Below are positions 1 through 64,000 of a stretch of DNA of 64,000 nucleotides, one piece after another. The first letter of the stretch is position 1, and the number at the start of each line of letters is the position of its first letter. The position numbers and the translations under genes were made by a program. Where the stretch lies: positions 1 to 64,000 of the forward strand of contig NZ_PVNB01000016.1 of NCBI RefSeq assembly GCF_003001995.1. Direction: 5' to 3'. Source of the stretch: Orenia metallireducens (GTDB taxonomy: Bacteria; Bacillota; Halanaerobiia; Halobacteroidales; Halobacteroidaceae). The notes below the pieces were generated by a model. That model had not been told where the DNA came from. It saw only the letters and a list, made by a program, of their open reading frames with translations, and searched no databases.

Positions 1-99
1 ACAATTCCTTATGGAGTAATTGAAAAGATGTCAAATCATCCATTAACTGATAAAGGAATCGAAAGCTTCTTAGCAGATTGGGAAAAAGCACAAGGGTAA
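1..99 (+). CDS. tal: Transaldolase (C-terminal end only)
   Basis: The first 32 codons of the window are open and end at a TAA. The tail reads [20 protein letters not shown] followed by [12 protein letters not shown]. This matches the conserved C-terminus of small bacterial transaldolases of the YwjH/Tal type, which move a dihydroxyacetone unit between sugar phosphates in the non-oxidative pentose phosphate pathway. The 5' part lies outside the window, so domain completeness and the start cannot be judged. A terminator hairpin follows about 65 bases downstream. Confidence 0.8.
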
Positions 100-164
100 T
101 ATTATAAAATATATATTTTATGAGTTTTTGATGATATTATAGTTTAAGGATAGATTGATATAAT

Positions 165-205
165 AAAAAGATGTGATAAATTAATTTATCACATCTTTTT
201 ATTAT
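165..205 (+). terminator. Rho-independent terminator after tal
   Basis: A 15-bp stem (arms about 166-180 and 186-200, AAAAGATGTGATAAA against its complement, 5-base loop) runs into a T-rich tail. Confidence 0.8.
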
Positions 206-526
206 ATTTTAAATTAGATTTTGTTATAATAACTTCCTGTTAAAAGCTTAAAAATCAGCTAAAACCACAACTTTAAAATTAATAATCACAAAGTTCATTG
301 ATGAAGCTTAAAAATTATGTTAATATAATCATTATGGGTATATAAAATATCATTTTATTCTATTAAATAATTGAAAAATAGGTACTAAAGATGATAAGAT
401 ATGATAGGGGATTTAGGATATACTAAAGTTACAATATTATAAGAATCAAGATATCGTTATTCATACTTAACTAAATTAGATGGCTTACTTAATATAAAAT
501 ATTATAAATTTTATTAGGAGGTACTT
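206..526. other. AT-rich intergenic gap before dnaN
   Basis: There is no ORF or stable hairpin that I can support here. The gap is very AT-rich and presumably holds the dnaN promoter, but no clean -35/-10 pair stands out. I see no cluster of DnaA boxes (TTATCCACA-like), so this does not look like the replication origin. Confidence 0.4.
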
Positions 527-1627
527 ATGAAGATAGAAGTAAATCAAAAAGAATTTCATCAATGTATAAATACAGTTAGAAAAGGGGTATCTACTAAGAC
601 AACCTTACCGATTCTGTCGGGGATCTTATTAAAGACAGAGGGAGATCAGCTAAAGTTAATTGGGACTGATTTAGAGATAGGGATTGAGTCTTTTGTAGAT
701 GCAAATATCATAGAAAGTGGAGAAATTGTCTTACCAGCCAATTATTTTGGTAATATTATCAAAGAGCTACCAAATGATATGGTCAGAATGGAGGTTAATC
801 AGTCTAATAATACGGCTTTTATCAAATGTGGTCATTCTAAATTCAATATTAATGGTTTTGCAGCTGATGAATTTCCAACATTGCCAGAGATAGAGTCTGG
901 GTATAGCTTTAGTATTGCTCAAAGTAAATTTAAAGATATAATCAACCAAGTCGAGTTTGCTATCTCTCAGGATGAGAGTAAGCCTTTCTTAAATGGAGGA
1001 CTGCTATTATTAGAAGAAGGAGAGATTAAGTTAGTAGCTACAGATACTTATAGATTATCTTATTGTCATAGCCCTCTTGAAGACCAAGAAGTGAAGCTTG
1101 AGTCTATTATTCCTGCTAAGACTATTAAGGAATTAAGTAGGCTACTTGATCATTCTGAGGAAGAGTTAGAGATTATTATTACTGACAATCAAATCTTATT
1201 CAGCTTTTCAGGGATTATAATGATATCTCGTTTGATTGAAGGTCAATTCCCAAACTATAAATATGTGATTCCTAATAAGAGTAGTATTCAAGCAAAGGCT
1301 GACAAAGAGAACTTATTAAGAGCAATCAAGCGGGCTGCTTTACTAGCAAGGCAAGATGCCAATATCATCAAGCTTAACTTTGCTCAAGATGAGCTGGTAA
1401 TTACTGCAAATGCTCCAGAAGTAGGACAGGCTTTTGAAAGAGTAGGAATCTCTTTAAGTGGTGATGAGACCGAGATAGCCTTCAACGCTAATTATTTAAT
1501 CGATGCTTTAAAGGCTGTTGACAATGAAGAGGTTACTTTAGAGCTATCAGGTCCTTTAGCTCCAGGTGTAGTTAAAAGTCAATCAGGAGATTATATCTGT
1601 GTAATCATGCCTGTAAGAAGTGCTTAA
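527..1627 (+). CDS. dnaN: DNA polymerase III beta subunit (sliding clamp)
   Basis: The 366-residue product starts MKIEVNQKEFHQCINTVRKG and ends VVKSQSGDYICVIMPVRSA, with the PI.S..L....G.L.L.GTDLE core near residues 28-50 and the C-terminal (V)MPVR of beta clamps. The length equals the family norm and the three clamp domains appear complete. The protein forms a ring around DNA and tethers polymerase III and repair factors. Its start is set by a GGAGG about 8 bases upstream. The context is unusual: dnaN normally lies between dnaA and recF at the origin, but here it is flanked by transaldolase and a DUF2935 gene. It may be a second clamp paralogue or a relocated sole copy. Confidence 0.93.
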   Translation: MKIEVNQKEFHQCINTVRKGVSTKTTLPILSGILLKTEGDQLKLIGTDLEIGIESFVDANIIESGEIVLPANYFGNIIKELPNDMVRMEVNQSNNTAFIKCGHSKFNINGFAADEFPTLPEIESGYSFSIAQSKFKDIINQVEFAISQDESKPFLNGGLLLLEEGEIKLVATDTYRLSYCHSPLEDQEVKLESIIPAKTIKELSRLLDHSEEELEIIITDNQILFSFSGIIMISRLIEGQFPNYKYVIPNKSSIQAKADKENLLRAIKRAALLARQDANIIKLNFAQDELVITANAPEVGQAFERVGISLSGDETEIAFNANYLIDALKAVDNEEVTLELSGPLAPGVVKSQSGDYICVIMPVRSA

Positions 1628-1686
1628 ATTAATGTTGCTTAATAGAAAAACAATAAATATTTGTTATAATATATAGATTTAAAGTG

Positions 1687-1770
1687 GATGATTATATCCT
1701 AGCACCTCTTAAAGTAGATACAGTAAAAAGTTACTGTGGGTTTTCTGCCTTAAGAGGTGTTTTCTATTTT
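1687..1770 (+). terminator. Nested hairpin with T-tract after dnaN
   Basis: The outer stem CACCTCTTAA (1703-1712) pairs with TTAAGAGGTG (1750-1759) and is followed by TTTTCTATTTTT. Inside it is a second stem, ACAGTAA (1720-1726) with TTACTGT (1731-1737), and just 5' is a GGAT/ATCC mini-hairpin at 1687-1700. It can serve as the dnaN terminator, but the nested architecture is more elaborate than the simple terminators elsewhere in the window, so a small structured RNA is possible. Confidence 0.5.
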
Positions 1771-1879
1771 TGATTAAATTTAAATAATGCAAGAATAAAA
1801 CTTAAAGTGAACTAATCAAGCAAGCTAAACATCTTTCCTTTTATTTAACATATAATTATTTAAAAAGGAGGGGATAGTT

Positions 1880-2689
1880 TTGCAAAGGGAGTACCTGTAT
1901 AATGCCTTGTTTGAACATCGTTTTTGGTTACAGATTTTAGGAGACCACTCTAGGTTTATTTATAATTCTTTAAGTCCAAAGGAGTATAATACCATAGAGA
2001 TAGCAAAGAATTTTATTGATAGTTTTGATTCATTACTTAATAAGGCCAGAGAATCATTATCAATGGCTGAAGTCAAGCGGTTGAATGAAACTGCTTATCA
2101 GCAAGCAATAGAGCTTAGAGGATTTAAGTTAGATATTTTAGAAAGTGATTTAATAAGTGATGTTTCAATTAATATGACTCCAACTTTTATCAATCACATG
2201 GTCAATGAATTAGAGAGGTATCTTTCTATATTGGAATATTTAATCAGAGGAGAAGCAGCTCCAGTTAAGCATCCTATAGAAAGTCATCTATTATGGTTGC
2301 AGGATGCTTACGGACATTCAGCTTCTATTCAAGCAGCATTGGATTTCGTAGAGCAGAGCCTACAGGAGAAGAGTGGATCTTTTACTAAAAACTTCAGAGA
2401 TCTTCATCTGAAGGCAATAGAGTTTTCTGGTTATTTAAGGACTGGTCTAGATACTTTTCCAGCATTAAGCCGTTTTAATCGTCAGGTCAAAGCAGAGATG
2501 GAATTATTCCAAGAGTTTTTACAAAGGCTAAAGAGAATGGAGTATGATGAAGAGCTACTAGGTAATGTGACTGTTTTATTGACTGATCATATGTATCGAG
2601 AAGAATGCTATTACTTGACTAAACTAGCCCAAGTTACTGAATTGAACATTCCAAAGTGTGATCCTACTCAACCTAGAGAGCAGGAGTGA
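1880..2689 (+). CDS. DUF2935 family protein
   Basis: The 269-residue product opens REYLYNALFEHRFWLQILGD and looks like two copies of a ferritin-like four-helix unit. E-H...FW..I..DH appears near residues 13-25, and a similar HLLWLQDAYGHSASI near residues 135-150 starts the second half. This is the pattern of DUF2935 proteins common in sporulating Firmicutes. Conserved Glu and His residues suggest metal binding, but the function is unknown. It starts at a TTG preceded by a strong AAAGGAGGGG site. It stands alone as a transcription unit. Confidence 0.75.
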   Translation: MQREYLYNALFEHRFWLQILGDHSRFIYNSLSPKEYNTIEIAKNFIDSFDSLLNKARESLSMAEVKRLNETAYQQAIELRGFKLDILESDLISDVSINMTPTFINHMVNELERYLSILEYLIRGEAAPVKHPIESHLLWLQDAYGHSASIQAALDFVEQSLQEKSGSFTKNFRDLHLKAIEFSGYLRTGLDTFPALSRFNRQVKAEMELFQEFLQRLKRMEYDEELLGNVTVLLTDHMYREECYYLTKLAQVTELNIPKCDPTQPREQE

Positions 2690-2713
2690 ATTAGAAGTAA
2701 GTTGAATAATATG

Positions 2714-2791
2714 GGTATATTAAGACAGTAACGAGTGGAGATTTTATCCGTTACCCGTCACTCGTCACTGATTACTAAAGTGTCGCATTAT
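2714..2791 (+). repeat. Dispersed palindromic repeat, family B, copy 1
   Basis: This imperfect palindrome contains GACAGTAACGAG...CGTTACCCGTCACTCGTCACTG and ends ACTAAAGTGTCGCATTAT. Near-identical copies occur at 54286-54364 (same strand) and, diverged, at 44692-44770 (opposite strand). All lie in intergenic gaps. Confidence 0.75.
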
Positions 2792-2867
2792 CGTTCTTTG
2801 ATATCAATATTTAATTGAATAAGTCAATATAATTATAGCTACATAGATTGGAAAAGGGGTAATAATT

Positions 2868-4169
2868 ATGCTAAGATCAATTTTTAAAGATATCAGAGCT
2901 ATCGGTGGTAAAGCTTATATTGTTGGTGGTTATGTTAGAGATAAGCTTTTAGGGATAGAGAGTAAGGATATTGATGTAGAGATCTATCAAATCAGTCCTC
3001 AAGAGTTAGAAGGGATATTAGAGGATTATGGGGAGTTTAGATTGGTAGGAAAATCATATCCTATCTATTTATTAGGGGAGTATGAATTCTCTTTTCCCCA
3101 ACAAATTATAGAGAATAGACAGAAAAAAAGGTTGATAGTAAAGCCTACAATGAGTATAGAAGATGCTACATTAAGAAGGGATTTAACTATTAATTCGATG
3201 TTATATGACCCTTTAGAGGAGCAGATTATAGATATCTATGGTGGAAGAGAGGATTTGAAGAGAGGAATGATCGCCTATGTTAATAGGGCTACCTTCCAGC
3301 AAGATCCTCTAAGAGTATTAAGAGTAGCACAATTTAAGGCCAGATTTGACTTTGAAGTTGCTCAAGAGACTGAGAAGTTATGTAAAGAGTTAATTCCACA
3401 GTTAGCTGAACTAGCAAAAGAGAGAGTCTTTATTGAGCTAGAGAAGATACTCTTAAAGGCTGAAAAGCCTTCTCTTGCTTTTAGATGGATGAAGAAAATT
3501 GGAGTCTTGGCTGAGTTATTTCCTGAGATAGATCAATTAGCAGAAGTTGAGCAGGGGGAGAAGTATCATCCTGAAGGTGATGCCTTTGAACATATTATGC
3601 TAGCTTTAGATGTATTGCCAATAGCAGAGAGAAATGTTGCTCTGATGTTAGCAATACTTTACCATGATGTAGGTAAGGCTTATATTAAGGTTAAACGCTC
3701 AAAAGATAGGATTCATTTCTATGGTCATGAACAAGCAGGTGCAGAGAGGGTTGAAGGTTTTCTTACTAAGATTACCGATAATAAGCAATTAATAGAAGAG
3801 GTTAAAAAGTTAGTTAAGTATCATATGCGTCCTTTAAATCTAAGAGAGCACTTATCTAAGAAAGCTGTTAGAAAGTTAGTAACTCAAGTTAATATTCCCC
3901 AATTATTGAAGCTGCACCAAGCAGATGCTTTAGGAAGAGGAATTGAAGTTGATTTAAGCTATATAGATAAGATTTTAGAGATTTATGATAAGGTAAAAGA
4001 TGAAGTTAAGCCAATAATAATGGGTAGACATTTGATAGATTTAGGAGTAGAGCCTGGTAAAAGAATAGGGGTTTTATTGAAGGAAATTTATCGAGCACAG
4101 CTAGATGGGAAGTTCTCAGATTTGGCTGGGGGACTAGATTATGCCAAGGAGATTTTAAATTTACAATAA
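2868..4169 (+). CDS. cca: CCA-adding tRNA nucleotidyltransferase with HD domain
   Basis: The 433-residue product has the class II nucleotidyltransferase head. GGYVRD is at residues 21-26 and SKDIDVEIY at about 33-41 carries the metal-binding Asp pair. LRRDLTINSM and the RNA-binding QDPLRVLRVAQF region follow. An HD phosphohydrolase domain comes next (HPEGDAFEHI, LYHDVGKA near residues 255-270). The enzyme adds or repairs the 3' CCA of tRNA. The HD domain resembles that of multifunctional CCA enzymes with phosphatase or phosphodiesterase activity. An A-adding or CC-adding specialist cannot be excluded from sequence alone. ATG start with an AAAAGGGG site. Confidence 0.88.
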   Translation: MLRSIFKDIRAIGGKAYIVGGYVRDKLLGIESKDIDVEIYQISPQELEGILEDYGEFRLVGKSYPIYLLGEYEFSFPQQIIENRQKKRLIVKPTMSIEDATLRRDLTINSMLYDPLEEQIIDIYGGREDLKRGMIAYVNRATFQQDPLRVLRVAQFKARFDFEVAQETEKLCKELIPQLAELAKERVFIELEKILLKAEKPSLAFRWMKKIGVLAELFPEIDQLAEVEQGEKYHPEGDAFEHIMLALDVLPIAERNVALMLAILYHDVGKAYIKVKRSKDRIHFYGHEQAGAERVEGFLTKITDNKQLIEEVKKLVKYHMRPLNLREHLSKKAVRKLVTQVNIPQLLKLHQADALGRGIEVDLSYIDKILEIYDKVKDEVKPIIMGRHLIDLGVEPGKRIGVLLKEIYRAQLDGKFSDLAGGLDYAKEILNLQ

Positions 4170-4314
4170 AATTTTATGTTAATAGGAGAATTGATACAAT
4201 ATCCCCATTAAGCTTCATTCTAAAACTCCATACTTAAAAAAACAAAATAATAATGCATAAATATGTAAATTGTGGTTATTATAAGTGGAAATAAAAGAAG
4301 AGGAGTGAGTTTGA

Positions 4315-4662
4315 ATGTTGAACCAAGTTAATTTAATCGGTAGATTGGCTTGTAATCCTGAGTTGAAGGTTTTTTCAAGTGGGATCAAAAAAGCAACCCT
4401 GGTAGTTGCTGTTGAGAGGGAATATAAGAGCAAAGATGGGGAGCAGAAGACAGACTTTATTTATGTAGAGGTTTGGCGAAAGCTGGCTGAGCAATGTGCA
4501 GATAATTTAGAGAAGGGTAGATTGGTAGCAATTGAAGGAAGAATACAGATTGATAGTTGGAAGGACCAAGAGAGTGGAGAGATGCGTTATAAGACGGGAA
4601 TTGTAGCTAAGAATGTTAAATTTTTAGATAGAAGCAAGCTTAATAATCAAGCAACAGCATAA
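4315..4662 (+). CDS. ssb: Single-stranded DNA-binding protein, short form
   Basis: The 115-residue OB-fold protein opens MLNQVNLIGRLACNPELKV and contains the SSB signature (DFIYVEVWRKLAEQCADNL, KGRLVAIEGRIQ). It ends soon after the OB fold at KFLDRSKLNNQATA. It lacks both the glycine/glutamine-rich linker and the acidic DDDIPF-type tip that recruits replication partners. That points to an accessory or specialised SSB rather than the main replication SSB, which should be elsewhere. A good AGAGGAG site precedes the ATG, and a strong terminator follows. Confidence 0.88.
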   Translation: MLNQVNLIGRLACNPELKVFSSGIKKATLVVAVEREYKSKDGEQKTDFIYVEVWRKLAEQCADNLEKGRLVAIEGRIQIDSWKDQESGEMRYKTGIVAKNVKFLDRSKLNNQATA

Positions 4663-4670
4663 GAATTGTT

Positions 4671-4720
4671 TAATAAGATAGTCCTTGGAGAATATTTTCC
4701 AAGGACTATCTTATTATTTT
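4671..4720 (+). terminator. Terminator after ssb
   Basis: A long stem, ATAAGATAGTCCTTGGA paired with TCCAAGGACTATCTTAT, is followed by TATTTT. Confidence 0.85.
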
Positions 4721-4919
4721 AAAGAAACTTATCCTATACACTCTTAATCTTTAGTTTAAAGTAACATTAATCACTATTAACAAATATTATAGATATTATA
4801 GCCAAAATAATCTTCTTATTTTCTCTTATCAATAACTTATATAATTCATTTTATTTTGATTATATTGATTTTTTATAAAATTAATTCAACCTCTATTATA
4901 AAGAAAGGAGGAAGTAAAA

Positions 4920-5564
4920 GTGTTAAATAATAGGCATCGAATATATATTATTCTTGCTAATCTATTTAGGTTACTCTTATTAGGAGCAATTATTGGAAAT
5001 GTATTGACCGATAATTGGTTAAATCTCTTTACATCACTATTGACATTGGCTTTGACCTATTTGCCGATCTTTTTAAAGGATAAAAATTATATCTACATCC
5101 CTCCCAGTTTTCAATTAATAATTTTAGCTTTTATCTTTGCTTCATTATATTTAGGTGAATTGAATGAGTATTATTTAAAATTTTGGTGGTGGGATATTAT
5201 GCTCCATACCTTATCAGGGGTAATATTAGGCTTTATTGGATTTGCCTTAATCTATATATTAAATAAAGATACTAAAGTTAATTTAGCTTTAAGTTCTCTC
5301 TTTATAGCTATATTCTCCTTTACCTTTGCAGTCAGTGTAGGTGTATTATGGGAGATTTTTGAGTTTACTATGGATTGGGTTTTTGGTTTGAATATGCAGA
5401 AATCAGGGTTAGTGGATACCATGTGGGATTTGATAGTAGATTCTTTAGGTGCATTATTTTCCTCAATAATGGGATATATATATTTAAAGAGAAGAGGAGT
5501 ATCTTACTTTAGAAATCTAGTCAGAAGTCTTTTATCAAGAGATAAGATTACTAAGGAAGAATAA
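4920..5564 (+). CDS. Multi-pass membrane protein, YjdF/DUF2238-like
   Basis: The 214-residue product has about six hydrophobic helices, starting from residue 8. Family-typical polar motifs lie between or within them: WWDIMLHTLSGVILG (about 90-104), VLWEIFEFTMDW (about 142-153) and GLVDTMWDLIVDSLGAL (about 163-179). The HTLSG, WEIFEF and DT..DL..D residues resemble the DUF2238/YjdF family of unknown function. GTG start behind AAAGGAGG. It appears to be a monocistronic unit facing a convergent gene. Confidence 0.6.
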   Translation: MLNNRHRIYIILANLFRLLLLGAIIGNVLTDNWLNLFTSLLTLALTYLPIFLKDKNYIYIPPSFQLIILAFIFASLYLGELNEYYLKFWWWDIMLHTLSGVILGFIGFALIYILNKDTKVNLALSSLFIAIFSFTFAVSVGVLWEIFEFTMDWVFGLNMQKSGLVDTMWDLIVDSLGALFSSIMGYIYLKRRGVSYFRNLVRSLLSRDKITKEE

Positions 5565-5606
5565 GTAATTTATATATTTATAAAGTTTATGGAAAAGATT
5601 TCCAAA

Positions 5607-5972
5607 TTATAATGAATCAAGGTAGCCTTCAGCTTCAATTCCATTTGAGAATATACGATGGTGCTTAAAGATTTGTAGTGTTCTTCTAATTTGAAGTTCA
5701 GCTACTTTGGATTTGGACATTATAGTAGCTACTCCTTTAACCTCTTTATCTATAATATTTTTTCTAAGGTTATCAAAGAGATCATTTACTTTTTTAGAGT
5801 GGATAGGGTCACAAGAGATATCAAGATAAGTTGTAAAATTTGGTTTAGCTTTGTTAATAAGCTGATTGATCTCCTGAGCATATTTTTTAGCCTCTTTAAG
5901 GTCTAATGCTTTGCTAAAAGTAATATATATTCTATTTTTTAAAGGATTATATCTAATAGTATAGTTATTCAT
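5607..5972 (-). CDS. Small STAS/SpoIIAA-like protein
   Basis: The 121-residue product begins NNYTIRYNPLKNRIYITFSK. Its alternating strand/helix pattern (a beta hairpin, then DLKEAKKYAQEINQLINKA, then FTTYLDISCD) resembles STAS-type or SpoIIAA-like folds. I infer this from pattern only. An upstream in-frame Met at 6038 exists, but AGGAG 8 bases before the ATG at 5972 makes the shorter form the likely one. It is convergent with the membrane protein gene. Function not recognised. Confidence 0.5.
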   Translation of the reverse strand: MNNYTIRYNPLKNRIYITFSKALDLKEAKKYAQEINQLINKAKPNFTTYLDISCDPIHSKKVNDLFDNLRKNIIDKEVKGVATIMSKSKVAELQIRRTLQIFKHHRIFSNGIEAEGYLDSL

Positions 5973-6236
5973 CTTTAATCTCCTATGATGATTTTGTTTG
6001 ACATAGCTCTTTTTATTAAATATCATTGCGAATTGCAATGCTTTAACTGAGTAAATTAATATAATAATTTTATTATATTACCTATAAAGAATCAAAAAAA
6101 TAATAAGAAAAATAATTATTATATAATTTTAATCTATAATTTAGCTAAACACAAGTATTTCTGATTTTATTTATTATCATCTCTTTAAAATTGAAGTATG
6201 AATTTATTACTTTAACTACAGACTATATATAAGGAG

Positions 6237-7031
6237 GTGATAGTTAACAAACAATCACTGGTTTTAGTTACTGTCTTGATTTTAGTGGCTTTGCTAGGCA
6301 ATTTAAAACCAGTATTTGCAGAAGAAATTTTAGAGTCTGTATCTGATAAAGGCTTGATAGTAAAAGAGGATGCTATATTGATCCTAAAAGGTGAAGTTGA
6401 CGGAGATGATAGACAGGTAAAAAGAGAGTTAAGTCAGAGTATATTAAAGAGTTTAAGACTAGATAATTGGTTAGATGATTCTATGCTTAGAAGTGATATA
6501 AAGTTTGCTAATATTTATGGAAATGAGGAAGAAGAACTGATAGTTGCTCTATCTCTTCCTAAAGATAATGGGCTATTAGCAATTTTTATCAAATCAAACT
6601 CTGGATATCATCTTAAATTGCTTATAGAGGATCTGCTGCCTATCACTAGTCTTAACTTTATTGAACTTCCTGACCTTGAGTATAAAGCAATAGTAGTAGA
6701 AGAATATCTAGATGAGCGTTTTGGTGCCTTTTTTGAAAGCAAGACTAAATCTATTTATTTTATAGATAAAGACTTAGCTATAAAAAAAGTTTGGGAAAGA
6801 GTGACCTATTTAAAAGTAGCTGAGCCTTTAGAGCAAGGGTGGCTAATTAAGGTTGAAGAAGTAGATCTATCCTTTGCTTCTAAAGAAAAGATTATAGCTA
6901 GAGGAAGGAAGCAAGAACTAAAGGTAGAAGATTTAGAGCAGAGTAAGGGTCAAGAGCTTAGTTCTTCAGATAGTCAAGAAGTTTATCTTTGGAATCAAGA
7001 GAAGTTATTATTTACTCCTTTTAAAGATTAA
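6237..7031 (+). CDS. Exported protein of unknown function
   Basis: The 264-residue product has a signal peptide (basic start, hydrophobic LVLVTVLILVALLG, cleavage near VFA-EE at residue 28). It continues as an acidic, mixed alpha/beta protein without a recognisable domain. Start choice is awkward. The only conventional start upstream of the signal peptide is the GTG at 6237, which abuts the Shine-Dalgarno AAGGAG with almost no spacing. Initiation at a nearby rare codon (ATA at 6240 or CTG at 6255) is possible. A terminator follows within 20 bases. Confidence 0.55.
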   Translation: MIVNKQSLVLVTVLILVALLGNLKPVFAEEILESVSDKGLIVKEDAILILKGEVDGDDRQVKRELSQSILKSLRLDNWLDDSMLRSDIKFANIYGNEEEELIVALSLPKDNGLLAIFIKSNSGYHLKLLIEDLLPITSLNFIELPDLEYKAIVVEEYLDERFGAFFESKTKSIYFIDKDLAIKKVWERVTYLKVAEPLEQGWLIKVEEVDLSFASKEKIIARGRKQELKVEDLEQSKGQELSSSDSQEVYLWNQEKLLFTPFKD

Positions 7032-7046
7032 ATAGCATTTCTAAGG

Positions 7047-7082
7047 TTCTATCTACTATCTCAGTAGATAGAATTTTTTATT
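7047..7082 (+). terminator. Terminator hairpin
   Basis: An 11-bp stem, TTCTATCTACT / AGTAGATAGAA, is followed by TTTTTTA. Confidence 0.85.
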
Positions 7083-7196
7083 TCTTTTAGGGTTATTTAT
7101 TAGTTACTCTAGATATATGCTAAATTTTAAGATTAGAAATAGTAAATAATGCAATACTATTAATAAAATAAAATTTAGAAACTGGAGTGATGAGTT

Positions 7197-8360
7197 ATGT
7201 TTGATTTTGAATACTATTCACCTACTAAGGTGGCTTTTGGTCCTGGTAAGTTAGGGGAGATAGGGCAATTAATTGGTGAATATGGGAATAAGGCTTTAGT
7301 GGTAACAGATTCCAATATAGAGAAGGTTGGCATATTGGCAATGCTAGAGGAATATTTAGATGAAGCAGAAATAGATTATGATGTGTTTGCTGAGGTAGAG
7401 GAAGATCCTTCAGCAGAATTGGTAGAAAGAGGTGCTAAATTTGCTGAAGATAATGACAGTGAGTTTATTATTGGAGTGGGTGGAGGCAGTAGTATAGATG
7501 CTGCTAAGGCAATTGCTGTAGCTAGAACCCATCCTGCTAAGATCAGAGATTATTTAGTTGGTGCTAAGATAGGGGCTGAAGGGATTACTTCTGATGTACT
7601 TCCAATAGTCACTATTCCTACAACCTCGGGAACAGGAAGTGAAGTAACCCCTGTGGCAGTGATTAGTGATAAAGAAGAAGAGAGTAAGAGGGTATTATTC
7701 TCACCTTATCTCTTTCCCCAAGTAGCCATAGTAGACCCTGAATTGACCTTTACCCTTCCTAAAGAGATGACAGTCTATACTGCAATAGATGCATTATGCC
7801 AAGCTATGGAGGCCTATCTATCACCAGAAGGGAATATTATTTCAGACTTATTATCCTTAGAGTCTATTGAATTGATTAGAGCTGCTATTTATGATGCTGT
7901 TAATGATGAAGGTAATCTTCAGGCAAGAACTAAACTTGCTTTAGGAGCTACCTTAAGTGGAATGGTCATCTCTCAAGCAGGGGTAGGTGCAGCACACGCC
8001 TTAGCGATGGTTTTAGGCGGAAGGTATAAGCTTCCCCATGGATTAGGGATTGCTATGGTATTACCTTATGTTGTTGAATATAATGCTAAGGATTTTCAAG
8101 AGGCTTATTTAGATATAGCAGAAGCTTTTGGGATTAAGGTTAATGAGTTGACTGAGCAAGAGGCAATAACTGCTTTAGTGGAAGATTTAAAAGAGCTAAA
8201 TCAGAGATTGGGTGTAAAGGCTAAACTTAGAGATTTTGGAGTAGCAGAGGATTTGTTATTAGAGTTGGGACAAGCAGCCTGTGATCATGAAGATATGAGA
8301 AATAATCCTAAAGAGCCGACAGCAGAGGAGATGAGAATGATTCTGGAGAAGGTATTTTAA
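7197..8360 (+). CDS. Iron-containing alcohol dehydrogenase family
   Basis: The 387-residue product has the Fe-ADH layout. The NAD(P)-binding half carries GVGGGSSIDAAKAIA (about 97-111) and TIPTTSGTGSEVTP (about 140-153). The metal-binding helical half follows, with IDALCQAMEAY (about 197-207), GAAHALAM and LPHG. Such enzymes reduce aldehydes or ketones with NAD(P)H in fermentation. Three of the four usual metal ligands (Asp and two His) are present. The position that is His in DALTHAIE-type enzymes is Gln here (DALCQAME), so metal content and activity may differ. ATG start with GGAG nearby; monocistronic. Confidence 0.85.
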   Translation: MFDFEYYSPTKVAFGPGKLGEIGQLIGEYGNKALVVTDSNIEKVGILAMLEEYLDEAEIDYDVFAEVEEDPSAELVERGAKFAEDNDSEFIIGVGGGSSIDAAKAIAVARTHPAKIRDYLVGAKIGAEGITSDVLPIVTIPTTSGTGSEVTPVAVISDKEEESKRVLFSPYLFPQVAIVDPELTFTLPKEMTVYTAIDALCQAMEAYLSPEGNIISDLLSLESIELIRAAIYDAVNDEGNLQARTKLALGATLSGMVISQAGVGAAHALAMVLGGRYKLPHGLGIAMVLPYVVEYNAKDFQEAYLDIAEAFGIKVNELTEQEAITALVEDLKELNQRLGVKAKLRDFGVAEDLLLELGQAACDHEDMRNNPKEPTAEEMRMILEKVF

Positions 8361-8428
8361 TAAACTTCTAGAATATTAATTGTATAATTTAAGATTTATA
8401 ATGACTATATAGTAAAGGGGTAGATTTG

Positions 8429-9004
8429 ATGGTACACAAGTTTAATCCTAAAAATAAGCATAAATTAGATAATCCAGAGAGAAGAAAGGCAATGCCTCCT
8501 AAAGAGACTTTGGAGAGACTGATGTTATTAGAGGGTGACAAGGTAGCTGATATTGGTTGTGGAACAGGTTATTTTACTATTGTCGCCAGTGAGATAGTAG
8601 GTGAAAAGGGAGAAGTTTATGCTATCGATACTTCCTTGGAGATGTTAGATTACTTACAAGATAAGATTGAAGCTAATCAGCTTAAAAATATTGAGCTGAT
8701 CAAAGCTGATGAATATGGTGCTAAATTAAAAGATAATAGCCTTGATTTTATTTTAATCTCCTATGTGATTCATGAGATAGAGGATAAAGATAAATTTTTA
8801 GAGAACTATTTGCAGAAGTTAAAAAGTGGAGGGAAATTGGCGATTATTGAGTGGAAGAAGGTTGAGACTGAAAGTGGACCACCTCTGAAGCATCGAATAG
8901 GCTTAGAGGAGTTATCTAAATTATTAACTGTCCATAATATCAAACTGCTAAAAGAGATAGAGCTAAGTGAGAATCATTATGGAGTTATTGCTCAAAAAGG
9001 ATAG
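8429..9004 (+). CDS. Class I SAM-dependent methyltransferase
   Basis: The 191-residue product has the Rossmann methyltransferase motif I VADIGCGTGYFTIVAS at about residues 39-54. It also has the acidic end of strand 2 (VYAIDTSLEML), and a motif IV/post-motif region, LDFILISYVIHEIEDKD. It resembles UbiE/Methyltransf_11 proteins; the substrate is unknown. The ATG at 8429 sits 8 bases after AAAGGGG and is preferred to the TTG directly before it. Monocistronic with its own terminator. Confidence 0.8.
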   Translation: MVHKFNPKNKHKLDNPERRKAMPPKETLERLMLLEGDKVADIGCGTGYFTIVASEIVGEKGEVYAIDTSLEMLDYLQDKIEANQLKNIELIKADEYGAKLKDNSLDFILISYVIHEIEDKDKFLENYLQKLKSGGKLAIIEWKKVETESGPPLKHRIGLEELSKLLTVHNIKLLKEIELSENHYGVIAQKG

Positions 9005-9023
9005 AGATAACTTAATTTTATTT

Positions 9024-9064
9024 AAAAAGAGTAACTCTTCTTCACAAGAGTTACTCTTTTCTTT
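9024..9064 (+). terminator. Terminator after methyltransferase
   Basis: The stem AAAAGAGTAACTCTT / AAGAGTTACTCTTTT is followed by a T-rich run. Confidence 0.85.
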
Positions 9065-9155
9065 TTCTTTAGTCAACTTATTGAATAAAGAAAATAAGGA
9101 TATACTTAAATTAAAGTTAAGTGAGTAAATTAAGCTCAGAAAGGGGCTGTGAAAG

Positions 9156-9473
9156 ATGGTACTATTTAATAACCATTGGAGTTTTGGTGGACTTTTCTCT
9201 ACTAACTATTATCAAAATGGAGAGATGCTAGATAATGGGCAGAAGTTGTACCATGACAGGTATCATGTTTATGTCAATGATGAGTTTGTAGGAGATAAGG
9301 TGCTCTTAACTGAAAATAATCGTATATCTGATCTAGAAGGATATTTAAGAGATGCAGGCTTTAAAGACTTTAAAGCCACTTTAGAGGGAGGTCATTATCT
9401 GATTTCTTCAGAAAACCGTTTAGATTCAGTAGAGATGAAAAATCACTTAGCTTTCTATTTGAGGATCAGATAA
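9156..9473 (+). CDS. Small hypothetical protein
   Basis: The 105-residue soluble protein opens MVLFNNHWSFGGLFSTNYYQ. Aromatic residues are frequent and there is no signal peptide, membrane helix or Cys cluster. I do not recognise it. AAAGGGG 11 bases before the ATG and a terminator overlapping the stop support a real gene. It faces the c-di-GMP gene, and the terminator hairpin is usable by both. Confidence 0.5.
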   Translation: MVLFNNHWSFGGLFSTNYYQNGEMLDNGQKLYHDRYHVYVNDEFVGDKVLLTENNRISDLEGYLRDAGFKDFKATLEGGHYLISSENRLDSVEMKNHLAFYLRIR

Positions 9474-9515
9474 TAAACTAATAAGAGCCATATTTATGGC
9501 TCTTATTAGTTTATT
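9471..9515. terminator. Bidirectional terminator
   Basis: A near-perfect palindrome, TAATAAACTAATAAGAGCCA and its complement, separates two convergent genes. Its T- and A-rich flanks suit termination on both strands. Confidence 0.85.
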
Positions 9516-10764
9516 AGGCTTGTGCTTTAAATTCTATCTTCTGTTTCAATAAATCCTCAAAGTCCTTGGCAGGTACAGGCTTACTGAAGAGATAGCCTTG
9601 GGCTTCATCACACTTATAATCATTTAGAAATTTAATCTCTTCCCAATTCTCGACACCTTCAGCCACAGTCTTCATCGTCAATTTATTAGCCATAGCTATA
9701 ATAGCAGATACAATAGCACTCCGTTTACTATTATTGTGGAAGTTACTGATAAAGGAACGATCGATTTTAATGATATCTACAGCAAACTTAGTAAGGTAAC
9801 TTAAAGATGAATAACCAGTTCCAAAATCATCTAATAATATCTTGACATTCATTTTTTTAAAATCTTCTAAAATAGAGCAAGTCAACTCTATATTCTCCAT
9901 AGCCAAGCTTTCGGTAATCTCTAGCCCCAATAGTTTAGGGTCTAACCCTGTTTCTGCTAAGATATCTTTAACAGTCTCTGTTAAATTTGACTTATGAAAT
10001 TGTTGAGCAGATAGGTTAACTGAAATCTCTATTGGTTGATAGTCTTGATCTATCCATGCTTGAGCTTGAAGGCAGGCCTCTTTTAGTACATACTCTCCTA
10101 AAGGAACGATTAAACCAGTCTCCTCAGCTAAAGGAATAAACTTTCCAGGAGATATTAAACCTTCAGTAGGATGTTCCCATCTTACTAAAGCTTCTGCTTT
10201 TTTTATCTTTCCTGTCTTAATATCTACAATTGGTTGATAGTAGACTCTAAGTTCTTTATTTTGGATAGCTCTTCTTAGATTCTGTTCCATATATAGCTTT
10301 TTATTGACTTGTAAATTCATATTATTGTTGTATAATTGAAAGGAAGTTCCTGCTTCTTCCTTAGCTTTATACATTGCTGTATCAGCATTTCTAAGTAGGG
10401 TTTCTTCATGGATACTATCATCAGGATAAAAGGAGATTCCTATACTAGCAGTTAGAATGAACCTATTATCCTTTATAATAAAAGGTTTATCAAAGATTTT
10501 GGTTAAGCGTTGGGTGATTTCTGGAATATCATGTTTATGATTCTGGATTTGTGGTAAAATTCCAATGAAGTCATCACCACCCATTCTAGCAATCATCTCT
10601 CTGTTATTTAAAATATTCTTTAAACGCTTAGTCAATTCTAATAATATTAGATCCCCTGTTTGATGACCATGAATATCATTAATTAATTTAAATCTATCTA
10701 TATCTAAAAAGAATACTGCAAGCTTTTCATTGTTATGCTTGGCAATTTCAATTTCAATCTGCAA
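9514..10764 (-). pseudogene. GGDEF-EAL half of a split c-di-GMP gene
   Basis: The 416-residue open frame carries most of a GGDEF domain (FFLDIDRFKLINDIHGHQ, then RMGGDDF at the active site) and a complete EAL domain. EALVRWEHP is at about 188-196, and LLDDFGTGYSSLSYL and VDIIKIDRSFI follow. The EAL residues look intact, so phosphodiesterase activity is plausible. The GGDDF variant makes cyclase activity less certain. The reading frame continues that of the gene at 10772-11476 after a frameshift in a TC repeat at 10781-10788. The whole locus is one PAS-GGDEF-EAL protein of about 650 residues interrupted in this sequence. Translation of this half alone would need internal initiation, with no clear ribosome site. 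Confidence 0.75.
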
Positions 10765-10771
10765 CTGTTTG

Positions 10772-11476
10772 CTAAAGCCCTCTCTCTCGGTTTGCTAATC
10801 CAGTCAATGAATCGTGAAGTGATTGATATTTTAAAGCCTCTTCAGCCTGCTTATGCTTAGTAATATCTATCCCTATAGCTAAGATACCATCAACCTCTTG
10901 ATTAAAGTTTACAATCTGTGAGATACTCCAAGAGATAAGTTTCTGTTTATTATCCTTACATAGTATAGATAATTCTCTATTGCGAATCTTCTCTTCAGTA
11001 AAGATAGGATTAAATACTTCTTTGGCTTTTTTTATTAGATTAGAGGGAATGAGTATTTCGTAAATACTCTTATTTAAAACATCTTCAGCCTTAAAACCAG
11101 TCTCTCTTTCAGCATATTGATTAAAATTGATAATTTTACCCTCTCCATTTAAGGTAAAGATTAGAGTATTGGCTGTATTGATTATATTTTCTTTAAATTC
11201 TTTTTCTTTATAGAGTTTATTTTTAACATTATTTATTCTAATATTGTTTATTATTAAGAATAATACCAATAAGATTAAGATAATAATGAAAACGATTAAA
11301 TTTTTATATTCATTCAAGAAAGAGAGAGGGGAAGTGTTATGGGAATTTAGAATAAGAATAGTCTCTTCTTCAATTGATTTATTCTGATTTGAAATGTTAT
11401 GATTATATACAAAGGCTAAGGATAGGGTTAATATAATTGTGGCTATAATAAATAATCTCTTTTTAAAGGATATCAT
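10772..11476 (-). pseudogene. Membrane-PAS half of the split c-di-GMP gene
   Basis: The 234-residue frame has two membrane helices (FIIATIILTLSLAFVY near residues 8-23 and LIVFIIILILLVLFLIINN near 60-78). A PAS/PAC domain follows (NTANTLIFTLNGEGKIINFN, GIDITKHKQAEEAL). It then starts a GGDEF domain (YQSLHDSLTGLANRE) before a stop. The junction reads CGAGAGAGAGGGC on the coding strand. Losing one GA, or gaining two, restores the frame as LANRE..GFSKQL and joins it to 9514-10764. AAAGGAG precedes the ATG. It may be a sensor inactivated by slippage, phase-variable, or a sequencing error. Confidence 0.75.
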
Positions 11477-11830
11477 TATAGTCTCCTTTCTTGGTCTAAT
11501 TAAAGGGTTATAGTTCTTATGTTAGATATTAATAAAAAGTTTCTGCATTTTATATTAAATCGCTTTGAATAATTAGTTCTACATAGATTAGTAATTTACC
11601 TGCAAAAATTAAAATTAAAGAATCGAGGGATTTTAAGACTTACTTTAATAAATCAAAATAATAAAGTAGATAATCTTATAAATTAGCTAGTAAATTTAAT
11701 CTCAATCTTGAAGAAATAAGCAACTTACAAGTAGGTTTGTATCAGTATTGGTGGTAGTGAATAATAGATTAAATATATTAATATACTATAATTAGATTAT
11801 TTTTCTAGTCTAGCTTAAATATAATTATAA
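11477..11830. other. AT-rich gap, nothing supported
   Basis: No ORF with a ribosome site and no clear hairpin is seen between the PAS gene start and the transposon fossil. The promoter for the minus-strand c-di-GMP gene should lie at the left end. Confidence 0.35.
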
Positions 11831-11831
11831 T

Positions 11832-11931
11832 AATACCCACGGACTGACAGGAATTTAAGCCTATGGAGATGGCGAAGTATCGCTTCTATGAAGTAGGAAT
11901 CTTCGTGTGCTTGCACCGAGGAGGGTCAAGA
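11832..11931 (+). mobile_element. Fossil IS200/IS605-type right end (tnpB tail plus omega-RNA-like sequence)
   Basis: Bases 11832-11858 translate as NTHGLTGI-stop, the typical last residues of TnpB transposon nucleases (TVGHTGI-like). The following bases form short hairpins: GCGA/TCGC near 11872-11885, then a CTTCGTG/CACCGAG stem around 11901-11920, ending GGAGGGTCAA at 11929. That is the kind of sequence that forms the guide-RNA scaffold at the 3' end of such elements. No upstream tnpB frame survives. A second fossil with the same GGGAATTTAAGCCT junction lies at 44119-44180. The identification is by motif; a search is needed to name the family. Confidence 0.55.
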
Positions 11932-12187
11932 GGGAAGAATGAAAAGTCAAGTTATCACTATTTACTAGCTGAATCTTTCTATATAAATAAAGATTATTCA
12001 CAATTGACAGTAGATAGAATAATATGATAATATAAAATCTATTAATAGTTATTTTTTACATAAAATAAATTATATGTAATATTATTTGCTTGATTTCTAT
12101 AAGTATTTAATAGTGATTAGAAAGTTGGATTTTATTGGTTAATTACATATAAGGTAGATCAGTTTATAAGTATAGGAGGTATTAAAA

Positions 12188-12841
12188 GTGAAGGTTAGGT
12201 TAAGTATCTTGTTGGTGTTAATCATGGTTTTGGGTTTCAATGCAAACCTTTATGCTTATAATTATCAGTCTTTAGAGAATTATATCAGTTATCGAATTAA
12301 GTATATCCACAATATAGCTCATAATGGGAATATTACTTTGTCTAAAGTTAGGGTTAGAGAGTATGCTAAAGATATTATCTATTGGTCAGATTATTATTCT
12401 AGGGAGTTGCAAGTAAATATAGATCCCTTGTTAGTAACGGCCATTTTGGAGACAGAGACTAATTTTGTTTCAAGGGAGGATTATGACTCAGGGGCTAGTA
12501 TTGGAATTGCTAGCATGAGAATCGATACAGCTAAATGGATTGCTAAAAGAATTAATATTAATTATAATAAGTGGGATGTTTTAGATCCAACTGGTCTAGG
12601 AATTAGATTTGCTGTTTATTATTTAGGTTTGGCTTACAATAAGTACAATGGGGATATTGATAAAATTATTGTATCTTATAATCAGGGATTTGCTAAGGCT
12701 AGTTCTAAAGATTTAGATCAATTATATAATAATTATCTATTTAAGGTGTTAGGAAGATATAACTATTATCAGCAGAGGATTAGATCCTATGATAGTACAA
12801 TAGATAACTACTTTGCTTATAAATTAGCAAAATTAGATTAA
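12188..12841 (+). CDS. Exported lytic transglycosylase (SLT domain)
   Basis: The 217-residue product has a signal peptide (VRLSILLVLIMVLGFNANLYA) and a GH23-type domain. The catalytic-Glu motif LLVTAILETETNF is at about residues 80-92. SGASIGIASMRIDTA matches the GxxGxxQ/M region, YLGLAYNKYNGDIDKIIVSYNQG matches the LAAYNxG region, and a Tyr-rich tail (YNYYQQRI) follows. It should cut peptidoglycan glycan strands outside the cytoplasmic membrane. GTG start behind AGGAGG. It shares a bidirectional terminator with the convergent abrB-like gene. Confidence 0.85.
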   Translation: MKVRLSILLVLIMVLGFNANLYAYNYQSLENYISYRIKYIHNIAHNGNITLSKVRVREYAKDIIYWSDYYSRELQVNIDPLLVTAILETETNFVSREDYDSGASIGIASMRIDTAKWIAKRININYNKWDVLDPTGLGIRFAVYYLGLAYNKYNGDIDKIIVSYNQGFAKASSKDLDQLYNNYLFKVLGRYNYYQQRIRSYDSTIDNYFAYKLAKLD

Positions 12842-12856
12842 TTTTGATTGAATATC

Positions 12857-12895
12857 AAAAAGTAGTAGGGAATTCCCTACTACTTTTACTTTTTA
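12857..12895. terminator. Bidirectional terminator
   Basis: The stem AAAAGTAGTAGGG-AATT-CCCTACTACTTTT lies between convergent genes, with U-runs on both strands. Confidence 0.85.
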
Positions 12896-12908
12896 TCATC
12901 TTATAGAA

Positions 12909-13163
12909 TTAAGCACCTTTACCTTCATTAGATATTTCATCTAGGCATTCAGTACAAACAATCTTTCCTTTAAAATCTATAGTATCTCCAGCATTACCAC
13001 AGAAAGTGCAGGCTGGCTCATACTTTCTGAAGATAATCATATTGCTATCCACATAAATTTCTAGAGGGTCTTTAACATCAATTCCTAGAGTTCTTCTTAG
13101 TTCGATTGGGATAACAATTCTTCCTAAATCATCAATTTTTCTAACAATACCTGTTGATTTCAT
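12909..13163 (-). CDS. AbrB-family transcription regulator with zinc-knuckle tail
   Basis: The 84-residue product opens MKSTGIVRKIDDLGRIVIPI and continues ELRRTLGIDVKDPLEIYVD, the swapped-hairpin DNA-binding domain of AbrB/Abh transition-state regulators. The C-terminal half has CTFCG and CTEC pairs about 19 residues apart, which look like a zinc ribbon and are found in several clostridial relatives. The ATG at 13163, preceded by AAAGGAGAG at good spacing, is preferred over the TTG six bases upstream. A consensus promoter about 145 bases upstream would give a long leader. Confidence 0.85.
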   Translation of the reverse strand: MKSTGIVRKIDDLGRIVIPIELRRTLGIDVKDPLEIYVDSNMIIFRKYEPACTFCGNAGDTIDFKGKIVCTECLDEISNEGKGA

Positions 13164-13307
13164 TAGCAAATCTCTCCTTTTTATTCTTAATTTTAGTGGT
13201 TATTAGATGACTGACAACTATAGCTAAAACTTTCATAACTTCCTAAATAAAATATTAGAATTATAAATTTAATTAATGGAAGAGTTTTATTTATACAACA
13301 ATTAACA

Positions 13308-13336
13308 ATTATAACATAAGTGATACTGGTTATCAA
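13308..13336 (-). promoter_or_regulatory. Sigma-A promoter for the abrB-like gene
   Basis: On the minus strand TTGATA is followed by a 17-base spacer and TATAAT. This predicts a start near 13301 and a 5' untranslated region of about 138 bases. Confidence 0.65.
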
Positions 13337-13377
13337 TGATATTTATTAAAAAATTTATAAATATTATAATAATGTTA

Positions 13378-13497
13378 TTAATTTGTAAATATAAGCGAGT
13401 TTGTTTTTAACAGACAATAAACTATATTTAAATTATTGACAAAAGATATATCTAGTATTATAATGATAATAAGAATCAGTACTAAAGAACTTGCCAT
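13378..13497 (-). CDS. Candidate 39-residue hydrophobic peptide (possible type I toxin)
   Basis: A short frame starts ATG behind a near-perfect TTTAGGAGGTAATTC ribosome site. It encodes a peptide with an extremely hydrophobic N-terminal segment (SLVLILIIIIILDISFV) and a short tail ending LLKTNSLIFTN. Size and composition resemble membrane-acting type I toxins or small membrane peptides. Its first half is read from the strand opposite a perfect sigma-A promoter, so the Ile-rich segment could be a by-product of TATAAT-rich DNA. It is listed because of the ribosome site; expression is unproven. Confidence 0.35.
   Translation of the reverse strand: MASSLVLILIIIIILDISFVNNLNIVYCLLKTNSLIFTN
13436..13464 (+). 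promoter_or_regulatory. Perfect consensus sigma-A promoter
   Basis: TTGACA, a 17-base spacer, then TATAAT, predicting a start near 13471. No protein-coding frame follows before the terminator at 13539-13576, so the transcript should be a small RNA of about 106 nt. Confidence 0.7.
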
Positions 13498-13576
13498 GAA
13501 TTACCTCCTAAAATTGAATAATATCTATTGAATCAAAGGGCAACAGTATTATTTGAATAGTACTGTTGCTTTTTTA
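13471..13576 (+). ncRNA. Candidate small RNA antisense to the 39-codon ORF
   Basis: The unit is bounded by a consensus promoter and a good terminator. It contains ACCTCCT at 13503-13509, complementary to a Shine-Dalgarno sequence. It is exactly antisense to the ribosome site and start codon of the minus-strand peptide ORF. It could be the antitoxin RNA of a type I pair, or a trans-acting regulator that masks ribosome sites. No known family was recognised. Confidence 0.5.
13539..13576 (+). terminator. Terminator of the candidate small RNA
   Basis: GCAACAGTATT pairs with AGTACTGTTGC (one mismatch), then TTTTTTA. Confidence 0.8.
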
Positions 13577-13683
13577 TTTGATAGTACTTTCAAGCAAATA
13601 TAAATTGCATATCTATATTGTCCTATTGTGCTAGTTGAATTTAGATGTTAATAGTATTTTTTATGGAGATATTGCGATATTTT

Positions 13684-13781
13684 TAGGTGTTCGGTAGATA
13701 GGTGGCTGAATGGTTAGGCAGTTGGATTTTCCTAATCCCTACCCACCTGCCGCCTAAATGTCGCTTTTTCTCTATATTGTG
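13684..13781 (-). repeat. Dispersed palindromic repeat, family A, copy 1
   Basis: An imperfect palindrome of about 98 bases. On the minus strand it aligns closely with 25168-25273 (AGAAAAAGCGACATTTAGG, AGGTGGGTAGGGATTAGGAA, AATCCAACTGCCTAACCA). A shorter diverged copy is at 38690-38766. Confidence 0.75.
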
Positions 13782-13929
13782 TAAGTTCTTATACTACTAC
13801 AAGGCTTTATGCTTACTAAAATCTCTGTTAATAAATAAAATACAGAAGAATCGAGAAAAATAGTAGTAGCTTAGAGTATTTAATCATAGAATAAATCTTG
13901 TATTAGATCATTAGGAGGCAGATAAATAG

Positions 13930-14925
13930 ATGGAATCTAAATTAAATTTAAAGCAGTCTGATCAGCTACATAGTAAGAATAAGGCTATTGCCCTAGATAG
14001 TGAAAAGGTTTATGAGATATTGATTATAGGAGGAGGCCCAGCTGGACTTTCTGCAGCAATTTATTGTATGAGAAAGGGAATTGAGACAGGTTTAATTACT
14101 GAAGATATAGGTGGACAACTGTTATACACTATAGATATAGAGAATTATATCGGTTATAGATATATTGAAGGGGCACAGCTAGTTGAGAAATTTAGAGCTC
14201 AGGTAGAACAGTTTGAGATAGGATTTGAACAGGGCTCAAAAGTAACAGCTATAGATATTAATGATAAGATTAAGAAGGTAAGTACAGCTGCAGGGAAGAC
14301 TTATCAAGCTCGTGCTCTGATTATTGCCACAGGAAAGGTTTCAAGAACTTTGGGTATAGCTGGAGAAGAAGAGTTAACTGGTAGAGGAGTCTCTTATTGT
14401 GCTACCTGTGATGCCCCTTTGTATAGAGGGAAAAAGGTAATAGTTGTAGGAGGTGGTAACTCAGGAGTAGAGGCGAGTATTGACTTGGCTAAATTGGCTG
14501 AGCAAGTAACTCTAATTCAAGACCAAGATAGATTGACAGCAGATCAAATCTTAATTGATAAGTTGGATAAATTCAACAATGTGAATATCTTAACTGAACA
14601 TGAGTTAGTAGAGATTAAAGGTGAGCAACTGGTTAATAGTGTTGTAATCAGAGACAAGAAGAATAATCAGCAAAGAGAGATGGAGATCAATGGAGTATTT
14701 GTGGAGATTGGTCTTGTGCCAAATACAGAGTTTATCGATAATAAGCTAGAATTAAATCCCTATAACGAGATAGTAATCGATTGTGAATGTAAAGCCAGTG
14801 TTGAAGGGGTTTTTGCAGCTGGAGATGTAACCTCTGTTCCCTTTAAGCAGATTATTATAGCAGCAGGTGAAGGTTCTAAAGCTGCTTTAGTAGCCTATGA
14901 TTATATTTTAAAGTTAGCAGAGTAA
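13930..14925 (+). CDS. trxB: Thioredoxin reductase-like flavoprotein
   Basis: The 331-residue product has an FAD-binding GGGPAGLSAAIYCMRKG (about 34-50), the redox-active CATC (about 157-160) and the NAD(P)-binding GGGNSGVEAS. The C-terminal FAD site is GVFAAGDVTSVPFKQI. It has about 25 extra N-terminal residues before the first strand compared with standard TrxB. It should reduce thioredoxin or a related partner with NAD(P)H. No thioredoxin gene is adjacent, so an AhpF- or ferredoxin-linked variant cannot be excluded. GGAGG precedes the ATG by about 10 bases. Confidence 0.87.
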   Translation: MESKLNLKQSDQLHSKNKAIALDSEKVYEILIIGGGPAGLSAAIYCMRKGIETGLITEDIGGQLLYTIDIENYIGYRYIEGAQLVEKFRAQVEQFEIGFEQGSKVTAIDINDKIKKVSTAAGKTYQARALIIATGKVSRTLGIAGEEELTGRGVSYCATCDAPLYRGKKVIVVGGGNSGVEASIDLAKLAEQVTLIQDQDRLTADQILIDKLDKFNNVNILTEHELVEIKGEQLVNSVVIRDKKNNQQREMEINGVFVEIGLVPNTEFIDNKLELNPYNEIVIDCECKASVEGVFAAGDVTSVPFKQIIIAAGEGSKAALVAYDYILKLAE

Positions 14926-14954
14926 AGTTGATGAAACAGATAAGTCTTATTTAT

Positions 14955-14992
14955 AAAATTATCATCTTCAAATATTTGGGGATGATTTTTAT
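14955..14992 (+). terminator. Weak terminator after trxB
   Basis: An ATCATC...GATGAT stem with A-rich and T-rich flanks; short and imperfect. Confidence 0.4.
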
Positions 14993-15176
14993 TATTGAGC
15001 AAATTAGTAAAGTTAAGTTTTTAATATATCTATACTCTATTAATTCTATATTAGTATAAAATTTTAATAATATTAATTATTTATGATCTAATTTAAAGGT
15101 GATTTTATCTTTTTAGATAATTATGTAATAAATAAATCTAATAGATTAATAATAATTCTAGAAAGGGGGTGAGTAG

Positions 15177-16481
15177 ATGAAAAAGAGAATGACTATTTTA
15201 TTTTCTGTAATGATATTTCTAAGTTCTCTATTACTTCTTAAAGCTGAGGCTAGACCTTCAGATTTGGTATATCAGATACCAATTCAGGGGACTGTAAATC
15301 CTGGAATGTTAAAACTAGTAAAAAAAGGGATAGCAGAAGCAGAAGCGGCGGGAGCAGATGTTATTATCTTTAAGATTGATACCTATGGTGGATTAGTAGA
15401 CTCAGGAATTAAGGTTAAAGATGCAATCTTTGCTACTAAGATTCCTACAGTTACATATGTAGCAAATAGAGCTTGGTCAGCAGGTGCTTTGATTGCACTT
15501 TCAGGTGAGAAGCTGGTGATGCTTCCTGGTAGTAGTATGGGAGCTGCTGAGACTAGACCCAATGAAGAAAAATATATTTCAGCTTTGCGTAAAGAGTTTA
15601 AAGCAACAGCAGAAAGAAGAGCTAAGAATTCTGATTTAGCAGCAGCTATGGTTGATAAGGATATAAAGGTTGAAGGTATTATAGCCAAGGATAAACTATT
15701 AACCTTGACTGCTCAGGAGGCATTAGAGCATGGGATGGCTGATTTGCTAGTTGATGATTTTAAGGGTCTATTAAAGAAATTAGATCTATCAGAAGCCAAG
15801 GTAGTAAAGGTTGAAGCTACTACTGCTGAAAAGTTGGCAAGAGTTGTTACCAACCCCAATGTTAGCATCTTATTATTAACTATAGGATTTATAGCTTTAG
15901 TTTTTGAAGCTTTAGCACCTGGTTTTGGAGTAGGTGGTACAATAGGCCTAGTCAGTTTAGGAATCTTCTTTAGTGGATATATTATCAATGGTGTAGCAAG
16001 CTGGGGATTAGTCATATTATTTTTAGTAGGTATAATCTTGATGGTCTTAGAGATATTTGTAGTACCTGGATTTGGAGTAACAGGCATTGGTGGACTGCTG
16101 GCTATCTTTGCTAGCCTTTATTTCTTATTCCCAACACCAGATATTGCTTTAATGGTCTTAGCTACCGTATTTATTCTATCGGTAATTGGAACAGTAATTA
16201 TTGTGAGAGTCTTTGGAACAAGCAAGTTATGGCATAGAATTTCCTTAGAGGAGAGCCAGACTAAAGATTTGGGCTATATAGCTGCTCCAAAAGATATTGC
16301 TATCTTGGGTAAAGCTGGATATACTCTAACAACTTTAAGACCAGCAGGAATTGTGGAGGTTGATGGTGATAGATTTGATGTGGTCAGTGAAGGTGGATTT
16401 ATCGCTAAAGGTGAAGAGGTAGAGATAATTAAGGTTGAAGGAAGTAGAGTAGTTGTTAGGGCAGTGAAGAGTAAGGAGTAA
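15177..16481 (+). CDS. nfeD: NfeD-family membrane serine protease
   Basis: The 434-residue long-form NfeD has a signal peptide (MTILFSVMIFLSSLLLLKAEA) and a ClpP-like protease domain. The presumed nucleophile is in NRAWSAGALIAL (about residues 99-110) and Lys lies near IIAKDKLLTLTA. Four to five membrane helices (about 220-345) follow, then a C-terminal OB-fold (GKAGYTLTTLRPAGIVEVDG). Such proteins pair with flotillin/stomatin proteins in membrane quality control, and the next gene is floA, 20-30 bases downstream. ATG start with GGGGGTG site. Confidence 0.88.
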   Translation: MKKRMTILFSVMIFLSSLLLLKAEARPSDLVYQIPIQGTVNPGMLKLVKKGIAEAEAAGADVIIFKIDTYGGLVDSGIKVKDAIFATKIPTVTYVANRAWSAGALIALSGEKLVMLPGSSMGAAETRPNEEKYISALRKEFKATAERRAKNSDLAAAMVDKDIKVEGIIAKDKLLTLTAQEALEHGMADLLVDDFKGLLKKLDLSEAKVVKVEATTAEKLARVVTNPNVSILLLTIGFIALVFEALAPGFGVGGTIGLVSLGIFFSGYIINGVASWGLVILFLVGIILMVLEIFVVPGFGVTGIGGLLAIFASLYFLFPTPDIALMVLATVFILSVIGTVIIVRVFGTSKLWHRISLEESQTKDLGYIAAPKDIAILGKAGYTLTTLRPAGIVEVDGDRFDVVSEGGFIAKGEEVEIIKVEGSRVVVRAVKSKE

Positions 16482-16510
16482 GAAGTAAAAAATGACAAGG
16501 AGTGATAAAG

Positions 16511-17512
16511 TTGACTGGAGGCTTAGCGATTTTTATTATTGTATTTGGTATTTTGTTCCTCTCTGTATTCTTTTATTTTATCCCAGTAGGATTGTGGATT
16601 TCCGCTATTGCAGCAGGTGTTAAAATTAGTCTATTAAATCTTGTTGGAATGAGATTACGTCGAGTTATACCAACCCATATCATTAGTCCAATGATCAAGT
16701 CTCATAAGGCTGGATTAGATGTAACAACAGAACAGCTAGAGACACATTATTTGGCAGGAGGTAATGTTGATAGAGTAGTAGATGCTCTAATTGCTGCCCA
16801 AAGAGCTGAGATTGATTTAAGTTTTAAACAAGCTACAGCTATTGATTTAGCTGGTAGGGATGTATTAGAAGCAGTACAAATGAGTGTTAACCCTAAGGTA
16901 ATTCAAACACCAGTTGTAACTGCAGTAGCTATGGATGGAATTCAGGTGATGGCAACTGCAAGAGTTACAGTTAGAGCTGATATTGATCGCTTAGTTGGTG
17001 GAGCAGGAGAAGAGACTATATTAGCAAGGGTTGGAGAAGGTATTGTAACTACTGTTGGTTCTGCTGAAGCCCATACTAAAGTCTTGGAGAATCCAGACTC
17101 TATTTCTAAGACTGTATTAGGAAAGGGGCTAGATTCTGGTACAGCATTCCAGATTCTATCGATTGATATTGCCGATGTTGATGTAGGAAAGAATATTGGT
17201 GCTCAATTACAGACTGATCAGGCAGAAGCAGATAAAGAGATTGCTCAAGCCAAGGCTGAAGAGAGAAGAGCTATGGCTGTAGCAGAAGAGCAAGAAATGA
17301 GAGCTAGAGTACAAGAGATGAGAGCTAAGGTAGTTGAGGCAGAAGCAGAAGTTCCTAAAGCTATGGCAGAGGCCTTACGAACTGGCAAGATAGGAGTAAT
17401 GGACTATATGAATTTACAGAATCTTAAAGCAGATACTCAGATGAGAGAGAATATCTCTAGCTTAGGTTCTGGAAATAAACCTGAGAAGCCTTTGAAAAAA
17501 GATAAAGAGTAG
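16511..17512 (+). CDS. floA: Flotillin-like protein FloA
   Basis: The 333-residue product closely matches FloA/YqfA. An N-terminal membrane hairpin ([17 protein letters not shown]) is followed by [24 protein letters not shown], the [21 protein letters not shown] core and the coiled-coil Ala/Glu-rich [20 protein letters not shown]. It organises membrane microdomains together with NfeD. An in-frame GTG at 16502 overlaps the AAGGAG ribosome site, so the TTG at 16511, 8 bases after it, is the likelier start. It forms an operon with nfeD and the next gene. Confidence 0.92.
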
Positions 17513-17524
17513 GGGCTGATATAA

Positions 17525-17980
17525 ATGGATTTTATAGAAGATATTATGCCCTTTCTAGTGTGGATAATAATTGCAGGAATTGGTAGATTAATCAAGACTT
17601 CCACAGAGGAAGCTAATCAGAATCAGCAGAAGGGTAAATCTCAGGAGAAAATCTCTCCAAAAACTAGTGTTGATAATAAAAAAATAGAGACTCCTTTAGA
17701 GATCAATAATAGTTCTATTAGCCAGCAAAAAGATAAGATTCAAGAAGAGATAGAAAAAGAATATCATAGCAAGATAAGTAAAAAGAAAGAAAGAGATTCT
17801 GTTAAAAAGAAGAAGATTAAAGATAAAAAGAATAAGAAGAAGCAAGATGAAATTAAAGATAGCAAAGGATTTCAAGTGATTGATTTAGATTCTGTTGAAG
17901 AGAGTATTCTTAGAGGGATAGTATTTAAGGAGATCATTGATAAGCCACGATCAAAAAAACCCTATAAATATCATCATTGA
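17525..17980 (+). CDS. Lys/Glu-rich protein with N-terminal membrane segment
   Basis: The 151-residue product has a short hydrophobic start (IMPFLVWIIIAGIGRLI), then a highly charged, probably disordered middle rich in Lys, Glu and Gln. A short ordered tail follows (FQVIDLDSVEESILRGIVFKEIIDKP). The tail resembles the ending of small proteins often found behind nfeD-floA. The 12-base gap to floA and the terminator after it make it the third gene of the operon. Function unknown. Confidence 0.6.
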   Translation: MDFIEDIMPFLVWIIIAGIGRLIKTSTEEANQNQQKGKSQEKISPKTSVDNKKIETPLEINNSSISQQKDKIQEEIEKEYHSKISKKKERDSVKKKKIKDKKNKKKQDEIKDSKGFQVIDLDSVEESILRGIVFKEIIDKPRSKKPYKYHH

Positions 17981-17995
17981 TCTTTAAAATAAAGT

Positions 17996-18030
17996 AGAAG
18001 GTAAGCAACTGCTTACCTTCTGTTATTTTT
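17996..18030 (+). terminator. Terminator of the nfeD-floA operon
   Basis: The stem AGAAGGTAAGC-AACT-GCTTACCTTCT is followed by GTTATTTTT. Confidence 0.85.
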
Positions 18031-18118
18031 GAACTGTATAAATTTTTTTGAGGTTTTATGAAATTTAATCAAATAGATTAGATTCTTAAGATAATATATC
18101 AAGAATCCTTTAAATCCC

Positions 18119-18147
18119 TTGACATATTTATTTGTAAGTTTTATACT
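18119..18147 (+). promoter_or_regulatory. Sigma-A promoter for the rrf2-like gene
   Basis: TTGACA, a 17-base spacer, then TATACT. Its -35 box coincides with an upstream in-frame TTG, which rules out that TTG as the translation start. Confidence 0.7.
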
Positions 18148-18184
18148 AGGCAATGGAGAAAATAAGAAATCTAAAAGGGGTTAT

Positions 18185-18616
18185 ATGATTATGATGAATA
18201 GTGATTTTGCTCTTGCTGTGCATAGTTTAGTCTTATTAATTTATAGTCCTGAAAGGATGGAAACTAGTAAGTCTATGGCAGAGAGTATGAAGGTTCATCC
18301 AGTAAGAGTTAGAAAGATATTGAGTCTATTAAGAAAGAATGGATATATTGAATCTAAAGAGGGTGCTAAAGGTGGTTTTATCTTAAAAATATCTGCAGAT
18401 AAAATCTCTTTAAAGGATATCTATAGATTAACATCTAAGAACACACTAAAGCCTAAGTGCCATAGCTGTAATTGTGAGATTGGGGCAAATATTGAGGATG
18501 TATTAGATGTTATATTTTACAAGGCTGAAGAGAGGGTAGGGGAGTTTTTAGAAGAGTATACTATTCAGGATATCTTTAACATATTGAAAAAGAGATGTAA
18601 AGAAAACCGGTCTTGA
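18185..18616 (+). CDS. Rrf2-family transcription regulator
   Basis: The 143-residue product is a winged helix (SDFALAVHSLVLLIYS, SMAESMKVHPVRVRKILSLL, GYIESKEGAKGGFIL) followed by a dimer helix. A cysteine cluster KCHSCNC sits near residues 99-105. Rrf2 proteins (IscR, NsrR, CymR) sense iron-sulfur, NO or thiol status. The compact CxxCxC differs from the wider spacing of IscR/NsrR, so an Fe-S cluster is possible but unproven. The ATG at 18185 follows AAAGGGG. The next promoter overlaps its stop codon. Confidence 0.82.
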   Translation: MIMMNSDFALAVHSLVLLIYSPERMETSKSMAESMKVHPVRVRKILSLLRKNGYIESKEGAKGGFILKISADKISLKDIYRLTSKNTLKPKCHSCNCEIGANIEDVLDVIFYKAEERVGEFLEEYTIQDIFNILKKRCKENRS

Positions 18617-18641
18617 CAAAAGTAACTGTAACAATTATAAT
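18613..18641 (+). promoter_or_regulatory. Perfect sigma-A promoter with overlapping palindrome
   Basis: TTGACA, a 17-base spacer, then TATAAT. The -35 overlaps the stop of the Rrf2 gene. A palindrome TGTAA-N9-TTACA (18627-18645) covers the -10 region and is a likely repressor site, plausibly of the adjacent Rrf2 protein. Confidence 0.65.
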
Positions 18642-18650
18642 TACATTAGA

Positions 18651-18699
18651 ATTATCCTACTATCAATACATTTTTAAAAGTAGTAGGATAATATTTTTG
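18651..18699 (+). terminator. Hairpin with T-run between promoter and nitroreductase
   Basis: ATTATCCTACT (18651-18661) pairs with AGTAGGATAAT (18682-18692), followed by ATTTTTG. It starts only about 5 bases after the predicted transcription start. It may terminate the Rrf2 transcript or act as an attenuator for the nitroreductase. Confidence 0.6.
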
Positions 18700-18705
18700 T
18701 CACAA

Positions 18706-18726
18706 ATGTAATAAAAAATATTACAT
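18706..18726. promoter_or_regulatory. Perfect 8-5-8 palindrome
   Basis: ATGTAATA-AAAAA-TATTACAT. The TGTAA/TTACA half-sites match those of the palindrome over the upstream promoter, suggesting two operators for one regulator. Confidence 0.5.
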
Positions 18727-18850
18727 ATCTAGACTAAGGTGGAGGTGGTTTAGCTAATTTGATAATAAAGCTTTAATAAGTTAAAAATAATAGTGAATTG
18801 AAAGAGATACATAATGAGTAATTACTAGGACTAAATAGGGGTGATAAGAA

Positions 18851-19453
18851 GTGGATATTAAAGAAGCAATTAGGCAGAGAAGAAGTATTAGAAATTTTAA
18901 ATCAGATAAGTTAAAAGAAGAGGATGTAGAGTTGATTTTAGAAGCCGCGAGATTGGCACCATCAGGGACTAATGTACAGCCCTGGAGGTTTATTGTAGTA
19001 GAGTCTGATAAGATGAGAGAAGAATTAAAGGGGTGTACTTTAGATTTTGTAGGAGGTGCACCTGTTACAATAGTCTGTTGTGTTGATAACAATTCTTTAG
19101 AGAAGGTACCAGATAGGCTTCAGGAATTGAGTAAGGCAGGTGCTTTTAAGGGAACTGCTTTAGAAAAGGTTGGTAGTTCTGGATATAAAGGACGTAAAAT
19201 GAGTGAAGAAGATGCTAAAAGGTACTTACATTTAAACTTGTCTATTGCTATCGAGAATATGACTTTACAAGCAACAGAGCTGGGCATAGGTAGTTGCTGG
19301 GTGATGATGTTTAATCAGCAGAAATTATCAGAATTATTAAATTTAGATGATAATATAGAAGCAGTGGCATTATTGCCGATAGGCTATGCAGCAGATAACC
19401 CAGCACCAAGACCACGACTATCCTTAGATGAGATAGTTATTGATAGGGTGTAA
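18851..19453 (+). CDS. Nitroreductase-family FMN enzyme
   Basis: The 200-residue product begins MDIKEAIRQRRSIRNFKSDK and has the FMN-binding RLAPSGTNVQPWRF (about 34-47). ATELGIGSCWVMMF and LPIGYAADNPAPRPRLSL at the C-terminus complete the nitroreductase fold. Such enzymes reduce nitro compounds, quinones or flavins with NAD(P)H. The GTG start follows AGGGGTGATAA. The upstream Rrf2-type regulator and shared palindromes suggest redox or nitrosative control. A terminator follows at once. Confidence 0.85.
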   Translation: MDIKEAIRQRRSIRNFKSDKLKEEDVELILEAARLAPSGTNVQPWRFIVVESDKMREELKGCTLDFVGGAPVTIVCCVDNNSLEKVPDRLQELSKAGAFKGTALEKVGSSGYKGRKMSEEDAKRYLHLNLSIAIENMTLQATELGIGSCWVMMFNQQKLSELLNLDDNIEAVALLPIGYAADNPAPRPRLSLDEIVIDRV

Positions 19454-19460
19454 ATATAAA

Positions 19461-19490
19461 AGACCCCAGGTATATACCTGGGGTCTTTGT
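19461..19490 (+). terminator. Terminator after nitroreductase
   Basis: The stem AGACCCCAGGTA / TACCTGGGGTCT is followed by TTGTT. Confidence 0.8.
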
Positions 19491-19523
19491 TATGGTTTTA
19501 TCTTTGGATACTCTATAGTTATA

Positions 19524-20400
19524 TTATTTTACTTCAGTAACACCAGTTACTTCACCTTTAGATACTGTAAAGCTATCTTTATATTCTTCTTTAGCAAAGT
19601 AGATATTACCTTTAACTGTAGCTTTATTTACATTAAAGCCATTAGCCTCTACATAAATGTCACCAATAAAGATACCACCTTGGAATCGAGTGTTAGGACT
19701 TTTAATAATCATCTTTGGAGCAGTGATAGTATATTTTTCAGTGATATTGTGACTTTCATCTTGAGCATAAGGAGCTAATTTACGATATACTTTATTGCTA
19801 GACTTACCTTTATCATGGAAGGTACCTTCTACAACTAACTCTTCATCAAAGGTTAAGTCATTTAAAGTAGCAATAATCCACTTACCATCTTTACCTATAG
19901 CTTTTTTGAATACTTCTCCATCACTTACAATTGAAGCTGCTGTTACTACATCTGCTTCACCTTTCACTTCACTAACACCAGTTACTTCGCCTTTAGATAC
20001 TGAAAAGCTGTCTTTATACTCCTCTTTAGCAAAGTAGATATTACCTTTAACTGTAGCTTTATTTACATTAAAGCCATTAGCCTCAACATAAATGTCACCA
20101 ACAAAGATACCACCTTGGAATCGAGTGTTAGGACTTTTAATAATCATCTTTGGAGCAGTGATAGTAAAACTTTCAGTGATATTGTGGTTCTCATCTTGAG
20201 TATAAGGGGCTAATTTACGGTATACATCATTACTAGCCTTACCTTTATTATGGAAAGTACCTTCTACAACTAACTCTTTATCAAAAGATAAGTTATTTAA
20301 AGTAGCAATAATCCAAGTTCCATCTTTGCTGATAGCTTTTACAAAAGCAGCCTCATCACTTACTATCGATGCTGTTGTTACAGTATCAATCTCTTCTTTA
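19524..20400 (-). repeat. Tandem 435-bp coding duplication
   Basis: Within the lipoprotein gene two adjacent units are highly similar at the DNA level. Long blocks such as CTTTAGCAAAGTAGATATTA and its neighbours recur 435 bases apart. This indicates a recent or gene-converted duplication. Confidence 0.8.
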
Positions 20401-20498
20401 GGCTCTTGTTCAGTTGTAGCAGTTTGATTTCCACCACACCCTGCTAATACTACCAGTGATAATAAGAATATTAGACTTAAACTAAAAAATTTCCTCAT
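19524..20498 (-). CDS. Two-repeat lipoprotein with flavinylation-like motifs
   Basis: The 324-residue product has a lipoprotein signal (lipobox VLAGC, Cys21). Two copies of a 145-residue unit follow, nearly identical to each other in protein and DNA (KMIIKSPNTRFQGGIF and EANGFNVNKATVKGNIYFAK occur in both). Each unit starts with a motif like the FMN attachment site D-x-x-(S/T)-x-A-(S/T): DTVTTAS at residues 38-44 and DVVTAAS at 183-189. Each is followed by IVSD, as in the end of FMN_bind domains. The rest of the unit is not a recognisable FMN_bind domain. With NDH-2 upstream and ApbE beyond it, I infer a cell-surface flavin carrier analogous to PplA of Listeria EET. AGGAGG precedes the ATG. 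Confidence 0.65.
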   Translation of the reverse strand: MRKFFSLSLIFLLSLVVLAGCGGNQTATTEQEPKEEIDTVTTASIVSDEAAFVKAISKDGTWIIATLNNLSFDKELVVEGTFHNKGKASNDVYRKLAPYTQDENHNITESFTITAPKMIIKSPNTRFQGGIFVGDIYVEANGFNVNKATVKGNIYFAKEEYKDSFSVSKGEVTGVSEVKGEADVVTAASIVSDGEVFKKAIGKDGKWIIATLNDLTFDEELVVEGTFHDKGKSSNKVYRKLAPYAQDESHNITEKYTITAPKMIIKSPNTRFQGGIFIGDIYVEANGFNVNKATVKGNIYFAKEEYKDSFTVSKGEVTGVTEVK

Positions 20499-20770
20499 AT
20501 TTATCTTCCTCCTAAAAAATAATAGTTATTATCAAACAAGATTCTATGTAAATAACTAGTCATCTTGTCCAATAATTAAGATATAGTAAGATAATATGTA
20601 TTTGCAAATACATATTATCTTATAAGCTTTAATAATTATTGATAGATTTGTAAATAATTAATGAGCTAATAATTTATCAGATTAATCCTTGTCTACAGAA
20701 TTACTACTACTCATCCTAGTAAACCACCAAAAATAGTTGGAATTAGCCTAGAAAAATTAAAGAGCAAAGG

Positions 20771-22573
20771 CTAAACTGCAATGTCTTTATCATAATTTAC
20801 TTTCTTTTTAGATAGATTAAATAGCCAAGGGATTAAATAATAATCCAGCCCAAAGGCTTTACCAGCACCAGAAAGCATGGTTAAAGAGATTAAGAATAAC
20901 CAGACTGGCTCCCAGATTCCTGCCTCTGATCCTAAAGCACCGATGATAAAGTTAGCACTCATTCCCATTGCTGCAAGTCCTCCTAAGACTGTTAAGCAGC
21001 CAAAGATTAAACTAAGACCTACACCTAGTTCAGTAAGCACAAGTACTTTTTGGAATAGTACTTGATTTGGGGCAACAAAGGTCTTCATTAAATCAATATA
21101 GATTTGGGGTGTACCATCACTCCATAAGACTGAAGAGGCTCCAGAAACCAGTTGCCCTTCAGATCCAGTCAACCAACCCTCTTGTACTTTATGAATACCT
21201 TCGATTAAGAACCTCAATCCTAGAAAGATTCTTAAGATAGCCAACCAATAAGTACCTGACTTTTTAGATAAGTGTCTTACTAGCATTCCAATACCTCCTT
21301 TAACATCAGCAAATTGATGTTCAATATATTCCCAAATCAAACTCAAACCATTAACTTCAAATAGATAATGCATATTGATCAGATGCTTGGTCATCATTGC
21401 CAAAAATCCTGATATTGGCAGAGTTATTTTTGGAGTAGGTTTAAGCTCTGCTACGGCATAATTAGCCCCTATAGAGACCATTACTCCATGTAATTGTGGT
21501 TTAAATTCCTTTAACTCTTTGCCACTAATCTCTGCATAGATATTATTAGCAACAGATTTGCCTGCCTGTACAGCAGCCTCAACCAATTGGGGCATAACCC
21601 AGTTATCGTCAGTTTCAAAGTAAGTATTATCTCCAATGGCATAGATATTTTCTATAGATGTCTGTAGATAGTTATTTACTTCGATTCTATCACGATGATT
21701 TAAGTTTAATCCTAATTTTTTTACAAACTCTTTAGCCTTAACTCCACCAGTCCAGATTAGAGTTTGAGTTCTGATCTTTGTATCTTCTTGTTGAGGTGTA
21801 TCAACAATATGATTTCCTTCTAACTGACAACTGTTAATAATTACACCATCTTCTTCTACTTTGCAGATAGTAGAATTTAAAAGAAGCTCTACTCCAAGTT
21901 CTTTTCTAAGATATCTCTCTGCTTTAGCAATTCTTTTTTTGCTTAATACAGGAAGAATCTTATCCATAGCTTCAATAACTTTAATGCTGACTTCTTCTTT
22001 TGGAATATTATATAATTTACATAAATCATCTGTCCATTGAGCAATCTCTCCAACTACCTCTATTCCAGTGAAGCCACCACCACCAACAGTAAAGGTTAAT
22101 AGCTCTTTACGCTTGTTGATATCCTTCTCTTGAGAGGCCAAACTGAACATAGTACGAATCTGTCCATTGATTTCTTTAGCATCCTCTAAAGACCAGAGAT
22201 CAAAAGCATGTTCTTCCATTCCAGGTATGTTAAAGTATGTTGGCTCACTACCTACTGCTAAGACCAAATAATCATAGTTATATATAGAATTTTCAGATAA
22301 TAACTGTTGTTTATCAGTATCAATACCAGTAACTTTATCTTGGACTAGGTTGACTTTAGTATTATCAAAGACCTCAGCTAAGGAGACTTTTACTCCATTA
22401 CTATCGATTCTATTACCAGCAACCTCATGTAGTTCAGTTAATAAGATATGATGTTGATGTTGATCGATTAGAGTAATTTCAACAGAGTTGTCCTTTTTAA
22501 ACTTCTTATTAAGGGTTTTAGCAGCCTTAATCCCAGCATAACCAGCTCCTAGAATAACAATCTTTTTACTCAT
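20771..22573 (-). CDS. ndh2: Type II NADH dehydrogenase with C-terminal DoxX membrane domain
   Basis: The 600-residue product starts KKIVILGAGYAGIKAAKTL (FAD site) and has a second dinucleotide site, FTVGGGFTGIEVVGEIA (about 162-178). NIYAIGDNTYF (about 310-320) binds the flavin. This part covers about 1-420 as in NDH-2. The last 150 residues form a DoxX-like bundle of about four membrane helices (WLAILRIFLGLRFLIEGIHK through YYLIPWLF). It should oxidise NADH and pass electrons to a membrane quinone. EET-type Ndh2 proteins of Gram-positives share this size and C-terminal membrane extension. It is followed by the flavin-like lipoprotein gene and diverges from apbE. Confidence 0.85.
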   Translation of the reverse strand: MSKKIVILGAGYAGIKAAKTLNKKFKKDNSVEITLIDQHQHHILLTELHEVAGNRIDSNGVKVSLAEVFDNTKVNLVQDKVTGIDTDKQQLLSENSIYNYDYLVLAVGSEPTYFNIPGMEEHAFDLWSLEDAKEINGQIRTMFSLASQEKDINKRKELLTFTVGGGGFTGIEVVGEIAQWTDDLCKLYNIPKEEVSIKVIEAMDKILPVLSKKRIAKAERYLRKELGVELLLNSTICKVEEDGVIINSCQLEGNHIVDTPQQEDTKIRTQTLIWTGGVKAKEFVKKLGLNLNHRDRIEVNNYLQTSIENIYAIGDNTYFETDDNWVMPQLVEAAVQAGKSVANNIYAEISGKELKEFKPQLHGVMVSIGANYAVAELKPTPKITLPISGFLAMMTKHLINMHYLFEVNGLSLIWEYIEHQFADVKGGIGMLVRHLSKKSGTYWLAILRIFLGLRFLIEGIHKVQEGWLTGSEGQLVSGASSVLWSDGTPQIYIDLMKTFVAPNQVLFQKVLVLTELGVGLSLIFGCLTVLGGLAAMGMSANFIIGALGSEAGIWEPVWLFLISLTMLSGAGKAFGLDYYLIPWLFNLSKKKVNYDKDIAV

Positions 22574-22876
22574 CTCTTCCCTCCTTTGAAAAAATATAAA
22601 TTTTAAGAGAATAGATTAATTCTCTATTTAATATATTTCGCTGATAATTTTCTAATTCCTTTATAGTTTTATAAAAGATTATGATCTTTTGCAGGATAAA
22701 AGGGGTTGAGGATAGAATTGATTTAATGATATTATTAGATTTAGATGTAGTGGTAAACTAGCTTTTTCTACTAGTTAAATTTTGGATAAATAACGCTTAA
22801 CAAGAACAAGGTCGAGTTTTTGGTTAGAATCACTAATTTCTAGGTTTTATTGATAAAATTTTAAAAAGGATATGTG
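22574..22876. other. Divergent promoter region between ndh2 and apbE
   Basis: A 300-base AT-rich gap that must hold promoters for both directions. I see no clean consensus boxes, Fur-like palindrome or terminator. An ndh2 ribosome site (AGGGAGG on the minus strand) lies at its left edge. Confidence 0.4.
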
Positions 22877-23935
22877 GTGATAAAAGTGAAATTAAATAAA
22901 GAAAGATACTTTAAATTTTTTTATTTGATCCTATTGATAAGCATAACTTTATTAGGATGCTCCGCCAATAATAGTGAAGATTTTACTTTAAAAAGTGATT
23001 ATAAGATGGGAACGATAGTTCAACTAAAGGCTTATGGCAAGAATTTAGAGGGTACAGTTAAAGAAGCTTTTACTTTAATAGACCACTTAGAGCAGAAGAT
23101 GAGTTTAAACATTGAAGGTAGCGAGATTAACCAAGTTAATAACTTAGCTGGTCAAAAAGGTTTTCAGGCAAGTGATGATACCTATCTAGTGATCGATAAG
23201 GCTTTAAATTATGCTAAACTAAGCCAAGGGTCTTTTGACCCTAGCATCGGTCCAGTCGTTAAATTATGGGGGATAGGTAGTGAGAAGCAGAGGGTTCCTT
23301 CTAAGGAAGAATTAGCAGCTAAATTGAAACTAGTAGATTATCGGCAGATACAGTTAAATCCTGATAATAAAAGTATTAGCCTAACAACAGAGGGCATGAT
23401 TTTGGATGTAGGTGGAATTGCTAAAGGGTATGCAGCTGATAAGGTGATTGAATTTCTAAAGAGTCAGGGGGTCAAGAGTGCTTATGTCAGTCTTGGTGGC
23501 AATGTATCTGTTCTAGGAACTAAACCTGATGGTTCTAATTGGAAGGTAGGAATTCAAGATCCTAAGGCCAAAAGCCGTGGTGAAGTAGTTGGTGTTGTCA
23601 GTTTGAAAGATAAAACGGTAGTAACATCAGGTAATTATGAGCGTTATTTCATTGAGGATGGTGTTAGATATCATCATATCTTAAATCCAAAGACTGGTTA
23701 TCCAGCTAAAAATGGAGTTATCAGTGCTACAATTATAGCTGAAAGCTCCTTTGATGCTGATGCCCTATCTACAGCAGTCTATATTCTAGGAATAAAGCAT
23801 GGTCTAGAGCTGGTTAATCAATTGGATGGTATAGAGGCAATTTTGATTACTGAAGAGAATCAAATCTATGTTACAGCTAATTTAAAGGATAAGTTCAAAC
23901 TTACTAAAAAGAATAAATATACCTTGGCAAATTGA
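22877..23935 (+). CDS. apbE: ApbE-family FMN transferase lipoprotein
   Basis: The 352-residue product has a lipoprotein signal peptide (FFYLILLISITLLGC) and the ApbE fold. SDYKMGTIVQL, SQGSFDPSIGPVVKLWG (about 118-134), LDVGGIAKGYAADKV (about 171-185), YHHILNPKTGYPA and the metal-site region SSFDADALSTAVYILG are all present. ApbE attaches FMN from FAD to Thr/Ser of exported proteins on the outer face of the membrane. The nearby lipoprotein carries candidate acceptor motifs. Among clustered GTG codons, 22877 has the best spacing to AAAAGGA. Confidence 0.9.
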   Translation: MIKVKLNKERYFKFFYLILLISITLLGCSANNSEDFTLKSDYKMGTIVQLKAYGKNLEGTVKEAFTLIDHLEQKMSLNIEGSEINQVNNLAGQKGFQASDDTYLVIDKALNYAKLSQGSFDPSIGPVVKLWGIGSEKQRVPSKEELAAKLKLVDYRQIQLNPDNKSISLTTEGMILDVGGIAKGYAADKVIEFLKSQGVKSAYVSLGGNVSVLGTKPDGSNWKVGIQDPKAKSRGEVVGVVSLKDKTVVTSGNYERYFIEDGVRYHHILNPKTGYPAKNGVISATIIAESSFDADALSTAVYILGIKHGLELVNQLDGIEAILITEENQIYVTANLKDKFKLTKKNKYTLAN

Positions 23936-23966
23936 TATATAAATTATTTAAAGTAGGTGATAGAGG

Positions 23967-24923
23967 GTGTTTTGGGATAGATTTCCCCTTATTAAAGAAG
24001 AGATAATAGAATTTGAAGATTATTTACAGAGTTCTTTAGTCAGTAGGCAGCCTTTGATTCAAGAGGCTATTTGTGATTTGGCTAAATCAGGTGGGAAGAG
24101 AGTTAGACCTGCTTTACTGATGATAACAGCCAAGTTTGGTGAATATAAGAAAAAAGAGGTATGGTCATTGGCTGCTGCTTTAGAGGTTCTCCATATGGCA
24201 ACCCTAATCCATGATGATATTATAGATGATGCCAACTTACGGCGTGGTTCCCAAACAGTACAAGCAAAATATGGTAAGGATGTAGCTGTCTTTGCTGGTG
24301 ATTATCTCTTTACTTTGACCTTTGATATCTTAGCTGGAGAGGCTACACAGCAACAGCTAAAGCAGGTATCTAAGGTGATTAGGCAGATCTGTGAAGGTGA
24401 GATTCAACAGCATCAAGATAGATATAATTTAGATGTAACCTATAAGGGTTATTTTAAAAGGATTAAGAGTAAGACTGCTTTGTTATTTGAGGGAAGCTGT
24501 GCTTTAGGGGCAGGTAGTGCAGGCTTATCTAAAGCACAAATTAGAGATCTTGCCCATTATGGACGTTATATAGGGATGGCCTTCCAATTGGTCGATGATC
24601 TTTTTGACTTTAGCAAAAGTAGTAGTAGTATTGGTAAGCCAGAAGGAAATGATTTTACTCAAGGTGTCTATACCTTACCAATCTTATATACACTTTATGA
24701 GAGTAGCTCAGGCAAGAAGCTAGCAGAGCTATTAGATGATCCAGTAGATAATAGTCAAGAGATTAAAGAGATTATAACTAATAATAGTGCTTTAGACTAT
24801 ACTATGAAAATAGCTAAAGATTATATCAATAAGGCTAAAGATAGGATTAAGGGGTTAGAAGGTAATCCATATCATCAGATATTAACAGATTTAGCTGATA
24901 TAGTTGTAAATAGAGATTATTAA
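23967..24923 (+). CDS. Long-chain polyprenyl diphosphate synthase
   Basis: The 318-residue product has the trans-prenyltransferase motifs: GGKRVRPALLM (about 45-55), LIHDDIIDDANLRRG (first DDxxD, about 79-93), GDYLFT and FQLVDDLFDF (second Asp-rich motif). The length suits a HepT/IspB-type synthase making the menaquinone side chain. It lies 31 bases after apbE in the same direction. That matches the apbE-dmkB pairing of flavin-based EET loci, where a dedicated demethylmenaquinone is made. A general respiratory or undecaprenyl role is the alternative. Confidence 0.85.
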   Translation: MFWDRFPLIKEEIIEFEDYLQSSLVSRQPLIQEAICDLAKSGGKRVRPALLMITAKFGEYKKKEVWSLAAALEVLHMATLIHDDIIDDANLRRGSQTVQAKYGKDVAVFAGDYLFTLTFDILAGEATQQQLKQVSKVIRQICEGEIQQHQDRYNLDVTYKGYFKRIKSKTALLFEGSCALGAGSAGLSKAQIRDLAHYGRYIGMAFQLVDDLFDFSKSSSSIGKPEGNDFTQGVYTLPILYTLYESSSGKKLAELLDDPVDNSQEIKEIITNNSALDYTMKIAKDYINKAKDRIKGLEGNPYHQILTDLADIVVNRDY

Positions 24924-24934
24924 AGAGGTCTAAA

Positions 24935-24990
24935 TATCAGTGTGGATGTGGGAAGATTTTAATATTAGAAATCCCATATCTGCATTGAAA
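24935..24990 (+). terminator. Imperfect hairpin after the prenyl synthase
   Basis: TGTGGATGTGGGA faces TCCCATATCTGCA around an AT-rich loop, followed by TTTTAAAAATC. It is a plausible but imperfect terminator. Confidence 0.4.
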
Positions 24991-25004
24991 TTTTAAAAAT
25001 CTTC

Positions 25005-25033
25005 TTTACAATAGAATTACCTAATGTTATAAT
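25005..25033 (+). promoter_or_regulatory. Promoter upstream of the GH13 gene
   Basis: TTTACA, a 17-base spacer, then TATAAT. The LacI-type palindrome at 25097-25116 lies about 57 bases downstream of the predicted start, where a bound repressor could block elongation. Confidence 0.55.
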
Positions 25034-25096
25034 CTGACATAAGAATATTAGTAAATCTAAAAGCTGCTCTAGTTAAGAGTAGTTTATTTTTAGCAG

Positions 25097-25116
25097 TAGT
25101 TTAAACGTTTAAACTA
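25097..25116. promoter_or_regulatory. 20-bp perfect palindrome, LacI-type operator
   Basis: TAGTTTAAACGTTTAAACTA has the central CG symmetry typical of LacI/GalR-family operators. A LacI-family gene lies 3 kb downstream, between two alpha-glucosidase genes. Confidence 0.6.
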
Positions 25117-25167
25117 GTTTATTTTCTATAATCTCTATTGTTTATAATTAAACTTAAATCTAGGGTA

Positions 25168-25273
25168 TATAGTGAAAAAGCAACATTTAGGAGGTAGGTG
25201 GGTAGTGGTTAGGAAAATCCAACTACCTAACCACCTAACCCCTAACTACCAAAGTGAAAAGTGTCGCACTATA
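25168..25273 (+). repeat. Dispersed palindromic repeat, family A, copy 2
   Basis: About 106 bases bounded by inverted TATAGTG / CACTATA ends. The interior is palindromic (TAGTGGTTAGG...CCTAACCACCTA). It matches 13684-13781 on the other strand. Confidence 0.75.
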
Positions 25274-25340
25274 CTCATTAAGCTTTACTTTAAATTTAAG
25301 TATTTATAAGATCTAATTAACTTATTTAGGAGGGATAAAG

Positions 25341-26978
25341 ATGGAAAGAAAGTGGTGGCATGAAGCAGTAGTATATCAAATCTATCCACGGAGCTTTAAG
25401 GATACGACAGGAAATGGTGTTGGAGATTTACGGGGAATTATTGAAAAATTAGACTATTTAGAGAAGTTAGGAGTTGATGTGATTTGGTTATCGCCAGTCT
25501 ATAAATCACCAATGGATGATAATGGTTATGATATCTCTGATTATCGAGATATTGCTGCTGAGTTTGGGACTATGGAGGATATGGATGAATTGATAGCTCA
25601 AGCCAAAGAGCGTGGTATCAAAATTATTATGGACTTAGTCGTTAACCACACCTCTGATGAGCACCCTTGGTTTATTGAGGCAAGTAAGTCTAAGGATAAT
25701 CCCTATCGTGATTATTATATCTGGCGTGATCCTAAAGATGGAGGAGTTCCCAATAATATACCTTCCATCTTCAGTGGACCGGCTTGGGAGTATGATGAAG
25801 AAACTGAACAGTATTATTTCCATCTGTTCAGTAAGCGTCAGCCTGATTTGAATTGGGAGAATCCTCAGGTTCAAAAAGAGATACATCAGATGATGAACTT
25901 CTGGCTAGAGAAGGGGATTGGTGGCTTTAGAATGGATGTGATTGATCTTATTGGCAAAGAGGTTGATCAGAAGATTACTAGCAATGGACCAAGGCTACAT
26001 CCTTTATTACAAGAGATGAACCAAGCAACCTTTGGTAATTATGATGTCTTGACAGTTGGTGAGACTTGGGGTGCAACACCAGAAATTGCTAAACTATACT
26101 CTGACCCTGAGCGTAATGAGCTATCCATGATCTTTCAATTTGAACATATGACCCTTGATTGGGATGATGAGGAAGGGAAATGGAGTCCTAAGCCACTAGA
26201 TTTTAAGAAATTAAAGAAGGTTCTAAGTAAGTGGCAGACTGAATTAAAAGGTCAAGGTTGGAATTCATTGTTCTGGAATAATCATGACTTGCCACGGATT
26301 GTTTCCCGTTGGGGTAATGATCAAGAGTATCGAGTGGAGTCAGCCAAGATGTTGGCTACACTATTACACTTTATGCAAGGAACCCCATATATCTATCAAG
26401 GTGAAGAGATTGGAATGACCAATGTCAAATATGAATCAATTGATGATTATAATGATATTGAAATCTTAAACTTCTATCGTGATAACCTTAAAAGGGGGTA
26501 TACTCATCAACAGATGATGGAGGCAATTTGGCAGAATGGGCGGGATAATGCTAGAACTCCGATACAGTGGGATGATAGTGAGAATGCAGGTTTTACAGTA
26601 GGGACACCTTGGTTAAAGGTCAATCCAAATTATACAGAAGTAAATGTACAAGAAGCATTAAATAACCATGATTCTATCTTTTACTATTATCAGAAGTTAA
26701 TCCGATTAAGAAAAGAGAATGATGTCATTGTTTATGGTGATTATCAATTATTGCTAGAAGATGATGATTCAATCTTTGTTTATACTAGAAACTTAGCTGA
26801 TGAGCAGATATTGGTTATCGTTAACTTCTTTAAAGCAGAGGCAGAATTTATCCTACCAGAGGATATTAGCTTTGACAATAAAGAACTATTGATAAGTAAT
26901 TATGAGGTAGATGAAGATGAGAGTATTGATAAGGTTGAGCTTAAACCTTATGAAGCACGAGCTTATAGATTGACTTAG
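25341..26978 (+). CDS. GH13 alpha-glucosidase (oligo-1,6-glucosidase type)
   Basis: The 545-residue product opens KWWHEAVVYQIYPRSFKDT and contains the GH13 conserved regions: DLVVNHTSDEHPWF (region I), GGFRMDVIDLIGK with the nucleophile Asp near 199 (region II), TVGETWG (acid/base Glu) and FWNNHDLPR. Val after the nucleophile Asp (FRMDV) is typical of alpha-1,6-acting enzymes. It should be cytoplasmic, with no signal peptide, and hydrolyse isomaltose or related oligosaccharides. Trehalose-6-phosphate hydrolase is a less likely alternative. AGGAGGG precedes the ATG. Confidence 0.9.
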   Translation: MERKWWHEAVVYQIYPRSFKDTTGNGVGDLRGIIEKLDYLEKLGVDVIWLSPVYKSPMDDNGYDISDYRDIAAEFGTMEDMDELIAQAKERGIKIIMDLVVNHTSDEHPWFIEASKSKDNPYRDYYIWRDPKDGGVPNNIPSIFSGPAWEYDEETEQYYFHLFSKRQPDLNWENPQVQKEIHQMMNFWLEKGIGGFRMDVIDLIGKEVDQKITSNGPRLHPLLQEMNQATFGNYDVLTVGETWGATPEIAKLYSDPERNELSMIFQFEHMTLDWDDEEGKWSPKPLDFKKLKKVLSKWQTELKGQGWNSLFWNNHDLPRIVSRWGNDQEYRVESAKMLATLLHFMQGTPYIYQGEEIGMTNVKYESIDDYNDIEILNFYRDNLKRGYTHQQMMEAIWQNGRDNARTPIQWDDSENAGFTVGTPWLKVNPNYTEVNVQEALNNHDSIFYYYQKLIRLRKENDVIVYGDYQLLLEDDDSIFVYTRNLADEQILVIVNFFKAEAEFILPEDISFDNKELLISNYEVDEDESIDKVELKPYEARAYRLT

Positions 26979-27115
26979 ATATTTAGCCCCTTAAGTTTAA
27001 AATGAAATTTTCTACTGGAACTTTTTATTTCTAAGTTCATAAGGGGCAGATGGGGGTAGTAGTTGTAATTTGAGTGTTAAAAAACAGAAGAAAAGAATTA
27101 ATCTGATTGAAGGGT

Positions 27116-27946
27116 TTAATTTAATGATTCCGGGTAGTGTAAATTCTTGAATTGAGTATTTCCAACCACAGTTTTTCCAGGAGTTAATTTAATATCTTTA
27201 TCTATAATTACTTGATTGTAGATACTAGTTATTCTAAAATTGAAGGATTTTTGTCTTGGGTTAACTTTAGTAAAGATACCATCTGTTCTTCTTTTCAGTT
27301 CTATATATTTTTCTGTTTTCTTATCAAAGTACTCTAGTTTTTTAACTGGATAGAGGTGGTTTCTTAATTGCAAACTTATATAATATTCAGTACTATCTGA
27401 ACCAAAATGATATTTTATTTTATTATCATTAGGGTCGGTGAATTCTAAGGGGATTATTCTCCATGTGGTACCGATAATACCCCTTGAGAGTCTAGTTATC
27501 TTTTGAAAAGCCTTTTCTTCTAAATCAATATAGTCTTTATCTTTACCCATACTATCAACAACTAATACTTTTATAGTATTTAGCCAGTTAGTGACTTCTA
27601 GATAAGCACCACACATTAGTCCTTTATTATAATCAGAGATATTGACTGCTGCTATATAGTATCCTTGCGGAGGAACTTCATAACAATGCCATTCTTCGTG
27701 TTTATAATGAGTAGTTTTTCCCTTATGAATTTCTTTGGGTTTAGGAATATAAATTTTCTCACCAGGATAGATAAGGTCTGGATTCTTTATTTGAGGATTG
27801 GCAGCAATTAATGTTCCAAGAGGTATGTTATTTCTTTGAGAAATGTAAAATAAAGTATCTCCGGGTTTGATAATATACTCATAGACTGGTTGAATAATTT
27901 GACTATTATTTTCATCTCTTTCAGTAGGAATTTTAAGCACCTCCAT
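27116..27946 (-). CDS. LysM domain fused to an expansin-like module
   Basis: The 276-residue product has an N-terminal LysM repeat (YIIKPGDTLFYISQRNNIPL through PGEKIYIPKP, about 25-69). From about residue 90 it follows bacterial expansins (EXLX1/YoaJ). CGAYLEVTNWLNTIKVLVVD, YIDLEEKAFQKI and GIIGTTWRIIPLEF match the D1 domain. YYISLQLRNHLYPVKKLEYF and the terminal beta domain match D2. Expansins loosen cell-wall polysaccharides without hydrolysis. No signal peptide is visible, so export is unexplained; LysM spore-coat proteins also lack one. The ATG overlaps a GGAGGTG, so a slightly later start is possible. Confidence 0.72.
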   Translation of the reverse strand: MEVLKIPTERDENNSQIIQPVYEYIIKPGDTLFYISQRNNIPLGTLIAANPQIKNPDLIYPGEKIYIPKPKEIHKGKTTHYKHEEWHCYEVPPQGYYIAAVNISDYNKGLMCGAYLEVTNWLNTIKVLVVDSMGKDKDYIDLEEKAFQKITRLSRGIIGTTWRIIPLEFTDPNDNKIKYHFGSDSTEYYISLQLRNHLYPVKKLEYFDKKTEKYIELKRRTDGIFTKVNPRQKSFNFRITSIYNQVIIDKDIKLTPGKTVVGNTQFKNLHYPESLN

Positions 27947-28092
27947 ATATTGAATTTGTTTAAATATTATATATTATGTTATAAATGTTATAAGTGTTAC
28001 ATTGAAAATTAAGATTGAATTCGAATGGAAGGTAGGAAGGTGTAAGTTTTAATGAGTTGTATATGCTAAAGACATTATTCTAACAAGATAAT

Positions 28093-28107
28093 TGATAATG
28101 TTTATCA
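28093..28107. promoter_or_regulatory. Fur-box-like 7-1-7 palindrome upstream of the lacI-like gene
   Basis: TGATAAT-G-TTTATCA differs from the classical Fur inverted repeat TGATAAT-N-ATTATCA at one base. It could equally be an unrelated palindrome or the LacI protein's own site. Confidence 0.35.
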
Positions 28108-28160
28108 TGGATTTTTGGAATATAATATTATTTTAATCTTAGGTTAAGGAGGAAGTTACT

Positions 28161-29198
28161 GTGGGTGTGACAATCAAAGATGTTGCTAAAGAGGCTAAGG
28201 TCTCTATTGCAACGGTATCTTATGTAATTAATAATAAAGGAAATGTAACTGATGAAACCCAAGAGAAGGTGTTAAAGGCTGTTAAAAAGTTAGGCTATCA
28301 ACCTAATCTCTCTGCTCGTAATTTGGTTGGGCAAAAGAGTAATCTAATCGGTGTATTAATACCTAATTGGGGTAATGCTGATAGATTAAGTGAGAGTAGT
28401 CACGATAACTTCAACTTTGATAACCCCTTTTATGGTAATATACTCAATAGTATAGAAACACTAAGTACAAAGGAAGGCTACAGTATATTACTTATCGGTT
28501 CTACTATTACTGCTGATAAAGTTAAAAATGTAATTTTACAGAGAGATTTAGATGGTTTGATTATTATTGGAGCACTTCCTAAGCTGATAGATAATTTGAG
28601 TGAAATTAAGATTCCAATAGTCTTGATTGATAGCTATACTAAGCAGGAAGAGTTTTATAAGGTAGGCATTGATGATGAGTATGGAGGTTATATTGCTACC
28701 AAGCACCTCTTGGATTTAGGGCATAAGGAGATTGGCTTAATTAGTGGTGAGTTAATAGAAGATGGTGTTGATATGGAACGCTTTAAAGGATATAAAAAAG
28801 CATTGCTTGAAAGAAATCTTCCTATCAAAGAGGAGAATATATGTAATGTAGGTGTTTCGATGGAAGGTGGTTATTATGGTATTGAAAAGTTATTAAAGCA
28901 GAATCAGCAGTTAACAGCAATTTTTTCAACTGCTGATATTATGAGTATGGGAATTTATAAGAAATTAAATGAGCTTAAGTACAAGATACCAGAGGATATT
29001 TCAATTGTTAGTTTTGATAACTTTCCTTATACTGAATTTCTCCATCCTTCCCTTAGTACAGTAAGTCAATCAGTTTTCTTAAAGGGAAGGAGAGCTACAG
29101 AGTTATTGATTGATTTAATTGCTGGAGATAGAGTGGATAAGCAGACCTTGACTCTCCCCATAAAACTAATTAAAAGGGATTCAGTTAAAAGGTTATGA
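28161..29198 (+). CDS. LacI-family transcription regulator
   Basis: The 345-residue product has the LacI helix-turn-helix and hinge (TIKDVAKEAKVSIATVSYVI, GYQPNLSARNL). A periplasmic-binding-like effector domain follows (PFYGNILNSIETL, DGLIIIGALP, SIVSFDNFPYTEFLHPSLST). It lies between GH13 and GH31 alpha-glucosidase genes, 48 bases upstream of the latter, so it probably controls alpha-glucan utilisation. The TAGTTTAAACGTTTAAACTA palindrome at 25097 is its best candidate site. GTG start behind AAGGAGG. Confidence 0.88.
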   Translation: MGVTIKDVAKEAKVSIATVSYVINNKGNVTDETQEKVLKAVKKLGYQPNLSARNLVGQKSNLIGVLIPNWGNADRLSESSHDNFNFDNPFYGNILNSIETLSTKEGYSILLIGSTITADKVKNVILQRDLDGLIIIGALPKLIDNLSEIKIPIVLIDSYTKQEEFYKVGIDDEYGGYIATKHLLDLGHKEIGLISGELIEDGVDMERFKGYKKALLERNLPIKEENICNVGVSMEGGYYGIEKLLKQNQQLTAIFSTADIMSMGIYKKLNELKYKIPEDISIVSFDNFPYTEFLHPSLSTVSQSVFLKGRRATELLIDLIAGDRVDKQTLTLPIKLIKRDSVKRL

Positions 29199-29246
29199 TG
29201 GCAGAGTATTGCTAAAGCTGATTTATTATTAAAGATAGGAGTTGAT

Positions 29247-31649
29247 ATGATGAATAGCTCAGAGATTATAGATAGTGGTAGTTTAACTGGAGATAATAGT
29301 TATTTTATCTTTAGTGAGCTTGTAGAGTATCAAAAGGAAGGGAACGTATTATTTTTAAGGCTAACAGAGGGGAGTATAGCCTTAGAGTTTTTGACTAGTG
29401 ATATCCTTAGGGTAGTGATGGCTAAAGGTGATAATCAAGTTGATTTTAGTAGTACCCCAGCAGTAGTTGACCATACTTTGAATTATAATAATTTTAGTAT
29501 CTTAGATAGAACAGAACTATTAGAGGTTAAAACAGAGTCCTTAAAGATCTTAATCAATAAGAAGAATTTCTCTTTAAGTTTTTATGACTTAGAGGATAAG
29601 CTAATACATCAAGATTATAATGATCATGCTCTTGGTTGGAGTGGAGATCAGGTTAGAGCATGGAAGAAGTTAGAGGAGCAAGAGAGGTTCTATGGGCTTG
29701 GAGAGAAGACAGGCTATTTAGATAAACGGGGACGAAAGTATACTATGTGGAATACCGATACCTTCAATCCCCATGTGCCAAGTACTGATCCATTATATCA
29801 ATCGATTCCTTTTTTAATTGGATTTAATCAAGGAAGAAGCTATGGGATTTACTTTGATAATAGCTATCAGACTTACTTTGATTTAGGTCTAAACTCTAAG
29901 GAGTATTATTCCTTCTGGTCTGAAGGTGGGAAATTAGACTATTACTTTATCAATGGTTCTAATATCAAAGAGATAATTAAATCCTATACCGATCTAACAG
30001 GCAGGATGCCACTACCACCAAAATGGTCTTTAGGCTATCATCAATCCCGTTATAGTTATCATCCTGAAGCAGAGGTTAGAGAAATAGCCCAGAAGTTTAG
30101 AGAGAAGGAGATTCCCTGTGATGTAATCCATCTTGATATTCATTATATGGATGAATACAAGGTCTTTACTTGGGATGAGAAGGAGTTTCCTCAACCTAAG
30201 CAGATGCTAAGTGATTTGAGTAAGGATGGCTTTAAAGTGGTAACGATTATTGATCCTGGGGTAAAGAAGGACCCCAGTTATAAGCTATATCAAGAGGGTA
30301 TCAAGCATGATTACTTCTGCAAATACCTAGACGGAGAATATTATATTGCTAAGGTCTGGCCTGGTGAGTGTGCCTTTCCAGACTTTACAAAGGCAGAGGT
30401 TAGAAGATGGTGGGGAGATCAGCACCATCTATTGTTAGACCAAGGTGTTAAGGGGATTTGGAATGATATGAATGAGCCAGGTATCTTCAGTAAGACCAGT
30501 ACTATGGATCTTGAAGTAGTCCATGACAATGATGGGGATATGGGAACCCATCGCCGTTTTCATAATCTATATGGGTTACTAGAGGGGCAGGCTACCTATG
30601 AAGGCTTAAAGAGATATAATTTTGAGGAACGTCCCTTTGTCTTAACAAGAGCAGGCTTTTCAGGAATTCAACGTTATTCAGCTGTCTGGACAGGGGATAA
30701 TAGGAGCTTTTGGATTCATTTAGAGTTGGCAATACCAATGTTGATGAATATGGGGCTTTCTGGAATCACCTTCTGTGGAACTGATGTAGGGGGATTTGCC
30801 GATAACAGTGATGGGGAGCTGTTGACCCGTTGGATACAGTTAGGTCTATTTATGCCTTTTTTGAGAAACCATTGTGCTATTAATAATATCAACCAAGAGC
30901 CTTGGTCTTTTGGTGAGGAGTATGAAGAGATAATTAGAAAGTATATTAAGTTACGTTATAGGTTCTTAACCCATCTTTATAACCTCTTCTATCAAGCTCA
31001 CCAAAGTGGATTGCCTGTAATGAGACCTTTAGTTTTAGAGTATCCTGAAGATGAGAAGACCTATAATCTTTCAGACCAATTTATGGTCGGTGATAGTGTC
31101 CTAGTAGCTCCAGTATATCAACCAGATAGAAGTGAACGGATGGTCTATCTACCTAAGGGAGAATGGCAGGATTTCTGGACTGGGCAGAGCTATCAAGGTC
31201 AAAAGCATATTATAGCTAAGGCACCTTTAGATACGATACCGATCTTTATTAAAGCAGGTGCTATTCTACCTTTATCCCCAGTGATGAATTATGTAGGGGA
31301 AGAGAAGATAGAGGAACTTGAGTTAAATATATATTTAAGTGGTGATGTTAAAGAAGGTAGTTATCGCCTCTATGAAGACGATGGGAGCAGCTTTGCTTAT
31401 CAGCAAGGGGGATATAATATAAGAGAGTTTAGTTATCTCTATTACACTGATAGATTAGAGGTTAACATAGATAGCCTAGCAGATGATTATCAATTAGAGT
31501 ATAGTAGTTACTTAATTAAGTTTAGGAATCTAGATTTAGAACCAAGTATAGTGGTGGTAGATGGAGTTGAAAGTGATCAGTGGGAGTATAATAATGGTGA
31601 CTTAGAACTTAAAGTAGTGATTGAGGCAAGTAAGATAGAGATTAAATAG
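29247..31649 (+). CDS. GH31 alpha-glucosidase
   Basis: The 800-residue product has the GH31 layout. The N-terminal beta domain carries ERFYGLGEKTG, and the barrel starts at LPPKWSLGYHQSRYSY. The nucleophile motif GIWNDMNEPG is near residues 408-417, and TRAGFSGIQRYSAVWTGDN and FCGTDVGGF (acid/base region) follow. The C-terminal beta domains contain DDGSSFAYQQGGY. It removes terminal alpha-glucosyl units and is cytoplasmic. The ATG follows AGGAG by 5 bases and the gene is probably co-transcribed with the lacI-like gene. Confidence 0.93.
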   Translation: MMNSSEIIDSGSLTGDNSYFIFSELVEYQKEGNVLFLRLTEGSIALEFLTSDILRVVMAKGDNQVDFSSTPAVVDHTLNYNNFSILDRTELLEVKTESLKILINKKNFSLSFYDLEDKLIHQDYNDHALGWSGDQVRAWKKLEEQERFYGLGEKTGYLDKRGRKYTMWNTDTFNPHVPSTDPLYQSIPFLIGFNQGRSYGIYFDNSYQTYFDLGLNSKEYYSFWSEGGKLDYYFINGSNIKEIIKSYTDLTGRMPLPPKWSLGYHQSRYSYHPEAEVREIAQKFREKEIPCDVIHLDIHYMDEYKVFTWDEKEFPQPKQMLSDLSKDGFKVVTIIDPGVKKDPSYKLYQEGIKHDYFCKYLDGEYYIAKVWPGECAFPDFTKAEVRRWWGDQHHLLLDQGVKGIWNDMNEPGIFSKTSTMDLEVVHDNDGDMGTHRRFHNLYGLLEGQATYEGLKRYNFEERPFVLTRAGFSGIQRYSAVWTGDNRSFWIHLELAIPMLMNMGLSGITFCGTDVGGFADNSDGELLTRWIQLGLFMPFLRNHCAINNINQEPWSFGEEYEEIIRKYIKLRYRFLTHLYNLFYQAHQSGLPVMRPLVLEYPEDEKTYNLSDQFMVGDSVLVAPVYQPDRSERMVYLPKGEWQDFWTGQSYQGQKHIIAKAPLDTIPIFIKAGAILPLSPVMNYVGEEKIEELELNIYLSGDVKEGSYRLYEDDGSSFAYQQGGYNIREFSYLYYTDRLEVNIDSLADDYQLEYSSYLIKFRNLDLEPSIVVVDGVESDQWEYNNGDLELKVVIEASKIEIK

Positions 31650-31653
31650 GTAT

Positions 31654-31699
31654 AAATAAAGAACGAGTATATTAATTAATATACTCGTTCTTTATTTAA
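31654..31699 (+). terminator. Terminator after GH31 gene
   Basis: A 23-bp near-perfect stem (AAATAAAGAACGAGTATATT with its complement) contains its own T-rich 3' arm. Confidence 0.85.
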
Positions 31700-31913
31700 G
31701 AAATACTTAAATTTAAAATATTCGATTAGAAAGATTGTTGGGATAATATAAATTATCAAATAATTAAAATTTAGTGTTACTGGTCTTTTTAATTGTCAAT
31801 ATAGACCTTTGGAATACTATAAGTTTTATAAGCTGATCTATTAACAATTTTATCTACTGATAACTTTGATCTAAATTATACTTAGAAACTGGGAAATTAT
31901 ATATAAATTAGTC

Positions 31914-31944
31914 TTGACCTTATCATAATGATAAGGTTTATAAT
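31914..31944 (+). promoter_or_regulatory. MerR-type promoter with 19-bp spacer and palindromic operator
   Basis: TTGACC, 19-base spacer, TATAAT. The spacer holds the perfect palindrome CCTTATCAT-A-ATGATAAGG (31918-31936). An over-long spacer occupied by a palindrome is the signature of MerR-family activated promoters, and a MerR-family gene follows, implying autoregulation. Confidence 0.75.
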
Positions 31945-31986
31945 AATAGTATAATCAGATTTGTTTTACAGAAGGGAGGAGAAAGT

Positions 31987-32805
31987 TTGTTTAAAATAGG
32001 AGAATTCTCAAAGTTTACAAAAGTATCTACCAGAATGTTAAGGTATTATGACAAAGTCGGATTATTTAAGCCTGCAAAAATTGACGAATTGACAGGATAT
32101 CGCTACTATTCAGCAAAACAAATGCCAGAACTTATCAAAATAATTACATTTAGAGATGTTGGATTTAACATAGCAGAAATATCTAGATTAGTTAAAATGA
32201 AAGATAATGAAGATATTTTAAAGGAATTAGAAAGCAAAAAAATTGAAATTGAAGAAGATATCAATAATCAAAGGAAAACTATATCTGATATTAATAAGAT
32301 TATTTCCACATTAGGAGAGGAGATGATTATAATGGATTATAAAGTTGAATTCAAGGAAATACCAAGTTGTAAAGTAGTATCGATAAGAGAGAAGGTGAAG
32401 AATTATAATAAAGAAGTTGACTTATGGGCTATGCTAGGTAATTTTGCTCAAAATAGTAAATTACAACCTAATGGTAATCCTTTTGCAATATACCATGACG
32501 GCGAGTATAAAGAAAGTAATGTAGATATTGAGGTTGCGATGCCTGTGGCAGAGTTACAAGAAAACGAAGGAAAATTTGTTTTTAGAGAAGTTGAGCCTGT
32601 GCCATGTGTGGCAACACTTTTATATAAAGGGCGTTATGAAAACATTGATAAAGCCTTTTTCTTTCTTGCAAATTGGATTGAAGATAGTGAATGTGAACCT
32701 TATGGAGAAGTACGTCAAGTATCTATTAAAGGAGCATGGAATGAATCTAATCCAGATAATTATCTAGTAGAAATCCAAATACCTGTAAAAAAACAAAATG
32801 TGTAG
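31987..32805 (+). CDS. MerR-family regulator with GyrI-like effector domain
   Basis: The 272-residue product starts FKIGEFSKFTKVSTRMLRYY and has the MerR wing (TGYRYYSAKQMPEL). A coiled-coil linker (about 75-110) and a GyrI/BmrR-like ligand-binding domain (VEFKEIPSCKVVSIREKV, EVEPVPCVATLLYKGRYENI) follow. Such regulators sense hydrophobic drugs or dyes. No efflux gene is adjacent, so it may act only on itself or at a distance. TTG start after GGGAGGAG. Confidence 0.87.
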   Translation: MFKIGEFSKFTKVSTRMLRYYDKVGLFKPAKIDELTGYRYYSAKQMPELIKIITFRDVGFNIAEISRLVKMKDNEDILKELESKKIEIEEDINNQRKTISDINKIISTLGEEMIIMDYKVEFKEIPSCKVVSIREKVKNYNKEVDLWAMLGNFAQNSKLQPNGNPFAIYHDGEYKESNVDIEVAMPVAELQENEGKFVFREVEPVPCVATLLYKGRYENIDKAFFFLANWIEDSECEPYGEVRQVSIKGAWNESNPDNYLVEIQIPVKKQNV

Positions 32806-33411
32806 ATTCAAATAATTATTTTCATAAAAAATATAAAAAATCTTTTTTGCAGCGGCATCCTATATATACAGCGAAAAAGAATCATTAGCCACAGTGTTTT
32901 AACCTGTGGCGATATTATGAGTTGTACAGAAGCTACGAGTTAAAACCCGTAGCTAATTGAAATGTTAAATCTTTAATGCCATATATATAAGTGGGAGAAT
33001 AAAAATTAAAATTCTGCGAAGGGTTATTTTTTATCTCAAAGAGTTTCGCACGAAGAATTATTTTTGGAGTGATTAACACTATATACATTGATAAAAGATT
33101 AATGAAAAACTTTAATTAAATCTATATAGAACACGAAAAAGAATTTAAATTCACCTATCAATGAATTAAAGTCTAAATCTGTTTTGACGCAGACTAAAAT
33201 CTGATTAACTTCTGATTTAAAACATTTAATAATTTTATGTTTTAGTCCGCTTTTGTCTGCGTAAATCTGCATCTAATAATTCTTTTGGCTTTGAGTTCTT
33301 AAATAATTATGAAAATTTAAAGTCTAGAGACATAATATGAAATCTTTATCGGTTTCTCTATACTATAAGAAATAGATATTTTAAATATATCCATATAAGG
33401 AGGAGATATTA
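32806..33411. other. 600-base gap with several hairpins, no gene
   Basis: It contains the hairpins CCACAGTGTTTTAACCTGTGG (32889-32909) and GCTACGAG...CCCGTAGC (about 32930-32955), and a larger imperfect palindrome. In that palindrome GACGCAGACTAAAATCTG (near 33186) faces TAGTCCGCTTTTGTCTGCG (near 33244). No frame with a ribosome site is seen. The remains look like decayed palindromic repeats. Confidence 0.45.
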
Positions 33412-35925
33412 ATGGAAAAAATTTTTTTATTTTTATTATTAATCTTAGTTTTGATCAATATATCGATGACAGCATTTGCAGCATCAATTTTTGATTGGAA
33501 AACTTATGAAACCGATGACTTTATTGTATTTTATCAAGAAGGATACGAGTATCAAGCTGAGCAGACCTTATATTATCTAGAGAAATATCATTCCAAAATT
33601 GATTCAGTTACAGGAAACGATAAGAATTTTAAAACATGTATTGTACTCCAAGATATGGGGTTAGAAGTAGATGGTGAGGCAGACCCTCTACCTGTCAAAA
33701 TCAGTATTGTTACAAATAATCCACAAATGGGTCCACTTCTATCATATGATAGTTGGTTAAGGATGGTGAGTGTTCATGAATATACTCATATATCTCAAAT
33801 GACTAATACTAAAGGAACAGCATCTGTTTTGACTAAAATTTTTGGTAACTTCTTTTCACCAAATCGTCATAGCCCAATTTGGGTGCTTGAAGGAATAACG
33901 GTCTATAATGAATCACAAACTAGTCCTTATGAAGGAAGGTTAAATGCGGGTTATTTTGATACTCTTATATCCAGTAAAGCAGCAGCTGACAAATTACCAT
34001 CTTTATTAGAAGCTAATTATAGGCTGGACTATTTTCCAAAGGGCCAATTTTATCTTTATGGTGGGGTCTTCTTTAGATATTTAGCAGAAACTTATGGTGA
34101 AGATAAGTTTACTGAATTTTTTAATGAGTATGGTTCCTATTATTGGACCCCTATATTAGCTTTAGGAGATGTTTTTCCAGCTATAGGGATTGACAAAGCA
34201 GCTAAGAAGATATATGGAAAGAGGTTTCCGGATTTATTTGAAGAATGGAAAAGTTATGAGAAAGAAAAGAATAAAGGTTGGCAGATTCCAGGTAAGGTGA
34301 TTGCAAGTAGTAAATCGGGCTCGATTAAGGGGTTAACTTTTGCAGATAATAAATTATATTATTTTAAAGAAAAAACCACCAAACCAGCGGTTCTTAATAA
34401 TAGATCTGTTTATAATTTGATCGAATATGATTTAGAAAATAAAGGGGAAAGTATTTTATTAACTTCTTTAATGCCCAATGTGGCTTCGATTAAGGTGGTG
34501 AATAACAAGTTGTATTATGCTATTGGGGTAGGAGAAACAGCTATTTTGTATAGTTATGACTTAAAGACAGCAAGAAAGGAAGAAATATTAGAAGATGAGT
34601 TCAATGATTATTCAGTTTTGGAGAATGGAACTATAATCTATGCAAGGCAAAATAATGAAAAATTCGGTTCGGAAATTTGGAAATACGCAAATGGTGATGA
34701 GAAGAAGTTAGGAATTACAGAAGAATTTATAGGAGAAATTGAAAGTTATCAGGATAGACTTATTGTAGTTTCTAAAGAAGTTTTGGGATCTAATGGGATT
34801 AAATTTTTAGATATTAATGACGTATCCTTAGAAGAAATTATAGACACCCAATATCCAGAAACTAATATAAATGTTATAGCTGATAAGATTTATTTCATTA
34901 GTAATTATGATGGTTTACTAACAAATTATGAATATAATTTGGAGACTAAGAAGTTGGCTAAAATAACTGATGGTATATTGGAGTGTAAAGGTATTAAAGG
35001 TCTTTCATACAAGGATAAATTTTATTTTGTTTCAGTTGATGCAGAAGGAACAAACATATATGAAGTTCCATTGAATTATGAAGAAGTTTCCTTGGCTGAA
35101 GAAAAAGTTATTGAGGATAATATAAAATTAGATCTTTCTGATTTGGATATTCAAGCAAAAGAGGGGAAAGGTTTTAGTAAGAGTTTAAGTCATTTATTTA
35201 AACCAACTAAGAGGTTATTCCCATCTTTACTAGCTGGGGAGGATGCTTTAGGCTTAAATTCTTATTCTATAGATTATTCTGAATATGGAGGATTGGATTT
35301 CTATTTTAATACACAGATGTTACTAGTACCAATTTCGATAAGTAGTATAAAGCAGGATGATGATGAGGATGAGGATAGGGAGACCTGCTTGAATCTTCTT
35401 TTACCAGTCTATTCTAAAGGAACAGAGTTAAGAACAGATATTATGTTAGATTACAATACTAACTTTAGTGAAAATGTTATACCAGGAGTGGCTTTTAATT
35501 TAGCTACGGCTAAAAATAATCTATCATTTTACTTGCAGAATAATGTAAATAATAATGGAGTTAATAGTGAAGTAAGTTATAGCTACTTAATGGATAATAG
35601 CAGTATAGTTCTTAAAGGAAGTAAATTTAAAGATTTTGAAAAAGACGATAATATAAGAGGATTCTCCTTTGATGATATAGATAATGGATATCAGCTCAAT
35701 GCTGAATATATCCATAAATTATTTGAAGTAAGAGATGGCTTATGGAATCCAAATGTATTTATTGGAGATATTTATGGTAGTATCTTTGTGGATTACTTTA
35801 ATGATGATGACTTAGATGTTGATGAAGCAGGCATGGCAAATTACCTTTATATTATTCCTGTAGTGGGTATTTCCATGACTGATGATGAAACAAAAGTATA
35901 TTCCGGTGTTAAAATGGAATTTTAA
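33412..35925 (+). CDS. Exported metallopeptidase-like protein with propeller and C-terminal barrel
   Basis: The 837-residue product has a signal peptide (IFLFLLLILVLINISMTAFA). A peptidase-MA-like domain follows with the zinc motif VHEYTHISQM (about 122-131) and a downstream Glu in IWVLEGITVYNES. From about 300 to 560 it has short repeats typical of beta-propellers (NKLYYFKEK, NKLYYAIG, DKIYFISNYDG). The last 230 residues alternate polar and hydrophobic residues and end KVYSGVKMEF, a terminal-Phe pattern like an outer-membrane barrel insertion signal. This suits a diderm cell. AAGGAGG precedes the ATG. The barrel assignment is inference. Confidence 0.6.
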   Translation: MEKIFLFLLLILVLINISMTAFAASIFDWKTYETDDFIVFYQEGYEYQAEQTLYYLEKYHSKIDSVTGNDKNFKTCIVLQDMGLEVDGEADPLPVKISIVTNNPQMGPLLSYDSWLRMVSVHEYTHISQMTNTKGTASVLTKIFGNFFSPNRHSPIWVLEGITVYNESQTSPYEGRLNAGYFDTLISSKAAADKLPSLLEANYRLDYFPKGQFYLYGGVFFRYLAETYGEDKFTEFFNEYGSYYWTPILALGDVFPAIGIDKAAKKIYGKRFPDLFEEWKSYEKEKNKGWQIPGKVIASSKSGSIKGLTFADNKLYYFKEKTTKPAVLNNRSVYNLIEYDLENKGESILLTSLMPNVASIKVVNNKLYYAIGVGETAILYSYDLKTARKEEILEDEFNDYSVLENGTIIYARQNNEKFGSEIWKYANGDEKKLGITEEFIGEIESYQDRLIVVSKEVLGSNGIKFLDINDVSLEEIIDTQYPETNINVIADKIYFISNYDGLLTNYEYNLETKKLAKITDGILECKGIKGLSYKDKFYFVSVDAEGTNIYEVPLNYEEVSLAEEKVIEDNIKLDLSDLDIQAKEGKGFSKSLSHLFKPTKRLFPSLLAGEDALGLNSYSIDYSEYGGLDFYFNTQMLLVPISISSIKQDDDEDEDRETCLNLLLPVYSKGTELRTDIMLDYNTNFSENVIPGVAFNLATAKNNLSFYLQNNVNNNGVNSEVSYSYLMDNSSIVLKGSKFKDFEKDDNIRGFSFDDIDNGYQLNAEYIHKLFEVRDGLWNPNVFIGDIYGSIFVDYFNDDDLDVDEAGMANYLYIIPVVGISMTDDETKVYSGVKMEF

Positions 35926-36180
35926 ACCCCTAACTTATATAAGTTGAACCAATAAGTTCAACAACAAACTTTGTGATTAAAAGTAGTAATTGGTTAAATT
36001 TGAGTTGCTAGTTAGTTACAGATTTTCAAATTATGATAATACCACAGTTTAGAACCTGTGGATAAAAGGTTATTTATAAGTTCAAAAATAGATTTTCATA
36101 AAAGTTGTGGAAGGGCCGAATTTGCTTATAAAATAAATTTACATAATTTTAGTAAAAATATTTAGCACATAATCAACAGA
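35926..36180. other. Gap with a small hairpin, no gene
   Basis: CCACAGTTTAGAACCTGTGG (36042-36061) resembles the hairpin at 32889-32909, so related palindromes flank the metallopeptidase gene. No terminator with a clear T-run and no ORF were found. Confidence 0.4.
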
Positions 36181-36195
36181 GAATGATTATCATTC
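36181..36195. promoter_or_regulatory. Fur-box-like palindrome upstream of ferredoxin
   Basis: GAATGAT-T-ATCATTC is a perfect 7-1-7 inverted repeat with the ATGATTATCAT core of Fur sites. It lies 18 bases upstream of a TTGACA box. Confidence 0.5.
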
Positions 36196-36212
36196 ATGTT
36201 TGTTCTCCTTTA

Positions 36213-36241
36213 TTGACAAGCAATATTACATATGCTATCCT
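36213..36241 (+). promoter_or_regulatory. Probable ferredoxin promoter
   Basis: TTGACA, a 17-base spacer, then TATCCT. The -10 is weak. It is the nearest good -35 box before the ferredoxin gene. Confidence 0.45.
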
Positions 36242-36366
36242 ATTATCGTAAGAGAATTACTTATATAATCAAGTTTGATTAATTTTCTATAAGTTAGTCA
36301 TTTTTTGAATTAATAATTAATATCTTAGATTTAGTAATTACATAAACTTATGTGGAGGTGAATAGA

Positions 36367-36534
36367 ATGGCTTATACAATTACTGATGCTTGTATTTCTT
36401 GTGGTGTATGCGAAAGCACTTGCCCAGTAGAAGCTATTTTTGAAGGTGATACTCAATTTGAAATCGATGCTGATGCTTGTATCGATTGTGGTGCTTGTGC
36501 AGGATCTTGTCCAGTAGAGGCAATCGAAGAGTAA
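36367..36534 (+). CDS. fdx: 2[4Fe-4S] ferredoxin
   Basis: The 55-residue clostridial-type ferredoxin carries two cluster motifs, CISCGVCESTCPVEAI and CIDCGACAGSCPVEAI, each CxxCxxCxxxCP. It is a low-potential electron carrier for fermentative enzymes such as pyruvate:ferredoxin oxidoreductase and hydrogenase. The ATG at 36367 follows GGAGGTG. An ATG 15 bases upstream lies before the ribosome site and is not used. Strong terminator after the stop. Confidence 0.95.
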   Translation: MAYTITDACISCGVCESTCPVEAIFEGDTQFEIDADACIDCGACAGSCPVEAIEE

Positions 36535-36543
36535 TAAATACAT

Positions 36544-36578
36544 AAAATCCTAGAGGATATCCTCTAGGATTTTTTATT
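36544..36578 (+). terminator. Terminator after ferredoxin
   Basis: The stem AAAATCCTAGAGGA / TCCTCTAGGATTTT runs into a T-rich tail. Confidence 0.88.
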
Positions 36579-36592
36579 TTATGGCTTTTTAT

Positions 36593-36624
36593 AGAGTAAC
36601 TATGGTTTAAACCATAGTTACTCT
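36593..36624. repeat. Perfect 32-bp palindrome
   Basis: AGAGTAACTATGGTTT followed directly by its own reverse complement, with no loop bases. It may be a second terminator or a protein site. The remaining bases to 36897 hold no ORF or clear promoter. Confidence 0.7.
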
Positions 36625-36897
36625 TGTTTCAATTTATACAGTCTAATTTATAGATCTAGGCATTTCTAGAAAAATCAATACATAATATTTTAGCAGAGCA
36701 GGATTACTGTAGTAGCTAATCATTACTTGAAAGGGATTTAATATATATTGCTCTATAAAGATGATTGTAAAGCTAAAGATTGATTAGCTTAATCTTCAAA
36801 ATATAAGAGGTAATTTTATATTTTTATTGAATAATATACAAAATAATGCTAAGAATAAATATTTGTAGTTAATTAAATACATTGGGGTGATAAAAGG

Positions 36898-37692
36898 ATG
36901 AAACCTACTCTTGGTGTAGCTTTAGGTGCTGGATCAGCAAGAGGATTAGCTCATTTAGGGGTTTTAAAAGCTTTTGAAGAAGAAAATATAGAGATTGATT
37001 ATTTAGGTGGCACTAGTATGGGAAGTGTAATTGGTGCCTTTTATGCTGCTGGATTATCATTAAATAGACTAGAGCGATTAGCTATCCATTTAAAATGGGA
37101 GCATTTAACAGATATCACTATACCAAGAAAGGGATTGATTGCTGGAAAGAAGGTTAAGGAGCTTTTTGAGTTACTGACTCATGGAAAGACCTTTGAGCAA
37201 TTAAACCTTCCCTTTGTTGCAGTAGCGGCAGATATAGAGAAGGGGGAGGAGGTAGTGATTAAGCAAGGCTTAGTAGCTGATGCTATTCGAGCTAGTATGT
37301 CTATACCAGGAGTCTATGTGCCTTATGAATTAAATGGTAGGGTATTGGTTGATGGAGCTGTTTTAAATAGAGTTCCCGTAACTCCTGTAAGAGAAATGGG
37401 AGCTGATATTGTGGTAGGTATAGAGGTTAGTCACAATATAATTCATGGAACTAAGATCAATAATATCTTTGATGTAATTATTAATTCTATCGATATTATG
37501 CAGCAAGAGATTGCTGAACATAAGAATACTGGTGCTGATATATTGGTTATTCCTGAGGTTGGTCATATCCCTACTACTGGTTTAGATAAGGCAGGAGAGT
37601 GTATAGAATTAGGATATCAAGCTACTAAAGAATCTATACCAAAGATTAAAAAGTTAATAGAGGAGTGGAGTGTAGATGAGGCGTCTCAATAG
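36898..37692 (+). CDS. Patatin-like phospholipase (YlbK/RssA family)
   Basis: The 264-residue product has the oxyanion loop GAGSARGLAHLGVL (about 10-23), the nucleophile GTSMG (about 39-43) and DGAVLNRVP with the catalytic Asp (about 150). It is a putative acyl hydrolase corresponding to ylbK of Bacillus. Its 3' end overlaps the following Lon-like protease by 17 bases, as expected for the conserved ylbK-ylbL pair. ATG start with GGGGTGATAA site. Confidence 0.88.
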   Translation: MKPTLGVALGAGSARGLAHLGVLKAFEEENIEIDYLGGTSMGSVIGAFYAAGLSLNRLERLAIHLKWEHLTDITIPRKGLIAGKKVKELFELLTHGKTFEQLNLPFVAVAADIEKGEEVVIKQGLVADAIRASMSIPGVYVPYELNGRVLVDGAVLNRVPVTPVREMGADIVVGIEVSHNIIHGTKINNIFDVIINSIDIMQQEIAEHKNTGADILVIPEVGHIPTTGLDKAGECIELGYQATKESIPKIKKLIEEWSVDEASQ

Positions 37693-38683
37693 AGAAGATA
37701 GACATTTACTGCTAGGAATAATTACTGTATTGATAGTAGGTTTTTTAGTTTTTTGGCCTACAGATTATTATAGAATCTCACCTGGAATTGCTAAGAACTT
37801 AGAACCAATGGTAGAGGTTAAAGCTAAGTCTTATCCTATAAAAGGTGAGATAATGTTAACTGCCGTCTCCATGCGAGAGGCTAGATTATTTGATTATTTA
37901 TATATAAAATTATTCAACCCTCAATTGATCGAGTTAAGACCTAAACCTGAAGGTATAGATATGAAAGAATATGCTGAGGTTATGCTAGAGATGATGAAAG
38001 AGAGTCAACTTAAGGCCAAAGCAGTAGCCTTAAAGCAAGCAGGTTATGATCCTAAGATAACTGGAGAAGGGGTTAAGGTTGTTAAGGTCTTAGAAGAAGG
38101 GGATGCTTATGGAAAGTTACAAGAAGGTGATATTATAGTTGCAGTTGATGATAAGCCAGTTCATCTGGTGACTGAGACTGTAGATAAGATCCGAAATAGA
38201 GAGATGGGGCAAGGGGTTGAGGTGACCGTTAAAAGGGGTGATACTAAGAAAACTTATAACTTAAAAACACTACCTTTGCAGGAAGAATCAGAGAATCCAT
38301 CAATTGGTGTCTTAATCACCCCTTATAATAGAGAGTATAAGCTACCTATTGATATAGAGATTAATGCAGGCAAGATTGGTGGTCCTTCGGCAGGAGGGAT
38401 GTTTACTTTAGAGATATATAATCGCTTAGTACCAGAAGATATTACCCATGGATTAAAGATTGCTGGAACTGGAACAATTGATTTAGATGGTCGTATCGGT
38501 AAGATTGATGGCATTCAACAAAAGATAGCGGCGGCTAAGAAGGAAGGGGCTAAGATATTTTTTGTTCCTAAAGGTAATGCTGATAAGGCTCAAGAGATGA
38601 AGGTATCAGGGATAAAGCTTGTAGTAGTAGAGAACATAAAGGAGATAATTGCTTATCTTAAAGAAGAACACTTAGATTTATAG
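37676..38683 (+). CDS. Membrane-anchored PDZ/Lon-like protease (YlbL/SepM)
   Basis: The 335-residue product has an N-terminal membrane helix (LLLGIITVLIVGFLVFW) and a PDZ domain (about 125-205, VVKVLEEGDAYGKLQEGDII). The C-terminal Lon-type domain has the catalytic Ser in KIGGPSAGGM (about 235-244) and Lys in GIQQKIAAAKKEGA. YlbL/SepM-type proteases cleave membrane or peptide substrates on the outer side. Start overlaps the patatin gene. A family A repeat lies just downstream. Confidence 0.88.
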   Translation: MRRLNREDRHLLLGIITVLIVGFLVFWPTDYYRISPGIAKNLEPMVEVKAKSYPIKGEIMLTAVSMREARLFDYLYIKLFNPQLIELRPKPEGIDMKEYAEVMLEMMKESQLKAKAVALKQAGYDPKITGEGVKVVKVLEEGDAYGKLQEGDIIVAVDDKPVHLVTETVDKIRNREMGQGVEVTVKRGDTKKTYNLKTLPLQEESENPSIGVLITPYNREYKLPIDIEINAGKIGGPSAGGMFTLEIYNRLVPEDITHGLKIAGTGTIDLDGRIGKIDGIQQKIAAAKKEGAKIFFVPKGNADKAQEMKVSGIKLVVVENIKEIIAYLKEEHLDL

Positions 38684-38689
38684 TAGCGC

Positions 38690-38766
38690 TTAGGTGTTAG
38701 ATGGTTAGGGATTAAAAGTTAAGGTCAATCTAAATTCCTAACTACCCAACTGCCTAATTTCTCTAT
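38690..38766. repeat. Dispersed palindromic repeat, family A, diverged copy 3
   Basis: TTAGGTGTTAGATGGTTAGG and TTCCTAACTACCCAACTGCC form an imperfect palindrome resembling 13684-13781 and 25168-25273. It sits between convergent genes. Confidence 0.55.
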
Positions 38767-39587
38767 AATTTCAATAGTTCAATCAAGACCTGAGCATTAG
38801 CCCTAGCATCATCGATTGCTCGATGATGGTTCTCTATAGGTATAGAAAAATAATCTGCTATTGTTTTTAATTTATGATTCTCTAAACTTGGCAGTTTTTT
38901 TCTAGATAAATATAAAGTGTCTACTATCTGTTCAACTTTATTCTTATAGTCAGGGCGATTGAACTTGAATTTTTCTACAGCTGCATCTAAAAAAGGGATA
39001 TCAAAGCCTTTAATATTATGACCAGATAAGTAGCTGCCATCTTCTATAAACTCTACAAATTGGGGTAATACCTCATAGATTGACTCTTTATCTTCTACCA
39101 TTTCTGTGGTGATGCCTGTGATTTTACTTATCTTCTTAGGGATTTTCATAGCAGGATTTATCAGTGCGTGAAATTCATCATAGATTTCAAAACTATTGTT
39201 TTCAGTGTCTACTTTGACTTTAACTGCAGCAATTTCGATGATTCTCCCCCAGCTGCAAGGCTTTAATCCTGTAGTTTCCAAATCAAAGACTACATAAGTC
39301 TTGTTAGAATTATTTTTTGCTTTCACAAGATCGATAATCTCCTCTGCTACTTCTCTTTCTATCTCATTACTCTTAATTTTTTCCTCTGAAATGGCTATTA
39401 AATAATCTTCACTTCTTTTAGCTACTTCCATTTGGCTAAAGTATTTATGCCAGACCTCAAAGGTATGGTATAAGAATCTATATGTTTTAAGTTTATCATC
39501 ATAATATTTATTATCTGTATTAGAATCTTTACTTTTGATTTTAAAATTCTCAGCCAATTCTATAATTATATCTTTAATCTCTTTCAT
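38763..39587 (-). CDS. DnaQ-like 3'-5' exonuclease
   Basis: The 274-residue product has an unassigned N-terminal helical part (1-95) and a DEDDh exonuclease domain. VVFDLETTGL (about 99-108), GHNIKGFDIPFLDAA (about 190-204) and HHRAIDDARANAQVLIELL at the end supply the four acidic residues and His. It resembles DNA polymerase III epsilon-type proofreading or RNase T-like enzymes. It is not fused to a polymerase. It lies 44 bases downstream of tmcAL, in the same direction. Confidence 0.82.
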   Translation of the reverse strand: MKEIKDIIIELAENFKIKSKDSNTDNKYYDDKLKTYRFLYHTFEVWHKYFSQMEVAKRSEDYLIAISEEKIKSNEIEREVAEEIIDLVKAKNNSNKTYVVFDLETTGLKPCSWGRIIEIAAVKVKVDTENNSFEIYDEFHALINPAMKIPKKISKITGITTEMVEDKESIYEVLPQFVEFIEDGSYLSGHNIKGFDIPFLDAAVEKFKFNRPDYKNKVEQIVDTLYLSRKKLPSLENHKLKTIADYFSIPIENHHRAIDDARANAQVLIELLKL

Positions 39588-39631
39588 CTGTTCGCCCTCC
39601 CATAAGCCTGCGATTATTAACTGTTTATTTA

Positions 39632-40921
39632 TTATTTTATTATGATAGGTTGTTTACGAAAATCCATATTTCCTCTTCTAAAATTCTGATCAGGATAAGC
39701 TAAAGCATAGATATTATTTGCTTTAATATCAAAACTCAACATCTCTTGTAAAGAGCTCTTTGCTTCTTGATTACTTCTGTAATGATTTGCTACTTTTGTG
39801 ATAAGTGGTAATGAGGATTTATTCTTGATCAATTTTAATAATTCTCTTCCCTTATGATTAAAACCTAGTACTCTTAGATATTGGGGACCTCCACTACTAT
39901 CAAATTTCTTTAGGGTTCTTTGATCTAAATCCAATAGAATTTGGGTTAGAATTCTTTGAATTCTAGTCTGTGTAAAACACTTTGTATTGATTAAATTTAT
40001 CAATTCTTTTAAAGATCGTGCCTCTATACTAGCGTCTTTAATTCTATTCTCTAAGCCTCCTATAATATCCTCGAAATTTTCTAAATCATAAGTATTTGTC
40101 CTTCTTAATAGAGTTAAGATAGAATTAGAGAAGTCTTCATAAAAGATGGGACCTCTCTTTTGATTGAACTCTCTATACAATATCTCACTGCTTTTTTGTG
40201 GGAGTGCTTTTTTTAATCTTTGATCAATCAACTCTGTGTTATTTTTATAGCTGTTTTCTAAATCATTTCTGATTGCCGAAGCACTTGCGAACTCTTTAAG
40301 TTGTTGTGAGTGATATCCACTGCCTTCTCTTTTAATTGTCAAAGGAATAATAGCGCTCTTTAATTGGATTAATGCTTTAATATACTCAATTCCTAAAATA
40401 TTATTAGGATTATTTAATATTTTAATATATTTCTCAGTAGGAGCTTGGAATTCCTCTTGATTAGCTTTAATATATTCTATCAAGGCTTGACTTCTAGCTT
40501 GGGGATAAGAGATTCCCTGTGCAAGTCCAGTTTTAATCTTTCTGCTTACTTGTTTAGGTTCATCGACTATGAGTGCTGCTATCTTACTTAAAGGTTCAAT
40601 CTCACCTAATTCACTACCAAAACAGAGATAATCTACAATTTTGCTTTCTTCAAGTAATTTAATTGCTCCAAATGCAAAATATTCAGCACTCCTTACAGAA
40701 TAGGAGACAGGAAGCTGAATGACCAAATCTACTCCAGCGTTTAGAGCCATCTCTGTTCTAGCCCATTGGTTGACTATAGCAGGTTCTCCTCGTTGCAAGA
40801 AGGCTCCACTCATAATGCAGATACAAGCATCGGCTTGGCTCTTTTTTAATGATTGTTCTATATGTAACTGATGCCCCTGATGGAAGGGGTTATATTCTGT
40901 AATAATCCCAAGAACTTTCAT
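39632..40921 (-). CDS. tmcAL: tRNA(Met) cytidine acetate ligase
   Basis: The 429-residue product begins KVLGIITEYNPFHQGHQLHI, a nucleotidyltransferase HxGH motif, and continues CICIMSGAFLQRGEPAIVNQ, QLPVSYSVRSAEYFAFGA and REGSGYHSQ. This is the YlbM/TmcAL family, which makes N4-acetylcytidine at the wobble base of elongator tRNA-Met using acetate and ATP. The substrate link fits the neighbouring acetate kinase genes. AGGAGG precedes the ATG. It diverges from pta. Confidence 0.9.
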   Translation of the reverse strand: MKVLGIITEYNPFHQGHQLHIEQSLKKSQADACICIMSGAFLQRGEPAIVNQWARTEMALNAGVDLVIQLPVSYSVRSAEYFAFGAIKLLEESKIVDYLCFGSELGEIEPLSKIAALIVDEPKQVSRKIKTGLAQGISYPQARSQALIEYIKANQEEFQAPTEKYIKILNNPNNILGIEYIKALIQLKSAIIPLTIKREGSGYHSQQLKEFASASAIRNDLENSYKNNTELIDQRLKKALPQKSSEILYREFNQKRGPIFYEDFSNSILTLLRRTNTYDLENFEDIIGGLENRIKDASIEARSLKELINLINTKCFTQTRIQRILTQILLDLDQRTLKKFDSSGGPQYLRVLGFNHKGRELLKLIKNKSSLPLITKVANHYRSNQEAKSSLQEMLSFDIKANNIYALAYPDQNFRRGNMDFRKQPIIIK

Positions 40922-41136
40922 TTAAATTTCCTCCTTATCTATCTTTGCTTACTATCTATTATAGATATATTAAATGGAAATATCAATTTGCTGTATAAAT
41001 TTAATCTCTTTATAAGAGAATAAAAGATAGAATTTTAAATTTATACCATATAATTATCAGATAATTAGCAAGATTGTGATTAAATTGACTTTTGCCATTA
41101 TTTAAACTTATAAATATTTTATCAAAAAACAAGGGA

Positions 41137-41164
41137 TTTACATGGTCGATATAGTAATTATAAT
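41137..41164 (+). promoter_or_regulatory. Promoter of pta-ackA
   Basis: TTTACA, a 16-base spacer, then TATAAT, predicting a start about 53 bases before pta. A second candidate (TTGACT, 18 bases, TATAAA) lies at 41085-41114. Confidence 0.55.
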
Positions 41165-41223
41165 AAGGTAAATAAGAGTTAACTAACAATATTATTAGTT
41201 GTATATAGGGGGGGATTTAAGAG

Positions 41224-42222
41224 ATGAGTTTTATAGGAAAGATTCATGATAAGGCAAAAAGTAATAGAAAGAAGATTGTTCTTCCAGAGGGAACTGAGCC
41301 AAGAATGGTTAAGGCTGTTCCTATTATTTTAGAAAAAGAGATTGCTGATATCGTATTATTAGGTGATGAACAAGAGATTAAAGATGTAGCTTTAGAGCAT
41401 GGTATAGATTTAACAGGTGCTGAAATTATTAACCCTTTAGAATCGGATAGGTTAGAGGATTATGCTCAGACCTATTATGAGCTAAGAAAGCACAAAGGAA
41501 TTACCTTAGAAGAGGCTCAAGAGCAGATAAAAGATCCTTTATACTATGGAGCGATGATGGTCAAAAAAGGGGATGCTGATGGTAAGGTAGCAGGTGCTGC
41601 TAACTCTACAGGCAATGTATTACGTGCAGCTATTAAGATAGTTGGCACTGCTGAAGGGATTTCAGTTATCTCAGGAGCCTTTATTATGATTGTACAAGAT
41701 AAAGACTTTGGCACAGATGGTTTAATGGTATTTGGTGATTGTGCTGTAAATCCAGATCCAAATGCAAGTCAATTGGCTGAAATTGCTATCTCTTCTGCAA
41801 AAACAGCTAAGGATTTAGGAGGAATTGATCCAAAAGTAGCAATGTTATCTTTCTCTACAAATGGTAGTGCTAAGCATGAATTTGTAGACAAAGTACAAGA
41901 GGCTACTAAAATAGCTCAAGAAGCTCAACCAGAGTTAAAGATAGATGGAGAGATGCAATCTGATGCAGCGATTGTACCTGTAGTTGCTCAAAAGAAGTAT
42001 CCTGATAGTGAGATTGCAGGAACTGCTAATGTACTAATCTTCCCAGATTTGGAAGCAGGAAACATCTGTTACAAATTAGTACAGAGGTTAGCACATGCAG
42101 AGGCTATTGGACCTATTTTACAAGGGATAGCAAAGCCAGTTAATGATTTATCCCGTGGCTGTAATGTTCAAGATATCGTAAATGTAGTAGCGATTACTGC
42201 AGTACAAGCACAAAATTGTTAA
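41224..42222 (+). CDS. pta: Phosphate acetyltransferase
   Basis: The 332-residue product matches short-form Pta. KIVLPEGTEPRMVKAV is near the N-terminus. GAANSTGNVLRAAIKIVGTA, FGDCAVNPDPNASQLAEIAI, MLSFSTNGSAKH and GTANVLIFPDLEAGNICYKL follow, and the C-terminus is GCNVQDIVNVVAITAVQA. It converts acetyl-CoA and phosphate to acetyl phosphate, the first step of acetate formation for ATP. It is 69 bases upstream of ackA. Confidence 0.95.
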   Translation: MSFIGKIHDKAKSNRKKIVLPEGTEPRMVKAVPIILEKEIADIVLLGDEQEIKDVALEHGIDLTGAEIINPLESDRLEDYAQTYYELRKHKGITLEEAQEQIKDPLYYGAMMVKKGDADGKVAGAANSTGNVLRAAIKIVGTAEGISVISGAFIMIVQDKDFGTDGLMVFGDCAVNPDPNASQLAEIAISSAKTAKDLGGIDPKVAMLSFSTNGSAKHEFVDKVQEATKIAQEAQPELKIDGEMQSDAAIVPVVAQKKYPDSEIAGTANVLIFPDLEAGNICYKLVQRLAHAEAIGPILQGIAKPVNDLSRGCNVQDIVNVVAITAVQAQNC

Positions 42223-42291
42223 GTTTTAATTAATACATAGTATCTTAAGTTTAATTACTGATTGTTGAATAGAATTAAGGAGGAGATAAGC

Positions 42292-43485
42292 ATGAAAATT
42301 TTAGTAATTAATAGTGGTAGTTCATCAATTAAATATCAATTAATTAATATGGAAGATGAAAGTGTTTTAGCTAAAGGATTAGTTGAAAGAATTGGAATTG
42401 AAGGTTCTCGGCTAGAGCAAGAGAATAGTGATGGGAATGAATTTGAGATAGTACAAGATATTCCTGATCATGAAGTTGGGATGGAGCTGGTAGTTAATTC
42501 TTTGACTGATGGAGATAAAGGTGTTATTTCTAGTGTAGATGAGATTGAAGCAGTTGGTCATAGGGTAGTACAAGGTGGAGATTCTTTTGATAAATCGGTA
42601 GTTGTTACTGATGAGGTTAAAAAAGAGATTGATAGATGGGCTTCATTAGCACCACTACATAATCCAGCTAATTTGATGGGGGTTGAAGTTTGTGAGAAGC
42701 TAATGCCTCATGCAACTCAAGTAGTTACTTTTGATTCTGCTTTCCACCAAAGCATGCCAGAAGAGGTTTATATGTATGCTTTACCATATGAATTATATGA
42801 AAAGCACTCTATTAGACGTTATGGAGCCCATGGTACTTCCCATAAATTTGTGGCAAATCAAGTAGCAAAAGAGATAGGTAAAGATGTTGAAGATTTAAAG
42901 ATTATTACTTGTCACTTAGGTAATGGAGCAAGTGTAACTGCTGTTAAGAATGGTAAATCATATGATACAAGTATGGGGCTTACTCCACTAGAAGGACTAG
43001 TAATGGGAACTCGTTGTGGAGATATTGATCCTGCTATTGTACCTTTTGTAATGGACAAAGAAGATTTATCTCCACAAGAGATGGATCATTTAATGAATAA
43101 AGAGAGTGGTTTATTAGGAGTTTCAGGCATCAGTAGTGATATGAGAGATATAATAGAAGGTGCTGAGAATAATGATAAAGCGAAATTAGCTTATAATATG
43201 TTTGTTTATAGAGTTAAGAAGTATATTGGGTCTTATGTAGCAGCCATGAATGGTGTTGATGCTATGGTCTTTACAGCAGGAATTGGAGAGAATGCTATTG
43301 GATTAAGAGAGGATATTTGTGCTGATTTAGATTATCTAGGAATCAAATTAGATGCTGAGAAGAACAATGTTAGAGGAAAGGCGATAGAGATCAGTACTGA
43401 TGACTCTAAAGTGAAGATATTTATTATCCCAACTAATGAAGAGTTAGTTATTGCTCGTGATACCAAGGAATTAGTGGCTAATTAA
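42292..43485 (+). CDS. ackA: Acetate kinase
   Basis: The 397-residue product opens MKILVINSGSSSIKYQLINM and has RYGAHGTSHKFVA, CHLGNGASVTAVKNGKS, GLMGTRCGD-like GLVMGTRCGDIDPAI and FTAGIGENA. These cover both ASKHA signatures and the catalytic residues. It makes ATP and acetate from acetyl phosphate. The ATG at 42292 follows AAGGAGGAG. A TTG 30 bases upstream is in frame but lacks spacing to a ribosome site. Confidence 0.96.
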   Translation: MKILVINSGSSSIKYQLINMEDESVLAKGLVERIGIEGSRLEQENSDGNEFEIVQDIPDHEVGMELVVNSLTDGDKGVISSVDEIEAVGHRVVQGGDSFDKSVVVTDEVKKEIDRWASLAPLHNPANLMGVEVCEKLMPHATQVVTFDSAFHQSMPEEVYMYALPYELYEKHSIRRYGAHGTSHKFVANQVAKEIGKDVEDLKIITCHLGNGASVTAVKNGKSYDTSMGLTPLEGLVMGTRCGDIDPAIVPFVMDKEDLSPQEMDHLMNKESGLLGVSGISSDMRDIIEGAENNDKAKLAYNMFVYRVKKYIGSYVAAMNGVDAMVFTAGIGENAIGLREDICADLDYLGIKLDAEKNNVRGKAIEISTDDSKVKIFIIPTNEELVIARDTKELVAN

Positions 43486-43553
43486 AATAAAATATCTTGA
43501 CAACAAGGTAAGACCTATATTATAATAACTAATGTTGTCCTAGAGGTGATTAA

Positions 43554-44036
43554 ATGAATATAAAAGTAAATGTTGAAAGTATTAAAGAGAATCTAGGGAC
43601 CAATTTAAAGCAAGAATTTGATGTTTTTTTAGAAGATATGCTTATACAAGGTAGAGAGATATCTTTTGAAAATCCAGCTAAATTTGATGTAACTATAATT
43701 AATTCTAGTGAAGAATATATAGTTATGGCCCATGTAAAATTAAGAGCTATTTTACCTTGTAGTCGCTGTTTAGAGGAGTTTTCTATGAACTTAGAGTTTG
43801 ACTTTAATTTTGAACTCTCTAAAGATGAGGTGGTAGATGATGAGATTAGTGTTGGAGAAGGCCTGCTCAAAGAGCTAAGGTTGGCTTTTCCTATGCAAGC
43901 TGTCTGTGATGAACAGTGTAAAGGTTTATGCCCAAGCTGTGGCAAGAATTTAAATCAAGAAGATTGTGATTGTTTTATGCACAAGGTTGATCCGAGATTG
44001 GCTAAATTACAGAAGCTGTTGAAGGAAGATGAGTAA
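43554..44036 (+). CDS. yceD: YceD/DUF177 family protein
   Basis: The 160-residue product has the DUF177 features: LPCSRCLEEFSMNLEFDFNFEL in the middle and a C-terminal CDEQCKGLCPSCGKNLNQEDC cysteine cluster. YceD is normally encoded right before rpmF and has been linked to rRNA maturation or 50S assembly. Here the yceD-rpmF distance is about 300 bases, and the gap holds a transposon fossil. ATG start with AGAGGTG. Confidence 0.88.
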   Translation: MNIKVNVESIKENLGTNLKQEFDVFLEDMLIQGREISFENPAKFDVTIINSSEEYIVMAHVKLRAILPCSRCLEEFSMNLEFDFNFELSKDEVVDDEISVGEGLLKELRLAFPMQAVCDEQCKGLCPSCGKNLNQEDCDCFMHKVDPRLAKLQKLLKEDE

Positions 44037-44118
44037 TAACTTAGTTATAGAATTTAGCACGTCAAACCTGATAGTCTTGCAGGTTTTGCCAAGAAAGGTC
44101 CAATAGGATTTATAGGTT

Positions 44119-44185
44119 CAGGATGTAAGTGCTATTTTTAATAATATCAATACCGTAGGGCATACGGGAATTTAAGCCTCTTTAA
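44119..44185 (+). mobile_element. Fossil tnpB 3' end between yceD and rpmF
   Basis: Bases 44119-44175 translate as QDVSAIFNNINTVGHTGI-stop. DVxA..N and TVGHTGI are the last conserved residues of TnpB nucleases. The stop lies in the same GGGAATTTAAGCCT context as the fossil at 11832. Upstream bases show broken frames (a TAG at 44113). Downstream sequence does not retain the full scaffold seen at 11859-11929. Confidence 0.5.
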
Positions 44186-44333
44186 AGAAGTTATAAAAAT
44201 CCAATTTCTGTTTTATGTCAAATATAAAGTAGAATAGATTGCTTTCTAAAAAGGAGGAATCCATGTAGGTTTATTTCATGGGATGTCAAAGGATTTATAA
44301 CATAGGATACAGTAATATAAGGGGGTGTTTGTA

Positions 44334-44501
44334 GTGGCAGTACCTAAGCGAAGAACCTCAAAAACTCGTAAGAGAAAAAGAAGAACGCACTGGAAGTTGA
44401 ATGCTCCAAACATTGTGGAATGTCCACAATGCCATGAGCCAAAATTATCTCACCGTGTATGTCCTGATTGTGGATACTACAATGGAAGAAAAGTGAAATA
44501 A
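44334..44501 (+). CDS. rpmF: Ribosomal protein L32
   Basis: The 55-residue product begins with GTG and reads [20 protein letters not shown], then [20 protein letters not shown] and [14 protein letters not shown]. This is the zinc-binding (four-Cys) form of L32, a 50S subunit component. GGGGGTG precedes the start. It is too short for many ORF filters but unmistakable, and the yceD gene upstream and the fatty-acid cluster downstream give standard synteny. Confidence 0.96.
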
Positions 44502-44512
44502 TTACCATAGAT

Positions 44513-44552
44513 AAGAGTAAAGTAGAATTTTTCTGCTTTACTCTTTTTTGTT
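44513..44552 (+). terminator. Terminator after rpmF
   Basis: The stem AGAGTAAAGTAGAA / CTGCTTTACTCT ends in TTTTTTG. Confidence 0.82.
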
Positions 44553-44691
44553 TTTATAACCAAACAAGAGATTGTAATATTTTTTATATAATCAAAATAT
44601 TATGGATATTATATTTACATAAAGCAGAGGATTTTATAGCTGCTAATCAAGTTTAGCTTCATCTTAAAATGTTTAGGATGAAGCTTAATGG

Positions 44692-44770
44692 ATATATTGT
44701 GACAGTGATGAATGACGGCTAATGATTAAAAATCTTCTCTCGTAACTTGTTACTGTCCTAATATCTATCT
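44692..44770 (-). repeat. Dispersed palindromic repeat, family B, diverged copy 3
   Basis: On the minus strand this reads ATATTAGGACAGTAAC...ACGAGAGAAGATTTTTAATC and then CCGTCATTCATCACTGTCAC. It resembles 54286-54364 with a short insertion. Confidence 0.6.
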
Positions 44771-44907
44771 ATAACATTATATTAAAATCTCATTATAAAT
44801 GATGTTAACCAGTGATGGATGAAAGTACTAGATATAGTAGACTTCTTATTCTTTTGATACAAAATGTAGGATTTGTTAAAAAAGATAAAGAAGAGGCGAA
44901 TAAAATC

Positions 44908-44936
44908 TTGCAATAGCAGAAAAATTTATATATAAT
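44908..44936 (+). promoter_or_regulatory. Promoter of the fapR-fab operon
   Basis: TTGCAA, a 17-base spacer, then TATAAT, with predicted start near 44943. Confidence 0.65.
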
Positions 44937-44950
44937 AATTATAGAAATTA

Positions 44951-44968
44951 ATTAGTAGCAGGTCTTAA
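44951..44968 (+). promoter_or_regulatory. FapR operator
   Basis: ATTAGTAGCAGGTCTTAA closely resembles the Bacillus FapR site (TTAGTACCTAGTCTTAA, recalled). It lies about 8 bases after the predicted start of the fapR operon, a typical position for FapR autorepression relieved by malonyl-CoA. Confidence 0.65.
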
Positions 44969-44996
44969 AATGAGCTTTTAATAGGTGGTAAAAACT

Positions 44997-45575
44997 ATGA
45001 AGAGATTGACTAAAGCTGAACGTCAAGAAAATTTAAAGGAAAGATTAGATGAAGACCCTTTTTTAATCGACCGGGAATTGGCAGAGTTATTTAATGTCAG
45101 TATTCAAACTATACGTTTAGATAGATTGGAATTGGGGATACCTGAAGTTAGAGAGAGGATTAAATCTGTTGCTAGACAGGCAAGCTCTAAAGTTAAGTCG
45201 GTACAGAGTGAGGAGATTATTGGAGAGTTAATCGATATTCAACTCAATGATGGTGGTATCTCTATTTTAGAGAGCACTGAGGAGCTAGTGTTAGAAAAGA
45301 GCAAGATAGTCCGAGGCCATCATATATTTGCTCAAGCTAATTCTTTAGCTGTAGCAATTATTGATGCCGATGCTGCTTTAACAGGTTCGGCAGAGGTTAG
45401 ATATAATCGACCAGTCTATGTTGGTGAAAGATTAGTGGCAAAGGCTAAGGTGGAGAAGATAAAAGGGAATAGATTTTATGTAAAGGTGGAAACTAAGATT
45501 AACGGGGAAAGTGTTTTTAAAGGAGAGTTCATTATATTTTCTGTTAAGGATGACCTGATGAATAGGGAGGGTTGA
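44997..45575 (+). CDS. fapR: FapR, malonyl-CoA-sensing repressor of lipid synthesis
   Basis: The 192-residue product has an N-terminal helix-turn-helix (LAELFNVSIQTIRLDRLELG, then IPEVRERIKSVA). A hot-dog effector domain follows (RGHHIFAQANSLAVAIIDAD, RYNRPVYVGERLVAKAKVEK). Both closely follow Bacillus FapR. It represses fatty-acid and phospholipid genes until malonyl-CoA binds. The ATG at 44997 follows AGGTGG. The stop overlaps the ribosome site region of plsX. A FapR-like operator sits in its own leader. Confidence 0.93.
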   Translation: MKRLTKAERQENLKERLDEDPFLIDRELAELFNVSIQTIRLDRLELGIPEVRERIKSVARQASSKVKSVQSEEIIGELIDIQLNDGGISILESTEELVLEKSKIVRGHHIFAQANSLAVAIIDADAALTGSAEVRYNRPVYVGERLVAKAKVEKIKGNRFYVKVETKINGESVFKGEFIIFSVKDDLMNREG

Positions 45576-45580
45576 GTCCG

Positions 45581-46570
45581 TTGAAGATTATTATTGATGC
45601 TATGGGAGGAGACCATGCTCCTGATGAGATTGTAAAAGGGGCTGTTGAAGCAAGTCAAGAGATTGACTCTAAACTCATCTTAGTGGGAATTGAAACTGAA
45701 GTTCAAAAAGAACTTGCTAAATATACATATGATAAAGATAAGATAGAAATTTGCCATGCTTCTGAAGTTATTGGCATGAATGAATCACCAGCTAAAGCAT
45801 TAAGACAGAAGAAGGATTCTTCAATTGTTGTGGGCTCTAAGATGCTCAAAGAGGGTATAGGTGATGCTTTTGTTTCGGCAGGAAGTACAGGAGCAGTTAT
45901 GGCAAGTAGTTTGCTTAAAACTGGGCGCATCAAAGGGATAAAAAGACCAGCGATTGCTACAGTCTTCCCTACATTAGAGGAGGAGACTCTTCTTTTAGAT
46001 ATGGGGGCTAATGTTGATAGTAAGCCAGAGCATTTAGTGCAACATGCTCTAATGGGTCAAATCTATGCTAAAAACTTATTAGACAAACAAAATCCTACAG
46101 TCGGTTTATTAAGTATTGGTGAAGAAGAGAAAAAGGGAAATGAATTAACTATTGAAACACATAAACTATTAAAAGAGATGGATAATATAAATTTCGTAGG
46201 TAATGTTGAAGGGCGTGATATCTTCACAGGAGAATACGATGTTATCTTATGTGAAGGGTTTGTTGGAAATGTTGTCTTAAAGACTACTGAGGGCTTAGCT
46301 TCCGCTTTATTTAAGATTATTAAGCGGGAAATTACAGCAACCTTCTTAGGAAAGATTGGTGGATTACTATTAAAGCCAGCCTTTAAAAGAGTAGCTAAGA
46401 AGATGGATTATACTGAATATGGTGGTGCCCCACTATTGGGTATAGATGGGATAACAATAATTAGCCATGGTAGTTCTAATGCAAAGGCAATTAAGAATGC
46501 TATAAAGAATGCTGAAAAGGGAATAAAAGCAGATTTGATAAATTTAATTAAAGCCAATATAGAAAGCTAA
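45581..46570 (+). CDS. plsX: Phosphate acyltransferase
   Basis: The 329-residue product begins MKIIIDAMGGDHAPDEIVKG and has SAGSTGAVMASSLLKTGRI, LLDMGANVDSKPEHLVQHAL and GFVGNVVLKTTEG. PlsX turns acyl-ACP into acyl phosphate for phospholipid synthesis. The TTG at 45581, 9 bases after AGGGAGGG, fits the family N-terminus. The in-frame TTG at 45572 abuts the ribosome site. Translationally coupled to fapR. Confidence 0.95.
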   Translation: MKIIIDAMGGDHAPDEIVKGAVEASQEIDSKLILVGIETEVQKELAKYTYDKDKIEICHASEVIGMNESPAKALRQKKDSSIVVGSKMLKEGIGDAFVSAGSTGAVMASSLLKTGRIKGIKRPAIATVFPTLEEETLLLDMGANVDSKPEHLVQHALMGQIYAKNLLDKQNPTVGLLSIGEEEKKGNELTIETHKLLKEMDNINFVGNVEGRDIFTGEYDVILCEGFVGNVVLKTTEGLASALFKIIKREITATFLGKIGGLLLKPAFKRVAKKMDYTEYGGAPLLGIDGITIISHGSSNAKAIKNAIKNAEKGIKADLINLIKANIES

Positions 46571-46591
46571 TATTGAAGGAAGGACTGGTAA

Positions 46592-47593
46592 GTGATTATG
46601 ATACGAGAACTTAGAAAAGCTAAAATTGCAGGAGTAGGTTCTTTTGCTCCTGAGAAGGTCCTAACAAATAATCAATTAGAAGCGATGGTAGATACTAGTG
46701 ATGAGTGGATAACAACTAGGACGGGAATAAAAGAGCGAAGAATTGCTGAAGATGATATAGCAACCTCTGACTTGGCTTATGAAGCAGCAAAAAATGCCCT
46801 AGCAGATGCAGGGTTGGAAGCAGAGGATTTAGACTTGATCTTAGTAGCTACCGCTACTCCTGATTATTTAGCATTTCCTTCCACTGCTTGTGTATTACAG
46901 GATAAATTAGGAGTTAAGGGTATCCCAGCTTTTGATATGGTAGCAGCTTGTTCTGGATTTGTTTATGGTCTATCTGTTGCTACCCAATATATTGAAACAG
47001 GTACTTATGATAATGTTTTAGTCATTGGTGCTGAAACACTATCTAAGATCGTTAATTGGGAGGATAGAGGTACTTGTGTCTTATTTGGTGATGGGGCAGG
47101 GGCAGCAGTTCTAACTCCTACTAAATCAGGTGGTATCTTATCAAATGTTATTGGAGCTGATGGAGAGCAGAATGAAGTTTTAATAGTCCGTGGGGGGGGA
47201 TCTAAGAGACCATTTTCTCAACAGATTATCGATGAAGGGCTACATTATTTAGAGATGGAAGGCAACCCTGTCTTTAAATTTGCTGTTAGAATCTTAGGCA
47301 AGGCTGCTGTGCAGGCATTGAAGAAAGCTGGATTAACTAGAGATGATATTGACTTTTTGATTCCTCATCAGGCCAATATTAGAATCATTGATGCAGCAGC
47401 TAAGAGGTTGAAGTTAGATAGAGATCAGATTTATGTAAATCTAGACCAATATGGTAATACCTCAGCAGCATCAATCCCTCTTGCTCTAGATGCAGCTGTA
47501 AAAGAAGGGAAGATTAAGAGTGGTGATATAGTTGTCCTTGTTGGCTTTGGAGCAGGACTAACTTGGGGGGCTACAGTTATTGAATGGGTTTAA
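46592..47593 (+). CDS. fabH: Beta-ketoacyl-ACP synthase III
   Basis: The 333-residue product has DTSDEWITTRTGIKERRIAE, the active-site Cys in MVAACSGFVYGL (about 118), His in IPHQANIRIID and Asn in GNTSAAS. It condenses acetyl-CoA (or branched starters) with malonyl-ACP to start fatty-acid synthesis. The GTG at 46592 has the better spacing to AAGGAAGGA; the ATG at 46598 is the alternative. Operon position 3. Confidence 0.95.
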   Translation: MIMIRELRKAKIAGVGSFAPEKVLTNNQLEAMVDTSDEWITTRTGIKERRIAEDDIATSDLAYEAAKNALADAGLEAEDLDLILVATATPDYLAFPSTACVLQDKLGVKGIPAFDMVAACSGFVYGLSVATQYIETGTYDNVLVIGAETLSKIVNWEDRGTCVLFGDGAGAAVLTPTKSGGILSNVIGADGEQNEVLIVRGGGSKRPFSQQIIDEGLHYLEMEGNPVFKFAVRILGKAAVQALKKAGLTRDDIDFLIPHQANIRIIDAAAKRLKLDRDQIYVNLDQYGNTSAASIPLALDAAVKEGKIKSGDIVVLVGFGAGLTWGATVIEWV

Positions 47594-47609
47594 AGGGAGG
47601 TAGTTTAAA

Positions 47610-48554
47610 ATGATTAAGACAGAACTATGTAAGTTATTAGATATAGAACATCCAATTATTCAAGGTGGTATGGCTTGGATTGCTACTGGAGAATTAGCAG
47701 CAGCAGTCTCTCAAGCTGGAGGCTTAGGTATTATAGGAGCAGGTAATGCCCCTGCTGAGATTGTAAGAGAAGAGATAAAAAAGGTTAAGAAGGTTACAGA
47801 TAAACCTTTTGGAGTTAATGTAATGTTATTGTCACCTTATGTAGATGAAGTAATAGAAGTTGTAATTGAAGAGAAGGTTCCTGTAGTTACTACAGGGGCT
47901 GGAAACCCAGGAAAGTATATAGATGCTTTAAAAGATGCTGGAACTAAGATAATTCCTGTTGTCCCTTCAGTTGCACTTGCTAAAAGAATGGCTCGTTTAG
48001 GTGTTGATGCGATTATTGCAGAAGGAAGTGAAGCGGGGGGGCATATTGGTGAGTTAACTACAATGCCTTTAATTCCTCAAATTGCTAGGTCAGTTGATCT
48101 GCCAGTAATTGCAGCAGGAGGAGTTGCTGATGGTTATGGCTTAGCAGCTGTACTTTCATTAGGTGCAGTAGGGGCACAGGTTGGTACTCGTTTTATCTGT
48201 GCTAAAGAGTGTACAGTCCATGAGAATTACAAAAAGGCTATTTTAAAAGCAAGGGATAGAGATGCGATAGTTACGGCTCGTTCTACTGGTCATCCAGTTA
48301 GAAACCTTAAAAATAAATTAACTCGTCAAATTGAATCTATGGAGCAAGAAGGAGTACCTAAAGAAGAGATTGAAAAATTGGGAATTGGACGATTGCAAAG
48401 GGCTGTAATTGATGGTGATGTAGATGAAGGAACTGTTATGGCTGGTCAAGTGGCTGCAATGGTATCAAAGGTAGAACCAGCAAAGGATATTATTGTTGAT
48501 ATTATCGAAGGTGCTAAGAAGGTAATGAAGGATAACTGTAAATTAATAGTTTAA
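47610..48554 (+). CDS. fabK: Enoyl-ACP reductase II (FMN)
   Basis: The 314-residue TIM-barrel flavoprotein opens TELCKLLDIEHPIIQGGMAW and has PFGVNVMLLSPYVDEVIEVV, IIAEGSEAGGHIGELTTMPL and AAGGVADGYGLAAVLSLGAV. The length and operon position identify FabK rather than a nitronate monooxygenase. It carries out the last reduction of each elongation cycle. No fabI homologue is seen in the operon. GGGAGG 9 bases before the ATG. Confidence 0.93.
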   Translation: MIKTELCKLLDIEHPIIQGGMAWIATGELAAAVSQAGGLGIIGAGNAPAEIVREEIKKVKKVTDKPFGVNVMLLSPYVDEVIEVVIEEKVPVVTTGAGNPGKYIDALKDAGTKIIPVVPSVALAKRMARLGVDAIIAEGSEAGGHIGELTTMPLIPQIARSVDLPVIAAGGVADGYGLAAVLSLGAVGAQVGTRFICAKECTVHENYKKAILKARDRDAIVTARSTGHPVRNLKNKLTRQIESMEQEGVPKEEIEKLGIGRLQRAVIDGDVDEGTVMAGQVAAMVSKVEPAKDIIVDIIEGAKKVMKDNCKLIV

Positions 48555-48590
48555 TTACTACTTACTGAACTTAAAGAGGGAGGAATTAAG

Positions 48591-49520
48591 ATGGGTAAAG
48601 TTGCTTTTATCTTTCCTGGACAAGGATCTCAGCAAGTTGGGATGGGTGCAGATTTAGTTAAAGAATTTGTAGTAGCCAAAGAGACCTTTAAAGAGGCAGA
48701 TAACGCTTTAGATATAGATGTTTCTAAATTATGTTTTGAGGGACCAGCAGAGGATTTGCAACAGACCTCTAATACTCAACCAGCAATCTTAACTGCTAGT
48801 ATTGCAGTCTATAGGGTATTAAAAGAGAAAGGGATAGAGCCTGATATAGTTGCTGGACATAGCTTAGGAGAGTATTCGGCTTTAGTAGCAGCTGGAGTAT
48901 TGGACTTTACTGATGCAGTTAAATTGGTCAGAAAGCGTGGTCAGTTAATGGAAGCATCTGACCCTTCTGGTAAAGGAACTATGGCTGCAATTATCGGTTT
49001 AAATGGTAAAGAGGTAGAAGCGGTCTGTCAGAAGGCTTCAACTGCTGGTATAGTGGAGCCTGCTAACTATAACTGTCCAGGGCAGATTGTTATCTCTGGA
49101 GAGAAAGAAGGGGTAGAGAAAGCTGCTGAGTTGGCTCAAGAGGCCGGAGCTAAAAAGGCTATTATCCTCAATGTAAGTGGTCCATTCCACTCTAGTTTGA
49201 TGGAGTCTGCTGCTAAAGAGCTGTCTAAGGAATTAGAAGGGATTAGTTTTAATGATGCTCAAGTTCCCGTAGTGACCAATGTCGATGCAGAATTTACTAC
49301 TCAATCTGGAGATTTTGCTCAAGCCTTAATTGAACAGATCAGTGGTTCGGTACGTTGGGAAGAATCGATTAAAGCTATGATCGAAAATGGTGTAGACACT
49401 TTCATTGAAGTTGGACCTGGGAGAGTATTAAAAGGGTTTATGAGAAGGATTGACCGTAAGGTAACTGCTTTGAATGTAGAAGATCTAGCGTCTTTAGAAA
49501 AAACATTGAAAAAATTATAA
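48591..49520 (+). CDS. fabD: Malonyl-CoA:ACP transacylase
   Basis: The 309-residue product starts KVAFIFPGQGSQQVGMGADL and has the nucleophile motif GHSLGEYSALVAAGVL (Ser near 91). NYNCPGQIVISG, VSGPFHSSLM and FIEVGPGRVLKGFMRRI follow. It loads malonyl groups on ACP. AGGGAGG precedes the ATG. Confidence 0.95.
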   Translation: MGKVAFIFPGQGSQQVGMGADLVKEFVVAKETFKEADNALDIDVSKLCFEGPAEDLQQTSNTQPAILTASIAVYRVLKEKGIEPDIVAGHSLGEYSALVAAGVLDFTDAVKLVRKRGQLMEASDPSGKGTMAAIIGLNGKEVEAVCQKASTAGIVEPANYNCPGQIVISGEKEGVEKAAELAQEAGAKKAIILNVSGPFHSSLMESAAKELSKELEGISFNDAQVPVVTNVDAEFTTQSGDFAQALIEQISGSVRWEESIKAMIENGVDTFIEVGPGRVLKGFMRRIDRKVTALNVEDLASLEKTLKKL

Positions 49521-49587
49521 TCTTAACTTATAAAATATAGATGTATTGGAAAAATATCATTGAAATAGGGATTAAAGGGGTGAAAAT

Positions 49588-50337
49588 ATGAAGTTAAAGG
49601 ATAAAGTTGCTGTGGTTACAGGTAGCTCTAGAGGAATTGGAAAGGCTATTGCCCTTAAATTGGCTAAGGAGGGTGCTAAAATAGTTGTTAATTACCCTTT
49701 TGCAGGAGAGGCTGAGAATGCTCAAGAGGTTGTAGATGAAATTGAAGCCTTGGGAGGTAAAGCAATTGCCCTTGAAGCTGATGTAACAGAGATGGATCAA
49801 GTTAAAGCAATGGTGAAGACTATTACTAAAGAGCTTGGTAGTCTTGATATTTTGGTTAATAATGCGGGTATTACTCGTGATACATTATTGATGAGAATGA
49901 AAGAAAGTGATTGGGATGCAGTATTAAATGTCAATCTTAAAGGTGCTTTTAATGCTACTAAAGCTGTAACTAGAACAATGATGAAACAGAAAAGTGGTAG
50001 GATCATTAACATGTCTTCTGTAGTTGGGTTGATGGGTAATGTAGGTCAAACAAATTATGCTGCATCTAAAGCTGGTTTAATCGGATTTACTAAATCTGTA
50101 GCTAAAGAGCTAGCTACAAGAGGGATAACTGTAAATGCTATTGCTCCAGGCTTTATTAAGACTGCTATGACCGATGAATTACCTGAAAATGTAGTAGAAG
50201 AGATGATTGCTGCGATTCCAATGAAGGAGTTTGGTGAAGTAAAGGATATCGCTAACTTAGTATCTTTTTTAGCTAGTGATGAAGCAAGATATATCACTGG
50301 TGAAGTAATTAGAGTCGATGGTGGAATGGTAATGTAG
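49588..50337 (+). CDS. fabG: 3-oxoacyl-ACP reductase
   Basis: The 249-residue short-chain dehydrogenase has [20 protein letters not shown] (cofactor site), [14 protein letters not shown], catalytic Ser in NMSSVVG and YAASK (Tyr/Lys), and the C-terminal [15 protein letters not shown]. It performs the NADPH-dependent reduction in elongation. AAGGGG before the ATG. Confidence 0.95.
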
Positions 50338-50343
50338 TTTTTA

Positions 50344-50376
50344 GTTGACAGTTAACGGTGTGCAGTGTACAGTTAA
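50344..50376. repeat. Short palindromic element, family C
   Basis: TTGACAGTTAACGG and CAGTGTACAGTTAA are degenerate repeats of a CAGTT(T/G)ACAGTT theme. A longer hairpin made from the same theme is at 58405-58486. Confidence 0.45.
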
Positions 50377-50443
50377 AATAGAAGTTGTTATCTAAATTTT
50401 TAATAAAATTTCAAATTAGCTTTTCAATTATAATTGTACATTG

Positions 50444-50579
50444 TAAATTAAGTTGAAATTGTGCCGGCCTCGATGGCCAAATAATGAAAACTACATTACG
50501 TTATTTAAATTAAGTTGAAATTGCGACGGGCTCGATGCCCTAGTAATGAAAACTACATTGCGTTATTTAAATTAAGTTT
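50444..50579 (+). repeat. 62-bp tandem repeat in the acpP leader
   Basis: Two full units (50444-50505, 50506-50567) and a 12-base partial copy. Each unit contains a hairpin with conserved TCGAT loop: GGCC-TCGAT-GGCC at 50466-50478 and GGGC-TCGAT-GCCC at 50528-50540, where one base pair is swapped C-G to G-C. AATGAAAACT in each unit can pair with AGTTTTCATT at 50575-50584, directly before the acpP ribosome site. Confidence 0.75.
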
Positions 50580-50600
50580 TCATTGAGAGGAGGTGAAAGT

Positions 50601-50831
50601 ATGAACGTATTTGAAACAGTAAAGAATATTGTTGTTGCAGAATTAGGTGTAGATCCTGAAGAAGTAACTTTAGAGGCTTCTTTTATCGATGATTTAGGAG
50701 CTGATTCTTTAGATATCGTAGAGGTTGTTATGGCCTTTGAAGAGGAGTTTGATATTGAAATTCCTGATGAAGATGCTGAAGATATTGAAACAGTTCAAGA
50801 TGCTGTAGATTATATTGAAAATGCATTATAA
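50601..50831 (+). CDS. acpP: Acyl carrier protein
   Basis: The 76-residue acidic protein has the phosphopantetheine site [19 protein letters not shown] (Ser near 37). It carries the growing acyl chain. The ATG at 50601 lies 6-7 bases after GAGGAGGTG. The in-frame start at 50583 precedes the ribosome site. A 62-bp tandem repeat occupies the gap from fabG. Confidence 0.96.
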
Positions 50832-50846
50832 TTTTAATTTTTAATG

Positions 50847-50875
50847 ACCCCGTTTATCTCTATAAGCGGGGCTTT
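50847..50875 (+). terminator. Terminator after acpP
   Basis: CCCCGTTTAT pairs with ATAAGCGGGG (one G-U), followed by CTTTAAT. The T-run is weak. Confidence 0.6.
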
Positions 50876-51227
50876 AATCAAATAACTTTATTTTAATTTG
50901 AAATCATACAATTAATAATAGATTATGAACATATAAATAATAAATAACTTTAAAAATTAAGTTTAATAACTAGAGCCAAAGTATTAAGGATTGATTGAGA
51001 TTGATAAGTCAGGAAATTTCATAATTATTATAAGATTCTAATAGCTATAGGTTCAATAATAAATATATCTAATTGCTTGGTTTTACTTTATGAAATTAAC
51101 TGAATTTTAAAAGATAAGTACTTTGCGATTCCTAGATTTAAATGTTTTTATATAGATATAATTCTTCTCTAAGAAGATTTAATGTTGATTACTGATTGCT
51201 CAAATAAATAATGATGGGGGAATCGAT
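50876..51227. other. AT-rich gap before the second FabK-like gene
   Basis: About 350 bases without an ORF. A TATAAT at 51157-51162 may be a -10 box, but its -35 is poor. No FapR-like site was recognised here. Confidence 0.4.
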
Positions 51228-52199
51228 TTGAAATTATCTGATTTAAGAATAGGAAATTTGATTGCTAAGGTTCCGATTGTACAAGGTGGAATGGCTGTTA
51301 GGGTATCCACTGCTCCTTTAGCAGCTGCTGTGGCAAATGAAGGTGGGATTGGTTTAATAGCTGGTTCAGGTCTTAAGGTAGAAGAGTTGAAAGAAGAGAT
51401 TCGTAAGGCTAGAGAATTATCCCAAGGGATTATAGGTGTTAATATTATGGTTGCTGTTAGAGAGTTCAAAGAGTTAGTAGATGCAGCCGTTAGTGAAGGA
51501 ATTGATCTTATTGTAGCTGGAGCAGGTTTCTCTCGAGATCTGTTCACAGTAGGAAAAGAGACTGGAGTAGAGATAGTTCCTATTGTCTCTTCTGTAAAAC
51601 TTGCTAAAATATCTGAGAAACTAGGGGCTTCTGCTATCGTTGTGGAAGGTAAAGAGGCAGGAGGTCATTTAGGTACAGATCAGCCGATGAAGACCTTAGT
51701 TGAAAAGATTGTTAAGGCGGTTAAAATACCTGTAATTGCAGCAGGTGGAATCATTGATGGTAAGGATATTGCTGAAGTGTTAAAGCTAGGTGCTAGTGGT
51801 GTGCAGATGGGCTCAAGATTTGTAGCAAGTACAGAGTGTGAGGTAGATGATAGCTTTAAACAGACCTACATAAATGCCAGTAAAGAGGATAGTGTTCTAA
51901 TTAATAGTCCAGTAGGTCTACCAGGTAGAGCATTAAAGAATGAGTTTTTTGATAGGTTAAGTAGTAATGAAGTTGATACTGGTAAGAGCTGTGATTATAT
52001 CTGCTTAAAGAAGTGCTCCCATAGTTTTTGTATTATGGACTCTTTAATCAAAGCTCAAGAAGGTAATATGACCCATGGATTGGTCTTTGCAGGAGAGAGA
52101 GCACATTTAATTGATAAGGTCTTACCTGTAAAGGAGATAATAAATAACTTAGTAAGTGAAGCTAGAAAGTATCTGGGAGGGGAAGAGGAAGATGAGTAA
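51228..52199 (+). CDS. FMN-dependent nitronate monooxygenase/FabK-like protein
   Basis: The 323-residue protein shares the FabK/NMO barrel ([66 protein letters not shown]). It carries a C-terminal cysteine cluster, [14 protein letters not shown] (about 261-274), absent from fabK. It sits inside the fatty-acid cluster, and its end overlaps the fabF start by 8 bases, suggesting a lipid-related reductase rather than nitroalkane detoxification. TTG start after GGGGG. Confidence 0.8.
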
Positions 52200-53436
52200 G
52201 CGTGTTGTAGTAACTGGAATGGGAGTTTTATCTCCTATAGGGATAGGTTTGGAAGAGTATTGGAATGCTTTAGTTGAAGGTAAATCTGGAATTACAAAGA
52301 TTAGCCACTTTGATGCAGAAGAATATAAGACACAAATTGCTGGTGAAATCAAAGGTTTTAAAGCTCAAGAATATGGTCTTGATCGTAAAGAAGCTAAGAG
52401 GATGGATCGTTATACTCAATTTGCTGTTGTAGCAGCTCAGATGGCAATGAAGGATGCTGGATTGGAAATTAATGAAGAGAATGCTGAGAGGATAGGAACT
52501 ATTATCGGTTCTGGGATTGGTGGAATTGAGGTTCTAGAAGAGCAACATAAAAGACTATTGGACAAAGGACCTAATCGAGTAACACCATTTTTAATTCCTA
52601 TGATGATTGCTAATATGGCAGCAGGGCAAGTTTCAATTTATACTGGTGCTAAAGGACCTAATACTTCTGTTGTAACAGCATGTGCTAGTGCTACAAATTC
52701 CCTTGGTGATGCTTTTGAAACTATTCGTCGTGGTGATGCTGATGCAATGATTGCTGGAGGAGCTGAAGCGTGTATTACTCCACTAGCTTTTGCTGGATTT
52801 TGTTCTATGAAGGCAATGAGTACTAATAATGATGATCCAGAAGGTGCTAGTAGACCATTTGATGCTAAACGTGATGGTTTTGTTATGGGAGAAGGTTCTG
52901 GTATCTTAATCTTAGAATCTTTAGAGAGTGCTCAAGCAAGAGGGGCTAAAATCTATGCTGAAATGGTAGGCTATGGTGCATCTGCTGATGCTCATCATAT
53001 TACAGCTCCAGCGCCAGGAGGTATTGGGGCAGCAAAGGCAATTAAAATGGCTATAGATAAAGCAGGAATCTCTCCTGAACAGATGGATTATATCAATGCC
53101 CATGGAACTTCTACACCGGCTAATGATGAATTAGAGACTGCAGCAATTAAACAAGTATTTGGTGATTATGCTAGTAAGATAGCTATCAGTTCTACCAAAT
53201 CAATGACAGGGCATTTATTAGGAGCTGCTGGAGGTGTTGAAGCTATTGCTTCAATATTGGCTATCAAAAATAATATAGTGCCTCCAACAATCAATTATAA
53301 AAATGAAGATCCAACATGTGACCTAGATTATGTTCCAAACAAAGCTAGAGAGTGTGAGGTAAAGGTAGCTTTATCTAATTCTTTAGGATTTGGTGGTCAT
53401 AATGCTACTGTTGTATTTAAAGAATATAATGAATAA
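52192..53436 (+). CDS. fabF: Beta-ketoacyl-ACP synthase II
   Basis: The 414-residue product starts [20 protein letters not shown] and has the catalytic Cys in [16 protein letters not shown], His in [11 protein letters not shown] and [13 protein letters not shown], and [12 protein letters not shown] near the end. It elongates acyl-ACP. The ATG at 52192 overlaps the preceding gene and has AGAGGAAG before it. An earlier in-frame TTG lies within the upstream gene. Confidence 0.95.
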
Positions 53437-53453
53437 TTTAGGATGTGGGCAAG

Positions 53454-54149
53454 ATGACAGGTTATAATAAAGGTTTAGAAGAATTACAACAGCAACTTGG
53501 TATCTTCTTTAATGATCTAGAGTTATTACAAAGAGCTGTTACCCATAAATCTTATGCTAATGAAAATAGACATTTGGGATTAAAAGATAATGAACGCTTG
53601 GAGTTTTTGGGAGATTCGATTCAAGATTTGGTTGTCAGTGAGTATATGTTTATTGAGTATCCCAATCATCCCGAAGGAGAGTTGGCTAAGATTAGATCTG
53701 TTGTTGTCAGTGCTCCAGTATTAGCAGAAAAAGCCAAAGAAATTAATCTAGGTAAATATCTACTTTTGGGAAAAGGGGAAGAGATGACTGGTGGTAGAGA
53801 CAGAGACTCTATCTTAGCTGATGCCTTTGAAGCCTTAGTTGGTAGTATTTACTTAGATCAAGGATTAGAGATAATTAAGGGCTTTATTTTGGAATTATTA
53901 ATCCCTGATATTAAGTTAGTAGAGCGGGGGGAGCATATTCAAGATTATAAGACCTTATTACAAGAGTTGGTTCAGAAGAACTCTAATTTGAGACCAGAAT
54001 ATGAAGTTGTTAAGGAAGAAGGACCAGACCACAATAAGAGGTTTACTATTCAAGTAAATCTTGAAGAGCGGGTTTTAGGTGTGGGTGCAGGAAGCAGTAA
54101 AAAAGAAGCAGAACAAAAAGCAGCTGAAGATGCTATTAATAAAGTGTAA
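53454..54149 (+). CDS. rnc: Ribonuclease III
   Basis: The 231-residue product has the RNase III signature NERLEFLGDSIQDLVVSEYM and the second acidic pair in DAFEALVGSIYLDQG. A C-terminal dsRNA-binding domain follows (QDYKTLLQELVQKN through AGSSKKEAEQKAAEDAI). It processes rRNA and structured mRNAs. ATG 53454 is preferred; the in-frame GTG at 53445 overlaps the AGGA site. It is 17 bases after fabF, as in other Firmicutes. Confidence 0.95.
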   Translation: MTGYNKGLEELQQQLGIFFNDLELLQRAVTHKSYANENRHLGLKDNERLEFLGDSIQDLVVSEYMFIEYPNHPEGELAKIRSVVVSAPVLAEKAKEINLGKYLLLGKGEEMTGGRDRDSILADAFEALVGSIYLDQGLEIIKGFILELLIPDIKLVERGEHIQDYKTLLQELVQKNSNLRPEYEVVKEEGPDHNKRFTIQVNLEERVLGVGAGSSKKEAEQKAAEDAINKV

Positions 54150-54178
54150 AGTAGCTCCCTGGGGAGCTACTTTTTCTT
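54150..54178 (+). terminator. Terminator after rnc
   Basis: AAGTAGCTCCC pairs with GGGAGCTACTT (loop TGG), followed by TTTCTTT. It marks the end of the fab operon. Confidence 0.88.
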
Positions 54179-54285
54179 TAACTATTAATTTATTCTTTTG
54201 GTTTTTAAATTAATTTTGCTGCTATAAACTGTATTTATATTATAGATTGTGCTAGTTGTATTTTAATATATTTAAGATCGTATTA

Positions 54286-54364
54286 TGGCTATATTAAGAC
54301 AGTAACGAGAGGAAATTTTTACTCGTTACCCGTCACTCGTCACTGATTACTAAAGTGCCTTAAT
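54286..54364 (+). repeat. Dispersed palindromic repeat, family B, copy 2
   Basis: ATATTAAGACAGTAACGAG and CGTTACCCGTCACTCGTCAC and TGATTACTAAAGTG are shared base for base with 2714-2791. Confidence 0.75.
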
Positions 54365-54422
54365 ATCTCTAAATTATATTAGTTTTGACTAGTATAAAAT
54401 GATTGTTATTTGGGGGGGTTAT

Positions 54423-55688
54423 ATGAATTTTTATCTTTATCAATTTAAGTGGCTTGTTATAGCTTCAGTAGTGGGAATATTGATCGCCTTCTTTTTTGTG
54501 GTTATTCCTGAAGGATTCCTCTATGATATCAGTGGAAGAGATTATGGAGAGGATGGTAGAATAGAGAACTTTACTGCTATAACCCAACTAAATGATTCTT
54601 CTGTTTTAGCTGCTGGTTATAGCAGTAAGGCTTCTAATGATCAAAACAAAACTGCTTATCTTCTAAAGGTGGCTTTAAATGGCACTCAGAAGTGGGTTAG
54701 CAATTTTAAGGAAGAGGGTAATATCAAATTCAATGGAATTGAAGAAGTAGCAGATGGTGGAGTTGTATTAGTAGGTGAAAGCTCTTCATCTAACAATAAT
54801 AAAACAGATGCTTATCTAATTAAGGTGGATAAGAAAGGTAATAAAGAGTGGTCTAGAAGATTTGGAAGTAAATATGGAGCTTCTTTTAAGGTAGCTAAGG
54901 AATTAAATGATAAGTCTTTACTTATAGGGGGAAAGGTCAAAATAGCTAAGGGAGAAGACTCTTTTAATCAGCAAGCTTATCTAGTCAAATTAGATAAGAA
55001 GGGCAAGCAAGAGTGGATAAAGGGTTTTGGTGGAGAATATTATGATGGAATTAACTCCATTATGGAGAGCAGTGATGGTGGTATTATTTTAGTAGGTTAT
55101 TATGGTACTAATAGATATAGCTATAGTAGAAGTGCCTACATCATCAAGCTGGATTCGGGAGGCAATCAACAGTGGTCTAAGCTTATTGAAAAAGATGGAT
55201 ATAATAGTAGTTTTAACTCTGTTCTAGAAAATCAAGCAGGAGAGCTGATCCTGGTAGGTGAGGTGCAAGGCAAAGAAGGTGAATCCTATGGTGCTTATAT
55301 AGTTAAACTAAATGCTAAAGGAGATACTTTATGGACTAAGGTCTATCAGAACCTAGAGAAAGAGGACTATTATCTATTTACTGATGTTAAAGAAGCAGAG
55401 CGTGGCTACTTTATAGCTGTGGGGTATAAATTAATATTTATTGAAGAGGATAATGATTATCGTCATGTAGCTTATGCCGTTAAATTCAATCAAAATGGCC
55501 AAGAAGAATGGGCAAAATCCTTTAGGTCATCTTATCAGGATGGGGGATTTAATGCTATTGCTAAGACTGAAGATGGTGATTTTATCTTAGGAGGATGGAT
55601 ACAAGATCGCCACGAGATCGACGGTTATTTGCTAAGAATAGATGCTCAAGGTGAAGAGATTAAATTTGAGAAAGCAAGGGGCGAGTAA
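54423..55688 (+). CDS. Membrane-anchored beta-propeller-like protein
   Basis: The 421-residue product has one N-terminal membrane helix (WLVIASVVGILIAFFFVVI). About seven repeats of 50-55 residues follow, built on DGG.ILVGY......AYLVKLD..G..EW...FGG. Examples are DGGVVLVGESSSSNNNKTDA, QAYLVKLDKKGKQEW and DGDFILGGWIQD. The pattern implies a seven-bladed propeller outside the membrane. Function is not recognised. The ATG at 54423 follows GGGGGGG by 5 bases; an upstream GTG is unlikely. Confidence 0.65.
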   Translation: MNFYLYQFKWLVIASVVGILIAFFFVVIPEGFLYDISGRDYGEDGRIENFTAITQLNDSSVLAAGYSSKASNDQNKTAYLLKVALNGTQKWVSNFKEEGNIKFNGIEEVADGGVVLVGESSSSNNNKTDAYLIKVDKKGNKEWSRRFGSKYGASFKVAKELNDKSLLIGGKVKIAKGEDSFNQQAYLVKLDKKGKQEWIKGFGGEYYDGINSIMESSDGGIILVGYYGTNRYSYSRSAYIIKLDSGGNQQWSKLIEKDGYNSSFNSVLENQAGELILVGEVQGKEGESYGAYIVKLNAKGDTLWTKVYQNLEKEDYYLFTDVKEAERGYFIAVGYKLIFIEEDNDYRHVAYAVKFNQNGQEEWAKSFRSSYQDGGFNAIAKTEDGDFILGGWIQDRHEIDGYLLRIDAQGEEIKFEKARGE

Positions 55689-55866
55689 TTAAGTATGGTA
55701 TAGATAACCAATTATAAAATGAAATTTAATCGGGAAATTGTGATACTTTAAGATTAAGCATAAGTATAAGTAAATTATAAAAACAATATTTTATGGTTTT
55801 CAAACTCAGATTTAGATTTAAATTTCATCTTAAAGTTGAATGAGTATATAATAGGAGGCTAGATAA

Positions 55867-57093
55867 ATGTATGATTTAATTGTAGTAGGTGGTGGTGCAG
55901 CAGGAATGATGGCTTCAGGCATAGCCGCTAATCGTGGTAAAAAGGTCTTATTATTAGAGAAGAATGAACAGCTAGGTAAGAAGATATTGATTACTGGTAA
56001 GGGTCGATGTAATTTGACCAATGACTGTGAGATAGAGGAGATTATCAAAAACTTTCCAGATAACGGTAAGTTTTTATATAGTGCCCTATATACCTTCTCC
56101 AATTGGCAATTAAAAGATTTCTTTAATAAATTAGGGGTTAAAACCAAAGTAGAGAGGGGAGATAGGATCTTTCCTATTTCTGATTCTGCTAGAGATGTTG
56201 TGGAAGCTCTTAAAAGATTTATTACAGATGCAGGTGTTGAAATCAAATTAAAGACTTCTGTAGATAAAGTCATTGCTGAGGGTAAAGAGGTAAAGGGAGT
56301 TAAAGATTCTGATGAAAAAGAATATTATAGCTCTAATGTACTAATTGCCGTTGGTGGGAAGTCATATCCAACAACAGGTTCATCTGGTGATGGTTATACT
56401 ATGGCAGAAGAACTAGGACATGATATAAGTATGATTAAACCATCTCTAGTTCCTTTAAAGACTAAGGAGGAGTGGGTTAAAGAATTACAAGGGTTGAATC
56501 TAAGAAATGTTAGTGCTACTTTGATAATTGATGGTAAGAGGAAGAAAGAAGAGTTTGGGGAGATGTTATTTACCCATTTTGGAGTCAGTGGACCTATTAT
56601 CTTAACTTTAAGCCGTGATGTAGTTGACTATTTGGGTAAGGCTCAGATTAAGCTAAGCATTAACCTTAAGCCTGCTCTATCCTATGAACAGCTTGATAAT
56701 AGGTTACAAAGAGATTTTGAAGAGTATTCTCGTAAGCAGTTTAAGAATAGTTTAGGAGACCTCTTGCCAAGTAAGCTAATACCTGTCATCATTTCCCTAT
56801 CATCTATTCCAGAGGATAAAGAGGTCAATCAGATTACTAAAGAGGAGCGGCAAGAGTTGCTTGAACTGTTAAGCAATTTAGAAGTGACTGTGATAGGAAC
56901 TATGGGTTTTAACCTATCTATTGTAACCAAAGGTGGGATAGCTACTGAGCAGATCAATCCAAGCACCATGGAATCTAAATTGATTCAGGGACTCTATTTT
57001 GCAGGAGAGGTCATCGATGTAGATGCTTATACTGGTGGTTTTAACCTTCAAGGTGCTTTTTCAATGGGATATTTAGTAGGAAGTAGTATATAG
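55867..57093 (+). CDS. HI0933/YhiN-family flavoprotein
   Basis: The 408-residue product starts MYDLIVVGGGAAGMMASGIA (FAD site) and has GKKILITGKGRCNLTND, GGKSYPTTGSSGDGYTMAEE, FTHFGVSGP and a C-terminal FAGEVIDVDAYTGGFNLQGA. These are hallmarks of the HI0933/BaiN family. Some members reduce bile-acid double bonds; the physiological role here is unknown. AGGAGG precedes the ATG. Confidence 0.85.
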   Translation: MYDLIVVGGGAAGMMASGIAANRGKKVLLLEKNEQLGKKILITGKGRCNLTNDCEIEEIIKNFPDNGKFLYSALYTFSNWQLKDFFNKLGVKTKVERGDRIFPISDSARDVVEALKRFITDAGVEIKLKTSVDKVIAEGKEVKGVKDSDEKEYYSSNVLIAVGGKSYPTTGSSGDGYTMAEELGHDISMIKPSLVPLKTKEEWVKELQGLNLRNVSATLIIDGKRKKEEFGEMLFTHFGVSGPIILTLSRDVVDYLGKAQIKLSINLKPALSYEQLDNRLQRDFEEYSRKQFKNSLGDLLPSKLIPVIISLSSIPEDKEVNQITKEERQELLELLSNLEVTVIGTMGFNLSIVTKGGIATEQINPSTMESKLIQGLYFAGEVIDVDAYTGGFNLQGAFSMGYLVGSSI

Positions 57094-57167
57094 TAGTTAT
57101 ATCTTATCTTCTTAAACATATTATTATACTATAATTATACTATAAAAGTATGTTTAGGAGGAGAATT

Positions 57168-57674
57168 ATGCCAAGGAGATTTGATAATTTCAAAAATTTT
57201 GTAGAGAGATTGGTATTGACTACGATAATTATCGGTTTTATTATAGTAGTAGGGGTACAGATGGTCTTAACTAATCCTAACTTTAAGGATAGCTTAATAG
57301 CTAAGCTACCAAAGGTTGAAGATATTTTGGCTTTTGGACAAAGGGAAGATTTTAAAGAGAAGGCCCAAGCGGTATTTACTACAGTAGAGCAAGAAGACTA
57401 TATAGTAATCTCTTTACAGAATAAGGTATCCTATCCTGAGGTCAAAGTCATTATGAATGGTCAAGTGATTGGGGATTTTAGTAAAGGATACCTTAAAGTC
57501 AATATCGAAGAAGGGGACTATTTAACTATTGATACTCGTGGAATAAATGATGGTCTCTGGTTTGAAGTAACTGGTATCTCTAATGGTATTAAAAGCTTTA
57601 GGAGAGGTCAACAATTTTGGTTAAAGGATGAGCTTAAGACCTTGGGAAGAGTGGAAAGTCTAAATAAATTTTAA
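57168..57674 (+). CDS. Small membrane-anchored protein of unknown function
   Basis: The 168-residue product has one N-terminal membrane helix (LVLTTIIIGFIIVVGVQMVL). An extracellular beta-rich part follows (VISLQNKVSYPEVKVIMNGQ, YLTIDTRGINDGLWFEVTGI), resembling a single Ig-like or PEGA-like domain. I do not recognise a family. The ATG at 57168 follows AGGAGGAG; the upstream ATG at 57150 precedes the site. The UAG-rich leader of the aromatic operon begins soon after. Confidence 0.6.
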   Translation: MPRRFDNFKNFVERLVLTTIIIGFIIVVGVQMVLTNPNFKDSLIAKLPKVEDILAFGQREDFKEKAQAVFTTVEQEDYIVISLQNKVSYPEVKVIMNGQVIGDFSKGYLKVNIEEGDYLTIDTRGINDGLWFEVTGISNGIKSFRRGQQFWLKDELKTLGRVESLNKF

Positions 57675-57681
57675 ATTTAAC

Positions 57682-57710
57682 TTGCTTTAAAATAAAAGTT
57701 ATGTTAAGAT
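57682..57710 (+). promoter_or_regulatory. Promoter of the hutP-like/aromatic operon
   Basis: TTGCTT, a 17-base spacer, then TAAGAT, predicting a start near 57717 and a leader of about 260 bases to the first start codon. Confidence 0.55.
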
Positions 57711-57716
57711 GTTGTA

Positions 57717-57864
57717 CAACAGTAATAAAGTAGTATGGTATAACGGTAGGTAGTAGAATAGTAGTTTTATTACTGGGGTAAGTAATTTGGTAGGGATGAT
57801 AACAATCAAATAATTTAGTAGAGTAGTACAGTAGGTGAGGTAGGTTTATTCTTAGGATAACTAT
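57717..57864 (+). promoter_or_regulatory. UAG-triplet-rich leader RNA (candidate HutP-type attenuator)
   Basis: The leader carries UAG at 57731, 57747, 57751, 57754, 57759, 57762, 57791, 57816, 57819, 57824, 57832, 57841, 57853 and 57864, with GAG/CAG triplets between some. In the second cluster they recur with about 2-base spacing. Hairpin ATTACT-GGGGTA-AGTAAT (57769-57786) shows GGGGTA in its loop, complementary to TACCCC in the 5' arm of the terminator that follows. The arrangement fits RNA-binding-protein control of termination. Confidence 0.6.
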
Positions 57865-57897
57865 AGGTACCCCTATTTGTACGGGGTACTTTTTTTA
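57865..57897 (+). terminator. Leader terminator upstream of the hutP-like gene
   Basis: GGTACCCC pairs with GGGGTACT around a 9-base loop, followed by eight T residues. It lies between promoter and first gene, so read-through must be regulated. Confidence 0.85.
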
Positions 57898-57979
57898 TAT
57901 CTAAAGTTATAAAAGTTCTGGGATAACAGATAATATTCTATAACAGAGAATATATAATTTCTTTATAGAGGTGATAAAC

Positions 57980-58399
57980 TTGGCAAATAATGAAGAAACA
58001 AGTAAGAAGGTGGCAACAGCAGCAATTAAGATGGCATTAAGTGATAGAGATGAAGAGAATCTTTTAAAGGCAGCTTATAAGGAGCAGAAAATGAAGGTGG
58101 CAGCAGTTGATTTTGGTGGGAATTTTAACTCATCAGTTAAGACTATGATTGAAAGAGCAATTGTAGCTGCTAAGAGAGAAGGGGTTATTAAAGAGACCCA
58201 TACCGAGCAAGGAGCAGTAGCAGGAGCTACTAGAGAAGCTTTGATTCAGATAAACCCTAAAGCAATTGGCTTTAATGTAGGTGGTAAGATTGGAGTTGCT
58301 AGAGAAGGAGACCATATCAGTGTAGCTGTCTTCTTTGCTATTGGCTTATTACACTTAAATGAGATGGCAATAGGATTGGGTCATAGAGCAGTAACGTAA
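57980..58399 (+). CDS. HutP-family RNA-binding antiterminator
   Basis: The 139-residue product matches the HutP fold in its second half. It has a VKTMIERAIVAAKREGVIKE helix, then THTEQGAVAGATREAL. The characteristic ending is GDHISVAVFFAIGLLHLNEM through AIGLGHRAV, corresponding to GDWIAVSLYGTIG and GVGINH of Bacillus HutP. HutP binds UAG triplets with a ligand and metal and prevents termination in the histidine-use operon. Here no hut genes are present; the gene heads an aromatic synthesis operon behind a UAG-rich terminator leader. The TTG at 57980, 6 bases after AGAGGTG, is the preferred start; the GTG at 57971 overlaps the site. Confidence 0.75.
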   Translation: MANNEETSKKVATAAIKMALSDRDEENLLKAAYKEQKMKVAAVDFGGNFNSSVKTMIERAIVAAKREGVIKETHTEQGAVAGATREALIQINPKAIGFNVGGKIGVAREGDHISVAVFFAIGLLHLNEMAIGLGHRAVT

Positions 58400-58404
58400 A
58401 TTCA

Positions 58405-58486
58405 GTTGGCAGTTGATAGTTTACAGTTAAAGATTTAAAGTACTTTGAGCTACAACTATATACTGTAAATTGTAAACTGTAAACTT
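58405..58486. repeat. Palindromic repeat, family C, between hutP-like gene and aroH
   Basis: CAGTTGATAGTTTACAGTTA and TATACTGTAAATTGTAAACTG form a long imperfect hairpin inside the operon. It could affect coupling or stability. The theme recurs at 50344-50376. Confidence 0.55.
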
Positions 58487-58509
58487 AAAATTAGGTTGGA
58501 GGTGAGATT

Positions 58510-58893
58510 GTGATTAGGGGAATCAGAGGAGCTATTACAGTAGAGAATAATGATACAGAGGAGATATTAGTTGCTACTAAGGAACTATTAGAGAAGGTTG
58601 CTGAAGAGAATGGAATAATTGAAGATAAGATTGCTTCAATCATCTTTTCGATGACCTCTGATTTAAATCAGGTCTTTCCAGCAGTAGCTGCAAGGGAGTT
58701 GGATTGGACTAACGTTCCATTATTCTGTGTTAAGGAGCTAGAGATTGAGGGGGCTTTAAGTAGATGTATTAGGATCTTGATTCATTATAATACTGACAAA
58801 AAGCAAGATCAGATCAAGCATATTTATCTAAAAGGAGCTAAAAGTTTAAGACCAGACTTAGTAGAAGAGGAGGAAGCCCACAATGGTAGATAA
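58510..58893 (+). CDS. aroH: Chorismate mutase, AroH class
   Basis: The 127-residue product starts IRGIRGAITVENNDTEEILV and contains IIFSMTSDLNQVFPAVAARE and VPLFCVKELEIEGALSRCIR, matching monofunctional AroH of Bacillus (trimeric, chorismate to prephenate). GTG start behind TTGGAGGTG. It overlaps the next gene by 11 bases. Confidence 0.93.
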   Translation: MIRGIRGAITVENNDTEEILVATKELLEKVAEENGIIEDKIASIIFSMTSDLNQVFPAVAARELDWTNVPLFCVKELEIEGALSRCIRILIHYNTDKKQDQIKHIYLKGAKSLRPDLVEEEEAHNGR

Positions 58894-59977
58894 AAGAGTA
58901 GTAAGAGAAGAGATTATGGATATCAAACCATATATTCCTGGAAAACCAATAGATGAGGTTAAGCGGGAATTAGGTCTTAAGGAAGTAATTAAATTGGCTT
59001 CAAATGAGAACCCATTAGGACCATCGCCAATGGCAATTGATAAGATGAAAGAGGCAGTTGCTAAGGTGAATATCTATCCTGATGGAAATGTACATAACTT
59101 AAGACAGAAGCTAAGTAAGAGCTTAGGGATTGAAGCTAACCAGTTAATTTTTGGCAATGGATCAGACGAGTTACTAGTATTATTGGCCCAGAGTTTTATC
59201 AAGGTCGATGATGAAGTAGTAATAGCCGATATTACCTTCAGTGAATATGAGTTTGCTACTAAGATTATGGGTGGAAAGGTTGTAGAGGTGCCTTTAAAGG
59301 ACAATACCCATGACTTAGAGGCTATGTTAGCAGCAATAACCGCTAAGACTAAGATGGTATTTATCTGTAATCCTAACAATCCAACAGGTACTATTGTTGA
59401 GAGAAGAGAGGTTGAAGAGTTCTTAGCTAAAGTACCAGAGGATGTAATTGTAGTCTTTGATGAAGCCTATTATGAGTATGTAGATAATAGTGATTATCCT
59501 CAAACTATAAATTATTTAAATGAGTATGATAATGTGATTATCTTAAGGACATTCTCTAAAATCTATGCTTTAGGTGGATTACGATTGGGTTATGGAATTA
59601 GTAATTCAGAATTAATCGGCTATATCGATAGGGTAAGACAACCCTTTAATATCAACTCTATAGCTCAGGTTGCTGCTGAAGCAAGCTTAGATGACCAAGA
59701 CCATGTACTGAAGTCCTTAGAGTATAATCGGCAAGGTAAGCAATACCTATATCAAGAGTTTGAACGATTGGGATTAGATTATATTCCAACTGAGACCAAC
59801 TTTATCTTAATAGATTTGGGTAGGTCTAACCAAGAAGTATTCCAGCAGATGCTTAAGAAGGGGATTATTATCAGAAGCTTAGCCTCTTATGGTTATGAGA
59901 CTGAAGCTAGAGTAACTATTGGTTTGCCAGAAGAGAATAAGAAGATGATTAAGGCGTTAGAAGAAGTATTATCATAA
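58883..59977 (+). CDS. hisC: Histidinol-phosphate/aromatic aminotransferase
   Basis: The 364-residue PLP enzyme has KLASNENPLGPSPMAIDKMK, the substrate/PLP region FICNPNNPTGTI, VFDEAYYEYV and the Schiff-base Lys in LRTFSKIYALGGLRLGYG. HisC-family members use histidinol phosphate and aromatic keto acids. Its position between aroH and aroF favours transamination of phenylpyruvate/hydroxyphenylpyruvate here, possibly with a dual role. Starts inside aroH behind GAGGAGG. Confidence 0.9.
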   Translation: MVDKRVVREEIMDIKPYIPGKPIDEVKRELGLKEVIKLASNENPLGPSPMAIDKMKEAVAKVNIYPDGNVHNLRQKLSKSLGIEANQLIFGNGSDELLVLLAQSFIKVDDEVVIADITFSEYEFATKIMGGKVVEVPLKDNTHDLEAMLAAITAKTKMVFICNPNNPTGTIVERREVEEFLAKVPEDVIVVFDEAYYEYVDNSDYPQTINYLNEYDNVIILRTFSKIYALGGLRLGYGISNSELIGYIDRVRQPFNINSIAQVAAEASLDDQDHVLKSLEYNRQGKQYLYQEFERLGLDYIPTETNFILIDLGRSNQEVFQQMLKKGIIIRSLASYGYETEARVTIGLPEENKKMIKALEEVLS

Positions 59978-60076
59978 TTTAAAATCGAGTGTAAAGTTAT
60001 AGCTAGACTTAATCTAAAAATATTAACTCTAAAAATGAGTAGAGAGAAGCAAGTAGAAAATAAGGAGGAGATAGAA

Positions 60077-61093
60077 ATGGTAATCGTAATGGAGAGTAGT
60101 GCAAAGCAAGAGGAGATTAAAAATGTAATTGAAAAGATTGAAGCGGCAGGATTTGAGGCACATCCTGATAGTGGTAAGACTCAGACTATTATTGGAGTGG
60201 TAGGTGAAGGTAGAAGAGAAGAGGTACTTAACTCTATTGGAGCTTTTCCTGGTGTTGAGAAGGTAGTAGAAATCAGTAAGCCTTATAAATTAGCGGGGTT
60301 AGATTTTAAGCCTGAACCATCGGTAATAGATATTGATGGTGTCAAGATTGGCGGAGGACACTTTGCAATTATGGCAGGTCCATGTGCAATTGAGAGTAAA
60401 GAGCAATTATTTGAAGCGGCTGAACAAGTTAAAGAAGGTGGAGCTAAGATTTTACGTGGTGGTGCTTTTAAGCCTAGAACATCTCCATATAGCTTCCAAG
60501 GGATGAAGGAAGATGGATTGAAATTATTAGCAGAGGCTAGAGAGAGAACTGGGCTTAAGATAGTGACTGAGGTAATGGATACTAGGGATGTAGAGTTGGT
60601 AGCAAAATATGCTGATATCTTACAGATTGGTGCTCGTAATATGCAGAACTTCTCTTTATTAAAAGAGGTAGGAAAGACTGATAAAGCAGTATTATTAAAA
60701 AGAGGTATGACTGCTACTTACAAGGAACTATTGATGGCTGCTGAATACATTATGGCTGGTGGTAACTATAATGTAATCTTATGTGAGCGAGGAATTAGAA
60801 CCTTTACTACTGAAACTAGAAATACTGTAGATATGGCTATCGTTCCTGTAATTAGAGAGTTAAGCCACTTACCTGTAATTATAGATCCAAGCCATGGTAC
60901 AGGAAATTGGAAATATGTATCACCATTAGCAAAAGCAGCTTTAGCAATAGGTGCAGATGGTCTGATGGTTGAAGTACACCCTGACCCTAAGAATGCTTTA
61001 TGTGATGGACCTCAATCATTAAAGCCTAACAAGTTTAAGGCTATGGTAGAAGAGTTAAAGGCTATAGCAGCAGTTACTAATACTGAGATTTAA
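60077..61093 (+). CDS. aroF: DAHP synthase, type I beta with regulatory domain
   Basis: The 338-residue product has an N-terminal ferredoxin-like/ACT-type domain (MVIVMESSAKQEEIKNVIEK, about 1-70) and a barrel domain. MAGPCAIESKEQLFEAAEQV, LRGGAFKPRTSPYSFQG, LQIGARNMQNFSLL, KRGMTATYKELLMAAEYI and DPSHGTGNW are all present. It condenses PEP with erythrose-4-phosphate, the committed step, and the N-terminal domain resembles that mediating Tyr feedback in Thermotoga DAHPS. The ATG at 60077 follows AAGGAGGAG; an ATG 42 bases upstream is out of place. Confidence 0.93.
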   Translation: MVIVMESSAKQEEIKNVIEKIEAAGFEAHPDSGKTQTIIGVVGEGRREEVLNSIGAFPGVEKVVEISKPYKLAGLDFKPEPSVIDIDGVKIGGGHFAIMAGPCAIESKEQLFEAAEQVKEGGAKILRGGAFKPRTSPYSFQGMKEDGLKLLAEARERTGLKIVTEVMDTRDVELVAKYADILQIGARNMQNFSLLKEVGKTDKAVLLKRGMTATYKELLMAAEYIMAGGNYNVILCERGIRTFTTETRNTVDMAIVPVIRELSHLPVIIDPSHGTGNWKYVSPLAKAALAIGADGLMVEVHPDPKNALCDGPQSLKPNKFKAMVEELKAIAAVTNTEI

Positions 61094-61103
61094 GGGGATA
61101 GAT

Positions 61104-62192
61104 ATGATCAAAAGAGTAGCGATTATTGGAGTGGGATTAATTGGCTCCTCTTTGGGCTTGGCTTTAGGTGATATTCAAGAGGTTGAAGAGGTTATTGGAA
61201 TTGATAAAAATCAGGATTATCTACAAGAGGCTTTAAATATAGGTGCGATTGATAAAATTGCTAGCTTAAAAGAAGGGGTTAGAGATGTAGATTTAATTAT
61301 ATTAGCTACTCCTGTGGGTATAATTAAGGATTTGGTAGTAGAGGTGCTGCCTTATATCGATAACAAAACAATTATTACTGACGTTGGTAGTACCAAATCT
61401 ACTTTGGTTAGAAAACTAGAGGTCTTAGTTGGAGACCATATCTATATTGGAGGTCATCCAATGACTGGTGCAGAGACCTCTGGGCCAAGTGGAGCAGATA
61501 AGTATCTCTTTGAGAATGCTATCTATGTATTAACAGAGACTGAGAAGACGGATCAAGCTAGCTTGGCAGAACTTAAAAATATATTGGAGAAAATAGGCTC
61601 ACAAGTTTTGGTTTTATCTCCTGAAAATCATGATAGGACGGTGGCTGTAACCAGTCACCTTCCCCATTTAATAGCAGTAAATCTGATGAGTGTAATCGAG
61701 CAATTTAGTCAAAAAGATGAGCAGGTTACCTCTTTAATTGCTGGAGGGTTTAGAGATACTACTAGAATAGCGGCAGGAGATCCTGTGATGTGGAGAGATA
61801 TCTTCTTAAATAATAAAGAGATGGTCTTAGAGACAATCGATATCTTTGAGGAGAGGTTAAGCTCCCTTAAAGAGCTAATTCTAAATAATCAAGGCGAGAT
61901 CCTGGGGGAAACCTTAGCAGAAATTAGGGATGCTAGAGTTAGACTGCCAATGAAGAAAAAAGGATTATTGCCAAGTAATTTTGAGCTGATTATAACCTTA
62001 AAGGATAAACCTAACGCAATTGGAAGTGTAGCCTCATTATTAGGAGATGCAGAGATTAATATCCAAGATATAGAGGTTTTAAAGGTTAGGGATGAAGGTG
62101 GAACGATTAGATTAAGCTTTAGTCAAGAAGAAGAACAGGAAGAAGCCTACAGACTATTAAAAGAGAAAAGCTATAAAGTAATTAAGAAGTAG
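61104..62192 (+). CDS. tyrA: Prephenate dehydrogenase with ACT domain
   Basis: The 362-residue product opens KRVAIIGVGLIGSSLGLALG (NAD site) and has VDLIILATPVGI, TDVGSTKSTLV and GGHPMTGAETSGPSGADKYL. FRDTTRIAAGDPVMWRDIFL follows, and the C-terminal ACT domain (about 290-362) carries ITLKDKPNAIGSVASLLGDA. It oxidatively decarboxylates prephenate toward Tyr, and the ACT domain suggests feedback inhibition. 10 bases after aroF. Confidence 0.94.
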   Translation: MIKRVAIIGVGLIGSSLGLALGDIQEVEEVIGIDKNQDYLQEALNIGAIDKIASLKEGVRDVDLIILATPVGIIKDLVVEVLPYIDNKTIITDVGSTKSTLVRKLEVLVGDHIYIGGHPMTGAETSGPSGADKYLFENAIYVLTETEKTDQASLAELKNILEKIGSQVLVLSPENHDRTVAVTSHLPHLIAVNLMSVIEQFSQKDEQVTSLIAGGFRDTTRIAAGDPVMWRDIFLNNKEMVLETIDIFEERLSSLKELILNNQGEILGETLAEIRDARVRLPMKKKGLLPSNFELIITLKDKPNAIGSVASLLGDAEINIQDIEVLKVRDEGGTIRLSFSQEEEQEEAYRLLKEKSYKVIKK

Positions 62193-62203
62193 GGGGATTA
62201 GAG

Positions 62204-63496
62204 ATGAGATTGAGAGTAGAAGCTAAGGGTGGTTTACAGGGTAGAATAAAAGTTCCAGGAGATAAATCTATCTCTCACCGTTCTGTGATGTTAGGATCAT
62301 TAGCTGAAGGGAAGACAGAGATAGAGGGTTTTTTAACAGGTGAGGACTGTTTGAGTACAGTTAAAGCCTTTCAGGATATGGGAGTTAAGATTGAGGGTGT
62401 TGGTACTGATCAGATGGTAGTTCATGGGGTAGGCTTAAGAGGGTTAAAAGAGCCAAAGGATTTATTGGACTTTGGTAACTCAGGAACTACTACTCGTTTG
62501 ATGCTAGGGATATTAGCAGGGCAAAAGTTTTACTCTGTAGCAACTGGTGATGATTCTTTAAAAAGTAGACCGATGGCTAGGGTAACTAAGCCTTTAAGTA
62601 CTATGGGTGGAGAGTTCTACGGGCGTGATAATGCTAACCTTTTACCAATTACAGTGGTTGGTAAAGGTGAATTAAATAGTATCTCCTATGATTCTCCTGT
62701 AGCCAGTGCTCAAGTTAAATCAGCTGTTTTATTAGCTGGATTATATGGTGAAGGGGTAACTGAAGTTAGAGAACCTGCCAAATCTAGAGATCATACTGAG
62801 CGGATGTTAGAGTACTTTGGGGCTAATATCGAGGTTGATGGTCTAGCAGTTAAGGTAGAAGGTAATCCAAAATTAACAGGTAAAAAGGTAGTTGTCCCTG
62901 GTGATATCTCTTCGGCAGCCTTTTTGATGGTAGCAGCGATGATTACCGAAGGATCAGAGATAATTATCGAGAATGTTGGCTTAAATCCTACTAGAGATGG
63001 TGTAATTGAGGCTTTAAGAAAGATGAAGGGGAACTTTGAGTTGTTAAATCAACGTGATGTCAATGGTGAGCCAATAGCAGATATTAAGGTTAAGAGTAGT
63101 CAATTAAAGGGAACGGTAATTGATGGTGATTTAATCCCTCTTCTAATAGATGAAATTCCAATTCTAGCAGTAGCAGCTAGTCAGGCAGAAGGAAAGACTA
63201 TTATTAAGGATGCTGAAGAATTGAGGGTTAAAGAGACTGATAGAATCGATGCTATGGTCAAGGAATTGACTCGATTGGGTGTAGAGGTTAAGGAGAGAGA
63301 GGATGGAATGGAGATTGTAGGTAAGCAGCAGATAACAGGTGGAGTGACTTGTCAGAGCTATCATGACCACCGGATTGCTATGTCTATGGCAGTAGCAGGT
63401 TTGATTGCTGAAGGCGCAGTAGAGGTAGAAGGTGCTGAATGTATCAATATCTCTTTTCCCAACTTTAAAGAATTATTAGATAGTTTATCAAAATAA
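62204..63496 (+). CDS. aroA: EPSP synthase
   Basis: The 430-residue product has VPGDKSISHRSVMLGSLAEG, LDFGNSGTTTRLMLGILAGQ, DSLKSRPMARVTKPL, SPVASAQVKSAVLLAGLYGE, DGDLIPLLIDEIPILAVAAS and RVKETDRIDAMVKEL. This is the full set of EPSPS motifs. It transfers enolpyruvate to shikimate-3-phosphate. Unlike glyphosate-sensitive LGNAGTAMR enzymes it has FGNSGTTTRLM in the PEP loop, as in class II-type enzymes. 11 bases after tyrA and last gene before a terminator. Confidence 0.94.
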   Translation: MRLRVEAKGGLQGRIKVPGDKSISHRSVMLGSLAEGKTEIEGFLTGEDCLSTVKAFQDMGVKIEGVGTDQMVVHGVGLRGLKEPKDLLDFGNSGTTTRLMLGILAGQKFYSVATGDDSLKSRPMARVTKPLSTMGGEFYGRDNANLLPITVVGKGELNSISYDSPVASAQVKSAVLLAGLYGEGVTEVREPAKSRDHTERMLEYFGANIEVDGLAVKVEGNPKLTGKKVVVPGDISSAAFLMVAAMITEGSEIIIENVGLNPTRDGVIEALRKMKGNFELLNQRDVNGEPIADIKVKSSQLKGTVIDGDLIPLLIDEIPILAVAASQAEGKTIIKDAEELRVKETDRIDAMVKELTRLGVEVKEREDGMEIVGKQQITGGVTCQSYHDHRIAMSMAVAGLIAEGAVEVEGAECINISFPNFKELLDSLSK

Positions 63497-63509
63497 TTTA
63501 AACTTCACC

Positions 63510-63548
63510 AAGAGAAGGCAGATTAATCTGTCTTCTCTTATTTTTTGT
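63510..63548 (+). terminator. Terminator of the aromatic operon
   Basis: AAGAGAAGGCAGATT pairs with AATCTGTCTTCTCTT, followed by ATTTTTTG. Confidence 0.88.
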
Positions 63549-63765
63549 CATTAATCCATCAAACCATATCTCCCCTCCTAATATCCAAAGTGTTGCAATA
63601 TACCGATATTAAGCCATTTGTCTAAGGATTAATAAACAAAAGCTAAATGCATTTTTTACAAAAAAGTTGAAAATCTTTTTAATTTTAAAGAAAAGAGAGG
63701 AAATTTTCAATAATAGTCGAAGTAATTAAGTAAAGAATCTTGTCTATATAAGATGGGGTGATATA

Positions 63766-64000
63766 TTGAAAAAAGATGATGTTTTAGAAGCGTTTAAAGA
63801 GATAATAGGTTATGATTTTAGCGATAATATAGAAATATTGAGAAGGATTATTGATAAGACTGAGGAGTTTTATGGTTTGATCTCAGATAAATTACCTGTG
63901 ATTGAGCAAAGTATCGATGAGACAATAGTAGAGACAGAGATCTTGGTCAATTATTTTGTAGAGGATAATCAACCTTTGGAGGATAGTCAAGATTTTAGAT
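63766..64000 (+). CDS. Unknown protein, 5' part only
   Basis: An open frame starts at TTG behind GATGGGGTGATA and runs off the window. Its first 78 codons encode an acidic, helical protein (KKDDVLEAFKEIIGYDFSDN, IEILRRIIDKTEEFYGLIS). No motif is recognised. The TTG plus ribosome site and continuous frame support a gene. Confidence 0.55.
   Translation, partial: MKKDDVLEAFKEIIGYDFSDNIEILRRIIDKTEEFYGLISDKLPVIEQSIDETIVETEILVNYFVEDNQPLEDSQDFR

Follow-up and report, generated by a model that had tools for sequence, protein, structure and literature searches.

A small RNA gene shared by three related bacteria, with a predicted anti-Shine-Dalgarno core and a putative Fur-type operator

As read from its sequence, the plus-strand locus that we describe here, in a 64-kb stretch of DNA from Orenia metallireducens (hereafter the window), is a real small RNA (sRNA) gene that is kept in three related bacteria. 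The sRNA probably shuts off translation of other genes by way of their ribosome-binding sites, and it is probably under the control of an iron-sensing repressor. The interpretation that we favour, with somewhat better than even confidence, is that of a genus-restricted trans-acting sRNA that is regulated by a Fur-family protein, blocks Shine-Dalgarno sites, and belongs to the iron-sparing or iron-homeostasis type.

The sRNA gene and its opposite strand

The gene spans 13471–13576 (+) and is delimited by a promoter and a terminator, by a block of conservation, and by covariance-model matches in three species. The initial annotation had proposed an RNA of ~106 nt bounded by a perfect TTGACA-17-TATAAT promoter and a terminator, and all three elements are confirmed from the sequence, the start of the RNA being placed from the promoter to within a few bases. 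The promoter is of the sigma-70 type (13436–13464, +; 12/12 match), with TTGACA at 13436–13441, TATAAT at 13459–13464, and a 17-nt spacer between them. Promoters with 12/12 matches and 16–18-nt spacing occur three times in the window vs 0.12 times expected from shuffles; the other two perfect TTGACA/TATAAT promoters are at 18613–18641 (+) and 43497–43526 (+). The intrinsic terminator (13535–13576, +) consists of a strong stem (13535–13574) and a U tract; its 18-pair helix is 100% paired in the three species, and both sides have changed in five pairs. The folding z-score of the RNA (−3.2) is due almost wholly to this terminator, and the 5′ part of the RNA is without stable stems.

Searched at the DNA level, 41 related genomes yielded the element in one further species (G001; 78% identity), and reading of the abrB neighbourhood revealed it in a third species of the genus (G002). 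At all three loci, the RNA adjoins the same abrB-like gene in divergent orientation. In O. metallireducens, this gene (12909–13163, −) encodes an abrB-like regulator with a MazE/AbrB fold and a Cys motif (PF04014), and its own promoter probably lies near 13336–13308, where there is a promoter-like match. Identity to G001 is 75% in the RNA and 85% in the promoter vs 42% just past the terminator. A covariance model built on O. metallireducens and G001 recovers G002 with E = 2.4e-05, and the promoter hexamers are TTGACA/TATAAT in G001 and TTGATA/TATAAT in G002. Only the promoter with its putative Fur-type box, a 12-nt core, and the terminator stem persist across the three species. The locus thereby has what defines a stand-alone intergenic RNA, i.e. 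its own promoter, its own terminator, and conservation.

A thioredoxin-reductase-like (trxB-like) gene (13930–14925, +) lies downstream and outside the sRNA unit. The terminator is on the strand of this gene and ~350 nt upstream of it, as would suit a cis-acting leader or attenuator of trxB. However, the trxB-like gene is an internally deleted 87-codon remnant in G001, and its G002 counterpart is separated from the RNA by a group II intron, recognized by its reverse-transcriptase fragments. Both species have nevertheless kept the RNA, and similarity falls to background right after the terminator. Because the RNA persists despite the remnant and the intron, we conclude that the sRNA is a stand-alone gene. 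A leader or riboswitch would be expected to keep its association with the downstream gene, which is lost in G001 and interrupted in G002, and we regard this explanation as very unlikely. Between the sRNA and trxB, the window also contains a G+C-richer tRNA-like stretch (13697–13757; GGTGGCTGAATGGTTAGGCAG...CCACCTGCCGCC) for which there is no ARAGORN or Rfam match and no counterpart at that place in G001.

On the minus strand, the same DNA contains a frame of 39 codons behind GGAGGT-N5-ATG (13378–13497, −). These letters are present as the initial annotation had reported them, and its headline proposal was that they encode the small hydrophobic toxin of a type I toxin–antitoxin module with the plus-strand RNA as the antisense antitoxin. 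As in such modules, a small RNA here overlaps the ribosome site of a small ORF in antisense, and the good Shine-Dalgarno site, the ATG, and the Ile/Leu run agree with this geometry. A comparison of the peptide and the RNA in relatives, which the initial annotation had called for, gives a different answer: the RNA, promoter, and terminator are kept in G001 and G002, whereas the peptide is not. In G001, the frame is shifted and reads MAKFLNNNSYYHYTFR, i.e. 16 unrelated residues followed by a stop, while in G002 the strand reads GGAGGTAAATCATATAAAAC, with no ATG behind GGAGGT. Moreover, the 39-codon frame is the reverse complement of the seed flank, the operator, and the promoter; its Ile-rich stretch is the −10 and operator DNA in reverse, and its product has no Pfam match. 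Because the minus-strand ORF is not conserved, being broken in G001 and absent from G002 where a type I module would have a conserved hydrophobic toxin, it is very unlikely to be coding, and we reject the toxin–antitoxin interpretation as extremely improbable. Conservation of the RNA and loss of the peptide instead support the alternative that the initial annotation had offered, namely a C-rich trans-acting regulator and an accidental ORF. The minus strand has the look of a ribosome site with an ATG because an RNA directed against ribosome sites mirrors its target site. This is a trap in genome reading: the opposite strand of a ribosome-site-directed sRNA mimics a gene whose ribosome site is perfect.

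The earlier statement that the RNA itself holds no ORF holds in substance and fails to the letter, in that an ATG frame of 11 residues and a stop exists on the plus strand (13496–13531, +). We considered a peptide encoded by the plus-strand RNA and rejected it: the frame is not credible as a gene because it lacks a Shine-Dalgarno site and because G001 has lost the ATG.

The sRNA appears to be confined to the genus. When 59 genomes of the class were searched with the covariance model, clear matches came from the three genus members only, and the next matches in the other 56 genomes (E 0.005–0.09) lack the core or resemble ordinary gene starts. No Rfam family reaches its gathering score in the window, and the low-threshold matches are chance-like hairpins. 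A scan for promoter, core, and T-run through 84,980 species genomes, a set that may omit the window's own genus, returned 101 stretches; no evident homologue is present among the 80 of these 101 that were read, most of which look like coding DNA or gene starts viewed antisense. The carriers of the sRNA thus number three genomes. Two other RNAs deserve mention. One is a weak covariance-model match with no Rfam match in another family of the class (G041; L328 1481–1605), which combines a Fur-like box (14/18) and a TTGACA/TATAAT promoter with a C-rich single-stranded loop (UACCCCUUAAUCACCU) and a strong terminator, and which lies upstream of a metal-binding-domain gene; by these features, it looks like an independent candidate RNA of the same design. 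The other is a different conserved RNA in Neobacillus/Bacillus (L067 2463–2569, L105 2272–2380, L122 965–1077) that contains ACCTCCTAAAAT, a hairpin, and a terminator, and whose promoter carries an ArgR-like box (TTGAATAAATATTCA); it is possibly an arginine-linked small RNA.

The anti-Shine-Dalgarno core and candidate targets

The ACCTCCT motif to which the initial annotation had drawn attention is present at 13503–13509, within a 12-nt anti-Shine-Dalgarno core, ACCUCCUAAAAU (ACCTCCTAAAAT in the RNA; 13503–13514, +), which we propose as the seed. This core is invariant in the three species and is the longest part of the RNA that is identical across all of them. It is complementary to AUUUUAGGAGGU and mostly single-stranded, with a mean unpaired probability of 0.85 in O. 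metallireducens, 0.80 in G001, and 0.62 in G002. Fur-regulated iron-sparing sRNAs would be expected to expose a C-rich seed able to pair with Shine-Dalgarno sites; the sRNA has such a stretch, and the pairing itself is predicted. A second motif, UUGCCAU (13491–13497, +), is the complement of AUGGCAA and sits at start-codon distance from the core in O. metallireducens and G001; it is absent from G002. The extended anti-target pattern TAGGAGGTNATTNATGGCA has exact matches at the sRNA loci only among the eight genomes searched.

We ranked candidate targets by seed matches in the three genomes and against 218 control gene starts. The start of the gene for the cysteine-rich protein DUF1540 is predicted to pair with −32.6 kcal/mol in O. 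metallireducens and −43.3 kcal/mol in G001 vs control means of −17.5 and −18.0 kcal/mol, respectively, and this pairing extends from the Shine-Dalgarno site through AUGGCAA. When the flanks of the sRNA were shuffled and ACCTCCT was kept, the DUF1540 energies were reached in 5/5000 (O. metallireducens) and 1/5000 (G001) cases. For ferritin, the seed matches with at most one mismatch in 3/3 species and perfectly in G001 and G002, while the energy is average in O. metallireducens. The z-scores in O. metallireducens, G001, and G002 are −3.0, −5.3, and −1.7 for DUF1540 and +0.1, −1.7, and −3.0 for ferritin. Neither is significant after correction for ~3500 genes, no iron-protein candidate reaches genome-wide significance, and no candidate target is strong across all three species. 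Other seed candidates are enoyl-ACP reductase (FabI) and a CsoR-type repressor in O. metallireducens and G001, and Nfu and superoxide reductase in G001. In G001, nfu has a perfect ATTTTAGGAGGTGA ribosome site. DUF1540, ferritin, Nfu, superoxide reductase, FabI, and the CsoR-type repressor are therefore suggestive as candidate targets, i.e. leads and not proof.

Alternatively, such a core might be a general anti-Shine-Dalgarno decoy: resembling the 16S rRNA 3′ end (AUCACCUCCU), it would act on strong ribosome sites at large and not on selected mRNAs. The core region of G001 reads AUCACCUCCU, the core matches many genes, and even the control starts average −17.5 to −18 kcal/mol, all of which would fit a decoy. 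However, the invariant stretch continues beyond the Shine-Dalgarno complement into UAAAAU, and the anti-start motif UUGCCAU is also kept in O. metallireducens and G001, pointing to specific pairing. We consequently hold a general decoy to be improbable and continue with selected mRNAs as the targets of the sRNA.

A putative Fur-type operator

A putative Fur/PerR-type operator, TATAATGATAATAAGAATCA, lies over the −10/start region of the sRNA (13459–13478, +); neither the operator nor a link to iron genes was part of the initial annotation. It matches the Fur-type sequence GATAATGATAATnATTATC at 15/18 positions, as does the box of G002 (15/18), while that of G001 matches at 14/18. Markov shuffles reach these scores in 0.2% (O. 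metallireducens; p 0.002), 0.6% (G001), and 0.2% (G002) of cases, and no more than 2 of the window's 198 TATAAT segments equal the score of the O. metallireducens sRNA promoter, which is itself presumably one of them. In G002, the RNA-model alignment places a perfect 15-mer palindrome (TGATAATAATTATCA) at the operator position. In O. metallireducens, feoAB is preceded by a similar box (AGATAATGATAATAAGGGTCA), and the one other place in its own genome that the sRNA promoter matches at the DNA level is the promoter of the encapsulated ferritin (PF22277) and encapsulin (PF04454) operon. Over 52 bp (L003 1501–1552; C9:81294), the two promoters are 77% identical, with TATAATrATAATAAGAAT in common, and the operon has a neelaredoxin-like gene next to it in divergent orientation.

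O. metallireducens has three Fur-family paralogues, which, from their neighbours and sequences, look like Fur, Zur, and PerR. The fur-like gene is preceded by TGATTATCATT-type boxes, the zur-like gene adjoins znuBC-like genes, and the perR-like gene adjoins mdh. In the perR-mdh-nfu cluster (L302/L322), a PerR-type box separates the divergently oriented perR and mdh genes. Across the genome, Fur-like boxes with up to two mismatches number 308 vs 198 in a reversed control, a background too high for such boxes to be read alone. Because chance alone produces many such AT-rich boxes, and because only 1–2 bases distinguish a Fur box from a PerR box, a Fur-family regulator is better supported than Fur itself, and the operator could, by its sequence, be read by PerR in place of Fur. 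If so, the sRNA would respond to peroxide and not to iron, and would be co-regulated with the encapsulin–ferritin operon. The Bacillus-type PerR box consensus is TTATAATnATTATAA, from which the sRNA's own box (TTATAATGATAATAA) is one base off; a perR-like gene is present, and the sRNA shares TATAATrATAATAAGAAT with the encapsulated-ferritin promoter. On the other hand, the −10 hexamer itself makes up part of that shared match, in G002 the box takes the form of a perfect palindrome of the Fur type, and feoAB carries a similar box. Overall, we judge control by PerR to be rather unlikely and retain an iron-sensing Fur-family repressor as the probable regulator.

Proposed mechanism and relation to known sRNAs

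The gene, its strand, its conservation, the operator likeness, and the exposed core are read from the sequence, and from these we infer that Fur or PerR would repress the gene, that the RNA would pair with mRNAs and block their translation, and which mRNAs may be its targets. In our model, the Fur-family repressor would leave the operator at low iron (or in response to peroxide, if it is PerR), allowing the RNA to be made. In selected mRNAs, the core would then pair with Shine-Dalgarno sites of the AUUUUAGGAGGU type, and in some of them pairing may extend to the start codon, where UUGCCAU would meet AUGGCAA. Ribosome binding would thereby be blocked, possibly with the aid of Hfq, which is encoded in 3/3 genomes. 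At a lower level of confidence, and as an unlikely elaboration, we speculate that the sRNA represents an undescribed genus-specific family of iron-responsive sRNAs in anaerobic Firmicutes, independent of FsrA, IsrR, and RyhB, that controls ferritin and DUF1540 and, with an operator like that of the encapsulated-ferritin nanocompartment, might move iron from cytosolic ferritin to encapsulin.

In the open literature, we found no report of such an RNA for this bacterial group, in so far as the genome could be assigned to one (tentatively the Halanaerobium kind); a study of Fur in C. difficile has a single mention of 'small RNA', in its reference list (PMC6311696). If the link to Fur is true, anti-Shine-Dalgarno iron-sparing sRNAs would have emerged once more, in an anaerobic lineage for which we found none described, and DUF1540, a family with no assigned function, would gain a testable tie to metal or redox control.

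Two sRNAs of other Firmicutes offer the closest comparison. IsrR of Staphylococcus is Fur-repressed, conserved, and confined to its genus, and acts at Shine-Dalgarno sites through C-rich single-stranded regions; its ~174 nt form several stem-loops and include three C-rich regions (PMC9410917). The O. metallireducens RNA is similarly genus-confined, with a putative Fur-type box at its promoter, a C-rich, mostly single-stranded part predicted to pair with Shine-Dalgarno sites, and its own terminator, but it is ~106 nt long, has one ACCUCCUAAAAU core and lacks stable 5′ stems, and we saw no relation between the two in sequence or neighbourhood. FsrA of Bacillus subtilis is a Fur-repressed iron-sparing sRNA (PMC9410917, PMC12871923) that binds Shine-Dalgarno sequences via a C-rich motif (PMC9410917). 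The O. metallireducens RNA shares such a motif and, putatively, Fur-type control, but it lies at a different locus and matched no Rfam family. The authors of the IsrR study noted that IsrR and FsrA-type sRNAs have no common synteny or homology (PMC9410917).

The likeness extends to regulatory logic in more distant bacteria. RyhB and PrrF are iron-responsive sRNAs of Proteobacteria that have Fe-S and iron-storage proteins among their targets and pair through other seeds, with Hfq; we found no sequence relation between them and the O. metallireducens RNA. Judged by its sequence features, the O. metallireducens RNA fits the FsrA/IsrR functional class, by function-like features rather than by homology.
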